A stretch of 43,857 nt of DNA. Origin: a virus. The notes under the pieces were generated by a model. The model did not search any database and was not told the DNA's origin. It saw only the letters and a list, made by a program, of their open reading frames with translations. Location of the stretch: IMG/VR virus record IMGVR_UViG_3300042507_006529, positions 1-43,857 of that record. The stretch is one strand, 5' to 3'. How positions within the stretch are numbered: position 1 is the first letter of the stretch; every line of letters begins with the position of its first letter. Positions 1 to 43,857 of this stretch are shown here, piece after piece. The translations under genes and the position numbers were made by a program.

Positions 1-431
1 GCTGTTTGCGCGGTCAAACTTTGAGTTTTCAGCCGTCTATGTGGCCGAGCTGATCTTCTACAACCGAACACTGACCACGACGGAGCGGCAGAACGTGGAG
101 GCTTACCTACGGTCACCTGAGAAATATGGGACCCCTGCGCCATGAGAATCATCCTTGCCATCCTGCTCGCAATACTCCCGCTGGCGCTGCTGGCCCAGAC
201 CAGCACCATCGTCATTGTCCCCGCCGCCCTACGCGACGCGGCCAACGCGGTGGCCAAGGCAGAGTTCGATCCGCTTGGCGGCGAGTTCACGTTCACCGCG
301 GCGCTGGTCACGTTGCCCGCAACCAACGTGACGCACTTCTGGTGCGCGACGCCGTTCTCCGCAACCAATCGCGCCAAGCTCAACGTGTTGGCCAACACGC
401 CGCCGTTTGCCGGCGTGACGCTGGTGCTGGA
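1..431 (+). repeat. Left copy of the imperfect terminal repeat (offset 43426)
   Basis: Bases 1-431 align without gaps to 43427-43857, with 17 substitutions (about 96% identity). Fifteen of the 17 fall between about 173 and 231, the signal-peptide and early mature region of the small secreted protein; the rest is almost invariant. This is what a circular or circularly permuted phage genome looks like when the contig runs past its own start. The clustered differences suggest two strain variants or a recombination tract rather than random sequencing error. Confidence 0.9.
2..145 (+). CDS. C-terminal end of LamG/concanavalin-like secreted protein (partial)
   Basis: This reading frame enters from the left edge and stops at 143-145. 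Its 47 residues match the end of the complete gene at 42816-43571 except for one Pro/Ala change next to the last motif. The segment holds the hallmark end of LamG/ConA-like jelly-roll domains, a valine-alanine-glutamate strand followed by FYNRTLTTTERQNVEAYL. The stop overlaps the next start as ATGA, as it does at the right end of the window. It is best seen as the same gene read through a circular junction, not as a second gene. Confidence 0.85.
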   Translation: MFARSNFEFSAVYVAELIFYNRTLTTTERQNVEAYLRSPEKYGTPAP

Positions 432-522
432 CTACGACCTCACCAACGGCGCCGCACCCTTCGAGTTCCTCGCCACCCACGGCCTCGCGACTTACTCGCC
501 CACAATGTTTACACAACCATGA
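142..522 (+). CDS. Small secreted protein of unknown function
   Basis: The 126-residue product starts with a clear Sec signal peptide: a short basic start, then a Leu/Ile/Ala core up to about residue 18 and an Ala-Gln cleavage region. The mature part is Ala/Thr/Asn-rich, with alternating beta-strand-like segments and one cysteine. No family is recognised. The start is fixed by an ATGA overlap with the LamG gene, so the two are probably translated together. A second version, cut by the right edge, begins at 43568 and differs mainly around the signal peptide. Export implies a role at the cell envelope, such as lysis, surface modification or virion decoration, but nothing shows which. Confidence 0.75.
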   Translation: MRIILAILLAILPLALLAQTSTIVIVPAALRDAANAVAKAEFDPLGGEFTFTAALVTLPATNVTHFWCATPFSATNRAKLNVLANTPPFAGVTLVLDYDLTNGAAPFEFLATHGLATYSPTMFTQP

Positions 523-523
523 A

Positions 524-883
524 ATGGCACCCATCAGCCAGGGCGACGTATGGAAACGCCTGAACGCAATGGCCGACCGACTCACCCATCTGGAGCCGGT
601 AGTAGACGCGCTGCGGGAACAAGCCAACCGCACCGAGGCGCGCTTGGATGATTTTGAGAAGGAAGCCCGGGGCCGCTGGGAGGCACACAACAACCAAATG
701 CACACTCTGAAGACCGACATCACCGCCGAACTGCACAACCTCAAGTCCGAGCAACGCGTCCACGTCGCGGTCGTGGGTCTGGTCATCGGCATTCTCAGCT
801 TCCTCGGCATCACCATCGGCGGCTGGGTCATCAAATCCTCCCTCGATTCCGTGCGTGCTAGCATCAACACCCAACAACGATGA
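524..883 (+). CDS. Coiled-coil protein with C-terminal membrane segment (XhlA/holin-like)
   Basis: This 119-residue protein has a charged heptad-rich coiled coil over about residues 10-75 (WKRLNAMADRLTHLEPVV and onward). A single hydrophobic segment follows at about 80-103 (VAVVGLVIGILSFLGITI) with a short polar tail. The topology, coiled coil first and a membrane helix near the end, matches haemolysin XhlA-type and some holin-associated phage proteins. Position in a run of small envelope genes supports a lysis role. The start follows the previous stop by one base and lacks a good ribosome-binding site, so it probably depends on translational coupling. An i-spanin is less likely because those carry the membrane helix at the N terminus. 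Confidence 0.7.
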   Translation: MAPISQGDVWKRLNAMADRLTHLEPVVDALREQANRTEARLDDFEKEARGRWEAHNNQMHTLKTDITAELHNLKSEQRVHVAVVGLVIGILSFLGITIGGWVIKSSLDSVRASINTQQR

Positions 884-1194
884 ACGAAGAAACGCTCATT
901 GCCGGCCTGCTTGATACCTATTCCGCCAAACACGGCTGGCTCGCCGCCGCGCTGACGTGGATCGGCACCGCCCGCGTCGCCTTCAAGCTGGTTTCCGGCA
1001 AGCTGGAGGAAGCCATCGCGGCCTTCGTGGAATTCAGCGTCTCGACCAAGGACGCCGATGCCGTGGACCGCATTAACGCCCTGTTCGCCAGCCGCACCTA
1101 TCGCCTGCTTGCTTTCCTCGCCGACTACATCGCCAGCGTGAAACTCCCGCTCCAAGCCCGGACCGGCCAAACGGTGAACATTCCAAAACCATGA
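880..1194 (+). CDS. Small hydrophobic-helical protein, unknown
   Basis: The 104-residue product is mostly alpha-helical, with moderately hydrophobic segments near residues 20-38 (LAAALTWIGTARVAFKLV) and 73-88 (YRLLAFLADYIASVKL). They could be amphipathic or weak membrane helices. The start overlaps the upstream stop by four bases and the stop overlaps the next start, so it belongs to the 142-1825 operon. A holin or membrane-associated accessory role is possible from size and context, but neither segment is a clear transmembrane helix and no family is recognised. Confidence 0.65.
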   Translation: MNEETLIAGLLDTYSAKHGWLAAALTWIGTARVAFKLVSGKLEEAIAAFVEFSVSTKDADAVDRINALFASRTYRLLAFLADYIASVKLPLQARTGQTVNIPKP

Positions 1195-1643
1195 AGACCC
1201 CAAAAACCGACATCTACGGCCGCCCGATTCCGTGGCACGACAAAGTGGAATGGTGGATTGAGGACCATCTGGGCAAGATACTCCTTTGCCTCATGCTGCT
1301 TGGCATAGGCTGTTTCTTTGCCGGATGCGCTTCCACCAAAGCCAACAGCCAAAAGACCCTCGCCGGCATCCAATACGGTGCTGACGCCGCAATGAAGCTG
1401 TGGGCCGGCTACGTGGTGCGCGAACAGAAGCGCGCCGATGCCTTGCCCGATGGCCAGCGCGAAGCCGCCCACGCAAAGCTATTGGAACGCCGGCTGCAAG
1501 TGGACGATGCGCGCCGCAAGTTCTCCGCCGCATGGGCCACCGCCTTCGCCGCCGCCCGCTACGACACGCAGCAACCGGCCGCCGGCCAGGTGCTGGCCCT
1601 GCTCACTGACCTCGAAACCACCGTCAACGCCTTTGCCAAATGA
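1191..1643 (+). CDS. Membrane-anchored lipoprotein, possible spanin component
   Basis: The 150-residue product has a polar N-terminal 28 residues, then a hydrophobic stretch (KILLCLMLLGIGCFFAGC) ending in a lipobox-like Phe-Ala-Gly-Cys with the cysteine at about residue 46. The remaining 100 residues are a charged, Ala-rich helical domain. The organisation fits a lipoprotein with a long n-region or a membrane-anchored helical protein. With the Rz1-like peptide at 42697 across the circular junction, a spanin or other lysis role is plausible, but size alone cannot prove it. The start overlaps the previous stop (ATGA). Confidence 0.65.
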   Translation: MKTPKTDIYGRPIPWHDKVEWWIEDHLGKILLCLMLLGIGCFFAGCASTKANSQKTLAGIQYGADAAMKLWAGYVVREQKRADALPDGQREAAHAKLLERRLQVDDARRKFSAAWATAFAAARYDTQQPAAGQVLALLTDLETTVNAFAK

Positions 1644-1825
1644 GTGCCGCCATCGCCATACCGCTCGCCCTTGAAGCCGCCAAGGCTCTCGCCCCTTACG
1701 CTCTCGACGTGCTCCGGCTGCTGAAGCAACGCGGCGAACTCACGCCCGAGCAGATCGCCGAGCTGCAAGCCCTCAACGCCAAGAGCGAAGCCGACTACGT
1801 CCGCGAGGCCGGCGGGAGGGAGTGA
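1640..1825 (+). CDS. Small helical protein, unknown
   Basis: This 61-residue protein has a hydrophobic N-terminal helix (AAIAIPLALEAAKALAPYAL) and a charged second half with TPEQIAELQALNAKSEADY, typical of small phage helical-hairpin proteins of unknown function. An ATGA overlap with the upstream lipoprotein supports it as the last gene of the cassette. An inverted-repeat element follows immediately and probably ends the transcription unit. Confidence 0.6.
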   Translation: MSAAIAIPLALEAAKALAPYALDVLRLLKQRGELTPEQIAELQALNAKSEADYVREAGGRE

Positions 1826-1827
1826 AT

Positions 1828-1900
1828 GAACAGCGAAGGCGCAAAGACGCGAAGATTGAACACGGTTTCCCTGTCTTCGCGCCTTCGCGCCTTCGCTGTT
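1828..1900. repeat. Family A palindromic repeat pair (hairpin)
   Basis: A forward copy at about 1828-1854 (starting GAACAGCGAAGG) faces an inverted copy at 1875-1900 (CTTCGCGCCTTCGC onward) across a spacer of about 20 bases. The arms can pair over about 25 bases with a few mismatches. Each arm is three GCGAAG-like hexamers spaced 8 bp apart. The pair lies just after a gene stop and before the tail propeller gene, where it could act as a terminator or mRNA-stabilising hairpin. There is no T-run, so intrinsic termination would be atypical. Confidence 0.85.
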
Positions 1901-1934
1901 TACCCGTGCCCCTACTGTTTCAAACCGATTTGAT

Positions 1935-3644
1935 ATGACCCTCGAAGGAGATCGCGGCTGGGTGGGCGTGGACATGCGCCGGGACCCGGGACAACTGGAG
2001 CCGGGGCTGGCCGCGCTCGGCATCAACCTGCGGTTCCGTGATGGCCGCGCCGCGCCGCGCAAGGGCGTGCGCCTGCTGTCGTGGGGCGCCCGCAGCGAGG
2101 CGGGTTATGGGCCGGGCGACATCCTGCCCTACGGCAACGTGGCCGGCGCCGGCGTGTTCAATGACCCCATCGGCGGCGGGGTGTGGCTGATCATCGCCAC
2201 GACCAGCGGCGTTTACAAGACGCGGCCGGGCACCACGGGCTCGCCGATGCCCCTGCCCTCCGGCACGGTCATTCCCGAGCGGGTGCAGATCCTCCAGACT
2301 TTCTCCGGGCTGGTAATGCTACGGGGCGAGGATTACGACCCGATTTACTGCGACGACCTGGACGAGGGGTGGAAGACGCTCCCGGTGCCCACGGGCGGCA
2401 CGCGGGCCCTGCCGGCGTCGGACAACGGCATCTATTTCGCCAACCGCCTGTTCGTGATCGACCGCAGCGGCGTGTCGGCCAGTTACCGTGACCTGGTGTT
2501 TGTGTCGGACTTCGGCTCGACGCTCGACACGCTGAAGGGCGACGCGATTTACAACGCCTTCCGCATCAACCAGGGCAGCCGCGATTCGCTGGTGGCGCTC
2601 TACAAGTTCAACGAGACGACCCTGCTGGCGTTCAAGGAGGACTCGGTTTACGCGGTGTCGAACATCTACGGGACCAACGCGGACATCAGCGCCAACGCCC
2701 GGCTCGACAGCATCTCCACGGAATACGGCATCCGCTCGCCCAAGGCCGTGGTGCAGGTGGGCAATGACGTGTGGTTCCTGGCGCATCGCCGCGGGGTGTG
2801 CTCGATCCGGCAGACGGAGCAGAACAAGCTGCAGGGCGTGGACGTGCCGGTGAGCCGCGACATTGACCCGCTGATCCAACGCATCAACTGGCAAGCTTCG
2901 GGCAATGCCACCATGGCCTTCTGGGACAACAAGGTGTATGTGGCCGTGCCGCTCGACGAGGCGGACTACAACAACGCCGTGCTGGTGTATGACACGCTCA
3001 CGCAGCGGTGGTGCGGGCACGACACGGCGGCGGTGGTGAAGGTGTTTGACTGGCTGAAGATTCCCTACGGCGGCGAGATCCGGCTCATCTACATTTCCGA
3101 CGACGGTTACGTGTGCCTGTATGAGGACGGTTACCTTGACCAGATTCCCGGCAGCCTGGGCGCCTGGAGCAGCGCCAGCGTGGCCACGACCTTTCGCAGC
3201 CGCGGTTACGGCGCCGGCATTCCGGGGCGGAAACGGTTCGGCGAAGCGCGCTTCCGGCTGGCGACGTGGTGGCCGCAACATTCCCTGGCCGCCGTGGTCG
3301 AGGGCGTCGCCGAAGATCGGGCGCTGGTGACGAGCCAGACGCGCAGCGCCACGGCCTACGACCGGCCGCACGACGCCACGGCCTGGGACCCGACGAATGA
3401 GGGCGACGATTTCCACACGCCCTACCGGCAGGACTACGCGCTGAACGTGGGCGCCGACGGGCTGGAGCTGGCGGCCAACGGCCTGACCGGCGACCTGCAC
3501 CAAGAGCTGGAGCAGGCCCGGCAGATTCACCGGCGCGGGCGCTACGTGCAGATCGAGGTGACCGGCAGCCGCGGGCGCACGGTGGTCAACGACCTGTCGG
3601 TGGAGTGCGAGGCGGACGAACGCCGCGGGCCGGCGGTGGTTTGA
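1935..3644 (+). CDS. Beta-propeller tail / DNA-stabilisation-like protein
   Basis: This 569-residue protein is rich in short beta strands that repeat about every 40-60 residues, with conserved turns such as GVYKTRPG, DNGIYFANRLFVIDRSG and NDVWFLAHRRGVCSI. This is the signature of a propeller-fold protein like the head-closure/tail proteins of short-tailed phages (compare P22 gp10 or tail tubular B types). It would sit at the portal-tail junction and hold packaged DNA. It follows a family A hairpin and begins a new transcription segment. The exact family is inferred from composition and context; the virion role is fairly secure. Confidence 0.7.
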   Translation: MTLEGDRGWVGVDMRRDPGQLEPGLAALGINLRFRDGRAAPRKGVRLLSWGARSEAGYGPGDILPYGNVAGAGVFNDPIGGGVWLIIATTSGVYKTRPGTTGSPMPLPSGTVIPERVQILQTFSGLVMLRGEDYDPIYCDDLDEGWKTLPVPTGGTRALPASDNGIYFANRLFVIDRSGVSASYRDLVFVSDFGSTLDTLKGDAIYNAFRINQGSRDSLVALYKFNETTLLAFKEDSVYAVSNIYGTNADISANARLDSISTEYGIRSPKAVVQVGNDVWFLAHRRGVCSIRQTEQNKLQGVDVPVSRDIDPLIQRINWQASGNATMAFWDNKVYVAVPLDEADYNNAVLVYDTLTQRWCGHDTAAVVKVFDWLKIPYGGEIRLIYISDDGYVCLYEDGYLDQIPGSLGAWSSASVATTFRSRGYGAGIPGRKRFGEARFRLATWWPQHSLAAVVEGVAEDRALVTSQTRSATAYDRPHDATAWDPTNEGDDFHTPYRQDYALNVGADGLELAANGLTGDLHQELEQARQIHRRGRYVQIEVTGSRGRTVVNDLSVECEADERRGPAVV

Positions 3645-3673
3645 CGGGCGGTGGAGGGAGATTTGAGTTGATA

Positions 3674-3708
3674 GTGGATGGGCGCGGTGGCACTGTCCGC
3701 GCATCCAC
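3674..3708. other. Imperfect hairpin upstream of glycosyltransferase-like gene
   Basis: GTGGATGGGCGCGG (3674-3687) pairs with CCGCGCATCCAC (3697-3708) with a two-base bulge and a 9-base loop. It lies between the tail propeller stop and the next gene. There is no downstream T-run. It could be a terminator-like or processing structure. Its presence argues that the next gene starts at 3735, not at the ATG at 3678 inside the hairpin. Confidence 0.55.
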
Positions 3709-3734
3709 TCCTGAGCCAATCTACATTGGCTCGC

Positions 3735-4646
3735 ATGAATCTTTTGTCGCGTGTCTTCGGACGACGCAAATCGGAACGGGTGGAGTTGGGACCGCCCCTA
3801 GTTCAAGGACCTCCCCAAGCGCAACCCAGCGAAGTGGTCAACCGCCTGCTCCGCGAGCGGGACGACCTGCGCCGGCAACTCAAGCACTCGACGGCCAAGG
3901 TGGAGTTTACGCCGGGGCGGGAGTTTGTGTGTGTGCTGCCGTTCTGTGCGGGGGACGAACACCGGTTCCGCGATCTTTTGCTGTGGATTTGCATGCTGGG
4001 ACAGGTTCCGGCCCGCGTCCTGGTGGTGATACCAAAATCCTATCAGGCAAGCCCGCATATCCGTTCCTTGATCGAGGCCGCGTTTCTGGAGCATGAACTG
4101 TTATGGACGCCCTTCGACCTACCCAATGAGGCGTGGCCGATAGGCCCCAACTGGATGTTCCTGACGGCCGCCCAATACTGCCGTCGGAAGAACTATGACT
4201 TTTGGCTGAACGAACCCGACTGCATTCCGCTGGTGCCGGGCTGGTTTGAGGCCATCCGTGACGAGTATCGGGCCTGCGGCAAACCTTACATGGGGTTTGT
4301 GGAACCGGCCGGAGAGCAGCACGCATCACATGTGGCGGGCAATGCGTGTTATCACCATGGCGTGTTTCACCACCTGCAAGTGGATCATCTGTGGAAGGCG
4401 TGGGACGTGGCCATGGCGGAGGTGTTGCTGCCAAGGGCGCACCGCACCCCGCTGGTGCATCAGGATTGGGGCAAGAGGGATCATCCGCCCACGTTCCACA
4501 CCGTGGACGACTTGCGGCGGATTCCCAAGGAGGCGGTGGTGTTCCATCGCAACAAGGACGGGAGCTTGATCCGGGTGCTCAGGGAGCAGCGGCAGATGGA
4601 ACAGCGAAGGCGCGAAGGCGCGAAGGAAGATGGAGGTGTGAAGTGA
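3735..4646 (+). CDS. Glycosyltransferase-like protein
   Basis: About 303 residues from the chosen start; an in-frame ATG at 3678 would add 19 residues but lies in a hairpin. After a basic, coiled N terminus the protein has VCVLPFCAGDEHRF, a Rossmann-like stretch LARVLVVIP-type, then YDFWLNEPDCIPLVPGWF. That last segment resembles the acidic metal/sugar-nucleotide site of nucleotide-diphospho-sugar transferases. Later come KPYMGFVE, GNACYHHGVF and VVFHRNKDGSLI. It could modify a phage or host surface glycan. The C terminus (REQRQMEQRRREGAKE) is encoded by a family A repeat, so the original end was probably replaced. Confidence 0.6.
   Translation: MNLLSRVFGRRKSERVELGPPLVQGPPQAQPSEVVNRLLRERDDLRRQLKHSTAKVEFTPGREFVCVLPFCAGDEHRFRDLLLWICMLGQVPARVLVVIPKSYQASPHIRSLIEAAFLEHELLWTPFDLPNEAWPIGPNWMFLTAAQYCRRKNYDFWLNEPDCIPLVPGWFEAIRDEYRACGKPYMGFVEPAGEQHASHVAGNACYHHGVFHHLQVDHLWKAWDVAMAEVLLPRAHRTPLVHQDWGKRDHPPTFHTVDDLRRIPKEAVVFHRNKDGSLIRVLREQRQMEQRRREGAKEDGGVK
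4599..4625 (+). repeat. Family A repeat, single copy inside a gene end
   Basis: A perfect copy of the three-hexamer unit (GAACAGCGAAGG then two further CGAAGG-type steps) sits in the last codons of the glycosyltransferase-like gene and is translated as EQRRREGAKE. No inverted partner lies nearby. It shows these elements insert at gene ends and are tolerated as C-terminal tails. Confidence 0.85.
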
Positions 4647-4897
4647 ATAGGCATTACAGCAAAAGTGACAAGGCGTCGGGCTGGCTGGCGGCGGGAACCC
4701 TGGGCTCTGCGCAAGGCGGCCAGCCGCCGATAATTCCGCCAACCAAGAATCCGTTGAAATACTACGTTAGAAACCCACATGTCATTGTGGGGCTGCCGAA
4801 TAGAACATTGACTGCCATACTTGGCCGGGCGCTGGCTCGGATTGGGGATCTGGAAGCGGAGCTGAAAGCGAAAGCGGAAAGCGGAGGTGCCCAATGA
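4643..4897 (+). CDS. Small protein with C-terminal helix, unknown
   Basis: The 84-residue product starts at a GTG overlapping the previous stop (GTGA). It has a Ser/Gly/Pro-rich front, a conserved-looking middle (NPLKYYVRNPHVIVGLPN), and a C-terminal helix (ILGRALARIGDLEAELKAK) suited to oligomerisation. No family is recognised. It sits between two glycosyltransferase-like genes with overlapping ends on both sides, so it may belong to the same modification module. Confidence 0.55.
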   Translation: MNRHYSKSDKASGWLAAGTLGSAQGGQPPIIPPTKNPLKYYVRNPHVIVGLPNRTLTAILGRALARIGDLEAELKAKAESGGAQ

Positions 4898-5592
4898 CCG
4901 TTCACACGTATCACGAGCCGGTGCCGGGGATGGACCGCACGGAGATCCTGAGCCTGTGGGCGGAGTCGTGGCGGCGGCATGGCTGGGAACCGGTGGTGCA
5001 TTCCCGGGCCGAGGCGAGCGCGCATCCGCAGGCGGGCAGTTACGAGACGAGGATTACCGGCCTGCCGACGGTGAATCCCCGCGCCTACGAGGATGCCTGC
5101 TGGCGCCGGTGGTTGGTGGCCGCCCAAGTGGGTGGCTTCTGGTGCGACGATGACTTGGTGAACGTGGGCTTCACCGCCGAGGAGGCCCGCGACGGCATGG
5201 CGCAGCATGTCTGGGTGGAGCGGTTCCTTGCGTGGCATGACGGGGCGCATCCCAACGCCGGGCTGCTGCTGGGCACCCGCGGCCATTATCAGGACTTTGT
5301 GGACCGGGTGTTGTCCGGCGAGCTGCTGACGGTGGACTGCCTCAACGGCCAGCCGCACACGTCCGACATGTATCTGTGGCATCACTTTTGGCGGGCCGGG
5401 GTGACGCACGACGTGCGCGGCGTGATGGCCTGCTACGGCGTGCCCGCGGCGATGCACGCCCGGCTGATCCATTGCAGCTACGACGCCACCACCGCCCGCG
5501 GCGTGGACCGCGTGGCCGCCATCCGGGGACTGGTGCGGCCCCCGAAAGACGAATTTGGAAAGCAGGAAGACAGGAAGGGGAATGACCAATGA
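4894..5592 (+). CDS. Glycosyltransferase-like protein with DxD motif
   Basis: The 232-residue protein has an early ILSLWAESWRRHGWEPVV segment, then NPRAYEDACWRRWLVAAQVG and FWCDDDLVNVGF. This order resembles small glycosyltransferase-like proteins in which the acidic triplet binds metal and the nucleotide sugar. The distal part has DCLNGQPHTSD and a Tyr/His-rich end. The last 15 residues (KDEFGKQEDRKGNDQ) are encoded by a family B repeat, so the natural terminus was replaced. An ATGA overlap links it to the upstream small gene. Glycan modification of receptors or virion proteins is inferred, not shown. Confidence 0.55.
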   Translation: MTVHTYHEPVPGMDRTEILSLWAESWRRHGWEPVVHSRAEASAHPQAGSYETRITGLPTVNPRAYEDACWRRWLVAAQVGGFWCDDDLVNVGFTAEEARDGMAQHVWVERFLAWHDGAHPNAGLLLGTRGHYQDFVDRVLSGELLTVDCLNGQPHTSDMYLWHHFWRAGVTHDVRGVMACYGVPAAMHARLIHCSYDATTARGVDRVAAIRGLVRPPKDEFGKQEDRKGNDQ

Positions 5593-5633
5593 ACAGGGAC
5601 TTGCCGCTTCCTGCTTTCCTGCCTTCCCGATTC
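5552..5633. repeat. Family B palindromic repeat pair (hairpin)
   Basis: The forward arm at 5552-5577 (AATTTGGAAAGCAGGAAG) faces an inverted arm at 5607-5633 (CTTCCTGCTTTCCTGCC onward) with a spacer of about 30 bases. The left arm is translated as the tail of the upstream gene and the right arm is intergenic. The 8-bp phased GGAA units are the same as in the other family B copies. Confidence 0.85.
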
Positions 5634-5654
5634 ATTTGGTCTGCGCAATCCCAC

Positions 5655-5683
5655 TTGCCACGGCCGGTGACCCGGCCTAAATT
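5655..5683 (+). promoter_or_regulatory. Putative sigma70-type promoter with GC-rich dyad in the spacer
   Basis: TTGCCA (5655-5660) is separated by exactly 17 bases from TAAATT (5678-5683), a reasonable -35/-10 pair, about 60 bases before the tail fibre gene. The spacer contains the perfect dyad GGCCGG-TGAC-CCGGCC, which could be an operator or, alternatively, the stem of a short terminator. Together with the gap after the family B hairpin this suggests the tail fibre has its own transcription start. Confidence 0.4.
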
Positions 5684-5740
5684 ATGTCTGCCAATGTAGC
5701 AGGGGCCGCCAGCTCCCGCGCCTGAATCCTCGACAGGCGC

Positions 5741-7159
5741 ATGGCACTTACCATTTCAGTCGCCCGCGGCTACACCTTCACCTCGGAGGTGCGGTTTGAC
5801 GTGGACGACCTCAACGCCGCGGCGTTGCCGACCATCACGATTGCCGGGTCCGTCGGTTCCTCGGAACTCGCGGCGAGTTCGGTCAACAGCACGCACGTCA
5901 AGCCCGGTCCCATCGCCTACGCGCTGACCACGGGCAGCGCCAATGCCTACGTGGCCGCGCCGTCCCCGGGGCTGTCGGCCCTGACCGCCGGGGCGTGGCT
6001 GATCCTCAAGCTGAACTTCACCAACACCGGGGCCGCCACCCTGAACGTCAACAGCCTGGGCGCCGTCGCGCTCAAGAAGCTGGCCGACCAGGACGTGGAA
6101 GCGGGCGACCTCCGCAGCGGGGCCATGGTCGAAGTGCGTTACGACGGCACTTACTGGCAACTGGCCGAACCCAACCTGCCGGACCGTCTCTATGGCGAAC
6201 TGGGCGGCACGGTGAACACCTACACCACCACGCTGGCCGGCATCACCATCGGCGACGTGAGCGACCTGACCGGCCGGGTGCTGGTGCTAAAGGTGGGCGC
6301 CGCCCTGACCAACACGGGCGCCAGCACGCTGAACGTCAACGGCCTGGGCGCGGTGTCCGTGCGGGCGCCCGACAATGCGGTGCTGTCGGCCGGGGCCCTG
6401 ACCGCCGGCCGGTTCGTGGCGGTGACCTTCGACGGGGCGAACTGGCAGTTGCTGAACTCGACCAGCTTTACCCTGCCCAACGTGGGGCCCGGGGCTGGGG
6501 CCATTGCCTATCCCACGAGCATCACGCTGGACGTGAACGGCCGGGTGACCGCGGCCAGTGCGGGTTCGGCGCCGGCCAGCACGTCGGCCGCCATGGCGGT
6601 GTTTGATCCCAGTGGCGCGTTGACCAGCATCAACACGGTGAGCAGCGACGCCACGGCCGACACGGTGACGATCACCGCGCACGGCTGGAGCGACGGGCAA
6701 CTGATTTGGTTCACGGGTGCCGGCATCGGCGGAACTACCGCCTACGTGCCTTATTACGTGGACGTGGTGGACGCCGACACGGTGAAGCTGCACACCACCA
6801 AGGCCGGGGCGCTTGCCGCCAGCCTGTCGGACCTGGTGAACATCAGCAGCACGGGCGCGGCCGTGGTCCAAGTCAATCGCTGGACCGCCAGCCCCTTCAG
6901 TGGCACGCCGAACAACATCGACGGGATCGTGAAGAACGATAGCACGAAGCAGTATTTCGTGGACTTCACCACGGCGCTGGCCAGTGCCAATTACAACGTC
7001 GCTTCCATCGCCACGGCGTTGTTGGGCGGTCCGGCCTATCCGCACCATCCCTACACGACCACCCCCACGACCGAGGGTTTCTGGATTGCCTGGAGCGTGC
7101 CCAGCGTGGGCGACGTGGCCAGCACCCGGGCCGCGCTGGAAGTCCGCCTGCTCGCATGA
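5741..7159 (+). CDS. Tail fibre protein with tandem beta-domain repeats
   Basis: This 472-residue protein contains two tandem copies of a roughly 80-residue phage-fibre module (about 64-142 and 158-237). Each carries L-x-A-G, a TNTGA-x-TLNVN-x-LGAV core and a DGxxWQL end. A linker with VGPGAGAIAYPTSITLDVNGRVT, typical of trimeric fibre shafts, follows. The rest forms a distal beta-rich domain ending in ALEVRLLA. It is a structural adhesion protein that would project from the tail. The upstream gap holds a promoter-like site. The stop overlaps the next start. Confidence 0.75.
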   Translation: MALTISVARGYTFTSEVRFDVDDLNAAALPTITIAGSVGSSELAASSVNSTHVKPGPIAYALTTGSANAYVAAPSPGLSALTAGAWLILKLNFTNTGAATLNVNSLGAVALKKLADQDVEAGDLRSGAMVEVRYDGTYWQLAEPNLPDRLYGELGGTVNTYTTTLAGITIGDVSDLTGRVLVLKVGAALTNTGASTLNVNGLGAVSVRAPDNAVLSAGALTAGRFVAVTFDGANWQLLNSTSFTLPNVGPGAGAIAYPTSITLDVNGRVTAASAGSAPASTSAAMAVFDPSGALTSINTVSSDATADTVTITAHGWSDGQLIWFTGAGIGGTTAYVPYYVDVVDADTVKLHTTKAGALAASLSDLVNISSTGAAVVQVNRWTASPFSGTPNNIDGIVKNDSTKQYFVDFTTALASANYNVASIATALLGGPAYPHHPYTTTPTTEGFWIAWSVPSVGDVASTRAALEVRLLA

Positions 7160-7563
7160 ACTCCGACCTTCTCCAGTTCATCCGCGAGCACGGCACGCCC
7201 AAGCTCAAGGCGGCGCCCGAGGACACGCTGCGGCGTTACCTCACGCAGCGGCATGTCCGGTGCATCTGGTTGCCGGGACAGGCGCTCGGCATCGGCTGGT
7301 TCCAGGAGGATGGCACGCTCTACGTGGCCAACGTGATGGCCGTGGATGCCGACGCCACGGGCCTGCTGGTGCTGGAGTTCCGCCGGCAATATCCGTGGGT
7401 GGAGGAATTGCTGGCCGACCGCGTGCCGTGCTCGGAACGCAAGACGAACCTCAGCCATCCCGGCCGCCGCAAACTCTACTCCCTCGAATACGTGGAACGC
7501 CTCGCCCGGCTGTGCGGGCATCGCGCCAACCAGCCCACGGCCGACCAACTTTGTTTCGCATGA
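7156..7563 (+). CDS. Conserved-looking phage protein, unknown
   Basis: The 135-residue product has a helical N terminus, then alternating strands (CIWLPGQALGIGWF, LYVANVMAVD, GLLVLEFRRQYP) and a C-terminal helix (LYSLEYVERLARL). The strand pattern faintly recalls acetyltransferase-like folds, but no cofactor motif is clear. It overlaps the tail fibre gene at ATGA and the next small gene at ATGA. The position just after a fibre gene suggests fibre assembly or modification, without proof. Confidence 0.55.
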   Translation: MNSDLLQFIREHGTPKLKAAPEDTLRRYLTQRHVRCIWLPGQALGIGWFQEDGTLYVANVMAVDADATGLLVLEFRRQYPWVEELLADRVPCSERKTNLSHPGRRKLYSLEYVERLARLCGHRANQPTADQLCFA

Positions 7564-7715
7564 CCCCTACCCACGTTTACCGCGACCGCCAAGGCGACCT
7601 GCACCTCGTGGTGCCGGAGTCCCCCCTGCCCGGCCGCGTGTGGATCTGCCGGCGCACGACCGACGGCACGACGCTTTACCTGCACGAGAGTTTGTTGGTG
7701 GCGGTTACGGACTGA
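7560..7715 (+). CDS. Small beta-rich protein, unknown
   Basis: A 51-residue protein begins at an ATGA overlap and stops just before a family C repeat. It has a compact strand pattern (THVYRDRQGDLHLVVPESP, RVWICRRTTDGTTLYL) typical of a small beta barrel. No family is recognised. Coupled overlap and good codon structure support it as a real short gene. Confidence 0.5.
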   Translation: MTPTHVYRDRQGDLHLVVPESPLPGRVWICRRTTDGTTLYLHESLLVAVTD

Positions 7716-7745
7716 ACAGAAGGGAACGGAGACAACGAAGATGAA
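7714..7745 (+). repeat. Family C repeat carrying an SD and start codon
   Basis: This 32-base element begins GAACAGAAGGGAACGG and ends ACGAAGATGAA; its twin is at 27511-27542. Its ATG is the start of the next gene, and the GGAG inside the element stands 8-9 bases upstream as a Shine-Dalgarno site. The element therefore supplies a full translation initiation region. Confidence 0.75.
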
Positions 7746-8595
7746 GGACTTCCTCAACCAAGAGTTTGCCGCCGGCCATGTCTGGCGACTCCGGGCACCC
7801 GCCGGCACGCGGTTCGACATGTCGCCCGACATCCAGGCCCGCGACGTGGCCGCCGAGACGGAGGCTTCGCTGGCCGCCACCGAGAAGTATTCGCCGCGAC
7901 TGGGCGCCATCAACCGCCGGCAACTGGAGCAGACACTGCTGGGCTCGCCCGACGACGGCACCCGCGGCCTGCTCGACATCTACTTCGAGGACGCCAGCCC
8001 GACCGCCGCCCGGGCGGATCGAGAAGCCTCGACCGCGCAGCGCGAGCAGGACATTGCCGACGTGACGCGACTGGGGCCCGGCGCCGTGCAGGCATTCCGC
8101 GCTGCCAATCCCGAGCAGCAGGCCCTCATGCAGGCGCTCAACGCGAGCGCCCTGGAGGGCATCAGCGCCGGCCGGCAGCTTCCGCCGGGCATCCAGCGGC
8201 AGGTGGAGCAGAACCTCCGCAGCGCGCAGGCCGGGCGCGGCTTTGGCTTTGGCGCCAACGACGCCATCATGGAAGCCCTCGCCACCAGCGACGCGGGGGA
8301 ACGCTACTTCCAGAACAACTTCCAGCGCGCCACGGGCATTGCCGGGCTGAACCAAGCCACGAGCGGCGACCCGTTCCAACTGGTGACCGGCCGGGCGAGC
8401 GGCGCCAATGCGGGCATGGGCCTGCTGGGCATGGGCAACCAGAACGCGCAGGGCACCACCGGCAGCATCTACGGCGGGGCCTCGAACATCCTCGACTGGA
8501 ACGCCAACAGCCAGCGCGACGCCGCCGTGTCCAGCGCCAACAATTCAGCCGCGCTCGCGGGCGCCGGCATTTCCGCCGCGGGCTCAGCCCTGTGA
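7741..8595 (+). CDS. Probable internal virion (ejection) protein
   Basis: This 284-residue protein is Ala/Gly/Gln/Asn-rich. It has a helical central part (about 95-170) and a C-terminal Gly/Ala/Ser-rich low-complexity end (GMGLLGMGNQNAQGTTGS, ALAGAGISAAGSAL). This composition is typical of small ejection proteins in short-tailed phages, which leave the capsid and help span the envelope. It heads the 7741-16883 block, with larger candidates downstream. Its start codon lies in a family C repeat. No enzymatic motif is seen. Confidence 0.55.
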   Translation: MKDFLNQEFAAGHVWRLRAPAGTRFDMSPDIQARDVAAETEASLAATEKYSPRLGAINRRQLEQTLLGSPDDGTRGLLDIYFEDASPTAARADREASTAQREQDIADVTRLGPGAVQAFRAANPEQQALMQALNASALEGISAGRQLPPGIQRQVEQNLRSAQAGRGFGFGANDAIMEALATSDAGERYFQNNFQRATGIAGLNQATSGDPFQLVTGRASGANAGMGLLGMGNQNAQGTTGSIYGGASNILDWNANSQRDAAVSSANNSAALAGAGISAAGSAL

Positions 8596-8597
8596 CC

Positions 8598-8906
8598 ATG
8601 AACAACTACAACGCCACCCCGATGCCGCGGGGAATCCAGCCCGGCGCCGGCAGCATGACCAAGCCCATGTCCGAGGAGGATTGGGTGAAACGCATGGAAC
8701 GCATGCAGGAACTGGGCGTGGCCGACGACAGCCTGCTGATGCGCGGCACCGAGTTTCGCCGGGGCCTGGCCGAACGCCGAGAGCAGTTCCGCGACGACGC
8801 CCGCGATTCGGTCCGGCAGGCGCTGGGCTTCAAGGCCAAGGATTCCGCCGCCCTTGGCGCCGCGGCCAAGAGCGCCGGCAAGAGCAGCCTCCTGTCCTCG
8901 CTGTGA
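8598..8906 (+). CDS. Small charged helical virion-module protein
   Basis: About 102 residues; a GTG at 8592 overlapping the previous stop would add two. The sequence has a Pro/Met-rich start, a charged helix (EEDWVKRMERMQELGVADDS and onward), and an Ala/Lys/Ser-rich tail (AAAKSAGKSSLLSSL). No family is recognised. It lies in the ejection-protein block and its stop overlaps the GTG of the next gene. It could be a small internal protein or an assembly factor. Confidence 0.55.
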   Translation: MNNYNATPMPRGIQPGAGSMTKPMSEEDWVKRMERMQELGVADDSLLMRGTEFRRGLAERREQFRDDARDSVRQALGFKAKDSAALGAAAKSAGKSSLLSSL

Positions 8907-9472
8907 AACGCTTCTTCCAACGCCGCTTCGGGTGTTACGGGCTCACGGTGCCGCTGGGCCGGGGCCGCCAGCTGGAACTGTGGCTGGCGCCGCGCCATGC
9001 CTTCATTCCGCGCCATGTCCACCCGCACATCCGCAGCACGCTGATCTTCCTGGGCGGACGCATGGCGTGGTGGCGCGACGAACTGCCCGGCAAGCTGATG
9101 ACGTGGCGCCATTTCGGACGCGCCTTCGAGGTGGCCCCGCACTGCGCCCACGCTGCGATGACGTTTGGCTGGTTCGGCCTGTTCGCCAACTTCGAGCAAT
9201 GGCTGCCCGGCGTGCCCATGACCAGCGCCGCCACGGATTTGGAACTGCGGGAAATCGGAGAGGACAATTTGGAAGGCAGGAAAGCAGGAACGGAGGAAGG
9301 CAAAAGCCTCTGCCAAGACGATGCAAGATGCTCAGAGATTGCCCGGAGGTGGCTGGCCGGTGAGTCGTTGCGGCACATTGCGGCGGCCGTAGGATGCAGC
9401 CGTAACACCGTCCCGGTAGTGATCCAGGAATTGAAGCGCCAAGGGAAGCTTCGCTGTTCGTTGCTGCCATGA
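8903..9472 (+). CDS. Cupin-like protein fused to a duplicated HTH domain
   Basis: The 189-residue product starts at a GTG overlapping the previous stop. Residues 1-120 look like a small beta barrel of the cupin type: HAFIPRHVHPHIRSTLIFLG, a Gly turn, then VAPHCAHAAM, supplying several histidines for a possible metal site. After a short linker encoded by a family B repeat (NLEGRKAGT), the last 51 residues repeat the HTH of the protein at 21932. They are about 80% identical at the protein level and 82% over 152 bases without gaps. The fusion looks recent and mediated by, or resolved at, the repeat. Whether the HTH part functions here is unknown. Confidence 0.6.
   Translation: MKRFFQRRFGCYGLTVPLGRGRQLELWLAPRHAFIPRHVHPHIRSTLIFLGGRMAWWRDELPGKLMTWRHFGRAFEVAPHCAHAAMTFGWFGLFANFEQWLPGVPMTSAATDLELREIGEDNLEGRKAGTEEGKSLCQDDARCSEIARRWLAGESLRHIAAAVGCSRNTVPVVIQELKRQGKLRCSLLP
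9266..9290 (+). repeat. Family B repeat at a gene-fusion junction
   Basis: A full family B unit (AATTTGGAAGGCAGGAAAGC) lies in frame inside the gene at 8903-9472. It sits between the cupin-like domain and the HTH copy that matches 22067-22218. No inverted partner lies nearby. Confidence 0.85.
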
Positions 9473-9888
9473 ACGTGCCGCCACTCTTCAACCTCTACCG
9501 CCGGGCCGCGATGAACCGCGACGATGCGTTCCTGTTCCTCATGGCCTTCCACGCGCACGCGCACCAGGTGGACGACGACATTGACGAGCCCGGCCGAAAC
9601 CGGGTGAACGCCGTGGACCGCTGCATGGAGGTGGCCGTGCTGACCAACTGCGAATTTTGGCGGGCCAATCACATGGCGCTGGCCACCGTGCATGCGCTGA
9701 TCGCCAGCCTTTACTCCACCAGCGTCATGGCGCCCACGAGCCCGCTGGCCAACACCCTGCGACTGAGCGGCAACCTGATGCCGCTGGCCGTCGCCTTCCT
9801 TTGCGGCGGCTGGGTCCACATGCAGGCCATCGCCGCCGACCTGTGGCCCATCGTCGCCCGTGACCAGTTGACCCCCACCGCTGCCTGA
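9469..9888 (+). CDS. Helical hydrophobic protein of the virion block, unknown
   Basis: The 139-residue product is mostly helical. It has His-rich DDAFLFLMAFHAHAHQVDDD near the N terminus and two moderately hydrophobic helices (ATVHALIASLYSTSVM and LMPLAVAFLCGGWVHMQAIA). It may be membrane-active or packed inside the virion. ATGA overlap with the upstream fusion gene shows coupling. No family is recognised. Confidence 0.55.
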   Translation: MNVPPLFNLYRRAAMNRDDAFLFLMAFHAHAHQVDDDIDEPGRNRVNAVDRCMEVAVLTNCEFWRANHMALATVHALIASLYSTSVMAPTSPLANTLRLSGNLMPLAVAFLCGGWVHMQAIAADLWPIVARDQLTPTAA

Positions 9889-9890
9889 CC

Positions 9891-10829
9891 ATGACCTACC
9901 AGCCCACCGTTACCGATCGCACCGGGGAATTCCTGTTCCGCGGCATCACCGGCGCCGCCGATTCTCTCGCCGACGCCGTGAAGCAACGCAAGCAGCAGTC
10001 GCAGAAGGCGTCGTCGCTGCGGAAGACCATCGGCATCTACAACCCCGAGCTGAAGGACGAGGTGCAGACCATGGGCCTCGCCGACCTCGAAGGCTACGTG
10101 GCCGGCATCGGCATGAAGGCGGCCAAGGACAAGCTGGCACAGGACCAGTCGAACAAGGACCGGGAATATAACCTGTCGAAGGTGTATGCCGACCTGCAAC
10201 AGGGCCAGATGAACCGGGCCAACGAACGCGACGCCGCGGGGCAACGCTTTACCCAATCGCTCGCCAGCCTCATGGGCACCGGCGGCGGACCGAGCATGGA
10301 CTTCGCCAACACGCTGGCCGGCGAACCGCAACCCGCCCGCGACGTGGGCCTCGCCGACATCGTGCAGGCCGCCGGCCAAAGCGGGCTCACGCTCGAACCC
10401 ACATCGCTTGCGCAACTGCTCCGGGCGGAACAGATGGGGCAGCGGGGGAATGCGGGGGCCGAGCTGGCCTTCCAGGAAGATCCCGTGACCGGGGCGCGCG
10501 TCGCCACGTTTGGCAACAGCCTGATTCCCACCGGCACCAACCCGGCCAAGCAGCAGGCGCAGGCCGTGGCGGTGACCGACAGCGAGGGCAACGTGATCGG
10601 GCAGGCGATTCCCGGGCGCAACGGCATGCAGTTGGTCCGCACTCCGGCCAAGGGCGTGGATCCCAAGACGCGGGTGAATGCCATCCTCGCCCAGCTCAAG
10701 GTTGAATCCAACCTGCCCCGCCGCCAGAAACTGACGGAGGAACTGGACGGCCTGCTGAACGGCACTGCACCGGCCGCCGCCCCCACCGCGACCGGCGCGG
10801 TCAACGACCCCCTCGGACTGTTCAACTGA
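9891..10829 (+). CDS. Probable internal virion protein
   Basis: This 312-residue protein has a long charged helical N-terminal half (LADAVKQRKQQSQKASSLRK, then KDKLAQDQSNKDREYNLSKV). The C-terminal half is looser, with DPVTGARVATFGNS and DSEGNVIGQAIPGRNG strands and a Pro/Ala linker at the end. Size, composition and the place directly before the giant polyvalent protein suggest an ejection or capsid-internal protein. No catalytic motif is visible. Two bases separate it from the upstream stop and three from the next start. Confidence 0.55.
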   Translation: MTYQPTVTDRTGEFLFRGITGAADSLADAVKQRKQQSQKASSLRKTIGIYNPELKDEVQTMGLADLEGYVAGIGMKAAKDKLAQDQSNKDREYNLSKVYADLQQGQMNRANERDAAGQRFTQSLASLMGTGGGPSMDFANTLAGEPQPARDVGLADIVQAAGQSGLTLEPTSLAQLLRAEQMGQRGNAGAELAFQEDPVTGARVATFGNSLIPTGTNPAKQQAQAVAVTDSEGNVIGQAIPGRNGMQLVRTPAKGVDPKTRVNAILAQLKVESNLPRRQKLTEELDGLLNGTAPAAAPTATGAVNDPLGLFN

Positions 10830-10832
10830 CCC

Positions 10833-13800
10833 ATGAGTGACCGCCTCATTGACCGGGTGCGCGCCAAGTATCCGCAATATGCGGACGTGCCCGACGACAA
10901 GCTGACCCTCGCCATTGGCACCAAGTTCCCGGCCTACCTGGAGCGCGACGCTAAGTTCGCCGCCAACTTCGAGGCGTTCGGCCAGATGCAGGCCAACAAC
11001 CAAGACACCGCCGCCCGGTCCGGGTTCTCCGGCCAGTTGGAGGGGGTGATCAACGCCGCGCACGAGGTGGGGTTTGACGCCGCCCGCGCCGTGGACCGCG
11101 AGGTGATCCAGCCGCTCACCGGGGGCACCGCCGCCGAGTGGGCCGCCGCCGTTCCCGAGGCCGCCAGCCTCATGCTGCGCCAACCGCTGCGCGAGGCCGG
11201 TAAGGTGTTCTCCACCGCCGGCAATCTGCTGGCCGAGGACGTGCGCAAGGTCACCGGCCTGACTTCCCTCGACCCCGCCGGGCCCGTCGCCCAAGGTTTG
11301 CAGGACGTGGGCCGGTCCGCTCCCGTGCTCGGCGCCAGCATGGCGTTGTCGGCCTACGGTGTGCCGCCCATGGCCGCGTTCGGCGGGCCCATGGCCGCGC
11401 AGACCTACGGCGAGACGGGTGATCCGCAGGCCGCGTTCCAGGCCGGCGTGATGGGCGCCGCGATTCCGGCCGTCGCCCAGGCGGGCAAGTCGCTGGCCGT
11501 GGGCGTGAACCGGCAACTGATCCAGCGCGGGCTGATGTCGCCCGGCGCCACGGCCACGCAGAAGGCGGTGGAAGTGCTCGGCTCGCAGGGTGCCGTGCAG
11601 GTGTTCATGGAAGGACTGCGCCTGCCGGAATACGCGGCGCTCGACCCGCAGCAGCGCAAGGAGGCCATCCTGCGGAACCTCGTGGCCAACACGGCGTTCC
11701 TGGCGCTCGACGTGCCGGGCTTCCGGCGGTCCCTGCCGAGCGAGACGCAGGCCAGGCTGAGCCCGGCCGAGCACGTGGCCGTGGCCCTGCGCGATGCCGC
11801 CAACCACCCCGAGGTGATCGAGGCCCTGCGCCAGAGCGCGGACGAGATTGCGCTGGCCGCCACGCGGCCCGAAGCAGGGAGCGGGGAGCAGGGAGACGGG
11901 CCGCTGTTCCGCCGCGAGGCGCCGCTGGGGGAGGTCGGGCCGGGGTTTGAGGCGCCAAAGATGGTTCGACTCTACCGCGGAGAAACCAAACCCGGGCCGC
12001 CGTCGTGGGGGCGTTCCGGTGAAATTGATCGGGCCACGTTTGAGCCGCCCGAATTCCGGGGGCGCTGGTTCACGCCCGACCCGGACGTGGCCAAGCCCTA
12101 CGCCAGAGCCGCCCACGATCCCGATGGGCGGATCATTTATGTCGATGTGCCCGAGGCGGACTTGGAAGCCTACCGGGTTGTGAATGTGCCGGGGGCGCGC
12201 AAGCACAGCCTTCAGCCGCGCAGTGAATTTGTGCTGCCGCCGGAATTGGTTCGCCGGGCCCGGACGTTGCCAAAGGAACAGCCGCCCGGCCGCGCCGCGG
12301 CAGTGCCGAGGGGCGAGTTCCGAATTCCGAATGCGGAGCCGGGGCGCCCGCTCGACCCGTTCGCAACGGACCAAGGGGCGACGGAGAACGTGCCGGCGGA
12401 AGGCATCGACGTGGTGGGCATGGGGCGGCGGGTGGAACAGCAGACGCCGGAGACATTGCCCGGCACCCGGTCGGTCGCGCAACGCATGGTCAACGCCGAG
12501 GATCGGTTCCTGGAGTTTGCCATGCAAACGGCCGGACTGACGCAAGAGCAGGCAACCACGGCGCTGGCCGAGTATCGCAAGGCCAAGGCCATCAAGTTCG
12601 ACCCGGTGGGCGGTCAATTCGCCTTCACGCATGGCGGATTTGCCGAAGCTGAGGTGTTGCGCCGCGCCGCGGGTGTGGCGAGTGCTGAAGCTCCCGCTGT
12701 GCCGGCCGCGGAATCCATGACCAAGCCGGCCGAGGTGCGACCGGCAGAGCCGACTGAGCCGGCGCAGGCTCCCGCCGCGGCGGCGCCGGCCATGCAGGGC
12801 GGCATGGATAACCTGCGGTTTGTCAGTGAGGTGGTGAAGCGCGGCCGGGCTGGCAAGGGCAAGCCGCTGGTGACCGATGCCAAGGACGCCAAGGCCAAGC
12901 TGATCGGTGAGCTAGGGAAGGCGGTGGAGGCGGCGCCGACAATGCAGGACACCGACAACCCGAGGCAGAAGGTCACCATCGAGATTCCCGGGGATGGCAC
13001 GTTGACCGTCTGGAACACCAAGGAACAGTTGGGCCAGTTGCTGGGCCGGGCCAAGCGGTTGGAAACGGGGGCGTCCGTTTCGGGCAAGGCGCCCGTGGCG
13101 CGGGCGGCCAAGATGGATGTGGTCCGCGTCATTGAGGATGCCCGCAAGGTATATGGCGACCGCCGGGCGGCCGACGTGTTGCAGCGGCAGGCTGAAGACA
13201 TGGAGCTGGAGATCGAACCTAAACAGCGTGAGCTGTTGGCCGAGGCGGCCGTCCGATTGAGGAATAGTCTGCCGCCGGAGCCGCCTCCTGTGGCGGCGCC
13301 AGCAGAACCGCCGCCCGCACTAAATGCGCCGCCGAAGGAAGGTGTAGTTGCACAAACGGAACCTGCCCGGCCGTCCAAGCCGGTGTTGGGTGGCAAGGTG
13401 GACTTCCTGATTCCGGCTCGAATTTCAGGCAATCCGGCGGTGAAGCGGTCCGGGCAAATGGTGACGTTGCCAGCAGATCCGGCGCACCAATATGTGGTGG
13501 CGGCCGATGGCAAAACGTGGGCGGTCTACGAATACACAACCGGGCAGCGGCCGGGTGACACCTACGCCAAGACGCGAGCCGGAGCAATTGCCAAGGCTGA
13601 GGCCAACATTGAGAAGGCTGGCGGTTCAGCGAAGATGGCCGAGCTGATCGGTGGGCGGGAGCGGATCAATGAAGATACTGTCGGGGAAGCGAAAGGCGGC
13701 GCCGCCGGTTCCCCGCTCGAAGCTCAAGGACAGTTTGGCCTGCCCGCGTTGCCGGCGGGCACCGCCACGGCCGTGCCGAGCAAGCGCATGGTGGTGACCA

Positions 13801-16800
13801 TGGAGCGGCTGGTGCCGGGCTTCACTACCGTGGCCAAGATCGAGGCCCGCCTGTCGGCCATCGTGGACGTGGCCCGCGGCATTGCCGATGCCTCGCCGAT
13901 CCGCAGCGCCCGCCTGTCGAAACGGTATGCCGGCGTCTACACCACGCCGAGCCGCGTGATCCGCATGTGGGACCGGCTGAACCTGCCGACCACGGCCCAC
14001 GAGGTGGCCCACGCCCTGGCCGACGCGCTTTACGCGACCACTTCGGTGGGCAAGGTGCGCGGTATTCCCCCGGCCGCCGGCCGCGAGCTGGTCGCCCTGG
14101 GCAAGGCGCTCTATGGCAAGACCCGGCCGAATGCCGGCTACGCGGGCGAAGGCTGGGCCGAGCTGGTGTCGGATTACCTGACGACCGACGACATCGCGAA
14201 GCGCGCCCCGAACGCCACGGCGTGGCTGGAGGGCACGGTGATGCCCGCCTTTCCCGAGGTGGCCGCCGCGATGCGACAGGCCCGCGCCGAGATCGACGTG
14301 TGGCGCGGCATGGGCGCCCGGGAGCGGATGCGCGCCCAGACGGGCCAAGCCGACGGCAAGCTGGCCCGGCTGCGCCAGGAGCTGGGCAAGTATGCGAGCC
14401 GCGAGGGTTTCGTGGAACAGTTTGCCCCCTACGAGGCGCTGGGCAAACGCTTCAAGGCGGTCGCCGGCCGGGCGCTGCGGGCCGACGAGGATCCATTCCA
14501 GATTGCCACCGCCCGGCGCGGGCAGGCCGGGGCCATCCTCGCCTACATGGCCGACGAGGGCATGATTGATCCCGCCGGCAATCGCACGGGCGGCCGGTCG
14601 CTGCGGGAGGCCTTGGCGCCGGTGACCAAGGGCTTGCGGGCCGACCAGGTGCTGGCCCGGAACCGGCGCGCCGCGGACTTTTGGTCTTACCTGTGGAGTC
14701 GCCGGGCCATTGAACGCTGGGGGCAGGACAAGAACCCGGGCATTTCGCTGGCCGACGCGCAATACCTGCGGCAGACGCTGGAGACGCCCGACTTCCAACT
14801 GGCCGCCAGCCGCTACTACGAATGGTGGGACGGGGTGCTGGATTACCTGGGCGCCTCATCGCCGGCCAACGCGGAGTTGGTGAAGCGCATCCGCAACGGG
14901 TCGCGGGATTACGTGCCGCTCGCCCGTGTGCTCGACGCCAACCAGTCGCGTCCCGGCGAGAATCAGGGCGTGGGCGGGGCCTTGCGGCGCATGCGGGGCA
15001 GTTCGCTGCCGGTGAAGGAGCTGGACGTGCAGACCTTGCTGGCGGCCGAGCAGGTGATTTCCCGGGCGCACCGGGACCAGGTGATGGAATCCATCTTCCA
15101 CCTGGCCCAGCAGCCGGGCATGGGCGGCATGATCGAGGAGGTGCCGCGGGCGCAGGTGAAGGAGCAGGTGAACGTGGAGAAATTGCGCCAGCAACTCGAA
15201 GGCATGGGCGTGGACACCACAAACATTCCCGCCGACACCCTGTTGGAATACTACACCGGCGCGGATTCGCCCAAGGGCTCGGACCCCATCGTGGCCCGCA
15301 AGGTGAACGGGGAAACGAAGTGGTATTTCGTGCGGCCGGACCTGTTTGGCGCGCTCGAAGGCATCCAGCCGGCCCGCCTGCCGCTGGTGGCCGACCTGTT
15401 GCTCGGCGTGCCGGCGCGGACCTTCCGGCTGGGCACCACGGGCTTGCGGCCGGCCTTCTCGCTGTTCACCAATCCGGCCCGTGACCTGCAAACCTTCCTG
15501 ATGCAGAGCACGGCCGGCGCCAATCCGCTCCGGCGGGTGGCCGAATACTTCGGCGCCCTGGGCGACGTGGTGAAGTCGGGCCTGACGCGCCAGCCGTCGG
15601 CGTATCGCGACCTGTTCGACCGGCTGGGTGTGATGGCCGGCCAACCGCTCGGCGGCGACGTGGGTTTCGCCCGGCGCGAGGCCAAGGGGCTGTTTCATGG
15701 CAAGGTGTTCAAGCGGGTCACGGCGCCGATTGAGACCTTGCGCGAGTTGCTGAGCTTCACCGAGGCCGTGCCGCGCATCGCGGAATTGCGGCTGCGCTCC
15801 AAGGAATTGGGCTGGTCACCGGGCCAACCGTTGACGCCCGAGCAGGCGCTGGCCCTGACCATCGCGGCCAAGCGGGTGACGACCGACTTCTCGGCCGGCG
15901 GCAGCTACGCCAAGCTGTGGTCGCAGGCCATCCCGTTCTTCAACGCCAACATCCAAGGCACCCGGGGTTTCCTGCGGACGCTTCAGGAACGGCCGGCGCA
16001 GGCGGTGCTGTATGGGTTTTCCATGTTCACGGTGCCTGCGCTCTACGCGTGGTGGCAGAACAAGGACGAGGACTGGTATCGGGCTTTGCCCTGGCGGGAG
16101 CGTTACCTGTATTGGAACGTGCCCGACGGCAACGGGAACGTGTATCAGATTCCCCGGCCGCCGGAGTGGCAGAACGCCTTCGCGGTGATCCCCGAGGCGC
16201 TGCTGGATGCCGCGCACCGGGACAATCCCGAGGCGGTCAACGCGGCTTTCGGTCACGTGTTTGCCACGGTGAACCCGTTTGACCTGCCGGTGGTGGGCAA
16301 GATCGCGTGGGAGCAGGCGCGCAATCACATGGACTTCTTCGACCGGCCCATCGTGCCGCGTGCCCAGGTGGACCTGCGGCCGGGCGAGCAGTCGGGCCCC
16401 TACACCTCGTGGCTGGCGACGACGCTCGGCCGGGCCTTCCCGGACAAGGTGAGCCCACGGCGCGTCGATCACGTCATTCGCGGCGTCGGCGGTGGGGCGG
16501 CCTCGGATACCGTGGCCGGCCTGGAGCAAATGCTGGGCTTGCGTCCCGGATCCACGCGGCAGGAACCCTCGGAGCTGCCCGTCGTGGGCAAAGCCTTCCG
16601 CCGCGGCGGCGAGTTCTCCGCGGTGAACCGGCAGATTTCGGAGCTTTACGACCTGCATTTCTACTGGCAGGCGCGGGCCCGCAACAAGGAGCTGGCGCCC
16701 CACCTGCGCGCCTTTGCCAACATGCTGGAAGGCCGGATGGAAAGCGTCCGCCTCGCCCAACGCATCGCCGAGCAGACCGAGGACCTGCGCGCCCGGCAAT

Positions 16801-16883
16801 CGGTCTATCGCGACCTGACCAAGCTGGCCGACACGCTCCTGACCGAAGCCAAAGCCGCCAAATTCCTGCCCACGCAGCAGTGA
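10833..16883 (+). CDS. Giant polyvalent internal virion protein (ART-like, zincin, LPD domains)
   Basis: A 2016-residue protein. Domains in order: N-terminal helical region to about 350; an ADP-ribosyltransferase-like domain at about 377-480 (LYRGETK, GRWFTPDPDVAKPYA, SEFVLPPEL) like those in phage polyvalent proteins; Pro/Ala-rich linkers; a zincin-like metalloprotease at about 1050-1115 with HEVAH (1056-1060) and downstream GEGWAEL supplying a possible third ligand; and a large-polyvalent-associated C-terminal region with PFFNANIQGTRGF near 1700 and aromatic-rich segments. Such proteins are injected with the DNA and act on host targets. Linkers contain repeat-like DNA at about 11874 and 12316. 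The gene ends just before attP. Confidence 0.75.
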   Translation: MSDRLIDRVRAKYPQYADVPDDKLTLAIGTKFPAYLERDAKFAANFEAFGQMQANNQDTAARSGFSGQLEGVINAAHEVGFDAARAVDREVIQPLTGGTAAEWAAAVPEAASLMLRQPLREAGKVFSTAGNLLAEDVRKVTGLTSLDPAGPVAQGLQDVGRSAPVLGASMALSAYGVPPMAAFGGPMAAQTYGETGDPQAAFQAGVMGAAIPAVAQAGKSLAVGVNRQLIQRGLMSPGATATQKAVEVLGSQGAVQVFMEGLRLPEYAALDPQQRKEAILRNLVANTAFLALDVPGFRRSLPSETQARLSPAEHVAVALRDAANHPEVIEALRQSADEIALAATRPEAGSGEQGDGPLFRREAPLGEVGPGFEAPKMVRLYRGETKPGPPSWGRSGEIDRATFEPPEFRGRWFTPDPDVAKPYARAAHDPDGRIIYVDVPEADLEAYRVVNVPGARKHSLQPRSEFVLPPELVRRARTLPKEQPPGRAAAVPRGEFRIPNAEPGRPLDPFATDQGATENVPAEGIDVVGMGRRVEQQTPETLPGTRSVAQRMVNAEDRFLEFAMQTAGLTQEQATTALAEYRKAKAIKFDPVGGQFAFTHGGFAEAEVLRRAAGVASAEAPAVPAAESMTKPAEVRPAEPTEPAQAPAAAAPAMQGGMDNLRFVSEVVKRGRAGKGKPLVTDAKDAKAKLIGELGKAVEAAPTMQDTDNPRQKVTIEIPGDGTLTVWNTKEQLGQLLGRAKRLETGASVSGKAPVARAAKMDVVRVIEDARKVYGDRRAADVLQRQAEDMELEIEPKQRELLAEAAVRLRNSLPPEPPPVAAPAEPPPALNAPPKEGVVAQTEPARPSKPVLGGKVDFLIPARISGNPAVKRSGQMVTLPADPAHQYVVAADGKTWAVYEYTTGQRPGDTYAKTRAGAIAKAEANIEKAGGSAKMAELIGGRERINEDTVGEAKGGAAGSPLEAQGQFGLPALPAGTATAVPSKRMVVTMERLVPGFTTVAKIEARLSAIVDVARGIADASPIRSARLSKRYAGVYTTPSRVIRMWDRLNLPTTAHEVAHALADALYATTSVGKVRGIPPAAGRELVALGKALYGKTRPNAGYAGEGWAELVSDYLTTDDIAKRAPNATAWLEGTVMPAFPEVAAAMRQARAEIDVWRGMGARERMRAQTGQADGKLARLRQELGKYASREGFVEQFAPYEALGKRFKAVAGRALRADEDPFQIATARRGQAGAILAYMADEGMIDPAGNRTGGRSLREALAPVTKGLRADQVLARNRRAADFWSYLWSRRAIERWGQDKNPGISLADAQYLRQTLETPDFQLAASRYYEWWDGVLDYLGASSPANAELVKRIRNGSRDYVPLARVLDANQSRPGENQGVGGALRRMRGSSLPVKELDVQTLLAAEQVISRAHRDQVMESIFHLAQQPGMGGMIEEVPRAQVKEQVNVEKLRQQLEGMGVDTTNIPADTLLEYYTGADSPKGSDPIVARKVNGETKWYFVRPDLFGALEGIQPARLPLVADLLLGVPARTFRLGTTGLRPAFSLFTNPARDLQTFLMQSTAGANPLRRVAEYFGALGDVVKSGLTRQPSAYRDLFDRLGVMAGQPLGGDVGFARREAKGLFHGKVFKRVTAPIETLRELLSFTEAVPRIAELRLRSKELGWSPGQPLTPEQALALTIAAKRVTTDFSAGGSYAKLWSQAIPFFNANIQGTRGFLRTLQERPAQAVLYGFSMFTVPALYAWWQNKDEDWYRALPWRERYLYWNVPDGNGNVYQIPRPPEWQNAFAVIPEALLDAAHRDNPEAVNAAFGHVFATVNPFDLPVVGKIAWEQARNHMDFFDRPIVPRAQVDLRPGEQSGPYTSWLATTLGRAFPDKVSPRRVDHVIRGVGGGAASDTVAGLEQMLGLRPGSTRQEPSELPVVGKAFRRGGEFSAVNRQISELYDLHFYWQARARNKELAPHLRAFANMLEGRMESVRLAQRIAEQTEDLRARQSVYRDLTKLADTLLTEAKAAKFLPTQQ

Positions 16884-16890
16884 TCTGTTA

Positions 16891-16910
16891 ACGTATCTTG
16901 CCACGTATCA
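16891..16910 (+). promoter_or_regulatory. Candidate integrase arm-type sites, left of attP core
   Basis: ACGTATCTTGCCACGTATCA holds two ACGTATC heptamers 12 bases apart. A near copy (17 of 20 identical) lies at 17169-17188, and inverted GATACG/CGTATC pairs lie between. Repeated heptamers on both sides of a tRNA-derived core are typical of arm sites of lambda-type integrases. Confidence 0.5.
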
Positions 16911-16971
16911 CGGCCGAAGGTGGCCTAGGCTCGCCCTGCGGTGCAGGCAATTACAACGCCACCGCGCCAGC

Positions 16972-17029
16972 CTCGAAATCAGGAGATGGGGTAACCCATC
17001 CGGGGGTTCGAATCCCTCCCCTTCCGCCA
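16972..17029 (+). other. attP core: 3' part of a tRNA-Ser(CGA)
   Basis: The segment runs from the anticodon loop CTCGAAA (16972-16978) through the anticodon-stem 3' half, a long variable arm (GATGGG-GTAA-CCCATC), the T arm (GGGGG-TTCGAAT-CCCTC), the acceptor strand and an encoded CCA (17027-17029). The upstream half of a tRNA is missing: the preceding bases do not pair with TCAGG and no acceptor 5' strand GGAAGGG is present. A 3' tRNA fragment beside an integrase gene is the classic attP core that restores the host tRNA after integration. The fragment implies insertion into a serine tRNA gene of class II form. Confidence 0.8.
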
Positions 17030-17040
17030 TGATTTGCAAG

Positions 17041-17068
17041 GGGTTGCAGCGGGAAACCGTTGCAGCCC
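17041..17068. terminator. Strong hairpin between convergent genes
   Basis: GGGTTGCAGCGG and CCGTTGCAGCCC form a 12-bp stem (two wobble pairs) closed by a GAAA tetraloop. The sequence after it is TTACGCTTT. It lies between the end of the rightward virion block and the leftward integrase stop at 17077, so it could end either transcript. The T-run is weak. Confidence 0.6.
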
Positions 17069-17076
17069 TTACGCTT

Positions 17077-18594
17077 TCAAGTGGTAGCGGCTGATACGTT
17101 GGACCGTATCGCGGCGGGGTCGGTGTGAACTTTGGTTAACTCTGGCGGACGGTTGGTGATACGGTCGGACGTATCTTGTAGCGTATCAGCAGAGGGGGCG
17201 AAGGCGACCAGGTTGGAGGCGGCGGCCGGGCGCAGGAGTTGCCACGCGGGGGCGGTGCCGTCGGCGGGGAGCCAGTCGAGGCGGCCGGTGCCGCGGATGT
17301 CGCCGGGGTCGCCGTAGATGCGCACGACGATCTTCTCGCCGCTCCGGTGGCCGAGGTGGCTGGCGATGTCGCTGTCGTTCAGGCCCTGACTGCGGCGCAC
17401 GCTGACGTAGTAGGCGCGGGCGGCGTGGCCGGTGCGCGGGGGCAAGCCCAGCGCGGCGCAAGCGGTGAGCAGGTCGCGGCTGAGGGTGTCGCTGTCGCAC
17501 GGGCCGGTGCCGGCGTTGTTCGGGAACATCCACGGGCAGCCGGCGCCAAAGCGCTCCAGGGTGAACACGCGCCACACGTCGAGGAAGTCGCCGAGCGTCG
17601 CGTGGATCTCCACGCCGGGGTTGATGCCGTGTTTCTCCCGTTGCACGGCCAGCAGCCGGCGGCCGTTGGCGTCGGTGAATTGTTCGCCGGGGGCCCGGTG
17701 TTTCGGGCTGGGGCCCTGCGCGTTCCATTGCAGGAAGCCGTGTTCGCCGGGTCGCAATCCGGTCATCGCCGCAAACAGGAGCCGGGCGCCACTGACGATG
17801 GCGGCGGGCCGGCCGAACAGATGGCGGGCAAGCTGGTGAAGTTCCTCGTCGGTGTCGGGCTGCTTGGCGTGGCAGTGGACGATGGACTTCGAGGAGCGGA
17901 AGCGGGGGCGCTGGGCAAACGGGTTGTGGCCGAGGCGTTCGTCGGCCACGGCCCAGCGGCAGAGCTGGGCGAGGGCGTTTAGTTCGAGGTCCACGGCGCG
18001 GCTGCCCTTCCCCTGCCCCGAGCGGGCCCCGGCGGCGACCTGGGCGCAGCGGCTGGCGTGGTAGTCGCGCATGGTGCGTTGGGTGACGGCGGCGGGATCG
18101 TGGCTGCCCCACCATTTCAAGGCGGTTTCGAGGAATGGCAGGAGGGCGGCGCGGGCGGCGGGTGAACGCGGGGCGAAGGCGGCGCCGTCGCTGTCGGGGT
18201 CGAGGCCGGGCATTCCCAGTTCAAGCCAATCGGCGGACAGTTTGGCGAGGGTGAGGTTGGCCCGGTAGGCGACGCGGGCCCGGGCGCGGGCGAAGGGGTC
18301 GCGCTCCTGGCTGGTGGCGGTGAGGTGGTCGAGGGCGTTGCGGATGGCGGCCACAATGCCGTCGGGCGTCCACACGGGCGGGCCGTCGAGGGGCGACACG
18401 CGGCGCCAACTGGTGGGGGTGCGCAGATACCAGGGCGCGGCCGAATCGGGCCCGGCGCCGGGGTGTTTGCGAAGCGCTCCATCCAGCAATCCGGCGCGGT
18501 GTTTGGCGAAGGCGACCTTGAGCGGGCGCGCTTCGGGGGGCTCGGTGCGGGCGGTGATTTCCCAGCCGTGGCCGGGGTAGGCGGGAATCTTCAT
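17077..18594 (-). CDS. int: Tyrosine recombinase (phage integrase)
   Basis: This 505-residue integrase has a long N-terminal arm-binding and core-binding part and a C-terminal catalytic domain. The first catalytic arginine is in TGLRPGE (about R281). The HxxR box is GHAARAY (H390, R393). The third histidine is in HLGHRSGE (about H416) and the nucleophile is in VVRIYGDP (about Y427). It integrates and, with an excision factor, excises the phage at attP, which lies just past its 3' end. The last 35 residues are encoded over GATACG/CGTATC repeats that may be arm sites, so gene end and recombination site overlap. It is the last gene of the leftward lysogeny operon. Confidence 0.95.
   Translation of the reverse strand: MKIPAYPGHGWEITARTEPPEARPLKVAFAKHRAGLLDGALRKHPGAGPDSAAPWYLRTPTSWRRVSPLDGPPVWTPDGIVAAIRNALDHLTATSQERDPFARARARVAYRANLTLAKLSADWLELGMPGLDPDSDGAAFAPRSPAARAALLPFLETALKWWGSHDPAAVTQRTMRDYHASRCAQVAAGARSGQGKGSRAVDLELNALAQLCRWAVADERLGHNPFAQRPRFRSSKSIVHCHAKQPDTDEELHQLARHLFGRPAAIVSGARLLFAAMTGLRPGEHGFLQWNAQGPSPKHRAPGEQFTDANGRRLLAVQREKHGINPGVEIHATLGDFLDVWRVFTLERFGAGCPWMFPNNAGTGPCDSDTLSRDLLTACAALGLPPRTGHAARAYYVSVRRSQGLNDSDIASHLGHRSGEKIVVRIYGDPGDIRGTGRLDWLPADGTAPAWQLLRPAAASNLVAFAPSADTLQDTSDRITNRPPELTKVHTDPAAIRSNVSAATT
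17093..17110. promoter_or_regulatory. Dyad GATACG/CGTATC, candidate arm site
   Basis: GATACGTTGGACCGTATC is an inverted pair of the GATACG hexamer with a 6-base spacer. A related string (GATACGTCGGACGATACG) occurs inside the HTH gene near 22529. It lies within the integrase coding end, right of the attP core. Confidence 0.45.
17169..17188 (+). promoter_or_regulatory. Candidate integrase arm-type sites, right of attP core
   Basis: ACGTATCTTGTAGCGTATCA matches the left arm repeat at 17 of 20 bases, with the same heptamer spacing. It is preceded by GATACGGTCGG, giving a further inverted heptamer. All lie inside the 3' end of the integrase gene. Confidence 0.5.
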
Positions 18595-18603
18595 GGCGGG
18601 GAG

Positions 18604-18628
18604 AATTTGGAAGGCAGGAAATCAGGAA
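18604..18628 (+). repeat. Family B repeat upstream of integrase
   Basis: AATTTGGAAGGCAGGAAATC followed by AGGAA lies between the integrase start and the 3' end of the small gene before it, overlapping its stop. It differs from the consensus at one position. There is no inverted partner. Confidence 0.85.
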
Positions 18629-18825
18629 AGGCGGGACCGCTGAAACCGCTTGGCCAGTCGCAGGTGAATCAAGGCTTTGCGGCGGGCCTCGCGGGTGTCG
18701 GCCCAGTCGGGCAGCGGGTCGAGGCCGGCGGCCATGCGTTGCCATTCGTGCGCGTGTAGGGCGTGGGTGGCGGGATCCACGCCCATGGCGGCGGCGAGAC
18801 GGGTGTGGCGGTAGAAGGTGATCAT
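18622..18825 (-). CDS. Small basic protein upstream of integrase
   Basis: The 67-residue product is rich in Arg, Ala and His, with a helical C-terminal half (DTREARRKALIHLRLAKR). The position directly before the integrase and the basic helix are compatible with an excision or accessory DNA-binding factor, but no HTH pattern is clear. The start overlaps the upstream stop (ATGA). The final codons reach a family B repeat. Confidence 0.55.
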   Translation of the reverse strand: MITFYRHTRLAAAMGVDPATHALHAHEWQRMAAGLDPLPDWADTREARRKALIHLRLAKRFQRSRLS

Positions 18826-19028
18826 GGCAGGAGCGAGGCGGCCACGGCGGCGTCGATGGCGGGGCCGAGTTGGGGGCGGGTGGTGCCGGCGGCTTGGGCG
18901 AGGCGCTTGGCTTCGCGGCGCAGGGCGGCGGCGGTGGCGGGCAACACGTTGGTGCAGATCATCACCTTGCCGGAGGGTTTGCGGCCGGCGCCGGGGCGCG
19001 GGCCGCCGTGGGTGGTGGGGTGTTTCAT
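18822..19028 (-). CDS. Small phage protein with PRPGAGRK motif
   Basis: The 68-residue product starts MKHPTTHGGPRPGAGRKP. The GGPRPGAGRKP motif recurs in many small phage and mobile-element proteins and looks like a nucleic-acid-binding hook. The rest has one short strand (GKVMICTNVLP) and two helices (AAALRREAKRLAQAAG), a layout like a degenerate ribbon-helix-helix. The ATG at 19028 is two bases after the previous gene's stop. An 11-residue extension is possible but would overlap the neighbour. Confidence 0.65.
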   Translation of the reverse strand: MKHPTTHGGPRPGAGRKPSGKVMICTNVLPATAAALRREAKRLAQAAGTTRPQLGPAIDAAVAASLLP

Positions 19029-19029
19029 G

Positions 19030-19185
19030 TCAGCTTGTCTTTTTGACCGACAGCGTTCCATGGAATCCGCCGTTGATCTTCGCGGCCTTGTCGCAGGCTT
19101 CCTGCTTCGTCTCGGCCTTTATGTTTTTGATCGTCATGCGGCTTCCGTCCTTTGGTGTCCTGACAATGACGGTGAATCGGTTCAT
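19030..19185 (-). CDS. Small basic protein (51 aa)
   Basis: Read on the minus strand this gives 51 residues: MNRFTVIVRTPKDGSRMT, then IKAETKQEACDKAAKINGG and a final FHGTLSVKKTS. The strand-helix-strand layout is a compact alpha/beta domain, with Lys-rich composition. Its stop is one base from the ATG of the PRPGAGRK gene. It fills a stretch that would otherwise be empty. The function is unknown. Confidence 0.6.
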   Translation of the reverse strand: MNRFTVIVRTPKDGSRMTIKNIKAETKQEACDKAAKINGGFHGTLSVKKTS

Positions 19186-19260
19186 TTTGTGATGGGGTTC
19201 ACGGGGCCGGGATTGGCGCCGACTTCGCCCGCGGCCATCTGGCCGGGGCGCGTGTCGGGG

Positions 19261-19479
19261 TCAAGCGATGGCGGGCGCGGGAGTGGTGCTGTCGATTGCG
19301 CTGCGCAGATTGACAGCGATTTCGTCGGCCAGAGCGGCGTAACGCGAGCCGCTAAGCGAGCGGTGAAACGCGCTGACGATGTTGTGGCGCTGGAACGGTT
19401 GCCGCAGCCAGAGCTGGGCAAGGGCCGGATCGAGTTCGGCGATCAGTTCGCCGGCGCGGATGATGGAGGGCGTATTCAT
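19261..19479 (-). CDS. Small helical protein, unknown
   Basis: The 72-residue product (MNTPSIIRAGELIAELDP, ALAQLWLRQPFQRHNIVSAF and onward) has normal amino-acid balance and predicted helices. An overlapping frame on the same strand is Ser/Pro/Arg-biased and looks like a shadow. The 75 bases between this gene's stop and the 51-residue gene hold no clear feature. It lies in the lysogeny operon. Confidence 0.5.
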   Translation of the reverse strand: MNTPSIIRAGELIAELDPALAQLWLRQPFQRHNIVSAFHRSLSGSRYAALADEIAVNLRSAIDSTTPAPAIA

Positions 19480-19498
19480 GTTGTGCGGTGGCTGGGTG

Positions 19499-19969
19499 TT
19501 AGTCTTCGCTGGTCAACATGATGGTGATAACGGGCGCGGCGGTGTCGCCGGGGCCGATGCGGGCCCAGAGCTTGATGATCTCGTGCTTGCCGTCGCCCTT
19601 GGCGTCCACGCTCAGCACGAACCAGACGCAATCCTCGCCGGGCCGTGCGGCTTTGGCCGCCCGCTTGAACAGATAGAGAACATCCCAGAGGCGGCCGGCG
19701 AAACTCTGCCCGCCGGGCAGACTCAGGACCTGCTCGCCGGTGCCGGTGCCGTCGTCCACCCATTCGCCGCCGGTGCTGATGGTGGCCTCGAAGGCGCCCA
19801 TGGTGAGGCAGACCGGGAATTTGATGCCGGATTCCCGGAACTCGGGGGAATCGGTGACATCCACGAGCACGCCGTCGGCGATGGCTTGGGCGCGGGTGTA
19901 AACGGAGATGGCCGGGCCCCAGAATTCGTTGCGCGGGGCGGCGGGAGTGGCGAGGATTTGGCGAGACAT
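19499..19969 (-). CDS. Phage protein resembling DUF6573 family
   Basis: About 156 residues from the ATG; a GTG at 19987 would add six. The N-terminal part WGPAISVYTRAQAIADGVLV followed by DVTDSPEFRESGIKFPVCLT resembles a family of phage and plasmid proteins of unknown role. The rest has RLWDVLYLFKRAAKAA and a strand pair VWFVLSVDAKG/HEIIKLWARIG. It is placed between the lipoprotein and small regulatory genes of the leftward operon, and a promoter-like site lies 77 bases before the start. The family link is from memory of the motif, not from a search. Confidence 0.6.
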   Translation of the reverse strand: MSRQILATPAAPRNEFWGPAISVYTRAQAIADGVLVDVTDSPEFRESGIKFPVCLTMGAFEATISTGGEWVDDGTGTGEQVLSLPGGQSFAGRLWDVLYLFKRAAKAARPGEDCVWFVLSVDAKGDGKHEIIKLWARIGPGDTAAPVITIMLTSED

Positions 19970-20045
19970 AACTTGTGGTTCTTTCACTGGTTTTGTTCAG
20001 GCCGTCGGCGGTGTTCTAGCACTGTCGGCGGCCGTTTCGTGGGTA

Positions 20046-20074
20046 GGTTTAGCGCGTGGCGTCTTGAATGTCAA
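20046..20074 (-). promoter_or_regulatory. Putative leftward promoter
   Basis: On the minus strand a perfect TTGACA (20069-20074) is followed after 17 bases by TAAACC (20046-20051). It stands upstream of the gene at 19499-19969 and could drive expression of the distal lysogeny genes and integrase independently of the RHH regulator. The -10 match is only 3 of 6. Confidence 0.4.
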
Positions 20075-20080
20075 TAGACA

Positions 20081-20105
20081 AATTTGGAAGGCAGGAAAGC
20101 ACGAA
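20081..20105 (+). repeat. Family B repeat in lysogeny region
   Basis: AATTTGGAAGGCAGGAAAGC followed by ACGAAG lies in the gap between two leftward genes, next to the putative promoter. It has one variant base in the last unit. There is no inverted partner. Confidence 0.85.
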
Positions 20106-20113
20106 GGGCGCCG

Positions 20114-20440
20114 TCACTCCATTTTGACGCGGACCGCCTGGAATTCGTCGTCGCGACCGAATGCAACAACCTTTCCGGCGCAGAGTTGAACGGTGTAGCC
20201 ATCGGCAAACATGGGATGATTGGGGTTGAGTGGCGGCGCGTAGCGGCCGCTGAGCTGGTAGCGCAGCAGTTCGCAGCCGTCGTGCGCGCTGGTGCTCTTG
20301 GGCCGCCCAAGGATTTGGATGACTTCGGCCTTGCTCATGCCGGTCGAAATGTCGCTGAGCTTGCGCGAGCTGGTTACGCAGCCGAGCAGGAGGAGGGCAA
20401 ACAGCGAAGGCGCGAAGGCGCGAAGGGTGGGGAGGTTCAT
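20114..20440 (-). CDS. BamE/SmpA-like lipoprotein of the lysogeny operon
   Basis: The 108-residue lipoprotein precursor has a signal peptide MNLPTLRAFAPSLFALLLLG with the lipobox cysteine at 21. The mature part SDISTGMSKAEVIQILGRP is the helix-turn pattern of BamE/SmpA-type domains; GCELLRYQLSGRY and GYTVQLCAGKVVAFGRD supply the following strands. Most of the signal peptide start is encoded by a family A repeat. The ATG overlaps the RHH regulator's stop, so it is made when the lysogeny operon is on. A surface lipoprotein from a prophage may block superinfection or alter the envelope; this is inference. Confidence 0.7.
   Translation of the reverse strand: MNLPTLRAFAPSLFALLLLGCVTSSRKLSDISTGMSKAEVIQILGRPKSTSAHDGCELLRYQLSGRYAPPLNPNHPMFADGYTVQLCAGKVVAFGRDDEFQAVRVKME
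20400..20425 (+). repeat. Family A repeat encoding part of a signal peptide
   Basis: A perfect family A copy (AACAGCGAAGGCGCGAAGGC, completed by GCGAAG) lies inside the minus-strand lipoprotein gene. Read on that strand it encodes LRAFAPSLF, which forms the front of the hydrophobic core of the signal peptide. Confidence 0.85.
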
Positions 20441-20649
20441 TTGTTGTGGTTCTTGGTTTTGTAGGGCGTTTCGATTTCTTTCAGGACCATTGGCCCGCGG
20501 TCGGCCACGTCGGCCCGCGCCAGTTGCACGAGATAGGCGCTGCGAGACAGGCCGAGCTTGGCCGCCCTGGTGTCGAGCTGCGCCAGTAGCTCCTTGGGGA
20601 GCGAAATGCTGACTTGTGTTTGTTCGGCGGCGCGGACTCCGGGTGGCAT
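20437..20649 (-). CDS. Ribbon-helix-helix regulator (leftward)
   Basis: The 70-residue product has the RHH fold: strand TQVSISLPKE, helix LLAQLDTRAAKLGLS and helix SAYLVQLARADVA. A GTG at 20664 would add five residues. RHH proteins bind DNA as dimers through the strand and often regulate phage or toxin operons. It heads the leftward operon and faces another RHH gene across a short AT-rich region full of dyads, which makes it the prime candidate for the lysogeny repressor or its antagonist. Its stop overlaps the lipoprotein start. Confidence 0.75.
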   Translation of the reverse strand: MPPGVRAAEQTQVSISLPKELLAQLDTRAAKLGLSRSAYLVQLARADVADRGPMVLKEIETPYKTKNHNK

Positions 20650-20656
20650 GGGTGAT

Positions 20657-20720
20657 GGATACACTGTGATTTACCGGCCGACAAGCAAAAGTGATTGACA
20701 CTAATAAAGTGTGATACACT
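20657..20720. promoter_or_regulatory. Divergent switch region with dyad operators
   Basis: This AT-richer stretch between two divergent RHH genes holds ATACACTGTGAT at about 20659, AGTGATTGACACT near 20690-20702, and the dyad AGTGT-GAT-ACACT (20708-20720), plus ACACT-AATAA-AGTGT overlapping it. The repeated AGTG/CACT half-sites at short spacing are typical operators for RHH dimers. A TTGACA lies at 20695-20700 and TACACT at 20715-20720, but their spacing (14) is too short for a standard pair, so exact promoters are uncertain. Confidence 0.6.
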
Positions 20721-20729
20721 ATCGCAACC

Positions 20730-20927
20730 GTGAAGCAGACGAAACGCTCTCCGGGAATGACGCAAATTTCGATCACGGTGCCCGTGGACCTGCTGGGCGT
20801 CGTTGATCGGCTGGTCGAGTCGGATGACACGGACCGCTCAAAGTATTTCCGCCGACTGATGCGCCGCGACGTGAAGCGCCGGGCGCCGGCCTCGGCTCAA
20901 CCTGTGACCACGGAGGCGGGAGCATGA
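20730..20927 (+). CDS. Ribbon-helix-helix regulator (rightward)
   Basis: Up to 65 residues from a GTG at 20730; an ATG at 20757 would give 56. The fold is strand TQISITVPVD, helix LLGVVDRLVESDD and helix SKYFRRLMRRDVKRR, again RHH. It lies nine bases after the last operator dyad and is the first gene of the rightward early operon. By analogy with paired repressors it may play the Cro- or Arc-like role against the leftward RHH protein. The two share layout but not close sequence. Confidence 0.7.
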   Translation: MKQTKRSPGMTQISITVPVDLLGVVDRLVESDDTDRSKYFRRLMRRDVKRRAPASAQPVTTEAGA

Positions 20928-21205
20928 ACACGGAGCCTGTCCGCGGCAACGCGGCACCTTGTCCGCTGGTGGACCGCGGAACGCTGAACGGAGGAAAGAT
21001 GACCCAGACAGCCGGAGAGACGGCATTTGATTTTGTGCCGGCGCGGTCCGGGTTTGCGCGTGGTTCCACCGAATTCGCTGTCGGTGGGATTGAGGGGATT
21101 GAGGAAGGGCCGCGCCGGTCCATTTTTGCCCGTCGGAATCGGTTTCGACCGGGCGTCCTCGGCAACCTGCTGGCGCGTGCCGGCCAACTGCGGAGGGTGG
21201 CTTGA
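20924..21205 (+). CDS. Small basic protein, unknown
   Basis: The 93-residue frame starts at an ATGA overlap with the RHH gene, preceded by GGAGG-like bases. It is Gly/Arg-rich with FDFVPARSGFARGSTEFAVG and a basic end (NRFRPGVLGNLLARAG). No fold is recognised. The overlap at both ends supports translation, while the composition is close to shadow-like, so certainty is limited. Confidence 0.4.
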   Translation: MNTEPVRGNAAPCPLVDRGTLNGGKMTQTAGETAFDFVPARSGFARGSTEFAVGGIEGIEEGPRRSIFARRNRFRPGVLGNLLARAGQLRRVA

Positions 21206-21426
21206 GCGCGGCACCTTTCCCGGCGCGGATGTTTTTGGCCTTGTCGGTGTTCCTCGGTGTGCGGGCCTGCGTGTGTCGCTCGGCGGGCGTGCTGGGCCGG
21301 GGCACGTTGGCGTTTGATGCAACGGGGCGTTTTGCGGCCGGTGGGCAGACGTTTGCTGACTCGGAGGTGGCATCCATCACGGTGGAGCGCGATTTGGTGA
21401 CGATTCACCTGGGGGACCTCGCATGA
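21202..21426 (+). CDS. Small protein with hydrophobic N terminus, unknown
   Basis: The 74-residue frame starts at TTG overlapping the previous stop, with a strong GGAGG five bases upstream; an ATG at 21229 is the alternative. The N terminus is hydrophobic (MFLALSVFLGVRACVC). The C-terminal part has strands (GTLAFDATGRFAAGGQ, VASITVERDLVTIHLG) that look like a small domain. The stop overlaps the next gene. Confidence 0.45.
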   Translation: MSAAPFPARMFLALSVFLGVRACVCRSAGVLGRGTLAFDATGRFAAGGQTFADSEVASITVERDLVTIHLGDLA

Positions 21427-21650
21427 TCTGCCGGCTTTGTCATGCGGACCACGACGGCCCGGCGCTGTGCCCGGCGTGCGTGCGGGATTTGTCGGCGGTG
21501 TATTGGGGCAGCGGTGGGCTGCGCACGGTTGATTTTCCACGAATTTCCGGGGCTGGCCGCTCGGCCGGCGATTTAAACAGCGGGCGGCCTGCAATTGGCC
21601 GCGCCCAGCATGCGACAGAACGGACCGCTGAGGCCGTCTCTCCCTCCTAA
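21423..21650 (+). CDS. Small zinc-finger-like protein
   Basis: The 75-residue product begins MICRLCHADHDGPALCPACV. Two CxxC-type pairs about ten residues apart form a likely zinc knuckle or rubredoxin-like site. The rest is Arg/Ala/Gly-rich and weakly structured. It starts at an ATGA overlap with a GGGGGA ribosome-binding site. Such small Zn-ribbon proteins are common in phage early regions, with unknown roles. Confidence 0.6.
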   Translation: MICRLCHADHDGPALCPACVRDLSAVYWGSGGLRTVDFPRISGAGRSAGDLNSGRPAIGRAQHATERTAEAVSPS

Positions 21651-21680
21651 CCCACCAAGCCCAGCCCCGGCACCTTTTTC

Positions 21681-21935
21681 ATGTCGACCCACCGCGCCAC
21701 CGCCAAGCCCGCCGCAGCCCCGGAGATCCCGGCGCGGTTGCGCCTGCTGACGGTCGCCCAGGTGGCCGCGGCGCTGGCGGTGTGCCGGCACACGGTGCGG
21801 CGCTGGATTGCCCGCGGTCATTTTCCCGGCGCCATCGTGCTGCCGGGCGGTGATGTGCGCGTGCCATTGGCTGAGCTGGAGCGGTTCCAGCAGCGGCAGG
21901 CGCTGGCGTTTTTGCCGGAGGAGGCTGTCGGATGA
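21681..21935 (+). CDS. MerR/excisionase-type helix-turn-helix protein
   Basis: This 84-residue protein carries the winged HTH core LLTVAQVAAALAVCRHTVRR followed by WIARGHFPGAIVLPGG and a wing DVRVPLAELERF, as in excisionase-type (HTH_17) proteins. It may act as an excisionase, a transcription activator or a replication accessory factor. It lies in the early operon away from the integrase, which argues somewhat against a dedicated excisionase. Its stop overlaps the next start (ATGA). Confidence 0.7.
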   Translation: MSTHRATAKPAAAPEIPARLRLLTVAQVAAALAVCRHTVRRWIARGHFPGAIVLPGGDVRVPLAELERFQQRQALAFLPEEAVG

Positions 21936-22690
21936 GTCGTCCCGCACCCCGAGCGCAGCGGCTGACGGCCGAGGATCTGGCGGAGCTGGTGAGCGAGCAG
22001 CCGGCGCTTTTTGCGCTACCGGCGGTCGAGGATCGGGAGCTTCAGCGGAGCGCGGCGCGTTTTACGGGCAAGATCGTGTGCCGAGACGACGCGAGGTGCG
22101 CGGAGATTGCCCGGCGCTGGCTGGTCGGTGAGTCGCAGCGGGACATTGCGGCCGCCGTGGGGTGCAGCCGGAACACCGTGCCGGTCGTGCTGCGGGAATT
22201 GGAGCGGCAGGGGAAGCTAGAGCCACTTAAAGACTTGGTGCTGCGCGACTTGGGAGAGGCGGTGCGCGAGCAAGTCGCGTGGAACAAGGACCTGATCGCC
22301 GCCCGCAAAGTAACCAGCGAGGCCGCCGCGATCCTGAAGGCGGGATGGGTTGGGGCTGGGGTGTTTCTGGACAAAGTGTCGGGGCCGCAAATCCACCTGC
22401 ACGCGCACGAGCACCGGGTTGCGCCGGTGGGTGAAGACCTGGCCCGGCAGTATGCAGAGCAGCTCCGCAACCTCTCGGCTGATGTTGAATCAGGTGGGCA
22501 GGCGTTGATTTCCAACGGTTTGCGCGGTGCTGATACGTCGGACGATACGACGGGAGCGGTGATCGAGGTCGGCCAGGTGGGTGGCGACGGCGGATCGGGC
22601 GGCGCGGTGAGCGCGGCGGGAGCGGGAGCGGACACCCCGGGGGGGGGGTCGCGTTCGGGCGCGGGTGCTGGGACGAACGATGGAAACTGA
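21932..22690 (+). CDS. Helix-turn-helix DNA-binding protein
   Basis: The 252-residue protein has a homeodomain-like HTH (ARCAEIARRWLVGESQRDIA, then AVGCSRNTVPVVLRELERQG) at about residues 53-97. A helical middle follows (SEAAAILKAGWVGAGVFLDK), then a Gly/Ala/Ser-rich tail. A GGAGGAGG site precedes the start. It could be a regulator, a replication factor or a terminase small subunit placed away from the large subunit. Its HTH was copied into the gene at 8903. The tail contains a run of ten G bases that could shift the frame into the next gene. Confidence 0.6.
   Translation: MSRPAPRAQRLTAEDLAELVSEQPALFALPAVEDRELQRSAARFTGKIVCRDDARCAEIARRWLVGESQRDIAAAVGCSRNTVPVVLRELERQGKLEPLKDLVLRDLGEAVREQVAWNKDLIAARKVTSEAAAILKAGWVGAGVFLDKVSGPQIHLHAHEHRVAPVGEDLARQYAEQLRNLSADVESGGQALISNGLRGADTSDDTTGAVIEVGQVGGDGGSGGAVSAAGAGADTPGGGSRSGAGAGTNDGN
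22639..22648 (+). repeat. Homopolymer G tract (10) in a gene end
   Basis: Ten consecutive G bases follow CCCC near the 3' end of the HTH gene. Loss of one G would carry the frame directly into the downstream gene's frame, joining the two proteins. It may be a slippage site, a variable tract or a sequencing error. Confidence 0.7.
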
Positions 22691-23231
22691 TCGGGATACT
22701 TTTATGCCAAATGGGCCAACCAATTTCACGGTGCCGGAGCGCGAAGTCCTAGAACGCACGGGCATCAATCGCCGCACCCTCCGCGAAAACCGCGGTGCGC
22801 CCGGCGCGTGGTGGGTGCTGGGGCCGAATGGCCGGGTGATGTGGGCCGAAAGCGGCATTTCGGCGCTGCTCGAAAAAGTCGCCGGGCAGGCCGCCACCGC
22901 GGAAAACCCCGCGCCGGCTGTCCTGATACCCCCGACGGCGGAAAACGCGCCCAGCGAGGCGCCAGCAAGCGCCGTGGAGGCTTTGGAAGTGTGGCGCACG
23001 ACGGGTTACCCGAACACGGCGTTGATCCTGTGCAAAAAACCCGGCGAACCGGCGACCCCGGCGACCGCGTTGCGGGTGCAGGTGGGCAAGGGGCGCAACA
23101 CGCTGTTCGCCGCGGGCATGCGGGTGCTGGCCCGGCTGCGGTTTGGGCACACCGACTACTACGATTTTGAGGGCAACCCGGAAAACCCCGGCGTGGGGGC
23201 GCGGTTTCCGCGCTGGCCGGGCCGCTGGTGA
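22680..23231 (+). CDS. Protein with HTH-like N terminus, unknown
   Basis: About 183 residues from the ATG at 22680; a GTG at 22665 gives 188. The N-terminal region TVPEREVLERTGINRRTLRE continues through a Trp-rich turn to GPNGRVMWAESGISALLEKV, an excisionase/MerR-like recognition pattern. A Pro/Ala linker leads to a beta-rich C-terminal domain (ALEVWRTTGYPNTALILCK, RFGHTDYYDFEGNPE). The function is not recognised; an early DNA-binding role is likely. It overlaps both neighbours. Confidence 0.55.
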   Translation: METDRDTFMPNGPTNFTVPEREVLERTGINRRTLRENRGAPGAWWVLGPNGRVMWAESGISALLEKVAGQAATAENPAPAVLIPPTAENAPSEAPASAVEALEVWRTTGYPNTALILCKKPGEPATPATALRVQVGKGRNTLFAAGMRVLARLRFGHTDYYDFEGNPENPGVGARFPRWPGRW

Positions 23232-23821
23232 CGACTTTCGCCGCTGGGACCGGCTTTAACCCGGCTCAGGAGTGGATACCAGACCGCAGGTGGTTTGGTC
23301 CCGGCGGCAAACTGAAATCTGACATGGCAAAACAAGGCAATCACACCCGCATGCTGCGGCGGCGCTCGACCGTTCCGCCGGCAACGCCGAGCGTCATCGA
23401 GGAACTGGGCGGCTTGTCGGCCGTCTTCAAGCTGACGGCGGCGCTGCGGTGCCCGGCGCCCGTGGAGGCCGCTCCCGGGGCCGTGCCGGCGTCGCTGCGG
23501 GCGGCGGTGTGCCGGCCCCAGCGCAAGCCCTGGAAGGTCACCGTGGCCCTGCGGCGCGAGATTTGGCGGCTGCACGGCAAGGGCCTGTCGCAACGCCAGA
23601 TCGCGCTGGCCGTCGGGCTGTCGAAGTCGAAGTGCCAGAAGGTGCTCAAGACGCCCGAGGCGCCCCGGAGCGAACGGCAGGAAAAACGCCGCGCCCTCGC
23701 CGCCCAGGCCGCCGCGCTGCGCGGGCAAGGCTATGGCCTGAACGAAATCGGCCGCCGGCTGAAGGTCCACACCGACACCGTGCATCGGCTGCTGAACGAA
23801 CACCACAAGGCCAAGGCATGA
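23228..23821 (+). CDS. Protein with two helix-turn-helix domains
   Basis: The 197-residue frame starts at GTG overlapping the previous stop; an internal ATG at 23324 (MAKQGNHTRMLRR) gives 165. Two HTH units are visible: LRREIWRLHGKGLSQRQIAL with AVGLSKSKCQKVLK, and AALRGQGYGLNEIGRRLKVH with TDTVHRLLNE. Tandem HTH units of this type occur in phage regulators and recombinase-like DNA-binding parts, but no catalytic domain is attached. It sits directly before the replication initiator, so it may regulate replication or late transcription. Confidence 0.6.
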   Translation: MTTFAAGTGFNPAQEWIPDRRWFGPGGKLKSDMAKQGNHTRMLRRRSTVPPATPSVIEELGGLSAVFKLTAALRCPAPVEAAPGAVPASLRAAVCRPQRKPWKVTVALRREIWRLHGKGLSQRQIALAVGLSKSKCQKVLKTPEAPRSERQEKRRALAAQAAALRGQGYGLNEIGRRLKVHTDTVHRLLNEHHKAKA

Positions 23822-24732
23822 TCTCCCAGCAAAAGCTTTCCGGCTCCGTAAACCTCGTGCGCGCCCTCGCCGGGCACGACCTGTGGTTCACCGAGAAGTT
23901 CTGCCGGCAGGCCGCGCTGGTGGACCTCCTGTTGCTCGCCAATACCGAGGACACCACCGCGCCCGCCCGGGGCGGCACCCGCGTCGACGTGGCCCGCGGT
24001 TGCGTGGCTTACAGCATCCAGAGCCTTGCCCGACGCTGGCAATGGTCCGACGTGAAGGTGAGCGGCTACCTGCGCGAACTGGCCCAGCACGGCGTCGTCA
24101 AGACCGCCAGCAACGCTAACGGCACGGTGATCCGGTTCGTGAATTATGACACCTACAACCCACCCCATTCCGAGGCTGACTTGGCAGGTGACTTGGCAAC
24201 TGAATTGGTAGCTGAAACGGCACCTGACTTGGCGGCTGGATTGGCAACTGACTTGGCACAGAGTAGGAGTAGGAGGAATTACATAGGACAAGAGGGGGAG
24301 TTGGAGAAATCCCCCCTACCCCCCAAGGGGGCCGGGGAACAAGGCCCCGAGCTGCCCAGCCGCGAGGAAGTCCTGGCCTACTGCGCCACGGTCGGCCTAG
24401 GGCCGATTCCCGCCGACTTCGCGGCCACCCGGATCGCCGACTACGACGGCCGGGCCATCGGCTGGCCCCGAAACTGGCGCCGCGCCCTGCTGAGCGACTG
24501 GCTGAATCCGTTGCGCCGGGCCGAGTTCACCAAGGCGATGGCGAAAAACGGCGCCGAAAAAACGCCGGCCAAGACGGTGAGCGCCAGCGTGCGCGCCATC
24601 GCCACCCGGGACGAGCTGGAGACGATGCAGGCCGACCTCGACCAGCTTCCCCACGACGACTTCCGCAAGGCGCAGCAGGCCAAGCTCGACGCCCGTTGGC
24701 GCGAGCTGGAGGCGCTGGAGGGGGGCAAGTAG
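23818..24732 (+). CDS. Replication initiator-like protein (lambda O type organisation)
   Basis: This 304-residue protein has an N-terminal winged-helix-like domain of about 115 residues (VDLLLLANTEDTTAPARGGT, SIQSLARRWQWSDVKVSGYL, VIRFVNYDTYNP). A repeated acidic linker encoded by 12-bp iterons follows, then a C-terminal part with REEVLAYCATVGLGPIP and a tail helix. Winged-helix initiator followed by iterons in the same gene and a DnaB-type helicase downstream is the arrangement of lambda-like initiators. It would bind the iterons and load the helicase. Its start overlaps the previous gene (ATGA). Confidence 0.7.
   Translation: MISQQKLSGSVNLVRALAGHDLWFTEKFCRQAALVDLLLLANTEDTTAPARGGTRVDVARGCVAYSIQSLARRWQWSDVKVSGYLRELAQHGVVKTASNANGTVIRFVNYDTYNPPHSEADLAGDLATELVAETAPDLAAGLATDLAQSRSRRNYIGQEGELEKSPLPPKGAGEQGPELPSREEVLAYCATVGLGPIPADFAATRIADYDGRAIGWPRNWRRALLSDWLNPLRRAEFTKAMAKNGAEKTPAKTVSASVRAIATRDELETMQADLDQLPHDDFRKAQQAKLDARWRELEALEGGK
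24178..24261 (+). repeat. Seven 12-bp iterons, candidate replication origin
   Basis: Seven 12-base units in tandem, each near GACTTGGCAACT, encode the four-residue repeats DLAG-DLAT-ELVA-ETAP-DLAA-GLAT-DLAQ. They lie inside the initiator gene after its DNA-binding domain. A purine-rich, lower-GC stretch (AGTAGGAGTAGGAGGAAT) follows and may be the melting region. This mirrors the lambda origin, where iterons lie in the O gene. Confidence 0.65.
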
Positions 24733-24744
24733 GGCACGAAGATG

Positions 24745-24845
24745 AATCTGGAAAACAGGAAGGCAGGAAGCGGAAGCGGGAAGGTGTTGGGCCATTGGTC
24801 ATTGCTCATTGGTCATTCCTTTCCTGCTTTCCTGCCTTCCAGATT
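24745..24845. repeat. Family B inverted pair enclosing a family F repeat
   Basis: The left arm at 24745-24770 (AATCTGGAAAACAGGAAGG) faces the inverted arm at 24821-24845 (TTCCTGCTTTCCTGCC onward). The spacer carries a period-7 repeat (CATTGGTCATTGCTCATT) at about 24793-24817. The whole element lies between the initiator stop and the next small gene and can fold as a long hairpin. Confidence 0.85.
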
Positions 24846-24855
24846 CAAATGACCC

Positions 24856-25107
24856 ATGAACACGGGACCGACATGGCATCGGGTGAGTTTTGGGGTGGTC
24901 ACGGTGCGGACCGATCCCGAGCAGCCGGAGGCGCGGCGGTGGCGGTGGCGCAATGCGGGCGGGCAACTGCGGCTGATCTCGCCCCGGGGCCGCGAGCGGC
25001 TGTTCCGGCTGGGGCGCCCCGCCCGCGGCGCGTGGATGTCCCGCGTGCCTCCGGAGCCGAGCGCGGAGCCGGCGGAGAATTTGGAAGGCAGGAAAGCAGG
25101 AACATGA
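24856..25107 (+). CDS. Small beta-rich protein, unknown
   Basis: The 83-residue frame follows the right arm of a family B pair. The first part has strands (WHRVSFGVVTVRTDPEQ, RRWRWRNAGGQLRLIS) suited to a small barrel; the end (ENLEGRKAGT) is encoded by another family B copy. No ribosome-binding site is evident. Coupling to the methyltransferase start four bases before its stop supports it, but a non-coding interpretation is possible. Confidence 0.4.
   Translation: MNTGPTWHRVSFGVVTVRTDPEQPEARRWRWRNAGGQLRLISPRGRERLFRLGRPARGAWMSRVPPEPSAEPAENLEGRKAGT
25078..25102 (+). repeat. Family B repeat serving as RBS
   Basis: A perfect copy (AATTTGGAAGGCAGGAAAGC, then AGGAA) ends one base before the ATG of the methyltransferase. 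Its AGG near the end is placed a few bases upstream of the start codon, as a weak Shine-Dalgarno site would be. Confidence 0.85.
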
Positions 25108-25973
25108 TTCGCGTAAACAGCTATTTCTCGGGCGCTGGTCTGATGGACTTGGGCCTGCACCGTGCCGGGCTTGAGGTCCAGCAATCGTTCGAGCTGAACG
25201 AGACCTGCTGCCAGACGTTGCGCCGCAATTTCACACACGACGTTCGGCAGACGGACATGGCCGCGAAGCTGGCCGCGGACGAGCGGCCAGCCGATGTGTT
25301 GGTGGCCACCTACCCCTGCACGAAATACAGCCCCATCGCCGACATCCATGGCACGCGCACGGGCGATGAGCTGTTCCTGCACTTCTTCCGGCATCTGGCC
25401 CTTCGCCGACCCGAGGCATACGTGGTTGAGAACGTGCCGGGCATGCGAAAATTCCCGGTGGTGATGGAGGCAATGACCGCCCTGCCCGATTACTTTGTGA
25501 ACGTCTTCTGCCCGGTCAAAAGCTGCACGTGGCTGCCCCAGCGGCGGGATCGGCTTATCATCTTGGGCAGCCGGCGGAACTTTGCGTGGCGACTGCCCGA
25601 GGCCAAGCGGCGCGTCACCCTGGCCGAGATCATCGAGGACCGGCCTGTTACTGACCTGCCCGACTACGTGGCGAAACGGCTGCGGGGTGGTTATCGCGAC
25701 CGGCCGATTATCTCCGACCCGGCCCGCGACGAGCTGGCTCCGACCTGTGTCGCTCACTACGCCAAGGATGTGAGCACAAGGATGGTGGCCGATGCCCGTT
25801 ATCCCGGTGGGGCGCGGCCCTACACGGTCCGCGAGTATGCCCGGCTTCAGGGAGTGCCCGACACTTTTACCTTTGCGGGCACAGAACGCGATGCCTACCG
25901 GCAGATTGGCAACGGTGTTTCCGTTCCGGTGGCTGAATGGGTGGGCCGGGAATTGATGAGGTATTTCGCATGA
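25104..25973 (+). CDS. C5-cytosine DNA methyltransferase
   Basis: This 289-residue enzyme shows the ordered motifs of the family. Motif I is SYFSGAGLMDLGL and motif IV is YPCTKYSP with the catalytic Cys about residue 72. Motif VI is VENVPG, motif VIII is QRRDRLIILG, and motifs IX-X run from YTVREYARLQGVPDTF to RQIGNGVSVP. The short target-recognition region lies between. It methylates cytosine in DNA using S-adenosylmethionine. No endonuclease partner is nearby, so it is an orphan, probably protecting phage DNA or modulating packaging or replication. The start is set by the repeat-derived RBS; the stop overlaps the helicase start. Confidence 0.95.
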   Translation: MIRVNSYFSGAGLMDLGLHRAGLEVQQSFELNETCCQTLRRNFTHDVRQTDMAAKLAADERPADVLVATYPCTKYSPIADIHGTRTGDELFLHFFRHLALRRPEAYVVENVPGMRKFPVVMEAMTALPDYFVNVFCPVKSCTWLPQRRDRLIILGSRRNFAWRLPEAKRRVTLAEIIEDRPVTDLPDYVAKRLRGGYRDRPIISDPARDELAPTCVAHYAKDVSTRMVADARYPGGARPYTVREYARLQGVPDTFTFAGTERDAYRQIGNGVSVPVAEWVGRELMRYFA

Positions 25974-27508
25974 GTGACTTTGACACAGCCTATGAAGCCC
26001 CTGCCCCGGCGCGGCGCGGCGCGACCCCGGCCGCGGGCGACCGTCTGCCGCCGAATTCGCCGGACGCGGAGGCGGGCGTGCTGGGGTGTTGCCTGCTGGC
26101 GCCGCAGGACGCGCTCCCGGTGGTGATCGAGAAGCTGGGGCTGGATGGCCTGGCGTTCTACGACCTGCGGCATCGCGAGCTGTGGTTTGCGCTGGTGGCG
26201 CTGAGCGACGAGGGCAAGGCGATTGACCTGATGACGGTGCAGCAGCGGCTCCGCGACACGGGCAAGCTCGACGAAGTGGGCGGGCTCGCCGCGTTGTCGG
26301 CGCTGTGCGACGCGGTGCCGAGCGCCGTGAACGTCGGGCAATACACCGACATCGTGGCGGACAAGTGGTTGCTGCGGCGGATGGAGCGCGAGTGTGTGGC
26401 GATGATCCAGCAGGTTCACAGTTGCACCAACGCCATGGAGCTGGCCAACCGCTTCAGCGCCGCGGCCATGGACCTCGCGGTGCAGGATGCCAAGGCGGCG
26501 GCCAAGCCGGTGCACGAGGAGTTTCGCAGCGTCATCGCCGAGCTGGAATCGTTCCGCCAGGGGCGCAAGCAGATGAAGGGTTTCGGCACGGGGCTGAACT
26601 TCCTCGACAACATCCTGTGCGGCCTCAAGCCGGCGGAATACATCATCATCGCGGCCGGGCCCGGCGGCGGGAAGACGGCGCTGGCCTTGCAGATCGCCGA
26701 CCACGTGGCGTCGGTGGAAGGGGCGCCCGTGGGCATGTTCTCGCTGGAAATGAACCGGCTGCAACTGGCCAGCCGGTTGGTGTTCCAGCGGGCAGGCGTG
26801 AACTTCCAGTCGTATCGCAACGGGTTCCTGCGGGAGACGGACGCGGCGCTGCTCACCAAGGCGTGCAACGCCATGAAGCGGATTCCGCTGCACGTGGACG
26901 ACAGCAGCGGCCTGAACATCGACGAGCTGTCCATCCGGGCGCGGCGCATGGTGCGCGAGCACGGCGTGAAGTTGTTCGTGATCGACTACCTGCAACTCAT
27001 GGGCGGGCGCAGTGGCGTGAACTATCGCGACCTCAACATGCGGATCAGCGACGTGAGCGACGGCCTGATGAAGCTGAAGAAGGAGCTGAACGTGCCCTTC
27101 ATCGTGCTGGCGCAGGAGAACTTCAACGCGGAGCGCGCCGAGCGCGAGCGCGAGCCGCAGTTGAGCGACCTGAAGGACAGCGCGAAACCCACGGCCGACG
27201 CCGACGTGGTGGCGTTCCTCAAGAAGGTGGACCTCACGCGGGCGAAGCGGGACATCGCCAGCGACGACGACGTAAAGCGGGCCATCGCCGAGCGCAAGCT
27301 CGCGTGGATGCAGAGCCGGGCGGTGGCATCGCTGCCGGCCGAGCTGCGGGACGATCTGGAGAAGCATTGCCAGCGGCGGGATTTGTTCATCGTGAAGCAG
27401 CGCAATGGCCCGACCGGGCCGTGCGAGCTGGTGTTCGTGAAACCGTGGATGCGGTTCATCGACGCGCACGTGGACAACGACGAGACCCCGCAGGAGTTGC
27501 CGCAGTGA
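25970..27508 (+). CDS. dnaB: Replicative DNA helicase, DnaB-type
   Basis: A 512-residue helicase. The N-terminal DnaB domain occupies about 30-150 (PDAEAGVLGCCLLAPQD, FYDLRHRELWFALVAL). The RecA-like motor has Walker A GPGGGKTA (about 230-237), SLEMNRLQLASRLV, Walker B LFVIDYLQLM (about 335-344) and the later LAQENFNAERAERE loop. Walker A has GPGGGKT where cellular proteins have a GxPGMGKT-type loop. It unwinds DNA at the fork and is probably loaded by the initiator at 23818. The ATG overlaps the methyltransferase stop. Confidence 0.95.
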   Translation: MSDFDTAYEAPAPARRGATPAAGDRLPPNSPDAEAGVLGCCLLAPQDALPVVIEKLGLDGLAFYDLRHRELWFALVALSDEGKAIDLMTVQQRLRDTGKLDEVGGLAALSALCDAVPSAVNVGQYTDIVADKWLLRRMERECVAMIQQVHSCTNAMELANRFSAAAMDLAVQDAKAAAKPVHEEFRSVIAELESFRQGRKQMKGFGTGLNFLDNILCGLKPAEYIIIAAGPGGGKTALALQIADHVASVEGAPVGMFSLEMNRLQLASRLVFQRAGVNFQSYRNGFLRETDAALLTKACNAMKRIPLHVDDSSGLNIDELSIRARRMVREHGVKLFVIDYLQLMGGRSGVNYRDLNMRISDVSDGLMKLKKELNVPFIVLAQENFNAERAEREREPQLSDLKDSAKPTADADVVAFLKKVDLTRAKRDIASDDDVKRAIAERKLAWMQSRAVASLPAELRDDLEKHCQRRDLFIVKQRNGPTGPCELVFVKPWMRFIDAHVDNDETPQELPQ

Positions 27509-27510
27509 CG

Positions 27511-27565
27511 GAACAGAAGGGAACGGAGGGAACGAAGATGAATCTGGAAAACAGGAAGGCAGGAA
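27511..27565 (+). repeat. Family C and family B repeats in tandem
   Basis: A family C unit (27511-27540, GAACAGAAGGGAACGGAG and onward) is directly followed by a family B unit (27541-27565, AATCTGGAAAACAGGAAGG). GGAGG in C stands eight bases before the ATG at 27538. The inverted B partner is at 27773-27797. Confidence 0.85.
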
Positions 27566-27810
27566 CAGAAGCAAACAGGGGAAACGAAGACGTGAAACCA
27601 CCTAAATTCATCTGGGCTGATTTTGACCCAGGCCGCATCGAGGCATACAGGAGCCTAGACCTGCCGCATCCCCCTTCGGTCCGGTGGGCGTTTTACAACA
27701 CGAAGGCGCAACAACGGTTTGAACGCCCGGACTTGCGCCCGCTCAAGCTGCGGGTGGTCTTGGTGGAGCCGCTTCCTGATTTCCTGCCTTCCAGATTCAA
27801 ATGCCCATGA
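27538..27810 (+). CDS. Small protein bracketed by inverted repeats, unknown
   Basis: 90 residues from the ATG with a GGAGG site. Other possible starts are the GTG at 27505 overlapping the helicase stop and a GTG at 27592. The first 18 residues (NLENRKAGTEANRGNED) and the last ten (DFLPSRFKCP) are repeat-encoded. The true core is PPKFIWADFDPGRIEAYRSL, then RWAFYNTKAQQRFERPDLRP, a basic alpha/beta module of unknown role. It looks like a short gene caught between two arms of a family B pair. Confidence 0.5.
   Translation: MNLENRKAGTEANRGNEDVKPPKFIWADFDPGRIEAYRSLDLPHPPSVRWAFYNTKAQQRFERPDLRPLKLRVVLVEPLPDFLPSRFKCP
27773..27797 (-). repeat. Family B inverted partner
   Basis: TTCCTGATTTCCTGCC and following is the inverse of the B unit at 27541-27565 and encodes the end of the preceding small gene. 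It is followed by CAAATGCCCATGA, nearly the same as the bases after the B arm at 24821-24845, and the ATG there starts the next gene in both cases. Confidence 0.85.
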
Positions 27811-28199
27811 GTGTGAACCCTGAGACGGAGGTGCCCAAGCAGCGGTGGGGGACGGTGCCCACGGCGGAGGCGACGGCGGCGTGGCCGGCGCGGAACGGAC
27901 CCGCCCCGTGGCGCAACGGCGACGCCGCGCTGGTGGCCAATTGGGTGTGGCGCCAGACCGACGCCACGATTGAGCGGTGGGTCGCGGATCGCACCACGCA
28001 GTATCACGCGGCGTGGTCGGCCGGGCCGTCGGCGGAACTGGAACGCGAGGCCATGCTGGATCTGGTCTGCTGGCAACGGCAGATCGCCAACCCCTCGGCG
28101 TGCCTGCATTGGCTAAGGGAATGGGAACGGGTGGTCGGAGACGCGGAGAGGGGAAGACGCGGAGACGCGGAGACGGCAAAGCAAAGGAAAACCAAATGA
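27807..28199 (+). CDS. Small Trp-rich protein, unknown
   Basis: About 130 residues from the ATG overlapping the previous stop. The centre is helical and Trp-rich (NWVWRQTDATIERWVADR, MLDLVCWQRQIANPSACL, WLREWERVV). The tail (GDAERGRRGDAETAKQRKTK) is encoded by a family D repeat. The pattern may be a helicase-associated or packaging helper, but no match is recognised. Confidence 0.5.
   Translation: MSVNPETEVPKQRWGTVPTAEATAAWPARNGPAPWRNGDAALVANWVWRQTDATIERWVADRTTQYHAAWSAGPSAELEREAMLDLVCWQRQIANPSACLHWLREWERVVGDAERGRRGDAETAKQRKTK
28137..28176 (+). repeat. Family D repeat (GACGCGGA units)
   Basis: Several GACGCGGA-like octamers in tandem encode the end of the preceding gene. A related stretch lies in the scaffold gene at about 34738-34769. 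Period 8 is shared with families A and B. Confidence 0.75.
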
Positions 28200-28435
28200 A
28201 CAGCGAAGACGTTAAGACGCGAAGTGAATGGGTGTATTGGTGCAATGGTTGTTCCGTGCGGCGCGTTGAGTCGCCCAGCCTGCTTTGCTCCCACTGCAAA
28301 CTCGAAATCGATCTGGCCGCGGCCAACAAGCGCATCCGCCGGCTGGAGGAGGCGGGGGATGCGTTATTCCAGCAATTTCACCACCCGACGTTACAAACTC
28401 ACCAATGGACCAAAGCCAAGGAGGCAAAAGCATGA
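28196..28435 (+). CDS. Small zinc-binding coiled protein
   Basis: The 79-residue product starts in a family A repeat (MNSEDVKTRSEW) and then has YWCNGCSVRR and LLCSHCKLEI, two CxxC pairs forming a probable zinc ribbon, followed by a helix EIDLAAANKRIRRLEEAGDA. That helix and its DNA are nearly identical to the gene at 28653. The start overlaps the previous stop by four bases. Binding to nucleic acid is possible. Confidence 0.5.
   Translation: MNSEDVKTRSEWVYWCNGCSVRRVESPSLLCSHCKLEIDLAAANKRIRRLEEAGDALFQQFHHPTLQTHQWTKAKEAKA
28198..28224 (+). repeat. Family A repeat at a gene start
   Basis: GAACAGCGAAGACGTTAAGA followed by CGCGAAG is a diverged family A unit forming the first codons of the zinc-ribbon gene. 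There is no inverted partner close by; the nearest inverted copy is at 28913-28938. Confidence 0.75.
28299..28361 (+). repeat. 63-bp direct repeat, first copy (second at 28762-28824)
   Basis: The 63 bases encoding the LEIDLAAANKRIRRL helix match 28762-28824 with one mismatch. The flanking parts of the two genes are unrelated, so this is a recent segmental duplication or gene conversion that moved a helix between two small proteins. Confidence 0.9.
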
Positions 28436-28656
28436 GCGACACACCAAAAAAAGAGCCGGTCATGGAAGCCGGGCAACTGACCTATGGGCAGGAAAACGAC
28501 TGCTGCGACGACAGCACGATTGGCCAATACATCGAAATCGAATCTCACGACGGAGGCGCTGGAAAATACTTCACGATCAAAACCGAGCGTTGGGCATTTG
28601 ATAACGCGAAACAGTTGGTTGCGATGATCGAAGACGCGGAACGGAGGTTGAAATGA
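28432..28656 (+). CDS. Small acidic protein, unknown
   Basis: 74 residues (MSDTPKKEPVMEAGQLTYGQ and onward) with acidic strands and a C-terminal helix (NAKQLVAMIEDAERRLK). The start overlaps the previous stop and the stop overlaps the next start. The next gene begins with the same MSDTP codons, so the initiation region was also duplicated. Function unknown. Confidence 0.55.
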   Translation: MSDTPKKEPVMEAGQLTYGQENDCCDDSTIGQYIEIESHDGGAGKYFTIKTERWAFDNAKQLVAMIEDAERRLK

Positions 28657-28904
28657 GCGACACACCAACACCGAGGACGAATGGAATCCGTCAAACCATC
28701 GCTATTGGAGACTTCATGAATCCGGGAGACGGATTGAAGCTGGCACTGGACCACGCCGATCAACTCGAAATCGATCTGGCCGCGGCCAACAAGCGCATCC
28801 GCCGGCTGGTGGAGGCGGGGGATGAAATTGCCTTCCGCCTTCGTGAATCCGTATTCACCGAAGACGTGGTTGCGATTGAAGAATGGGACCATGCCAAGCT
28901 GTGA
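28653..28904 (+). CDS. Small helical protein before terminase, unknown
   Basis: The 83-residue product has a polar start, then the duplicated helix (QLEIDLAAANKRIRRLVEAG) and an acidic end (SVFTEDVVAIEEWDHAKL). It lies immediately before the terminase large subunit, the usual place of a small subunit, but no HTH is visible, so that role is only a possibility. Confidence 0.5.
   Translation: MSDTPTPRTNGIRQTIAIGDFMNPGDGLKLALDHADQLEIDLAAANKRIRRLVEAGDEIAFRLRESVFTEDVVAIEEWDHAKL
28762..28824 (+). repeat. 63-bp direct repeat, second copy
   Basis: This matches 28299-28361 with a single A/T difference (Glu to Val in the product). Confidence 0.9.
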
Positions 28905-28912
28905 CGTTCCCG

Positions 28913-28938
28913 CTTCGCGCCTTTGCGCCTCCGCTGTT
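28913..28938 (-). repeat. Family A inverted repeat
   Basis: CTTCGCGCCTTTGCGCCTCC and following is a diverged inverted family A unit in the short gap before the terminase gene. The forward copy at 28198-28224 lies about 700 bases upstream, so four small genes may be enclosed by one inverted pair. Confidence 0.75.
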
Positions 28939-28958
28939 CCATCCCGATTTGCCTGACC

Positions 28959-30860
28959 ATGTTTGAGCAGGAGCCACAACATCCGCTGTTTGCGTTGCCG
29001 ACGGAGCGGCAGGCGCGGGCGATCTTGCGGAATCACGGGGAGCGGGGGCTGGGCGATTTCCTGAGCCGGCGCCGGCAGGCGATTGCGGACGCGGAACGGG
29101 ACCCGCTCCAGTTCCTGCCGCCCATGAAGTCGTGGAAGCTCACGCGGCGCGTGGTGCGGCGGTATCGGCCCAAGTTGCTGGTGTTGCTCGGGGGCAATCG
29201 GTCGGGCAAGTCGTTCTACTGCGCCTATCATCTGGTGCTGGAAATGCTGTCGCAGGACGCGGGCAGCGATGCCCGGTTCCTCGTGGGGTCGGAGACGGAG
29301 CGGAGCAGCATCGAGACGGCGCAGCAACTGGTGTGGCGTTTCCTGCCGCCGGACCTGAAGGCGTTGAACGGCCGGCGCGATCCGCGGCGCGTGTTCAGCA
29401 TCGGTTACGATCCGAAGAACGGGTTCGCCGACCGCATCCTGGTGCTGCCGAGCGGGGTGAAGCTGCTGTTCGCCACGTATCGCGGCGACCCGGCGGAGTT
29501 CGAGGGGTTCGAGTTCGGCGCCCGCGAGGGTTACGGCGTGGCGTGGTGGCTCGACGAGAACGCGCCGATCCCGTGGCTGACCATGCTGCGGCGGCGCGGT
29601 GAGTATCGGCCCGGCTACGGCGTGTGGAGCTTCACGCCGATCAACGGCATCACGCCGGCGATCAAGGAGGCGGTGGGCACGGGCAAGATTCTGCGGACGA
29701 AGGTGGCGAAGATCCTGCCGCAGAACCAAGTGCTGGTCGAAGGGTGCCGGCCGGGGCGCGTGCCGCTGGTGCAGGCCGGGGCCATCCAGCGCACGCGGGT
29801 GGTTTACTTCCACTCGGACATGACGGTGTTCGGCAGCGGCGGCGAGACCTACGGGCAGCAGGTGGCGCGGGCGGTTGAGGGCAAGCCGCGGGATTACGTG
29901 CTGCGAATCTTCTACGGGTTCACCAAGGACGTGATGGGGCTCCAGTTCCCGACGTTCAACCGCAACGTGCATGTCGTGCGCGAGCGCGAGCTGCCGGCGG
30001 AGGGGACGAACTACCTGTTCATCGACCCGGCCGGGGCGCGCAACTGGTTCCTGCTCTACGTGCGCGTGGCGCCGGGCAATCCGCGCCGGCTGTTCATCTG
30101 GAAGGATTGGCCCGACTGCCAGACCTACGGCGAGTGGGCGGTGCCGACGGAACGCAAGGTGACGCAGGATTCCCGGCACGGCTGGGATGGCGACGCGGGC
30201 CCGGCGCAGATGAACCTGGGCTATGGCGTGACCCGCTACAAACGGCTGCTGAAGGAGCTGGAGACGATTCCGTTGGAGCTGGGCGCGGACGGGGAATGGA
30301 AGGCGCAGGACCCGATGGCGAGGCGGTTGTTGGACGAGGCCATGGCCAAAGGCGGAATGAAGAAGGAAGAAGGCAGAATGAAGTGGGGACGGGAGGAAGT
30401 TGCGGAGGTGCGGAAGCGGGGGGTGGTGGTGCGGTATCCGATCCAACTGCGGAAGATTGACCCGCGGGCGGCGATGAATCCGCAGGCGGCCGAGAAGGGC
30501 GGCACGAACCTGATCGAGCTGTTCGCGGCGAAGCAGGAGGAGCGCGGCCAGGTGCATGAGGGCGTGGACCTGATTCCCGCCTACACGGGCCGGGGCGATG
30601 ACAACGGCGTGACGGCCGTGCATGACCTGCTGAGTTTCGACGAGCAGCAGCCGCTGTGCGCGGTGGTGAATGAACCGAGGCTCTGCGTGAGCGACGCGGC
30701 GCAGCAGGTGATGTGGATGTTCGAGAATTTCACCGGGCGCGGCGGCGAGGACGGCGCGTGCAAGGACCCGGCGGACCTCGTGCGTTACGTGGCGCAGGAC
30801 GACGAGCTGGTGCATGTCACGCCGGGGATGTTCCGGGCGAAGGCGGGTTACGCTTATTGA
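28959..30860 (+). CDS. terL: Terminase large subunit
   Basis: A 633-residue packaging motor and nuclease. The N-terminal ATPase has Walker A LLGGNRSGKSF (about 77-86) and Walker B GVAWWLDENAP (about 193-203). The C-terminal RNase H-like nuclease has LFIDPAGARNWF with the first acidic residue at about 356, and later HDLLSFDEQQ. Between about residues 465 and 480 a short-period insert (GGMKKEEGRMKWG) derives from a repeat. The protein cuts concatemers and drives DNA into the portal shell. The start is the ATG after a family A element. Confidence 0.92.
   Translation: MFEQEPQHPLFALPTERQARAILRNHGERGLGDFLSRRRQAIADAERDPLQFLPPMKSWKLTRRVVRRYRPKLLVLLGGNRSGKSFYCAYHLVLEMLSQDAGSDARFLVGSETERSSIETAQQLVWRFLPPDLKALNGRRDPRRVFSIGYDPKNGFADRILVLPSGVKLLFATYRGDPAEFEGFEFGAREGYGVAWWLDENAPIPWLTMLRRRGEYRPGYGVWSFTPINGITPAIKEAVGTGKILRTKVAKILPQNQVLVEGCRPGRVPLVQAGAIQRTRVVYFHSDMTVFGSGGETYGQQVARAVEGKPRDYVLRIFYGFTKDVMGLQFPTFNRNVHVVRERELPAEGTNYLFIDPAGARNWFLLYVRVAPGNPRRLFIWKDWPDCQTYGEWAVPTERKVTQDSRHGWDGDAGPAQMNLGYGVTRYKRLLKELETIPLELGADGEWKAQDPMARRLLDEAMAKGGMKKEEGRMKWGREEVAEVRKRGVVVRYPIQLRKIDPRAAMNPQAAEKGGTNLIELFAAKQEERGQVHEGVDLIPAYTGRGDDNGVTAVHDLLSFDEQQPLCAVVNEPRLCVSDAAQQVMWMFENFTGRGGEDGACKDPADLVRYVAQDDELVHVTPGMFRAKAGYAY
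30352..30386 (+). repeat. Family E short-period repeat inside terL
   Basis: A stretch of GGAATGAAGAAGGAAGAAGG type encodes GGMKKEEGRMK in the terminase. It resembles the interspersed short-period repeats of the rest of the window and is in frame, so it is tolerated within an essential enzyme, presumably in a surface loop. Confidence 0.6.
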
Positions 30861-30885
30861 ATTTGAAAGGCAGGAAAGCAGGAAG
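30861..30885 (+). repeat. Family B repeat acting as RBS
   Basis: AATTTGAAAGGCAGGAAAGC followed by AGGAA begins at the terL stop and ends three bases before the ATG of the adenine methyltransferase. AGGA of the last unit is positioned as a Shine-Dalgarno site. Confidence 0.85.
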
Positions 30886-30887
30886 AC

Positions 30888-31424
30888 ATGAGCACAGGGC
30901 AGCAGTTTCTTTTGAACGGCCAGATTGACGCGGCACCGGAGATTGGTGGCTTTGGCCACTTTGAGCGGGTGGAGCGAGGCAAGGATGAATGGCTTACTCC
31001 GCCAGGAATAATCCGCGCGCTGGGATCATTTGATTTGGACCCGTGCGCACCGCGGGTTCGCCCCTGGGAAATGGCCGCCCGCCATTACACTTTCGAGGAC
31101 AACGGGTTGTTGAAGCCGTGGGAGGGCCGGGTTTGGTGCAATCCGCCGTATGGCGACGAGACCTGCAAATGGTTGGCGCGGTGTCACGACCACGGAAACG
31201 CAATCGCACTTACCTTTGCTCGCACAGAGACCCGCATGTTTCACGATTACGTATGGCAGGCGGCCACCGCAGTCTTCTTCTTCAAAGGCCGGCTTACCTT
31301 TTACCACGTCACCGGCGAGCCCGGAAACACAAGTCCGGCGCCAAGCTGCCTTATAGCTTTTGGGGCAGAGAATGTAATGGCAATCCGGGCAAGCGGCCTT
31401 CCGGGGCGGTTGGTAGTTTTGTGA
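30888..31424 (+). CDS. dam: Phage N6-adenine DNA methyltransferase
   Basis: This 178-residue enzyme matches the phage Dam-type family: DEWLTPPGIIRAL at about 33-45, FDLDPCAP at about 48-55 and the catalytic VWCNPPYG at about 82-89 (NPPY, motif IV). It methylates adenine using S-adenosylmethionine. It lies between terminase and portal, a place where such orphan methyltransferases are often found, and probably protects phage DNA. Translation is initiated from a family B-derived ribosome-binding site. Confidence 0.9.
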   Translation: MSTGQQFLLNGQIDAAPEIGGFGHFERVERGKDEWLTPPGIIRALGSFDLDPCAPRVRPWEMAARHYTFEDNGLLKPWEGRVWCNPPYGDETCKWLARCHDHGNAIALTFARTETRMFHDYVWQAATAVFFFKGRLTFYHVTGEPGNTSPAPSCLIAFGAENVMAIRASGLPGRLVVL

Positions 31425-31456
31425 GCAAACATCTAGGAGCAGAACACAAAGACACT

Positions 31457-31663
31457 ATGGACGAGATCAGCAGGAAGACGTGGATGGGGTTGCCGGCGTG
31501 GGTGCCGTTGGAAACGGTGTGCCGGTTCACGGGGCTGTATAAAACAGACATCCGGGCGCTGGTGGACGTGGGCCGGCTTCGGACGCTGAAGGTGGGGCGC
31601 ACCGGGAAACGGGTGCGCTATTGCAAGGTGGATGTGGGGGAACTGTGCGGGTATCAGCAGTGA
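31457..31663 (+). CDS. Small helix-turn-helix (AlpA/excisionase-like) protein
   Basis: 68 residues starting MDEISRKTWMGLPAWVPL. The motif ETVCRFTGLYKTDIRALVDV, followed by GRLRTLKVGRTGKRVRYCKV and a C-terminal helix, is the MerR/AlpA-like winged HTH used by excisionases and small activators. Its location next to late genes suggests a regulator of packaging or structural genes. A family A hairpin follows its stop. Confidence 0.65.
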   Translation: MDEISRKTWMGLPAWVPLETVCRFTGLYKTDIRALVDVGRLRTLKVGRTGKRVRYCKVDVGELCGYQQ

Positions 31664-31676
31664 CCGGCATGGGATT

Positions 31677-31753
31677 AACAGCGAAGACGCGAAGACGCGA
31701 AGGAAGGCAAAGCCATGACGTTCCCCGCTTCGCGCCTTCGCGCCTTCGCTGTT
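31677..31753. repeat. Family A palindromic repeat pair (hairpin)
   Basis: The forward arm at 31677-31702 (AACAGCGAAGACGCGAAG and onward) faces an inverted arm at 31728-31753 (CTTCGCGCCTTCGC and onward), spacer 25 bases. It separates the HTH gene from portal and may end transcription or stabilise the mRNA. Confidence 0.9.
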
Positions 31754-31818
31754 CAACTTGCCTTTCGGCGATCAATCCTTAGCTTTCCGCCAGACCTTGC
31801 CGGAGTCGGGGCCGCCAG

Positions 31819-34011
31819 ATGCCAGCGCAGCGCAAGGCCATGACATCAACCGACCACGATGACGGGTCACCCTCCGTGGTGCTCGATCCCGACCAGCCAC
31901 GGCTGGCGGACCTCACGCAGACCTTCCAGCGGTGCTCGCCCAGCGGCGGCGCCTTCAACCGGCTTTACGACGCGGAACGCATCCGGTTCGCCCTGTGGGA
32001 GAACCAGTCCCGCGACTGTCGCAAGCACAGTGCGGGCGACTTCAAGGCAATGCCGTGGGAGGGCGCCAGTGACCAGCGCGTGTTGCTGGCCGACGACATC
32101 ATCGCCGACGACGTGGACATCCTGGTGAACGCCTTCTGGCGTTCGCTCACGAAGGCCGAGGGCACGCAGGTGCGCGACGCCGCCGCCGCCGCCGTGGCGA
32201 GCCGCATGATTTACTGGATGGTGCGGACCAAGCTCAACGAATCGCTGCAACGCGAGGTGGAGCTGGCCGCGCAATACCAGCGCACCTACGGCTGGGTGGT
32301 GGTGCAAGTCGGCTGGGACCGCCGGCTGGGCAAACGCAAGGTGAAGCTCAGCTTCAACGACGCCGCAAGCCTCGCGCCCGACTTGGCCGTGCTGGTGGCG
32401 GACCCGATGCAGGACGAACTGTCGGCCGAACTGTTGCGGCAGGTGTATGCGCAGCGCGTGGCCGCGGAACTCGACGGCATGGAACTGGAACGGATGCCCG
32501 AGCTTTCGATGACCGAGGCCAAGGCGCTGGTCAAAACCCTGCGGGCCGGCGAAGCCATCGAGCTGGCCGTGCCGGCGCTGATGCGGAACCAACCGCTGAT
32601 CCGGGCGCTGCAACCGTGGCGCGACGTGTTTGTGCCCGACGAGCAGGGCGACACGTCCACCGGCCAGGTGTTCGTGCGCGAACGGCTGGCCGAGGACGAA
32701 CTGCGGGCCAAGGAATACACCGACGGCTGGGACCACGAATGGATCGAACAGGCGTGGGCGAGCCGGGGCAAATACTCGACGTGGACCGACGAGGCCGACA
32801 AGGGCCGCGCCCGCGTGCATGAGACCGATTACGTGGCCGACACCGAAGACGGCGTGAACCTGGTCGAAGTCATCACCGCCTACACCACCCGGCTCGACGA
32901 GTATGGGGTGCCGGGCGTTTACGTGACCGTGTTCTCGCCGCACTTCACGCACGACCCCGAGGACAACGAGAAGGAACTGTGTGCCCGGCATGGCCTGTGC
33001 GACTTCAAGCATGGCAAGATGCCCTTTGCCAGCAGCGCGGCGGAATGGTGGTGCCGCAGCCTGACCGCGAGCCGCGGCGTGCCGGAACGGGCGTTCCCGC
33101 AGCAACGCAGCATCAAGGTGCAGCAGGATTCGCTCATTGACCGGACCTCGCTCACCACCCTGCCCCCGCGGTTGGTGCCGTCGCGCATGATGGACGAACA
33201 GGATGTGTTCGGCCCGGCGGCGCGCATCCCGACACTGCGGGGCGAGGAACCGCGGTTCATGGAATTGCCCGGCCACGATGGCGTGGCGGAAAGCATCATC
33301 CGGCTGGAGCTGGAGATCGCCGACCAGCGGTTCGGCCGCATGACACCCACCGCGGCGCCGGCCCGGGTGCAGATGAAACAGCAGCGCATGGTGTCGAACT
33401 TCCTGAGCCTGTGGAACGAGGTGTTCCAGCAGATGTGGGCGCTCATGCAGCAATACACGACGCCGACCGAATGGGAAGGCGTGACCGGCACACCCAAGCC
33501 CGAGCTGGCGGGCGCGGTCATCGCGGGCGAGACGGGGATCATTCTTCAGACCGACGTGCGCGACCAGGACATGGAATTCAGCATCAAGAAGCTCCAGGCC
33601 ATCTCGCAGTTCGTGGTGCCCGAGGACGCCGCCGGCGTCATCGACAAGACGCAACTGGTGCGGATGAAGCTGATGGCGGTGGACCCGTTGCTGGCGCAAT
33701 CGCTGCTGGTGAGCGACGCCAGCGCCAGCGCCAAGTTGCAGGAACAGGTGAACGCGGACATCGCCGCCATGTTCCTCGGCAATCCGCCGCGACTCGTCGA
33801 GAACGACCCGACGGCGCCCGCGCAGCTTGGGTTTGCCCAGCAGATCGTCGGCGCGAATCCGTTCTACCAGAAGGAACTCGTGGGCAATCCCGAGGGCCGG
33901 TTTGCCCTGGCCATGCAGAACTGGGCGCAGAACCGGCAGCAGAGCGCCGTGCAGCAGCAGAACAAGGTGGTCGGCCGGCTGGGCGTGCAACCGATGGAGG
34001 GCGGCCAATGA
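31819..34011 (+). CDS. Portal protein
   Basis: A 730-residue protein (an ATG at 31840 would give 723). It begins with a polar arm, then FNRLYDAERIRFALWENQ and further helical and strand segments of the portal stem and wing. LVEVITAYTTRLDEYGVPGV lies about midway, and the C-terminal end is a Gln-rich helix (MQNWAQNRQQSAVQQQNKV). Length and its place before scaffold and capsid genes match P22-type portals. It forms the dodecameric DNA entry ring. The stop overlaps the next gene (ATGA). Confidence 0.8.
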   Translation: MPAQRKAMTSTDHDDGSPSVVLDPDQPRLADLTQTFQRCSPSGGAFNRLYDAERIRFALWENQSRDCRKHSAGDFKAMPWEGASDQRVLLADDIIADDVDILVNAFWRSLTKAEGTQVRDAAAAAVASRMIYWMVRTKLNESLQREVELAAQYQRTYGWVVVQVGWDRRLGKRKVKLSFNDAASLAPDLAVLVADPMQDELSAELLRQVYAQRVAAELDGMELERMPELSMTEAKALVKTLRAGEAIELAVPALMRNQPLIRALQPWRDVFVPDEQGDTSTGQVFVRERLAEDELRAKEYTDGWDHEWIEQAWASRGKYSTWTDEADKGRARVHETDYVADTEDGVNLVEVITAYTTRLDEYGVPGVYVTVFSPHFTHDPEDNEKELCARHGLCDFKHGKMPFASSAAEWWCRSLTASRGVPERAFPQQRSIKVQQDSLIDRTSLTTLPPRLVPSRMMDEQDVFGPAARIPTLRGEEPRFMELPGHDGVAESIIRLELEIADQRFGRMTPTAAPARVQMKQQRMVSNFLSLWNEVFQQMWALMQQYTTPTEWEGVTGTPKPELAGAVIAGETGIILQTDVRDQDMEFSIKKLQAISQFVVPEDAAGVIDKTQLVRMKLMAVDPLLAQSLLVSDASASAKLQEQVNADIAAMFLGNPPRLVENDPTAPAQLGFAQQIVGANPFYQKELVGNPEGRFALAMQNWAQNRQQSAVQQQNKVVGRLGVQPMEGGQ

Positions 34012-34247
34012 CCCTGGAACAGGCGCAGAAAGTCCTGCGGTCCCTGCCGCCGGGCGACCAGACGTTGCCGGCGGTGCTCATGCTGATCCGGGCGCGGCGG
34101 GCGGAGGCGTTGCTGCGGCACAAGCTGCCGCCGAGCAAGCTGCCGAGCGGCGACCGCGAGTTTGAGTCCGGCGCGTTCACGGCGCTGGATGATTTGGGCG
34201 AGGAGCTGCAACGGCTCCAAGGCGAGCCCACCCCGCCGGCTCGGTAA
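34008..34247 (+). CDS. Small helical protein after portal, unknown
   Basis: 79 residues (MTLEQAQKVLRSLPPGDQTL and onward), helical with a charged C-terminal part (EFESGAFTALDDLGEELQRL). The ATGA overlap with portal shows co-translation. It may be a small head-assembly factor. No family is recognised. Confidence 0.55.
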   Translation: MTLEQAQKVLRSLPPGDQTLPAVLMLIRARRAEALLRHKLPPSKLPSGDREFESGAFTALDDLGEELQRLQGEPTPPAR

Positions 34248-34251
34248 CTTC

Positions 34252-34282
34252 GGGTGGCGAAGGGTGGCGAAGGGTGGCGAAG
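34252..34282 (+). repeat. Three tandem 10-bp repeats
   Basis: Three copies of a 10-base unit (AGGGTGGCGA) follow the stop at 34247, in the 222-base gap before the scaffold gene. Apart from this and the hairpin at 34384-34407, the gap holds no coding or regulatory signal I can identify. Confidence 0.8.
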
Positions 34283-34383
34283 ACCGGCACCCCATTGGCC
34301 GCGGCGCCCGACCGTGCTTTATGCGCAGTGGGCCGGGTGAAACCGGCTCAAGCGCGGTCTGGCGGCCCCGCTTCATTCCGGCG

Positions 34384-34407
34384 CCCGCCGGTCGAGTGAC
34401 CGGCGGG
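34384..34407 (+). terminator. Perfect 10-bp stem between portal and scaffold
   Basis: CCCGCCGGTC and GACCGGCGGG form a perfect 10-bp stem with a GAGT loop, followed by TGTCATT. The T-run is poor, so it may attenuate rather than stop transcription or adjust relative levels of portal and scaffold/capsid. Confidence 0.55.
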
Positions 34408-34469
34408 TGTCATTAACCCCGGGATGCGACACGCCTGAATTCTGCGGTCCTGTCGCCGCAGCCAACAAA

Positions 34470-35630
34470 ATGACTGAACCGAATGGGGCCACCGCCCCCG
34501 GCGCCCGCGAGGCGTCAACGCCGGTGACCGGAGCGCAACTCGCGCCCAGCCAGCAATCCGAACAGCAGGTCGAGGCCAGCCTTATCGCGGACATCGCCCG
34601 CCTGTTCGAAGACCCCGCCGCGGTGAGTGCCGCGGAGGAAACCACGACCGATCTTTCAAATCAGGCAGGCGGGGCGGAAGCCCACGAAGCGCCTGCTCAA
34701 ACTGACTCAGGGACGGACACGGACCCGGAAGCCAACGCGGGAGACGCGGAGACGGGAGACGCGGAGACGGAAGCGGAGCCCGAAGCCGAGGAGACACCGC
34801 AGACGGTGCCTTACCGGCGGCTGGCCAAGGAGATCGCGAAGCGCAAGGCGCTGGAGGAACGACTGGAGGCCCTGGAAGCCAAGGCGCAAGCCATGCGACC
34901 AGACGCCGAACCCGCCGCGACGCCAGAGGACCCCGAGCTGAAACCGCACCGCGAACGCGCCAGCAAGGCGGACGCGGAACTGAAGGCGGCCCGCGACCTC
35001 AAGGCCCTGCTGAAGACCAACCCGGACGCCGTGGCGGAACAGATCCGCAAGGTGGATCCCCGGGTGGGCACCGACGAGGAAAGCCTGCGGGAATGGCTCA
35101 ACGACTACGCCGACGACCAGCGCGACAAGCTGGCGGAAGCGAAGGCGACGCTGACGGCGGCCGAACAGGCCGCGGCCCAACGGCGGCAGCAGATGGAGAC
35201 CACGGCGCGGGCGGAAGCCCGGCAGCAGGTGGAGACCGTCGCGCCGTGGGTGCAGACGAGCGCCGAGGTGTTGAACCAGCTCCGCGAGGCCGAGGCCGAC
35301 GAGGACACCGCCACGGTGGCCCAGTTGCGCCGGAAGCTCGATCCCCGGTGGAACCGGTTCGCGCAATACATGGGCACGCCCGAGATCAAGCGGCATCCGC
35401 TCGGCCTCAAGGTGGCCGTGGCGCTCGCCGAACTCGATCACCGGCTGGAACTCAGCCGCAAGCCCGCCGCGTCCGCATCCGCCAAGCCCGCCGCCGTAAG
35501 GCCGGGCGCGACCGCCCCCAAGGCGGCCCCGCGCACGACCGGCCAGCCGGCGAGCCGACAGGCGATTGCCCTGAAGCAGTTTGAGCAGGAGCCCAGTGAG
35601 AAAGCCCTGCTTGCGGCGCTGGACTACTAG
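34470..35630 (+). CDS. Scaffolding protein
   Basis: A 386-residue, highly charged, Ala/Glu-rich protein. Long coiled-coil segments (KEIAKRKALEERLEALEAK, KLAEAKATLTAAEQAAAQRR) and a basic, Ala/Pro-rich C terminus with RKPAASASAKPAAVRPG leading to FEQEPSEKALLAALDY are typical of phage scaffolds. It lies between portal and major capsid, where the scaffold is expected. The N-terminal acidic linker contains a family D repeat (about 34738-34769, AGDAETGDAETEAEPEAE). It guides capsid assembly and then leaves. Confidence 0.8.
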   Translation: MTEPNGATAPGAREASTPVTGAQLAPSQQSEQQVEASLIADIARLFEDPAAVSAAEETTTDLSNQAGGAEAHEAPAQTDSGTDTDPEANAGDAETGDAETEAEPEAEETPQTVPYRRLAKEIAKRKALEERLEALEAKAQAMRPDAEPAATPEDPELKPHRERASKADAELKAARDLKALLKTNPDAVAEQIRKVDPRVGTDEESLREWLNDYADDQRDKLAEAKATLTAAEQAAAQRRQQMETTARAEARQQVETVAPWVQTSAEVLNQLREAEADEDTATVAQLRRKLDPRWNRFAQYMGTPEIKRHPLGLKVAVALAELDHRLELSRKPAASASAKPAAVRPGATAPKAAPRTTGQPASRQAIALKQFEQEPSEKALLAALDY

Positions 35631-35656
35631 CCCGGCGCACGACCGAGACACATCAC

Positions 35657-36694
35657 ATGCCACAACTACTCGCCACCCAAGTTGGCGGAAATACCACCAG
35701 CACGACCGGCGACCGCCGGGCGCTGCTCGACAAGGTGCTGATCCTCGACGGCAAGGAAACGCCGTTCGTCAGCACCGTGAAGAAGACCGGGATCGGCACG
35801 CCTTCGTCCCTCGTGGACGAATGGCCGTTCGACCTGGAGGAACCCGTGCAGGACCTCGCCACGATTGACGGCGACCCCGCCGGCACCGCGGAGAACGCGC
35901 AGAGCGACTACACCGTGGTCGCCGGCCGGCTCCAGTTCAACCGGACCGTCAAGGGCGTGAGCCCGCTGGCGGAGATCCAGAACCAAGCCGGCATCAAGTC
36001 CAAGAAGGCGTATGCGCGCATGAAGGCGCTGCGCCAGCTCAACTACTGCCTTGAAGCCCTCTATCTGTCCGAACAGGACGTGCAGGTGGGCACCGCGGTA
36101 TTGCCCAACAAGCTGCGCGGCGTCGGCGGCTGGCTCGCCACGAGCATCGCCACCAGCGGTTACTCCGTGGGCGCGGACCTGTTGCCCAACAGCTCGCAGA
36201 TCCTGACCACGGCCACGTCCAGCACCACGGCGGACACGCTGAACGGGGCGATGGGCGCGACGTGGGAACGGGGCGGCGTGAAGCTGGGCGAATCCTACAT
36301 GGGCCTGTGCGGCCGGCTGTTCAAGCAGCAGATCAGCACGCTCACCGGGTTTGCCAGCGGCACCAACGCCTACCGCACCACCAACAGCTACAACGCGGAC
36401 CTCGCGGCCCGCGTGCTGTGGCAGACCATCGACACCTTCCAGGGTGACTGGGGCAAGCTGGAGCTGGTCCCGAGCCTGTTCCTCGCCCACACGGCGCTGG
36501 GCGGCACGGCGGCCAAGATGAGCCGCTTCTGCTACGGCCTGAAGATGAGCACCTGGGAAGCCCTCGACGGCAACATCGAGAGCGAGAGAGAACTCGCCTA
36601 CGACGGCAGCGGCTGGAGCGCCGAATTCAAGAACCTGGTGGGCCTGCGCTGCCTGCATCCGAAGGCGAACTTCGCGATCAAGGCGACCTCGTAA
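35657..36694 (+). CDS. Major capsid protein, SU10-like HK97 fold
   Basis: A 345-residue protein. The N-terminal LLDKVLILDGKETPFVSTVK followed by KTGIGTPSSLVDEWPFDLEE closely follows the pattern of the SU10-type major capsid family (former DUF5309), including the VLILDGKETPF box and later KMSTWEALDGNIESERELAY. It forms the icosahedral shell. It is preceded by the scaffold and followed by a decoration-type protein. An upstream hairpin is absent; a short leader with weak SD precedes the ATG. Confidence 0.85.
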   Translation: MPQLLATQVGGNTTSTTGDRRALLDKVLILDGKETPFVSTVKKTGIGTPSSLVDEWPFDLEEPVQDLATIDGDPAGTAENAQSDYTVVAGRLQFNRTVKGVSPLAEIQNQAGIKSKKAYARMKALRQLNYCLEALYLSEQDVQVGTAVLPNKLRGVGGWLATSIATSGYSVGADLLPNSSQILTTATSSTTADTLNGAMGATWERGGVKLGESYMGLCGRLFKQQISTLTGFASGTNAYRTTNSYNADLAARVLWQTIDTFQGDWGKLELVPSLFLAHTALGGTAAKMSRFCYGLKMSTWEALDGNIESERELAYDGSGWSAEFKNLVGLRCLHPKANFAIKATS

Positions 36695-36730
36695 TCACCG
36701 GCAACACTAACCTGAACCGAGGACAATCAC

Positions 36731-37297
36731 ATGCCCACTATTCTACCCCTGAGCACCATTGAAGCCCGGCTGGCGCTGAATGCCACGCACGTCATCAAGG
36801 TGCCTTACACCGACCTGACCGCCACGGCGTCCACGGCCGGAACCTTCGACCTGATCGCCGCGCTGCCGGCCAACACGGCGTTCCGTTATGTCGGCCATAT
36901 CCTGCTCGCCGACTTCGACGGCCCATCCATCACCGAGCTGGTGGTCAAGGTTGGTTACAACCTGTCCAGCGGCACCGATGACGATGACGCCTTCCAGGCG
37001 GACACCAGCATCTGCGGCGCCGCCACGGAAATTGACGCCACCCCGGTGGAAATCACCGACGTGGCCACCGACACGGTGGACGGCACCTACGGAACGGAGG
37101 AATCCACCGTGATTGCGTCGCTGCGCACCAAGCTGAACAGCGTGCTCAAGCTCCAGCCCGTCTGCCATAACGTGGCGTGGGATCTGGAAGCCGTGTTCAC
37201 CGCCACCGGCGCCAACCTGTCCGTGCTGACCTCGGGCGAAGTCTGGTTCCTGGTGGCCATCGCCAACCTCGACCAGTTGGAGAAAGCCAACCGGTAA
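36731..37297 (+). CDS. Capsid-associated structural protein, possible decoration protein
   Basis: 188 residues, beta-rich with Thr/Ala/Val-dominated strands (THVIKVPYTDLTATASTAGT, ELVVKVGYNLSSGTD, DLEAVFTATGANLSVLTS). AGGA stands seven bases before the ATG. Small beta-rich proteins after the major capsid gene are commonly head-decoration or fibre-like components. No exact family is recognised. A strong terminator follows. Confidence 0.6.
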   Translation: MPTILPLSTIEARLALNATHVIKVPYTDLTATASTAGTFDLIAALPANTAFRYVGHILLADFDGPSITELVVKVGYNLSSGTDDDDAFQADTSICGAATEIDATPVEITDVATDTVDGTYGTEESTVIASLRTKLNSVLKLQPVCHNVAWDLEAVFTATGANLSVLTSGEVWFLVAIANLDQLEKANR

Positions 37298-37314
37298 GTT
37301 GCCGCAACTCTCAC

Positions 37315-37342
37315 GGGGCGGCCGGTTCGCCGGCCGCCCCTT
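37315..37342 (+). terminator. Strong intrinsic terminator-like hairpin after capsid genes
   Basis: GGGGCGGCCGG and CCGGCCGCCCC form a perfect 11-bp GC stem with the stable loop TTCG, followed by TTACT. It would end or attenuate the high-level capsid transcript. The short T tract weakens the intrinsic class. Confidence 0.75.
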
Positions 37343-37357
37343 ACTGAAACCAGAAAT

Positions 37358-37468
37358 GAACAGCGAAGCCGCGAAGGACGCAAAGGGCCGACGGAGCAAT
37401 CTGGAAAGCTGGAAAGCAGGAAAGAACCTGTCCGCTTCCCTGCTTCGCGCCTTCGCGCCTTCGCTGTT
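37358..37468. repeat. Nested element: family A pair enclosing a family B unit
   Basis: Forward A at 37358-37385 (GAACAGCGAAGCCGCGAAGG) faces inverted A at 37443-37468. Between them lies a family B unit at 37398-37422 (AATCTGGAAAGCTGGAAAG). This is the clearest case of one family inserted in another, and it fills most of the gap between capsid and head-tail genes. Confidence 0.85.
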
Positions 37469-37480
37469 CACCCCCGCCCC

Positions 37481-37858
37481 ATGACCGCGCTCGAAGCCCT
37501 GACCGAGAACCTGTCCGCCGAGGAGCTGAAGGAGATGCACGAACTCCTGGCCGACGAGGCAATGACGCAGGCGCTCGACGCCGAGCGGCGCATGCTGGCC
37601 ATCGGCCGCATGAATCACGACGGCGGCACCCCCTTGCCCGGCCTGGGCGAAATCACCCACCGCATGGACCCGTTCCACTACTGGGCACAGGTGGGCATGC
37701 AACGCGCCAACCCGCTCGATCCCGAGTTCAAGCCGTGGCTGCTCAAGCGGCCCGAAAGCGAATACGCCCGGGTGAACCAACGCCCGGCCAAACTCACCCT
37801 TGCCGTCGGTTCCGTGACCGATGGCGCCGCCAAACGGTTTCACAAGTCCTACGCATGA
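37481..37858 (+). CDS. Head-tail region protein, unknown
   Basis: 125 residues. Helical N-terminal part (LSAEELKEMHELLADEAM, TQALDAERRMLAIGRMNH) followed by a polar region with MDPFHYWAQVGMQRANPLDP and a basic tail. Position after the capsid genes suggests head completion or connector function. The stop overlaps the next start. Confidence 0.55.
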   Translation: MTALEALTENLSAEELKEMHELLADEAMTQALDAERRMLAIGRMNHDGGTPLPGLGEITHRMDPFHYWAQVGMQRANPLDPEFKPWLLKRPESEYARVNQRPAKLTLAVGSVTDGAAKRFHKSYA

Positions 37859-38160
37859 ACCAGCCCCCCAATTTCGACCTGAGCAACCTGCGGCCTTCCG
37901 GGACCGACGAGGCCCTAGCCGTCGCGACCAGTTCGGTGTCGCTGACCGCCAACTTTACCTGCACCCACGTGTTGCTGACCAACGGGGCCCAACCCGTGCG
38001 GGCAGTCTTCGACGGTGCGGGCACGCCGACCGCCAGCGAGGGGCATTACCTTGCCGCCGGCTGGTCCGCCATCGTGCCGCTGTCCGTGGCCAAGGCCGCC
38101 AAGTTCATCCGGCAGGGCGCCACCAGCAGCGACATCCACGCCACGCCCTTGGTTCGCTAA
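37855..38160 (+). CDS. Small beta-rich structural protein, unknown
   Basis: 101 residues with a likely beta sandwich: VATSSVSLTANFTCTHVLLT, AQPVRAVFDGAGTPTASEG, WSAIVPLSVAKAAKFIRQG. Such small proteins occur as virion decorations or tail-completion factors. It overlaps the previous gene (ATGA). The function is not resolved. Confidence 0.55.
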   Translation: MNQPPNFDLSNLRPSGTDEALAVATSSVSLTANFTCTHVLLTNGAQPVRAVFDGAGTPTASEGHYLAAGWSAIVPLSVAKAAKFIRQGATSSDIHATPLVR

Positions 38161-38166
38161 ACCGCC

Positions 38167-38460
38167 ATGCCCTCCCAGGCTTACTACGCCGGCGACTTCT
38201 GGGAATGCGTGAGCGACACGACCGCCGCGCAATCGCCGGACACCCATCCGGCCAAGTGGAATCGGCTCGCCCTGCCCGAGGAATGGCTGCCCTACCTGGA
38301 GGAGGAAGCGGTCGCCTACGCCATGCAGGCCCTCGGCCGGTCGCTGGTCGAACAGGTGCTGCCGCAACGCCGCGTGGCTGATGCCGCGCTGAACTTGCTG
38401 GCGCTCAACTATCACCGGGAGAACGGCAACGGCCAACCCATCCAAGTGTTCACGCGATGA
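38167..38460 (+). CDS. Small head-tail protein with CBM5/12-like start
   Basis: 97 residues. The first part (QAYYAGDFWECVSDTTAAQS, then PDTHPAKWNRLAL) follows the Tyr/Trp pattern of small carbohydrate-binding modules of the CBM5/12 type. The second half is helical (EEEAVAYAMQALGRSLVE). The helical half may bind the connector. The start is six bases after the previous stop; the stop overlaps the next gene (ATGA). Confidence 0.55.
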   Translation: MPSQAYYAGDFWECVSDTTAAQSPDTHPAKWNRLALPEEWLPYLEEEAVAYAMQALGRSLVEQVLPQRRVADAALNLLALNYHRENGNGQPIQVFTR

Positions 38461-39371
38461 GGACCGCCCCCTACTCCGATCTTCAGGCCAGCATCGCCCG
38501 GCTGCTGGGACTCGATCCCGACAACCTCGATGCCAGCGAGTTTGCCCTGATCCGCGACGGCGTGAACCGCGGCCTGGCCAACATCGCCCGGCGCGTGGGT
38601 GCGCTCGGCTTCCAGCGGTGCGAGGAACGCTGGTTCCGCGACCATTACGTGGACGGCACCGCCTACGCCGCGGGCGCCGAGGTGTTCTACCCGCCCACGC
38701 AGACCTACTACCAGGCCCTGCGGGCGACCACCGGCAACGAGCCGGCCACCGAAAGCGGCGGGGTGTGGACCGAGAACAGCGCCTATTGGGCCGCCTGCGC
38801 CCGGGCCTATTCCGCCGCCGATTACAGCGCCACCACGGCCTACGTGGCGGGCGACCTCGCCTACTACCCGGAGACCGGCCGGTTCTACCAATGCCACACG
38901 GCCAGCACGGGCAACCTGCCGAGCAGCACCAGTTACTGGGGCGTGCTCGCGGCGTTCGATCCCTACGTGTCGCCGATCCAGACCGGCTTCACCAGCATCG
39001 GCCGGGTGATGGGCGTGTTCGCCGAGAATCCCCGGGCCTTCGCCGGGGCGCCGCATGTGCCATGGCGCCGGAGCGAGGTGGGCGTGCAGGTTTACACCGA
39101 ACAGCCCAGCGTGTGGATCGAGTTCCAGGTGCGGCCCCACCGGTTCAACGGCGTGGCGTGGAGCAACACGGCCACCTACACCGCCGTGGACGACGAGGCG
39201 GCCAGCAGCAGCACCGCCAGCAACGGCCCGCGGATCTACACCGGCACCGGCTCGCCCGAGGGCGTGGTCACCGCCGTGCCCGGCAGCATCTACATCCAGC
39301 AGGTATCCAGCACCGCCACCCAAACGTGGGTCAAGGCCACCGGCACCGGCAACACGGGGTGGGTCGGATGA
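38457..39371 (+). CDS. Tail adaptor-like protein with CBM5/12-type modules
   Basis: 304 residues. After a helical N-terminal part (IRDGVNRGLANIARRVGALG) come two modules of carbohydrate-binding pattern: YVDGTAYAAGAEVFYPPTQT with WTENSAYWA, and YSATTAYVAGDLAYYPETGR with SSTSYWGVL. Next comes VQVYTEQPSVWIEFQVRPHR, similar to a tail-joining beta fold, then a Thr-rich end. It may attach tail proteins to the head and also bind a surface glycan. The start overlaps the previous gene; the stop overlaps the tailspike start. Confidence 0.6.
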   Translation: MRTAPYSDLQASIARLLGLDPDNLDASEFALIRDGVNRGLANIARRVGALGFQRCEERWFRDHYVDGTAYAAGAEVFYPPTQTYYQALRATTGNEPATESGGVWTENSAYWAACARAYSAADYSATTAYVAGDLAYYPETGRFYQCHTASTGNLPSSTSYWGVLAAFDPYVSPIQTGFTSIGRVMGVFAENPRAFAGAPHVPWRRSEVGVQVYTEQPSVWIEFQVRPHRFNGVAWSNTATYTAVDDEAASSSTASNGPRIYTGTGSPEGVVTAVPGSIYIQQVSSTATQTWVKATGTGNTGWVG

Positions 39372-42300
39372 ACATTATGAGAACACTGTGGGCCATTATC
39401 CTGGCGCTTTGGTTTGGGTTCGCCGCCGCCGCGCAGCAGCAGGTGAACAACTTCCGCGTGCTGACCAACCTCTACGTGGGCGGCGCCATCACGGGCACCA
39501 CGTTGAACGGCTACAACATTGACGCCATCGCCACCAACAGCGCGGCCAACAAGCTCAACACCACCAACGGCGCCGCCGTGAACCTCACGGGGTCGCTGAC
39601 GAACATTAGTCTCGGTGGCACCACAATTTACAGCGGCGCAGGTAGCAACGATCTGACCGCCAACACGCTGTTCAACCTCGGACTGCGTGGCAGCAACGGT
39701 GAGACGGTGAGCGTGTATCCCAACGCGCACACCACCAAGAACATCGCTTCCATGATGGGGCTCAACACCGGACTGGTGACGACAAATTCGACGGTGGAGG
39801 TCCGCGGTTATTACGATCCGGGCGATGGCGGTGGCGGGACGTTCTATTACGCACCGTTTGAGGCGACCAACAGCGGCACAGTGTTTCAGGCCGGCAGCGC
39901 CTCCTTCGTGTGGAAGCGGCTGCTCGAAGGCCCCGCCATCGACATTCGCTGGTTTGGCGCCCGCAACAACGGTTTCCAGACCAACGAGGTTTACGATTCG
40001 ACTGCCGCCATTGAGGCCGCGGTGGATTATGCGAACGCCACCGGCTCGGCTGTATTCATTCCCGAAGGTGAGTGGATTTCCAGCGGCGGCCACGAACTTG
40101 ACGGAATCCGCATGTATGGAATCAAGGAGTTGAACCGCTTCGGTGTGGGCGGTCCGAGCCCGTTTAACACCAACGCCACGTCGGTTTTGAGGCACAAAAT
40201 CGGCGCGACCAATCACATGGTTCGGCTGTTGCGCGGCGCTCAGACAGACACGTTCAGCATGCTTGGCCGGCGTTGGTATAACCGCCGCAACGAATACACG
40301 ATTACGGCGTCAAGCTCGTCCACAATCACCGTCGCCACCAACGGCTTGCCGGCGGACCCGGCAAACCCGGCAATTCTTCCATATTACGGTGTTGGACTTC
40401 TTTACACCGCCGAGGGCGTCAACGCGGGAACGATGGTCTTCACCGACATCAATCAGACAACTGGTGTGCTTACGTTCTCATCGACGTTTGACTATTTTTG
40501 CACCGCGACCAACGGCCTGATTCCTGCCGGCTGGAAGGTAAGCATAAGCCCGACAGCCAACCTCTACAATCCGCGCACCGATGCCTACACGACCGATTTC
40601 ATTGACCCCACGCAAGCGGGGTGGAATGCCATTCAGGTAGATGGCGACCATTGCCGCATTTACGACATGACCCTCTACGGGTTCCACGTCGGCGTGAGCA
40701 TTGGAAACGTTTACTGCACCCGCGTTGAAAATCTCACGTCGCAGGGCATGGCGCTGGCCAACATTGCAAAATCCAATCCGTTCTACGGTTTCGACAGCTA
40801 CATTTCCGGGCTTTCGCTGCAATGCAGCTACACCGAGGATTTATACAATCCGCAGGCGAGCGGGGCGCCGCTGGAATACATCGGTTCGCTGCTGGTTGGC
40901 ACCGACATCATGGACGTGGCCGCCCGCTACACGCCGTTTGGCATCATGTTCCCGTCCAACGCGGACCAGTTCAACGGGCGCACGGTCATCGACCTGCCCA
41001 TCACGGGCGTTTGGTTCGGTTCGCCGAATACGCTGACGTTCGACGACCTATTGTCCGACAGCGCGTTGCATTTCGGTGTGTTTGGAGAATATGGCAACAG
41101 CGCTCAAACCAGCTTCATCATCAACAACGCCAAGTTGCGAAGCCCGGCCGAGGCCAGCCCATCCGTTCCGCCGTATCAACTCGCCCGCCCGACGAAGTGG
41201 ACCAACCCGACGGCGATGTGGGTGAACAATCCCAGCGCGACGCGATTCAATATTGGTGTGTTGGACATTCCCGACCTAGGACTTGGCAGCGGGCAACGCT
41301 TTACTAGCGGGCTTTACTTCGCGCCGGGCGGCACCGGCACCCGGTCAGTCGGCACGCTGGCAAGCACCCAAGGCGCCACCAACTTGCTCAACGGTTCCTC
41401 CGACGGCGTGACGTTCGGCATCGGTCACAACGGCTCGTTTGACGTGACTTTGGATGACTTGACGGCAACCAACAGCGTGACAGCCGCGACGGTGACCGCG
41501 ACTGGTTCCGCAACCGTGGGCACGGCCGCAAACGGTCTTTCGCTCACAGTGAACGGCGGCACCAGCGGCACGGGAATGTTGCGTCTGGTGCGCGACGGCG
41601 TGGGGACTAATTCCATCGGCGTGGGAACGCGGGCGCTGACGTTTCGCGAGACGACGCAAAACCGGACCTTCGCCCAATTCGATACGGACGGTTCCACGCT
41701 CAACCGCCTCACGTTCGGCGGCAGCGCCACCACGACTCCTCGGGATGCCTATATCGTCGGCGAAAATGCCAGCGGAACGGACCAAGCGGGCAAGATACTC
41801 TACGTCCGCCCCGGCGCCGGCACGGGCAACTCGACCAGCGGAGGTTCGATTACATTCCAGACGCCGGACGCGACGAGTTCCGGGTCAACCCTTCAATCCC
41901 ACACGTCCAAATTCACCATCCAGCGCGACGGCGACATTGCGATTGGTGACGCCGCCCAGATTGAGTTCGGCACCCGCGCCGCGCTGTCGTCGCCTTCGAC
42001 GGGCGTGTTGAGTGTGAGCGGGGTGAAGCTGGCCACGCAGCCCGCCACGGAGACGCTCACCTACTCAACTACCAACGTGACCATCACCGCGGGCAAAGGG
42101 CCGATGCAACGCAGCCTGCTGACGGTCACGAACGACTTCCAGTTGCTCTGGTCGGGATTGACGGACAACGACGGCGGCGTGGTGCATCTGATTCCAGCGA
42201 CCACCAACGTCAACGTGCTCGTCAGTTCACCCGGCCGCGCCGCGGGCAGCTCCGCCGCGACGGCAACGGGCTCAACCACGCTCACCATTACCGGCGCCAC

Positions 42301-42382
42301 GAACGGCTGGGCGGAACTCGCGTGGAGCGTCGTGTCGGTCGGTGGAACTAACCGCGTGTCGGTCAACCTGGGACCTTACTGA
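39368..42382 (+). CDS. Tailspike, pectate-lyase-like beta-helix, with signal peptide
   Basis: A 1004-residue protein whose N terminus is a Sec signal peptide (MNIMRTLWAIILALWFGFAA, cleavage near AAAAQ). The middle carries the spike marker DIRWFGARNNGFQTNEVYDS, then TAAIEAAVDYANATGSAVFI and PEGEW at about residue 195-235, typical of right-handed beta-helix tailspikes. The later part holds many short Asn/Thr/Gly strands and fibre-like repeats. It would bind and cleave a surface polysaccharide. A secretion signal on a phage tail protein is unusual. The start is the ATG at 39368 overlapping the previous stop. Confidence 0.75.
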   Translation: MNIMRTLWAIILALWFGFAAAAQQQVNNFRVLTNLYVGGAITGTTLNGYNIDAIATNSAANKLNTTNGAAVNLTGSLTNISLGGTTIYSGAGSNDLTANTLFNLGLRGSNGETVSVYPNAHTTKNIASMMGLNTGLVTTNSTVEVRGYYDPGDGGGGTFYYAPFEATNSGTVFQAGSASFVWKRLLEGPAIDIRWFGARNNGFQTNEVYDSTAAIEAAVDYANATGSAVFIPEGEWISSGGHELDGIRMYGIKELNRFGVGGPSPFNTNATSVLRHKIGATNHMVRLLRGAQTDTFSMLGRRWYNRRNEYTITASSSSTITVATNGLPADPANPAILPYYGVGLLYTAEGVNAGTMVFTDINQTTGVLTFSSTFDYFCTATNGLIPAGWKVSISPTANLYNPRTDAYTTDFIDPTQAGWNAIQVDGDHCRIYDMTLYGFHVGVSIGNVYCTRVENLTSQGMALANIAKSNPFYGFDSYISGLSLQCSYTEDLYNPQASGAPLEYIGSLLVGTDIMDVAARYTPFGIMFPSNADQFNGRTVIDLPITGVWFGSPNTLTFDDLLSDSALHFGVFGEYGNSAQTSFIINNAKLRSPAEASPSVPPYQLARPTKWTNPTAMWVNNPSATRFNIGVLDIPDLGLGSGQRFTSGLYFAPGGTGTRSVGTLASTQGATNLLNGSSDGVTFGIGHNGSFDVTLDDLTATNSVTAATVTATGSATVGTAANGLSLTVNGGTSGTGMLRLVRDGVGTNSIGVGTRALTFRETTQNRTFAQFDTDGSTLNRLTFGGSATTTPRDAYIVGENASGTDQAGKILYVRPGAGTGNSTSGGSITFQTPDATSSGSTLQSHTSKFTIQRDGDIAIGDAAQIEFGTRAALSSPSTGVLSVSGVKLATQPATETLTYSTTNVTITAGKGPMQRSLLTVTNDFQLLWSGLTDNDGGVVHLIPATTNVNVLVSSPGRAAGSSAATATGSTTLTITGATNGWAELAWSVVSVGGTNRVSVNLGPY

Positions 42383-42383
42383 G

Positions 42384-42782
42384 ATGAAAGCTGTTTCCAT
42401 CGAACTGATCTACACGAAGCTGCGTGCCATTGGCGTGCGCGACATCGTGCTCATGGATTCGGCATACGTCGCGCCATCGCGGGAATGGCTTGTTGAGTTC
42501 GGGAGCTATCTCGCTGGCAAGAAACTGGAGTTTATCCCGGAAACATTCGACTGCGAGCAATATGCCCGCTGGGCCGCGCACGAAGCGGACCTTGCATTGG
42601 TCAAGGCTGGCTTGCGCGATGCCGGCCACACTTTCGGCGAAGCGTCCTGTTTGCAGGATCGCTCCGCGCATGTTCTCAACCTCTGCCTGTGCTCCGATGA
42701 AATACTCTATGCGTTTGAACCCCAGACGGGCTTGGTCACTCCTGCTGATGGTTTTGCTGTGTGGACTCGCGTGCGGATGTAA
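42384..42782 (+). CDS. Papain-like cysteine peptidase-like protein, lysis candidate
   Basis: 132 residues. The order IPETFDCEQYARWAAHEADL, then SAHVLNLCLC and ILYAFEPQTGLV matches the Cys-His-acid spacing of small papain-fold proteins of phages (DCxxxA, HxLN, EPQ). The likely nucleophile is the Cys in DCEQ and the base the His in AHVLNL. It starts one base after the tailspike stop. It may cut peptidoglycan peptide bonds, which would make it an unusual endolysin; no classical lysozyme or amidase is visible elsewhere. Its end overlaps a lipoprotein gene in another frame. Confidence 0.55.
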   Translation: MKAVSIELIYTKLRAIGVRDIVLMDSAYVAPSREWLVEFGSYLAGKKLEFIPETFDCEQYARWAAHEADLALVKAGLRDAGHTFGEASCLQDRSAHVLNLCLCSDEILYAFEPQTGLVTPADGFAVWTRVRM

Positions 42783-42819
42783 GACACCGCCGACGTATAA
42801 CCCGCCCGCCATGCGATGA
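42697..42819 (+). CDS. Embedded Rz1-like outer-membrane lipoprotein (o-spanin)
   Basis: 40 residues (an ATG at 42709 gives 36), in a different frame inside and past the end of the previous gene. The sequence is MKYSMRLNPRRAWSLLLMVL, then a lipobox-type LACGC, and a Pro-rich end KTPPTYNPPAMR. A basic n-region, hydrophobic core, lipobox and short Pro-rich mature part embedded in another gene are hallmarks of Rz1 proteins. The spanin pair fuses inner and outer membranes at lysis, and the partner would be a coiled-coil inner-membrane protein. The stop overlaps the next start (ATGA). Confidence 0.7.
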   Translation: MKYSMRLNPRRAWSLLLMVLLCGLACGCKTPPTYNPPAMR

Positions 42820-43571
42820 AATCGCTTCTGCTTTCCCTCCTGCTCGCGCTCACCTGCTACGCGCCGACGCCGCTGTTTCTGTTGCAGAACGGGGCGACGA
42901 CGGCATTCAGCCCGGCCGACGTTTCCGGGCTCACGATCTGGCTGGTTGCCGATGACATTTCCGGGGCCGATGGCGACACGGTGCAAACATGGTCAGCGCG
43001 CACCCCGACCACGATTAACGCGACGCAAGCCACGCTCGCTTCGCGCCCCACGCTTCAGACCGGCGAAGTCAATGGGCACAATGCAGTGCTCGCGGACGGC
43101 GTAAACGACCTGATGACCCTTTCCGCGTCCGTATCCTCAACGGCCAGTTGGACCGTGTTCTCGGTGCAGAAACGCTCGGCCAGCGGGTCGCTGGGCTACG
43201 CGCTGGCAACGGCGTCAATCACTCCCCCCTACAGCCCGATCGAATACGGCTCACTCTCTCGGCTTTATGTCGCATCGAGGACAGACCAGAAATACGCCAC
43301 AATCCCAAGCCATGCGTGGCACGTGCTCACCGGCCAGGATGCGTCGGGAACGCTCAATGCGTGGGTGGATGGAACGGCTCAAACCCTGACCGCGGCCTCC
43401 GCCACCGGCACAACTGACTTTGACCGGCTGTTTGCGCGGTCAAACTTTGAGTTTTCAGCCGTCTATGTGGCCGAGCTGATCTTCTACAACCGAACACTGA
43501 CCACGACGGAGCGGCAGAACGTGGAGGCTTACCTACGGTCAGCTGAGAAATATGGGACCCCTGCGCCATGA
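42816..43571 (+). CDS. LamG/concanavalin-like secreted protein
   Basis: 251 residues with a Sec signal peptide (MKSLLLSLLLALTCYAPTPL). The jelly-roll domain follows: VSGLTIWLVADDISGADGDT, RPTLQTGEVNGHNAVLADGV, WTVFSVQKR, then AVYVAELIFYNRTLTTTERQ and NVEAYL at the end, all characteristic of LamG-type domains. These bind carbohydrates. It may be a secreted adhesin or a surface lectin made by the host cell or virion. The first 47 codons of the window are its other copy, read across the circular junction. Confidence 0.8.
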   Translation: MKSLLLSLLLALTCYAPTPLFLLQNGATTAFSPADVSGLTIWLVADDISGADGDTVQTWSARTPTTINATQATLASRPTLQTGEVNGHNAVLADGVNDLMTLSASVSSTASWTVFSVQKRSASGSLGYALATASITPPYSPIEYGSLSRLYVASRTDQKYATIPSHAWHVLTGQDASGTLNAWVDGTAQTLTAASATGTTDFDRLFARSNFEFSAVYVAELIFYNRTLTTTERQNVEAYLRSAEKYGTPAP

Positions 43572-43857
43572 GAATCATCCTTGCCATCCTGCTCGCAATA
43601 CTCCCGCTCGCGCTGTTGGCGCAAACCTCCACGGTCATCATCGTTCCCGCGCACCTCCGCGACGCGGCCAACGCGGTGGCCAAGGCAGAGTTCGATCCGC
43701 TTGGCGGCGAGTTCACGTTCACCGCGGCGATGGTCACGTTGCCCGCAACCAACGTGACGCACTTCTGGTGCGCGACGCCGTTCTCCGCAACCAATCGCGC
43801 CAAGCTCAACGTGTTGGCCAACACGCCGCCGTTTGCCGGCGTGACGCTGGTGCTGGA
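43427..43857 (+). repeat. Right copy of the imperfect terminal repeat
   Basis: This matches 1-431 with 17 substitutions and no indels; most changes are synonymous or conservative and lie in the early part of the small secreted protein gene. It marks the end of one genome length of 43426 bases. Confidence 0.9.
43568..43857 (+). CDS. Small secreted protein, second version (cut by window edge)
   Basis: The frame begins with the ATGA overlap and the same signal peptide as the gene at 142, then differs in a few residues (STVIIVPAHLRD against STIVIVPAALRD, and one Leu to Met) before becoming identical. It runs off the window after about 96 codons. It represents the same locus in a variant genome, or a second allele at the other end of a linear molecule. 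Confidence 0.75.
   Translation, partial: MRIILAILLAILPLALLAQTSTVIIVPAHLRDAANAVAKAEFDPLGGEFTFTAAMVTLPATNVTHFWCATPFSATNRAKLNVLANTPPFAGVTLVL

Follow-up and report, generated by a model that had tools for sequence, protein, structure and literature searches.

An HTH-coding tail at a composite dispersed repeat in a phage gene whose sister alleles carry the repeat alone

T4-type phages provide the closest known parallel to the locus described here in their intergenic shuffling cassettes, the promoter early stem-loops (PeSLs), which were reportedly described as mobile regulatory cassettes by Arbiol et al. in 2010. Lambdoid phages carry short conserved boundary sequences at the junctions of their modules, and mosaic breakpoints fall there. 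Domain shuffling with gain of a C-terminal HTH is also known in phage proteins, a known DNA-binding fold being joined to an unrelated protein. Outside phages, the REP elements and REPINs are short dispersed bacterial repeats, often arranged as inverted, hairpin-forming pairs and located mostly at gene ends (PMC3733652, PMC3116915).

The stretch of DNA analyzed, from this point on the window, is the IMG/VR virus record IMGVR_UViG_3300042507_006529 over its full 43,857 bases (GC 66%). It encodes an SU10-type major capsid protein, a DnaB helicase, and a 2016-residue protein with an LPD38 domain. Its ends (1-430 and 43428-43857) repeat one another over about 430 bp at only about 95% identity (measured over 300 bp), unlike an exact terminal repeat.

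The fused gene and its HTH tail

The gene at 8903-9472 is an intact fused reading frame of 189 residues, without an internal stop, that overlaps both of its neighbors: the start overlaps the stop of the preceding gene (8904-8906), and its own TGA overlaps the next ATG at 9469. A preliminary description of this DNA, made from the letters alone, labeled the product cupin-like. Family searches (Pfam, PHROGs, NCBIfam, PDB) lend this label no support, as no cupin profile appeared at E-values up to 1 and the N-terminal part matched nothing in NCBIfam or PDB. With regard to the double-stranded beta-barrel fold of cupins, AlphaFold2 predicted four strands within residues 1-126, at pLDDT below 50 and from three input sequences, too poor a basis for the N-terminal part. 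Homologs of the gene were found neither in 388 genomes of the Verrucomicrobiota phylum nor in annotated phages, and a search of annotated phage DNA likewise returned no match.

The C-terminal tail was said to match the HTH of a second, resident gene at 21932-22690, and the match is real. When the gene is queried against the window by blastn, 9299-9450 aligns with 22067-22218 over 152 nt, with 28 mismatches and no gaps (81.6%, E=4e-38). Both copies lie in the same codon phase, third positions account for 16 of the 28 differences, and 40 of 50 residues are identical. AlphaFold2 places three helices in the tail (residues 140-151, 156-163, and 169-179; pLDDT about 71-82), the layout of a three-helix HTH fold. 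Profile scores stay below the curated Pfam cut-offs (HTH_38, 22.7 bits against 27; HTH_28, 22.4 against 25; E-values 8e-5 to 1e-4) for both proteins, with the sub-threshold matches consistent across a group of related families (HTH_38/HTH_28/HTH_23). The evidence supports the addition of an HTH, in frame, to the recipient gene at the site of a repeat.

This repeat belongs to a family designated B, and the HTH had been described as beginning exactly at its edge. Instead, homology begins 8 nt past the B element. Moreover, the first 11 nt of that homology (GGCAAAAGCCT) are present in relatives that have no HTH, so the true foreign segment spans approximately 9310-9448. Table 1 lists the parts of the gene together with the other features discussed below. 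An in-frame TTG lies within the B element (9269-9271), with GGAGAGG ahead of it; judged by sequence, it could be a candidate internal start for a separate 67-residue HTH protein.

Table 1. Coordinates of the recipient gene, the resident gene and related repeat sites in the window. L009 and L010 are the two HTH-less relatives.
Feature	Position	Strand	Remarks
Recipient gene body	8903..9265	+	GTG start on stop of preceding gene; gap-free alignment with sister proteins, repeat-encoded part included, 92%; family unproven
Family B repeat AATTTGGAAGGCAGGAAAGCAGGAA	9266..9290	+	In-frame translation NLEGRKAG; identical in HTH-less L009 and L010
Spacer CGGAGGA(A/T)GGCAAAAGCCT between B and A elements	9291..9309	+	Common to HTH-less relatives
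HTH-coding segment, 139 bp, probably inserted	9310..9448	+	Replaces 16 bp of A; net gain 123 bp (41 codons), frame kept
Remnant CTTCGCTGTT of inverted family A element	9449..9458	-	A element whole in relatives
Common C-terminal end and TGA stop	9459..9472	+	Overlaps ATG of next gene 9469-9888; ...RCSLLP* identical in window, L009, and L010
Resident gene with homologous HTH (22067-22218)	21932..22690	+	N-terminal part is an allelic cassette
Dam methyltransferase gene (30888-31424) in a segment of about 573 bp	30860..31457	+	Directly after B element 30860-30884; absent there in four relatives
Inverted B pair (5552+, 5608-), no gene	5536..5649	.	Relatives have A+B+[76-aa ORF]B-A- at the same place
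A element at 3' end of gene 3678-4646, then 263 bp	4600..4893	+	The 263 bp are missing in relatives

The site in sister phages and the source of the HTH

Homologs of the recipient gene without the HTH tail, for which the preliminary description had proposed a search, occur in two sister phages, the viral contigs 3300048580_000754 (L009) and 3300044911_003754 (L010), each a 92% match. Both carry the same B element in the same place and no HTH. Past B they continue with CGGAGGATGGCAAAAGCCT and then an inverted element of a second repeat family, A, with the reading frame running through both repeats to RCSLLP*. Relative to these contigs, the window has 16 bp of A exchanged for the 139-bp HTH segment, while the final 10 bp of A are kept at the right junction. 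A fusion without the repeat had been named as the finding that would speak against a part for the repeat. The opposite was seen, the repeat without the fusion, which implies that the B repeat is older than the fusion. Because the end of A is retained in the window and A is intact in the relatives, insertion of the HTH is favored over its loss.

The reverse order of events, in which the ancestral gene had the HTH tail and both relatives lost it, their A element being either intact or restored via another A copy, we consider unlikely. It would fit the resemblance of the shared spacer GGCAAAAGCCT to the start of the resident HTH, which agrees at 8 of 11 positions, and since the surrounding tract is the identical allele in 3300048580 and 3300044911, perhaps a single event would suffice. 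However, two changes are needed, loss of the HTH and either truncation of A in the window or its restoration in the relatives. Furthermore, a near-identical motif, GGAAGGCAAAGCC, sits in the loop of another A hairpin (31677-31753); the spacer thus need not stem from an HTH and is more simply regarded as part of the repeat than as a relic. The more distant relative 3300044953 (L023, about 9461-9549) lacks the whole gene, together with gene 8592-8906, which also argues against an ancestral tail. When searched against other viral contigs, the spacer at this site matched four unrelated contigs besides the two relatives. A mixed-pair hairpin considered for the B-A site of the relatives was dropped, as it showed no fold (z 0.46).

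As to the source of the HTH, the preliminary description held that the resident domain had been duplicated within the genome and attached by recombination at the B repeat. The 82% identity, the common frame, and the position of a B element 8 nt ahead of the start of the match would agree with such a course, yet we regard it as improbable. The relatives carry the B repeat without any HTH, and the resident HTH has no A or B element near it, the nearest one ending 1.5 kb upstream of the resident gene. Nor do the ages fit. The two HTH copies differ by a dS of 0.61, whereas the window and 3300048580 differ by 0.14 in the recipient gene and 0.12 in the next gene. The HTH copies are thus four to five times as diverged as the fused and unfused alleles, and must have split well before them. 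In addition, where the two copies differ, an outgroup allele (L011, from 3300044911, about 40% identical in the HTH domain) matches the inserted one at 12 sites and the resident one at 6, and hence does not nest the inserted copy within the resident lineage as a derived offshoot. One observation keeps a former resident allele in play as the donor: phages also exchange the N-terminal part of the resident gene as a cassette, with sharp ends at about 21937 (near the start codon) and 22394, and an allele of about 40% identity takes its place in 3300044911. Outside this cassette (21937-22394), the resident gene is 94-95% conserved.

Recombination between B elements fares no better than duplication of the resident HTH, given the want of A or B elements near the latter and the placement of the junctions, the left one 19 bp past B and the right one inside A. 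The B element did not carry the HTH over from the resident gene; rather, the B-A composite is the acceptor site, one of several in this phage group. What survives of the proposed repeat-guided fusion is therefore the in-frame gain of an HTH at a repeat site and the presence of such repeats at many breakpoints, and what falls is the resident duplication and the exchange between B elements. The donor was most likely a diverged sister allele of gene 21932. The viral contigs searched contained no candidate donor allele above 82% identity, and 14 repeat-bearing genomes of the Verrucomicrobiota group yielded no donor, with one weak match. The whole resident protein had no match in the 388 genomes of the phylum, a search in which the control likewise went without a match.

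Repeat families, breakpoints, and the allelic tract

The window contains 12 B and 10 A elements, against 0 in shuffled or reversed controls. Querying a genome collection with the B consensus returned 46 stretches, all of them from Verrucomicrobia, Spartobacteria, Lentisphaerae, Kiritimatiellaeota or one unclassified bin. B elements reach up to 52 copies per genome, and 7 of the 14 repeat-bearing genomes also contain A. A and B are dispersed repeats of Verrucomicrobiota type, the type of the likely host phylum. Their arms are built from a period-8 unit, and single arms are not palindromic. The inverted pairs 1829/1875, 5552/5608, and 31677/31728 fold strongly, with z-scores of -7.2, -3.9, and -6.1, respectively. 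Several A or B elements extend over gene 3' ends, and several genes besides the recipient end within such repeats.

Breakpoints between sister phages cluster at these repeats. Comparison with eleven relatives gave 45 distinct structural breakpoints, not fully independent on account of ancestry shared among the relatives, of which 13 are no more than 20 bp from an A or B element, versus 1.4 expected by rotating the element map (P<1e-4). For intergenic breakpoints only, 8 of 25 are near an element, versus 2.8 expected (P=0.005). The clustered cases include gain or loss of an entire Dam methyltransferase gene, and two further examples are given in Table 1.

A 351-bp cassette (28333-28683) lies between A+ (28199) and A- (28913) elements. 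It is 99.4% identical in the otherwise unrelated contigs L013, L027, L088, and L095, where it is located between B+ and B-. A 63-bp direct repeat (28299-28361 and 28762-28824, 98%) falls inside the cassette region between the A elements.

The fused gene itself belongs to a mosaic tract. The window and 3300048580 show 0 differences over 7251-8500 and 1 over 10000-11500; from approximately 8700 to 9850, however, their divergence is about 5%, and in this interval 3300048580 is identical to 3300044911. Such a tract between near-identical flanks implies that the fused and unfused forms are alleles exchanged on a stretch of about 1.1 kb, the ends of which are several hundred bases away from the repeat. 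This pattern also bears on the chance that the junction is an assembly chimera, present in no real phage genome. The junction is known from a single contig, of metagenomic origin; nevertheless, an artifact is extremely unlikely. The insert is at best 82% identical to anything elsewhere in the contig and stands in frame, and it is embedded in an allelic tract about 5% removed from the relatives on both sides, which a mis-join would not yield.

Proposed history and comparison with known systems

The account we favor, to which we assign a probability of roughly two in three, is that an HTH from a diverged allele was inserted into a B-spacer-A repeat at the end of a gene. The composite repeat would already have been translated as the tail of the protein, and the 139-bp segment coding for three helices would have entered it by illegitimate recombination, on the scale of microhomology, with loss of 16 bp of A. 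The donor, a diverged sister allele of gene 21932 rather than the resident copy, was probably supplied by a co-infecting phage. With the repeat tail in frame and the HTH arriving in its own frame (+41 codons), the stop and the ATGA overlap with the next gene would be retained, and the protein would acquire an HTH at its C-terminus, joined through a linker that the repeat encodes. The fused gene then segregates as an allele on the tract of about 1.1 kb, by homologous recombination. Across the genome, the A and B repeats would serve as acceptor boundaries at which incoming cassettes are tolerated.

Whether arrival of the HTH brought a function is a separate matter, and the tail may bind DNA. It could also be a hitch-hiker with neutral effect, an extension that the C-terminus tolerates and that has no part in DNA binding, a reading compatible with the favored origin and a serious possibility, if somewhat short of even odds. 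In the sister proteins the last stretch is encoded by repeats, a sign that this terminus tolerates change, and the other genes ending inside A or B repeats point the same way. Against this, the HTH is complete, stop-free, and in its original frame, and omega between the two copies is 0.16 (P=0.0007 versus a neutral spectrum), although most of that history may predate the fusion.

Sister phages still carry this gene as it was before the domain fusion, which lets the order be read directly: repeat first, domain later. The locus also connects the exchange of phage genes with a type of repeat that the probable host phylum carries. A wider and rather doubtful proposal is that phages of Verrucomicrobiota took up the period-8 repeats of their hosts as genome-wide acceptor sites for cassettes, with landings at translated 3' ends making C-terminal fusions, the HTH being one. 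The link to host-type repeats offers a testable explanation for the landing places of cassettes.

Like REP elements and REPINs, the A and B repeats are dispersed (12 B and 10 A elements) and form hairpins as inverted pairs, but the GTAG or CGTC tag at one end of each REP element (PMC3733652) is in neither consensus. The period-8 arms, not palindromic singly, differ from them as well. With the boundary sequences of lambdoid phages they have in common a short conserved sequence where mosaic breakpoints fall; unlike those, they comprise two families spread over about 20 places of a single genome, with counterparts in the host phylum. The resemblance to PeSLs lies in form and position: both are short, dispersed, stem-loop-capable sequences between phage genes at sites of gain, loss, and exchange, and A and B elements coincide with cassette boundaries at the 13 of 45 breakpoints noted above. 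They depart from PeSLs in being shared with genomes of the host phylum, in often lying over gene 3' ends and being translated, and in hosting an insertion of domain size. Compared with other HTH gains in phage proteins, the recipient fusion stands apart in that its acceptor is a translated dispersed repeat and its state before the fusion can be seen in sister phages.
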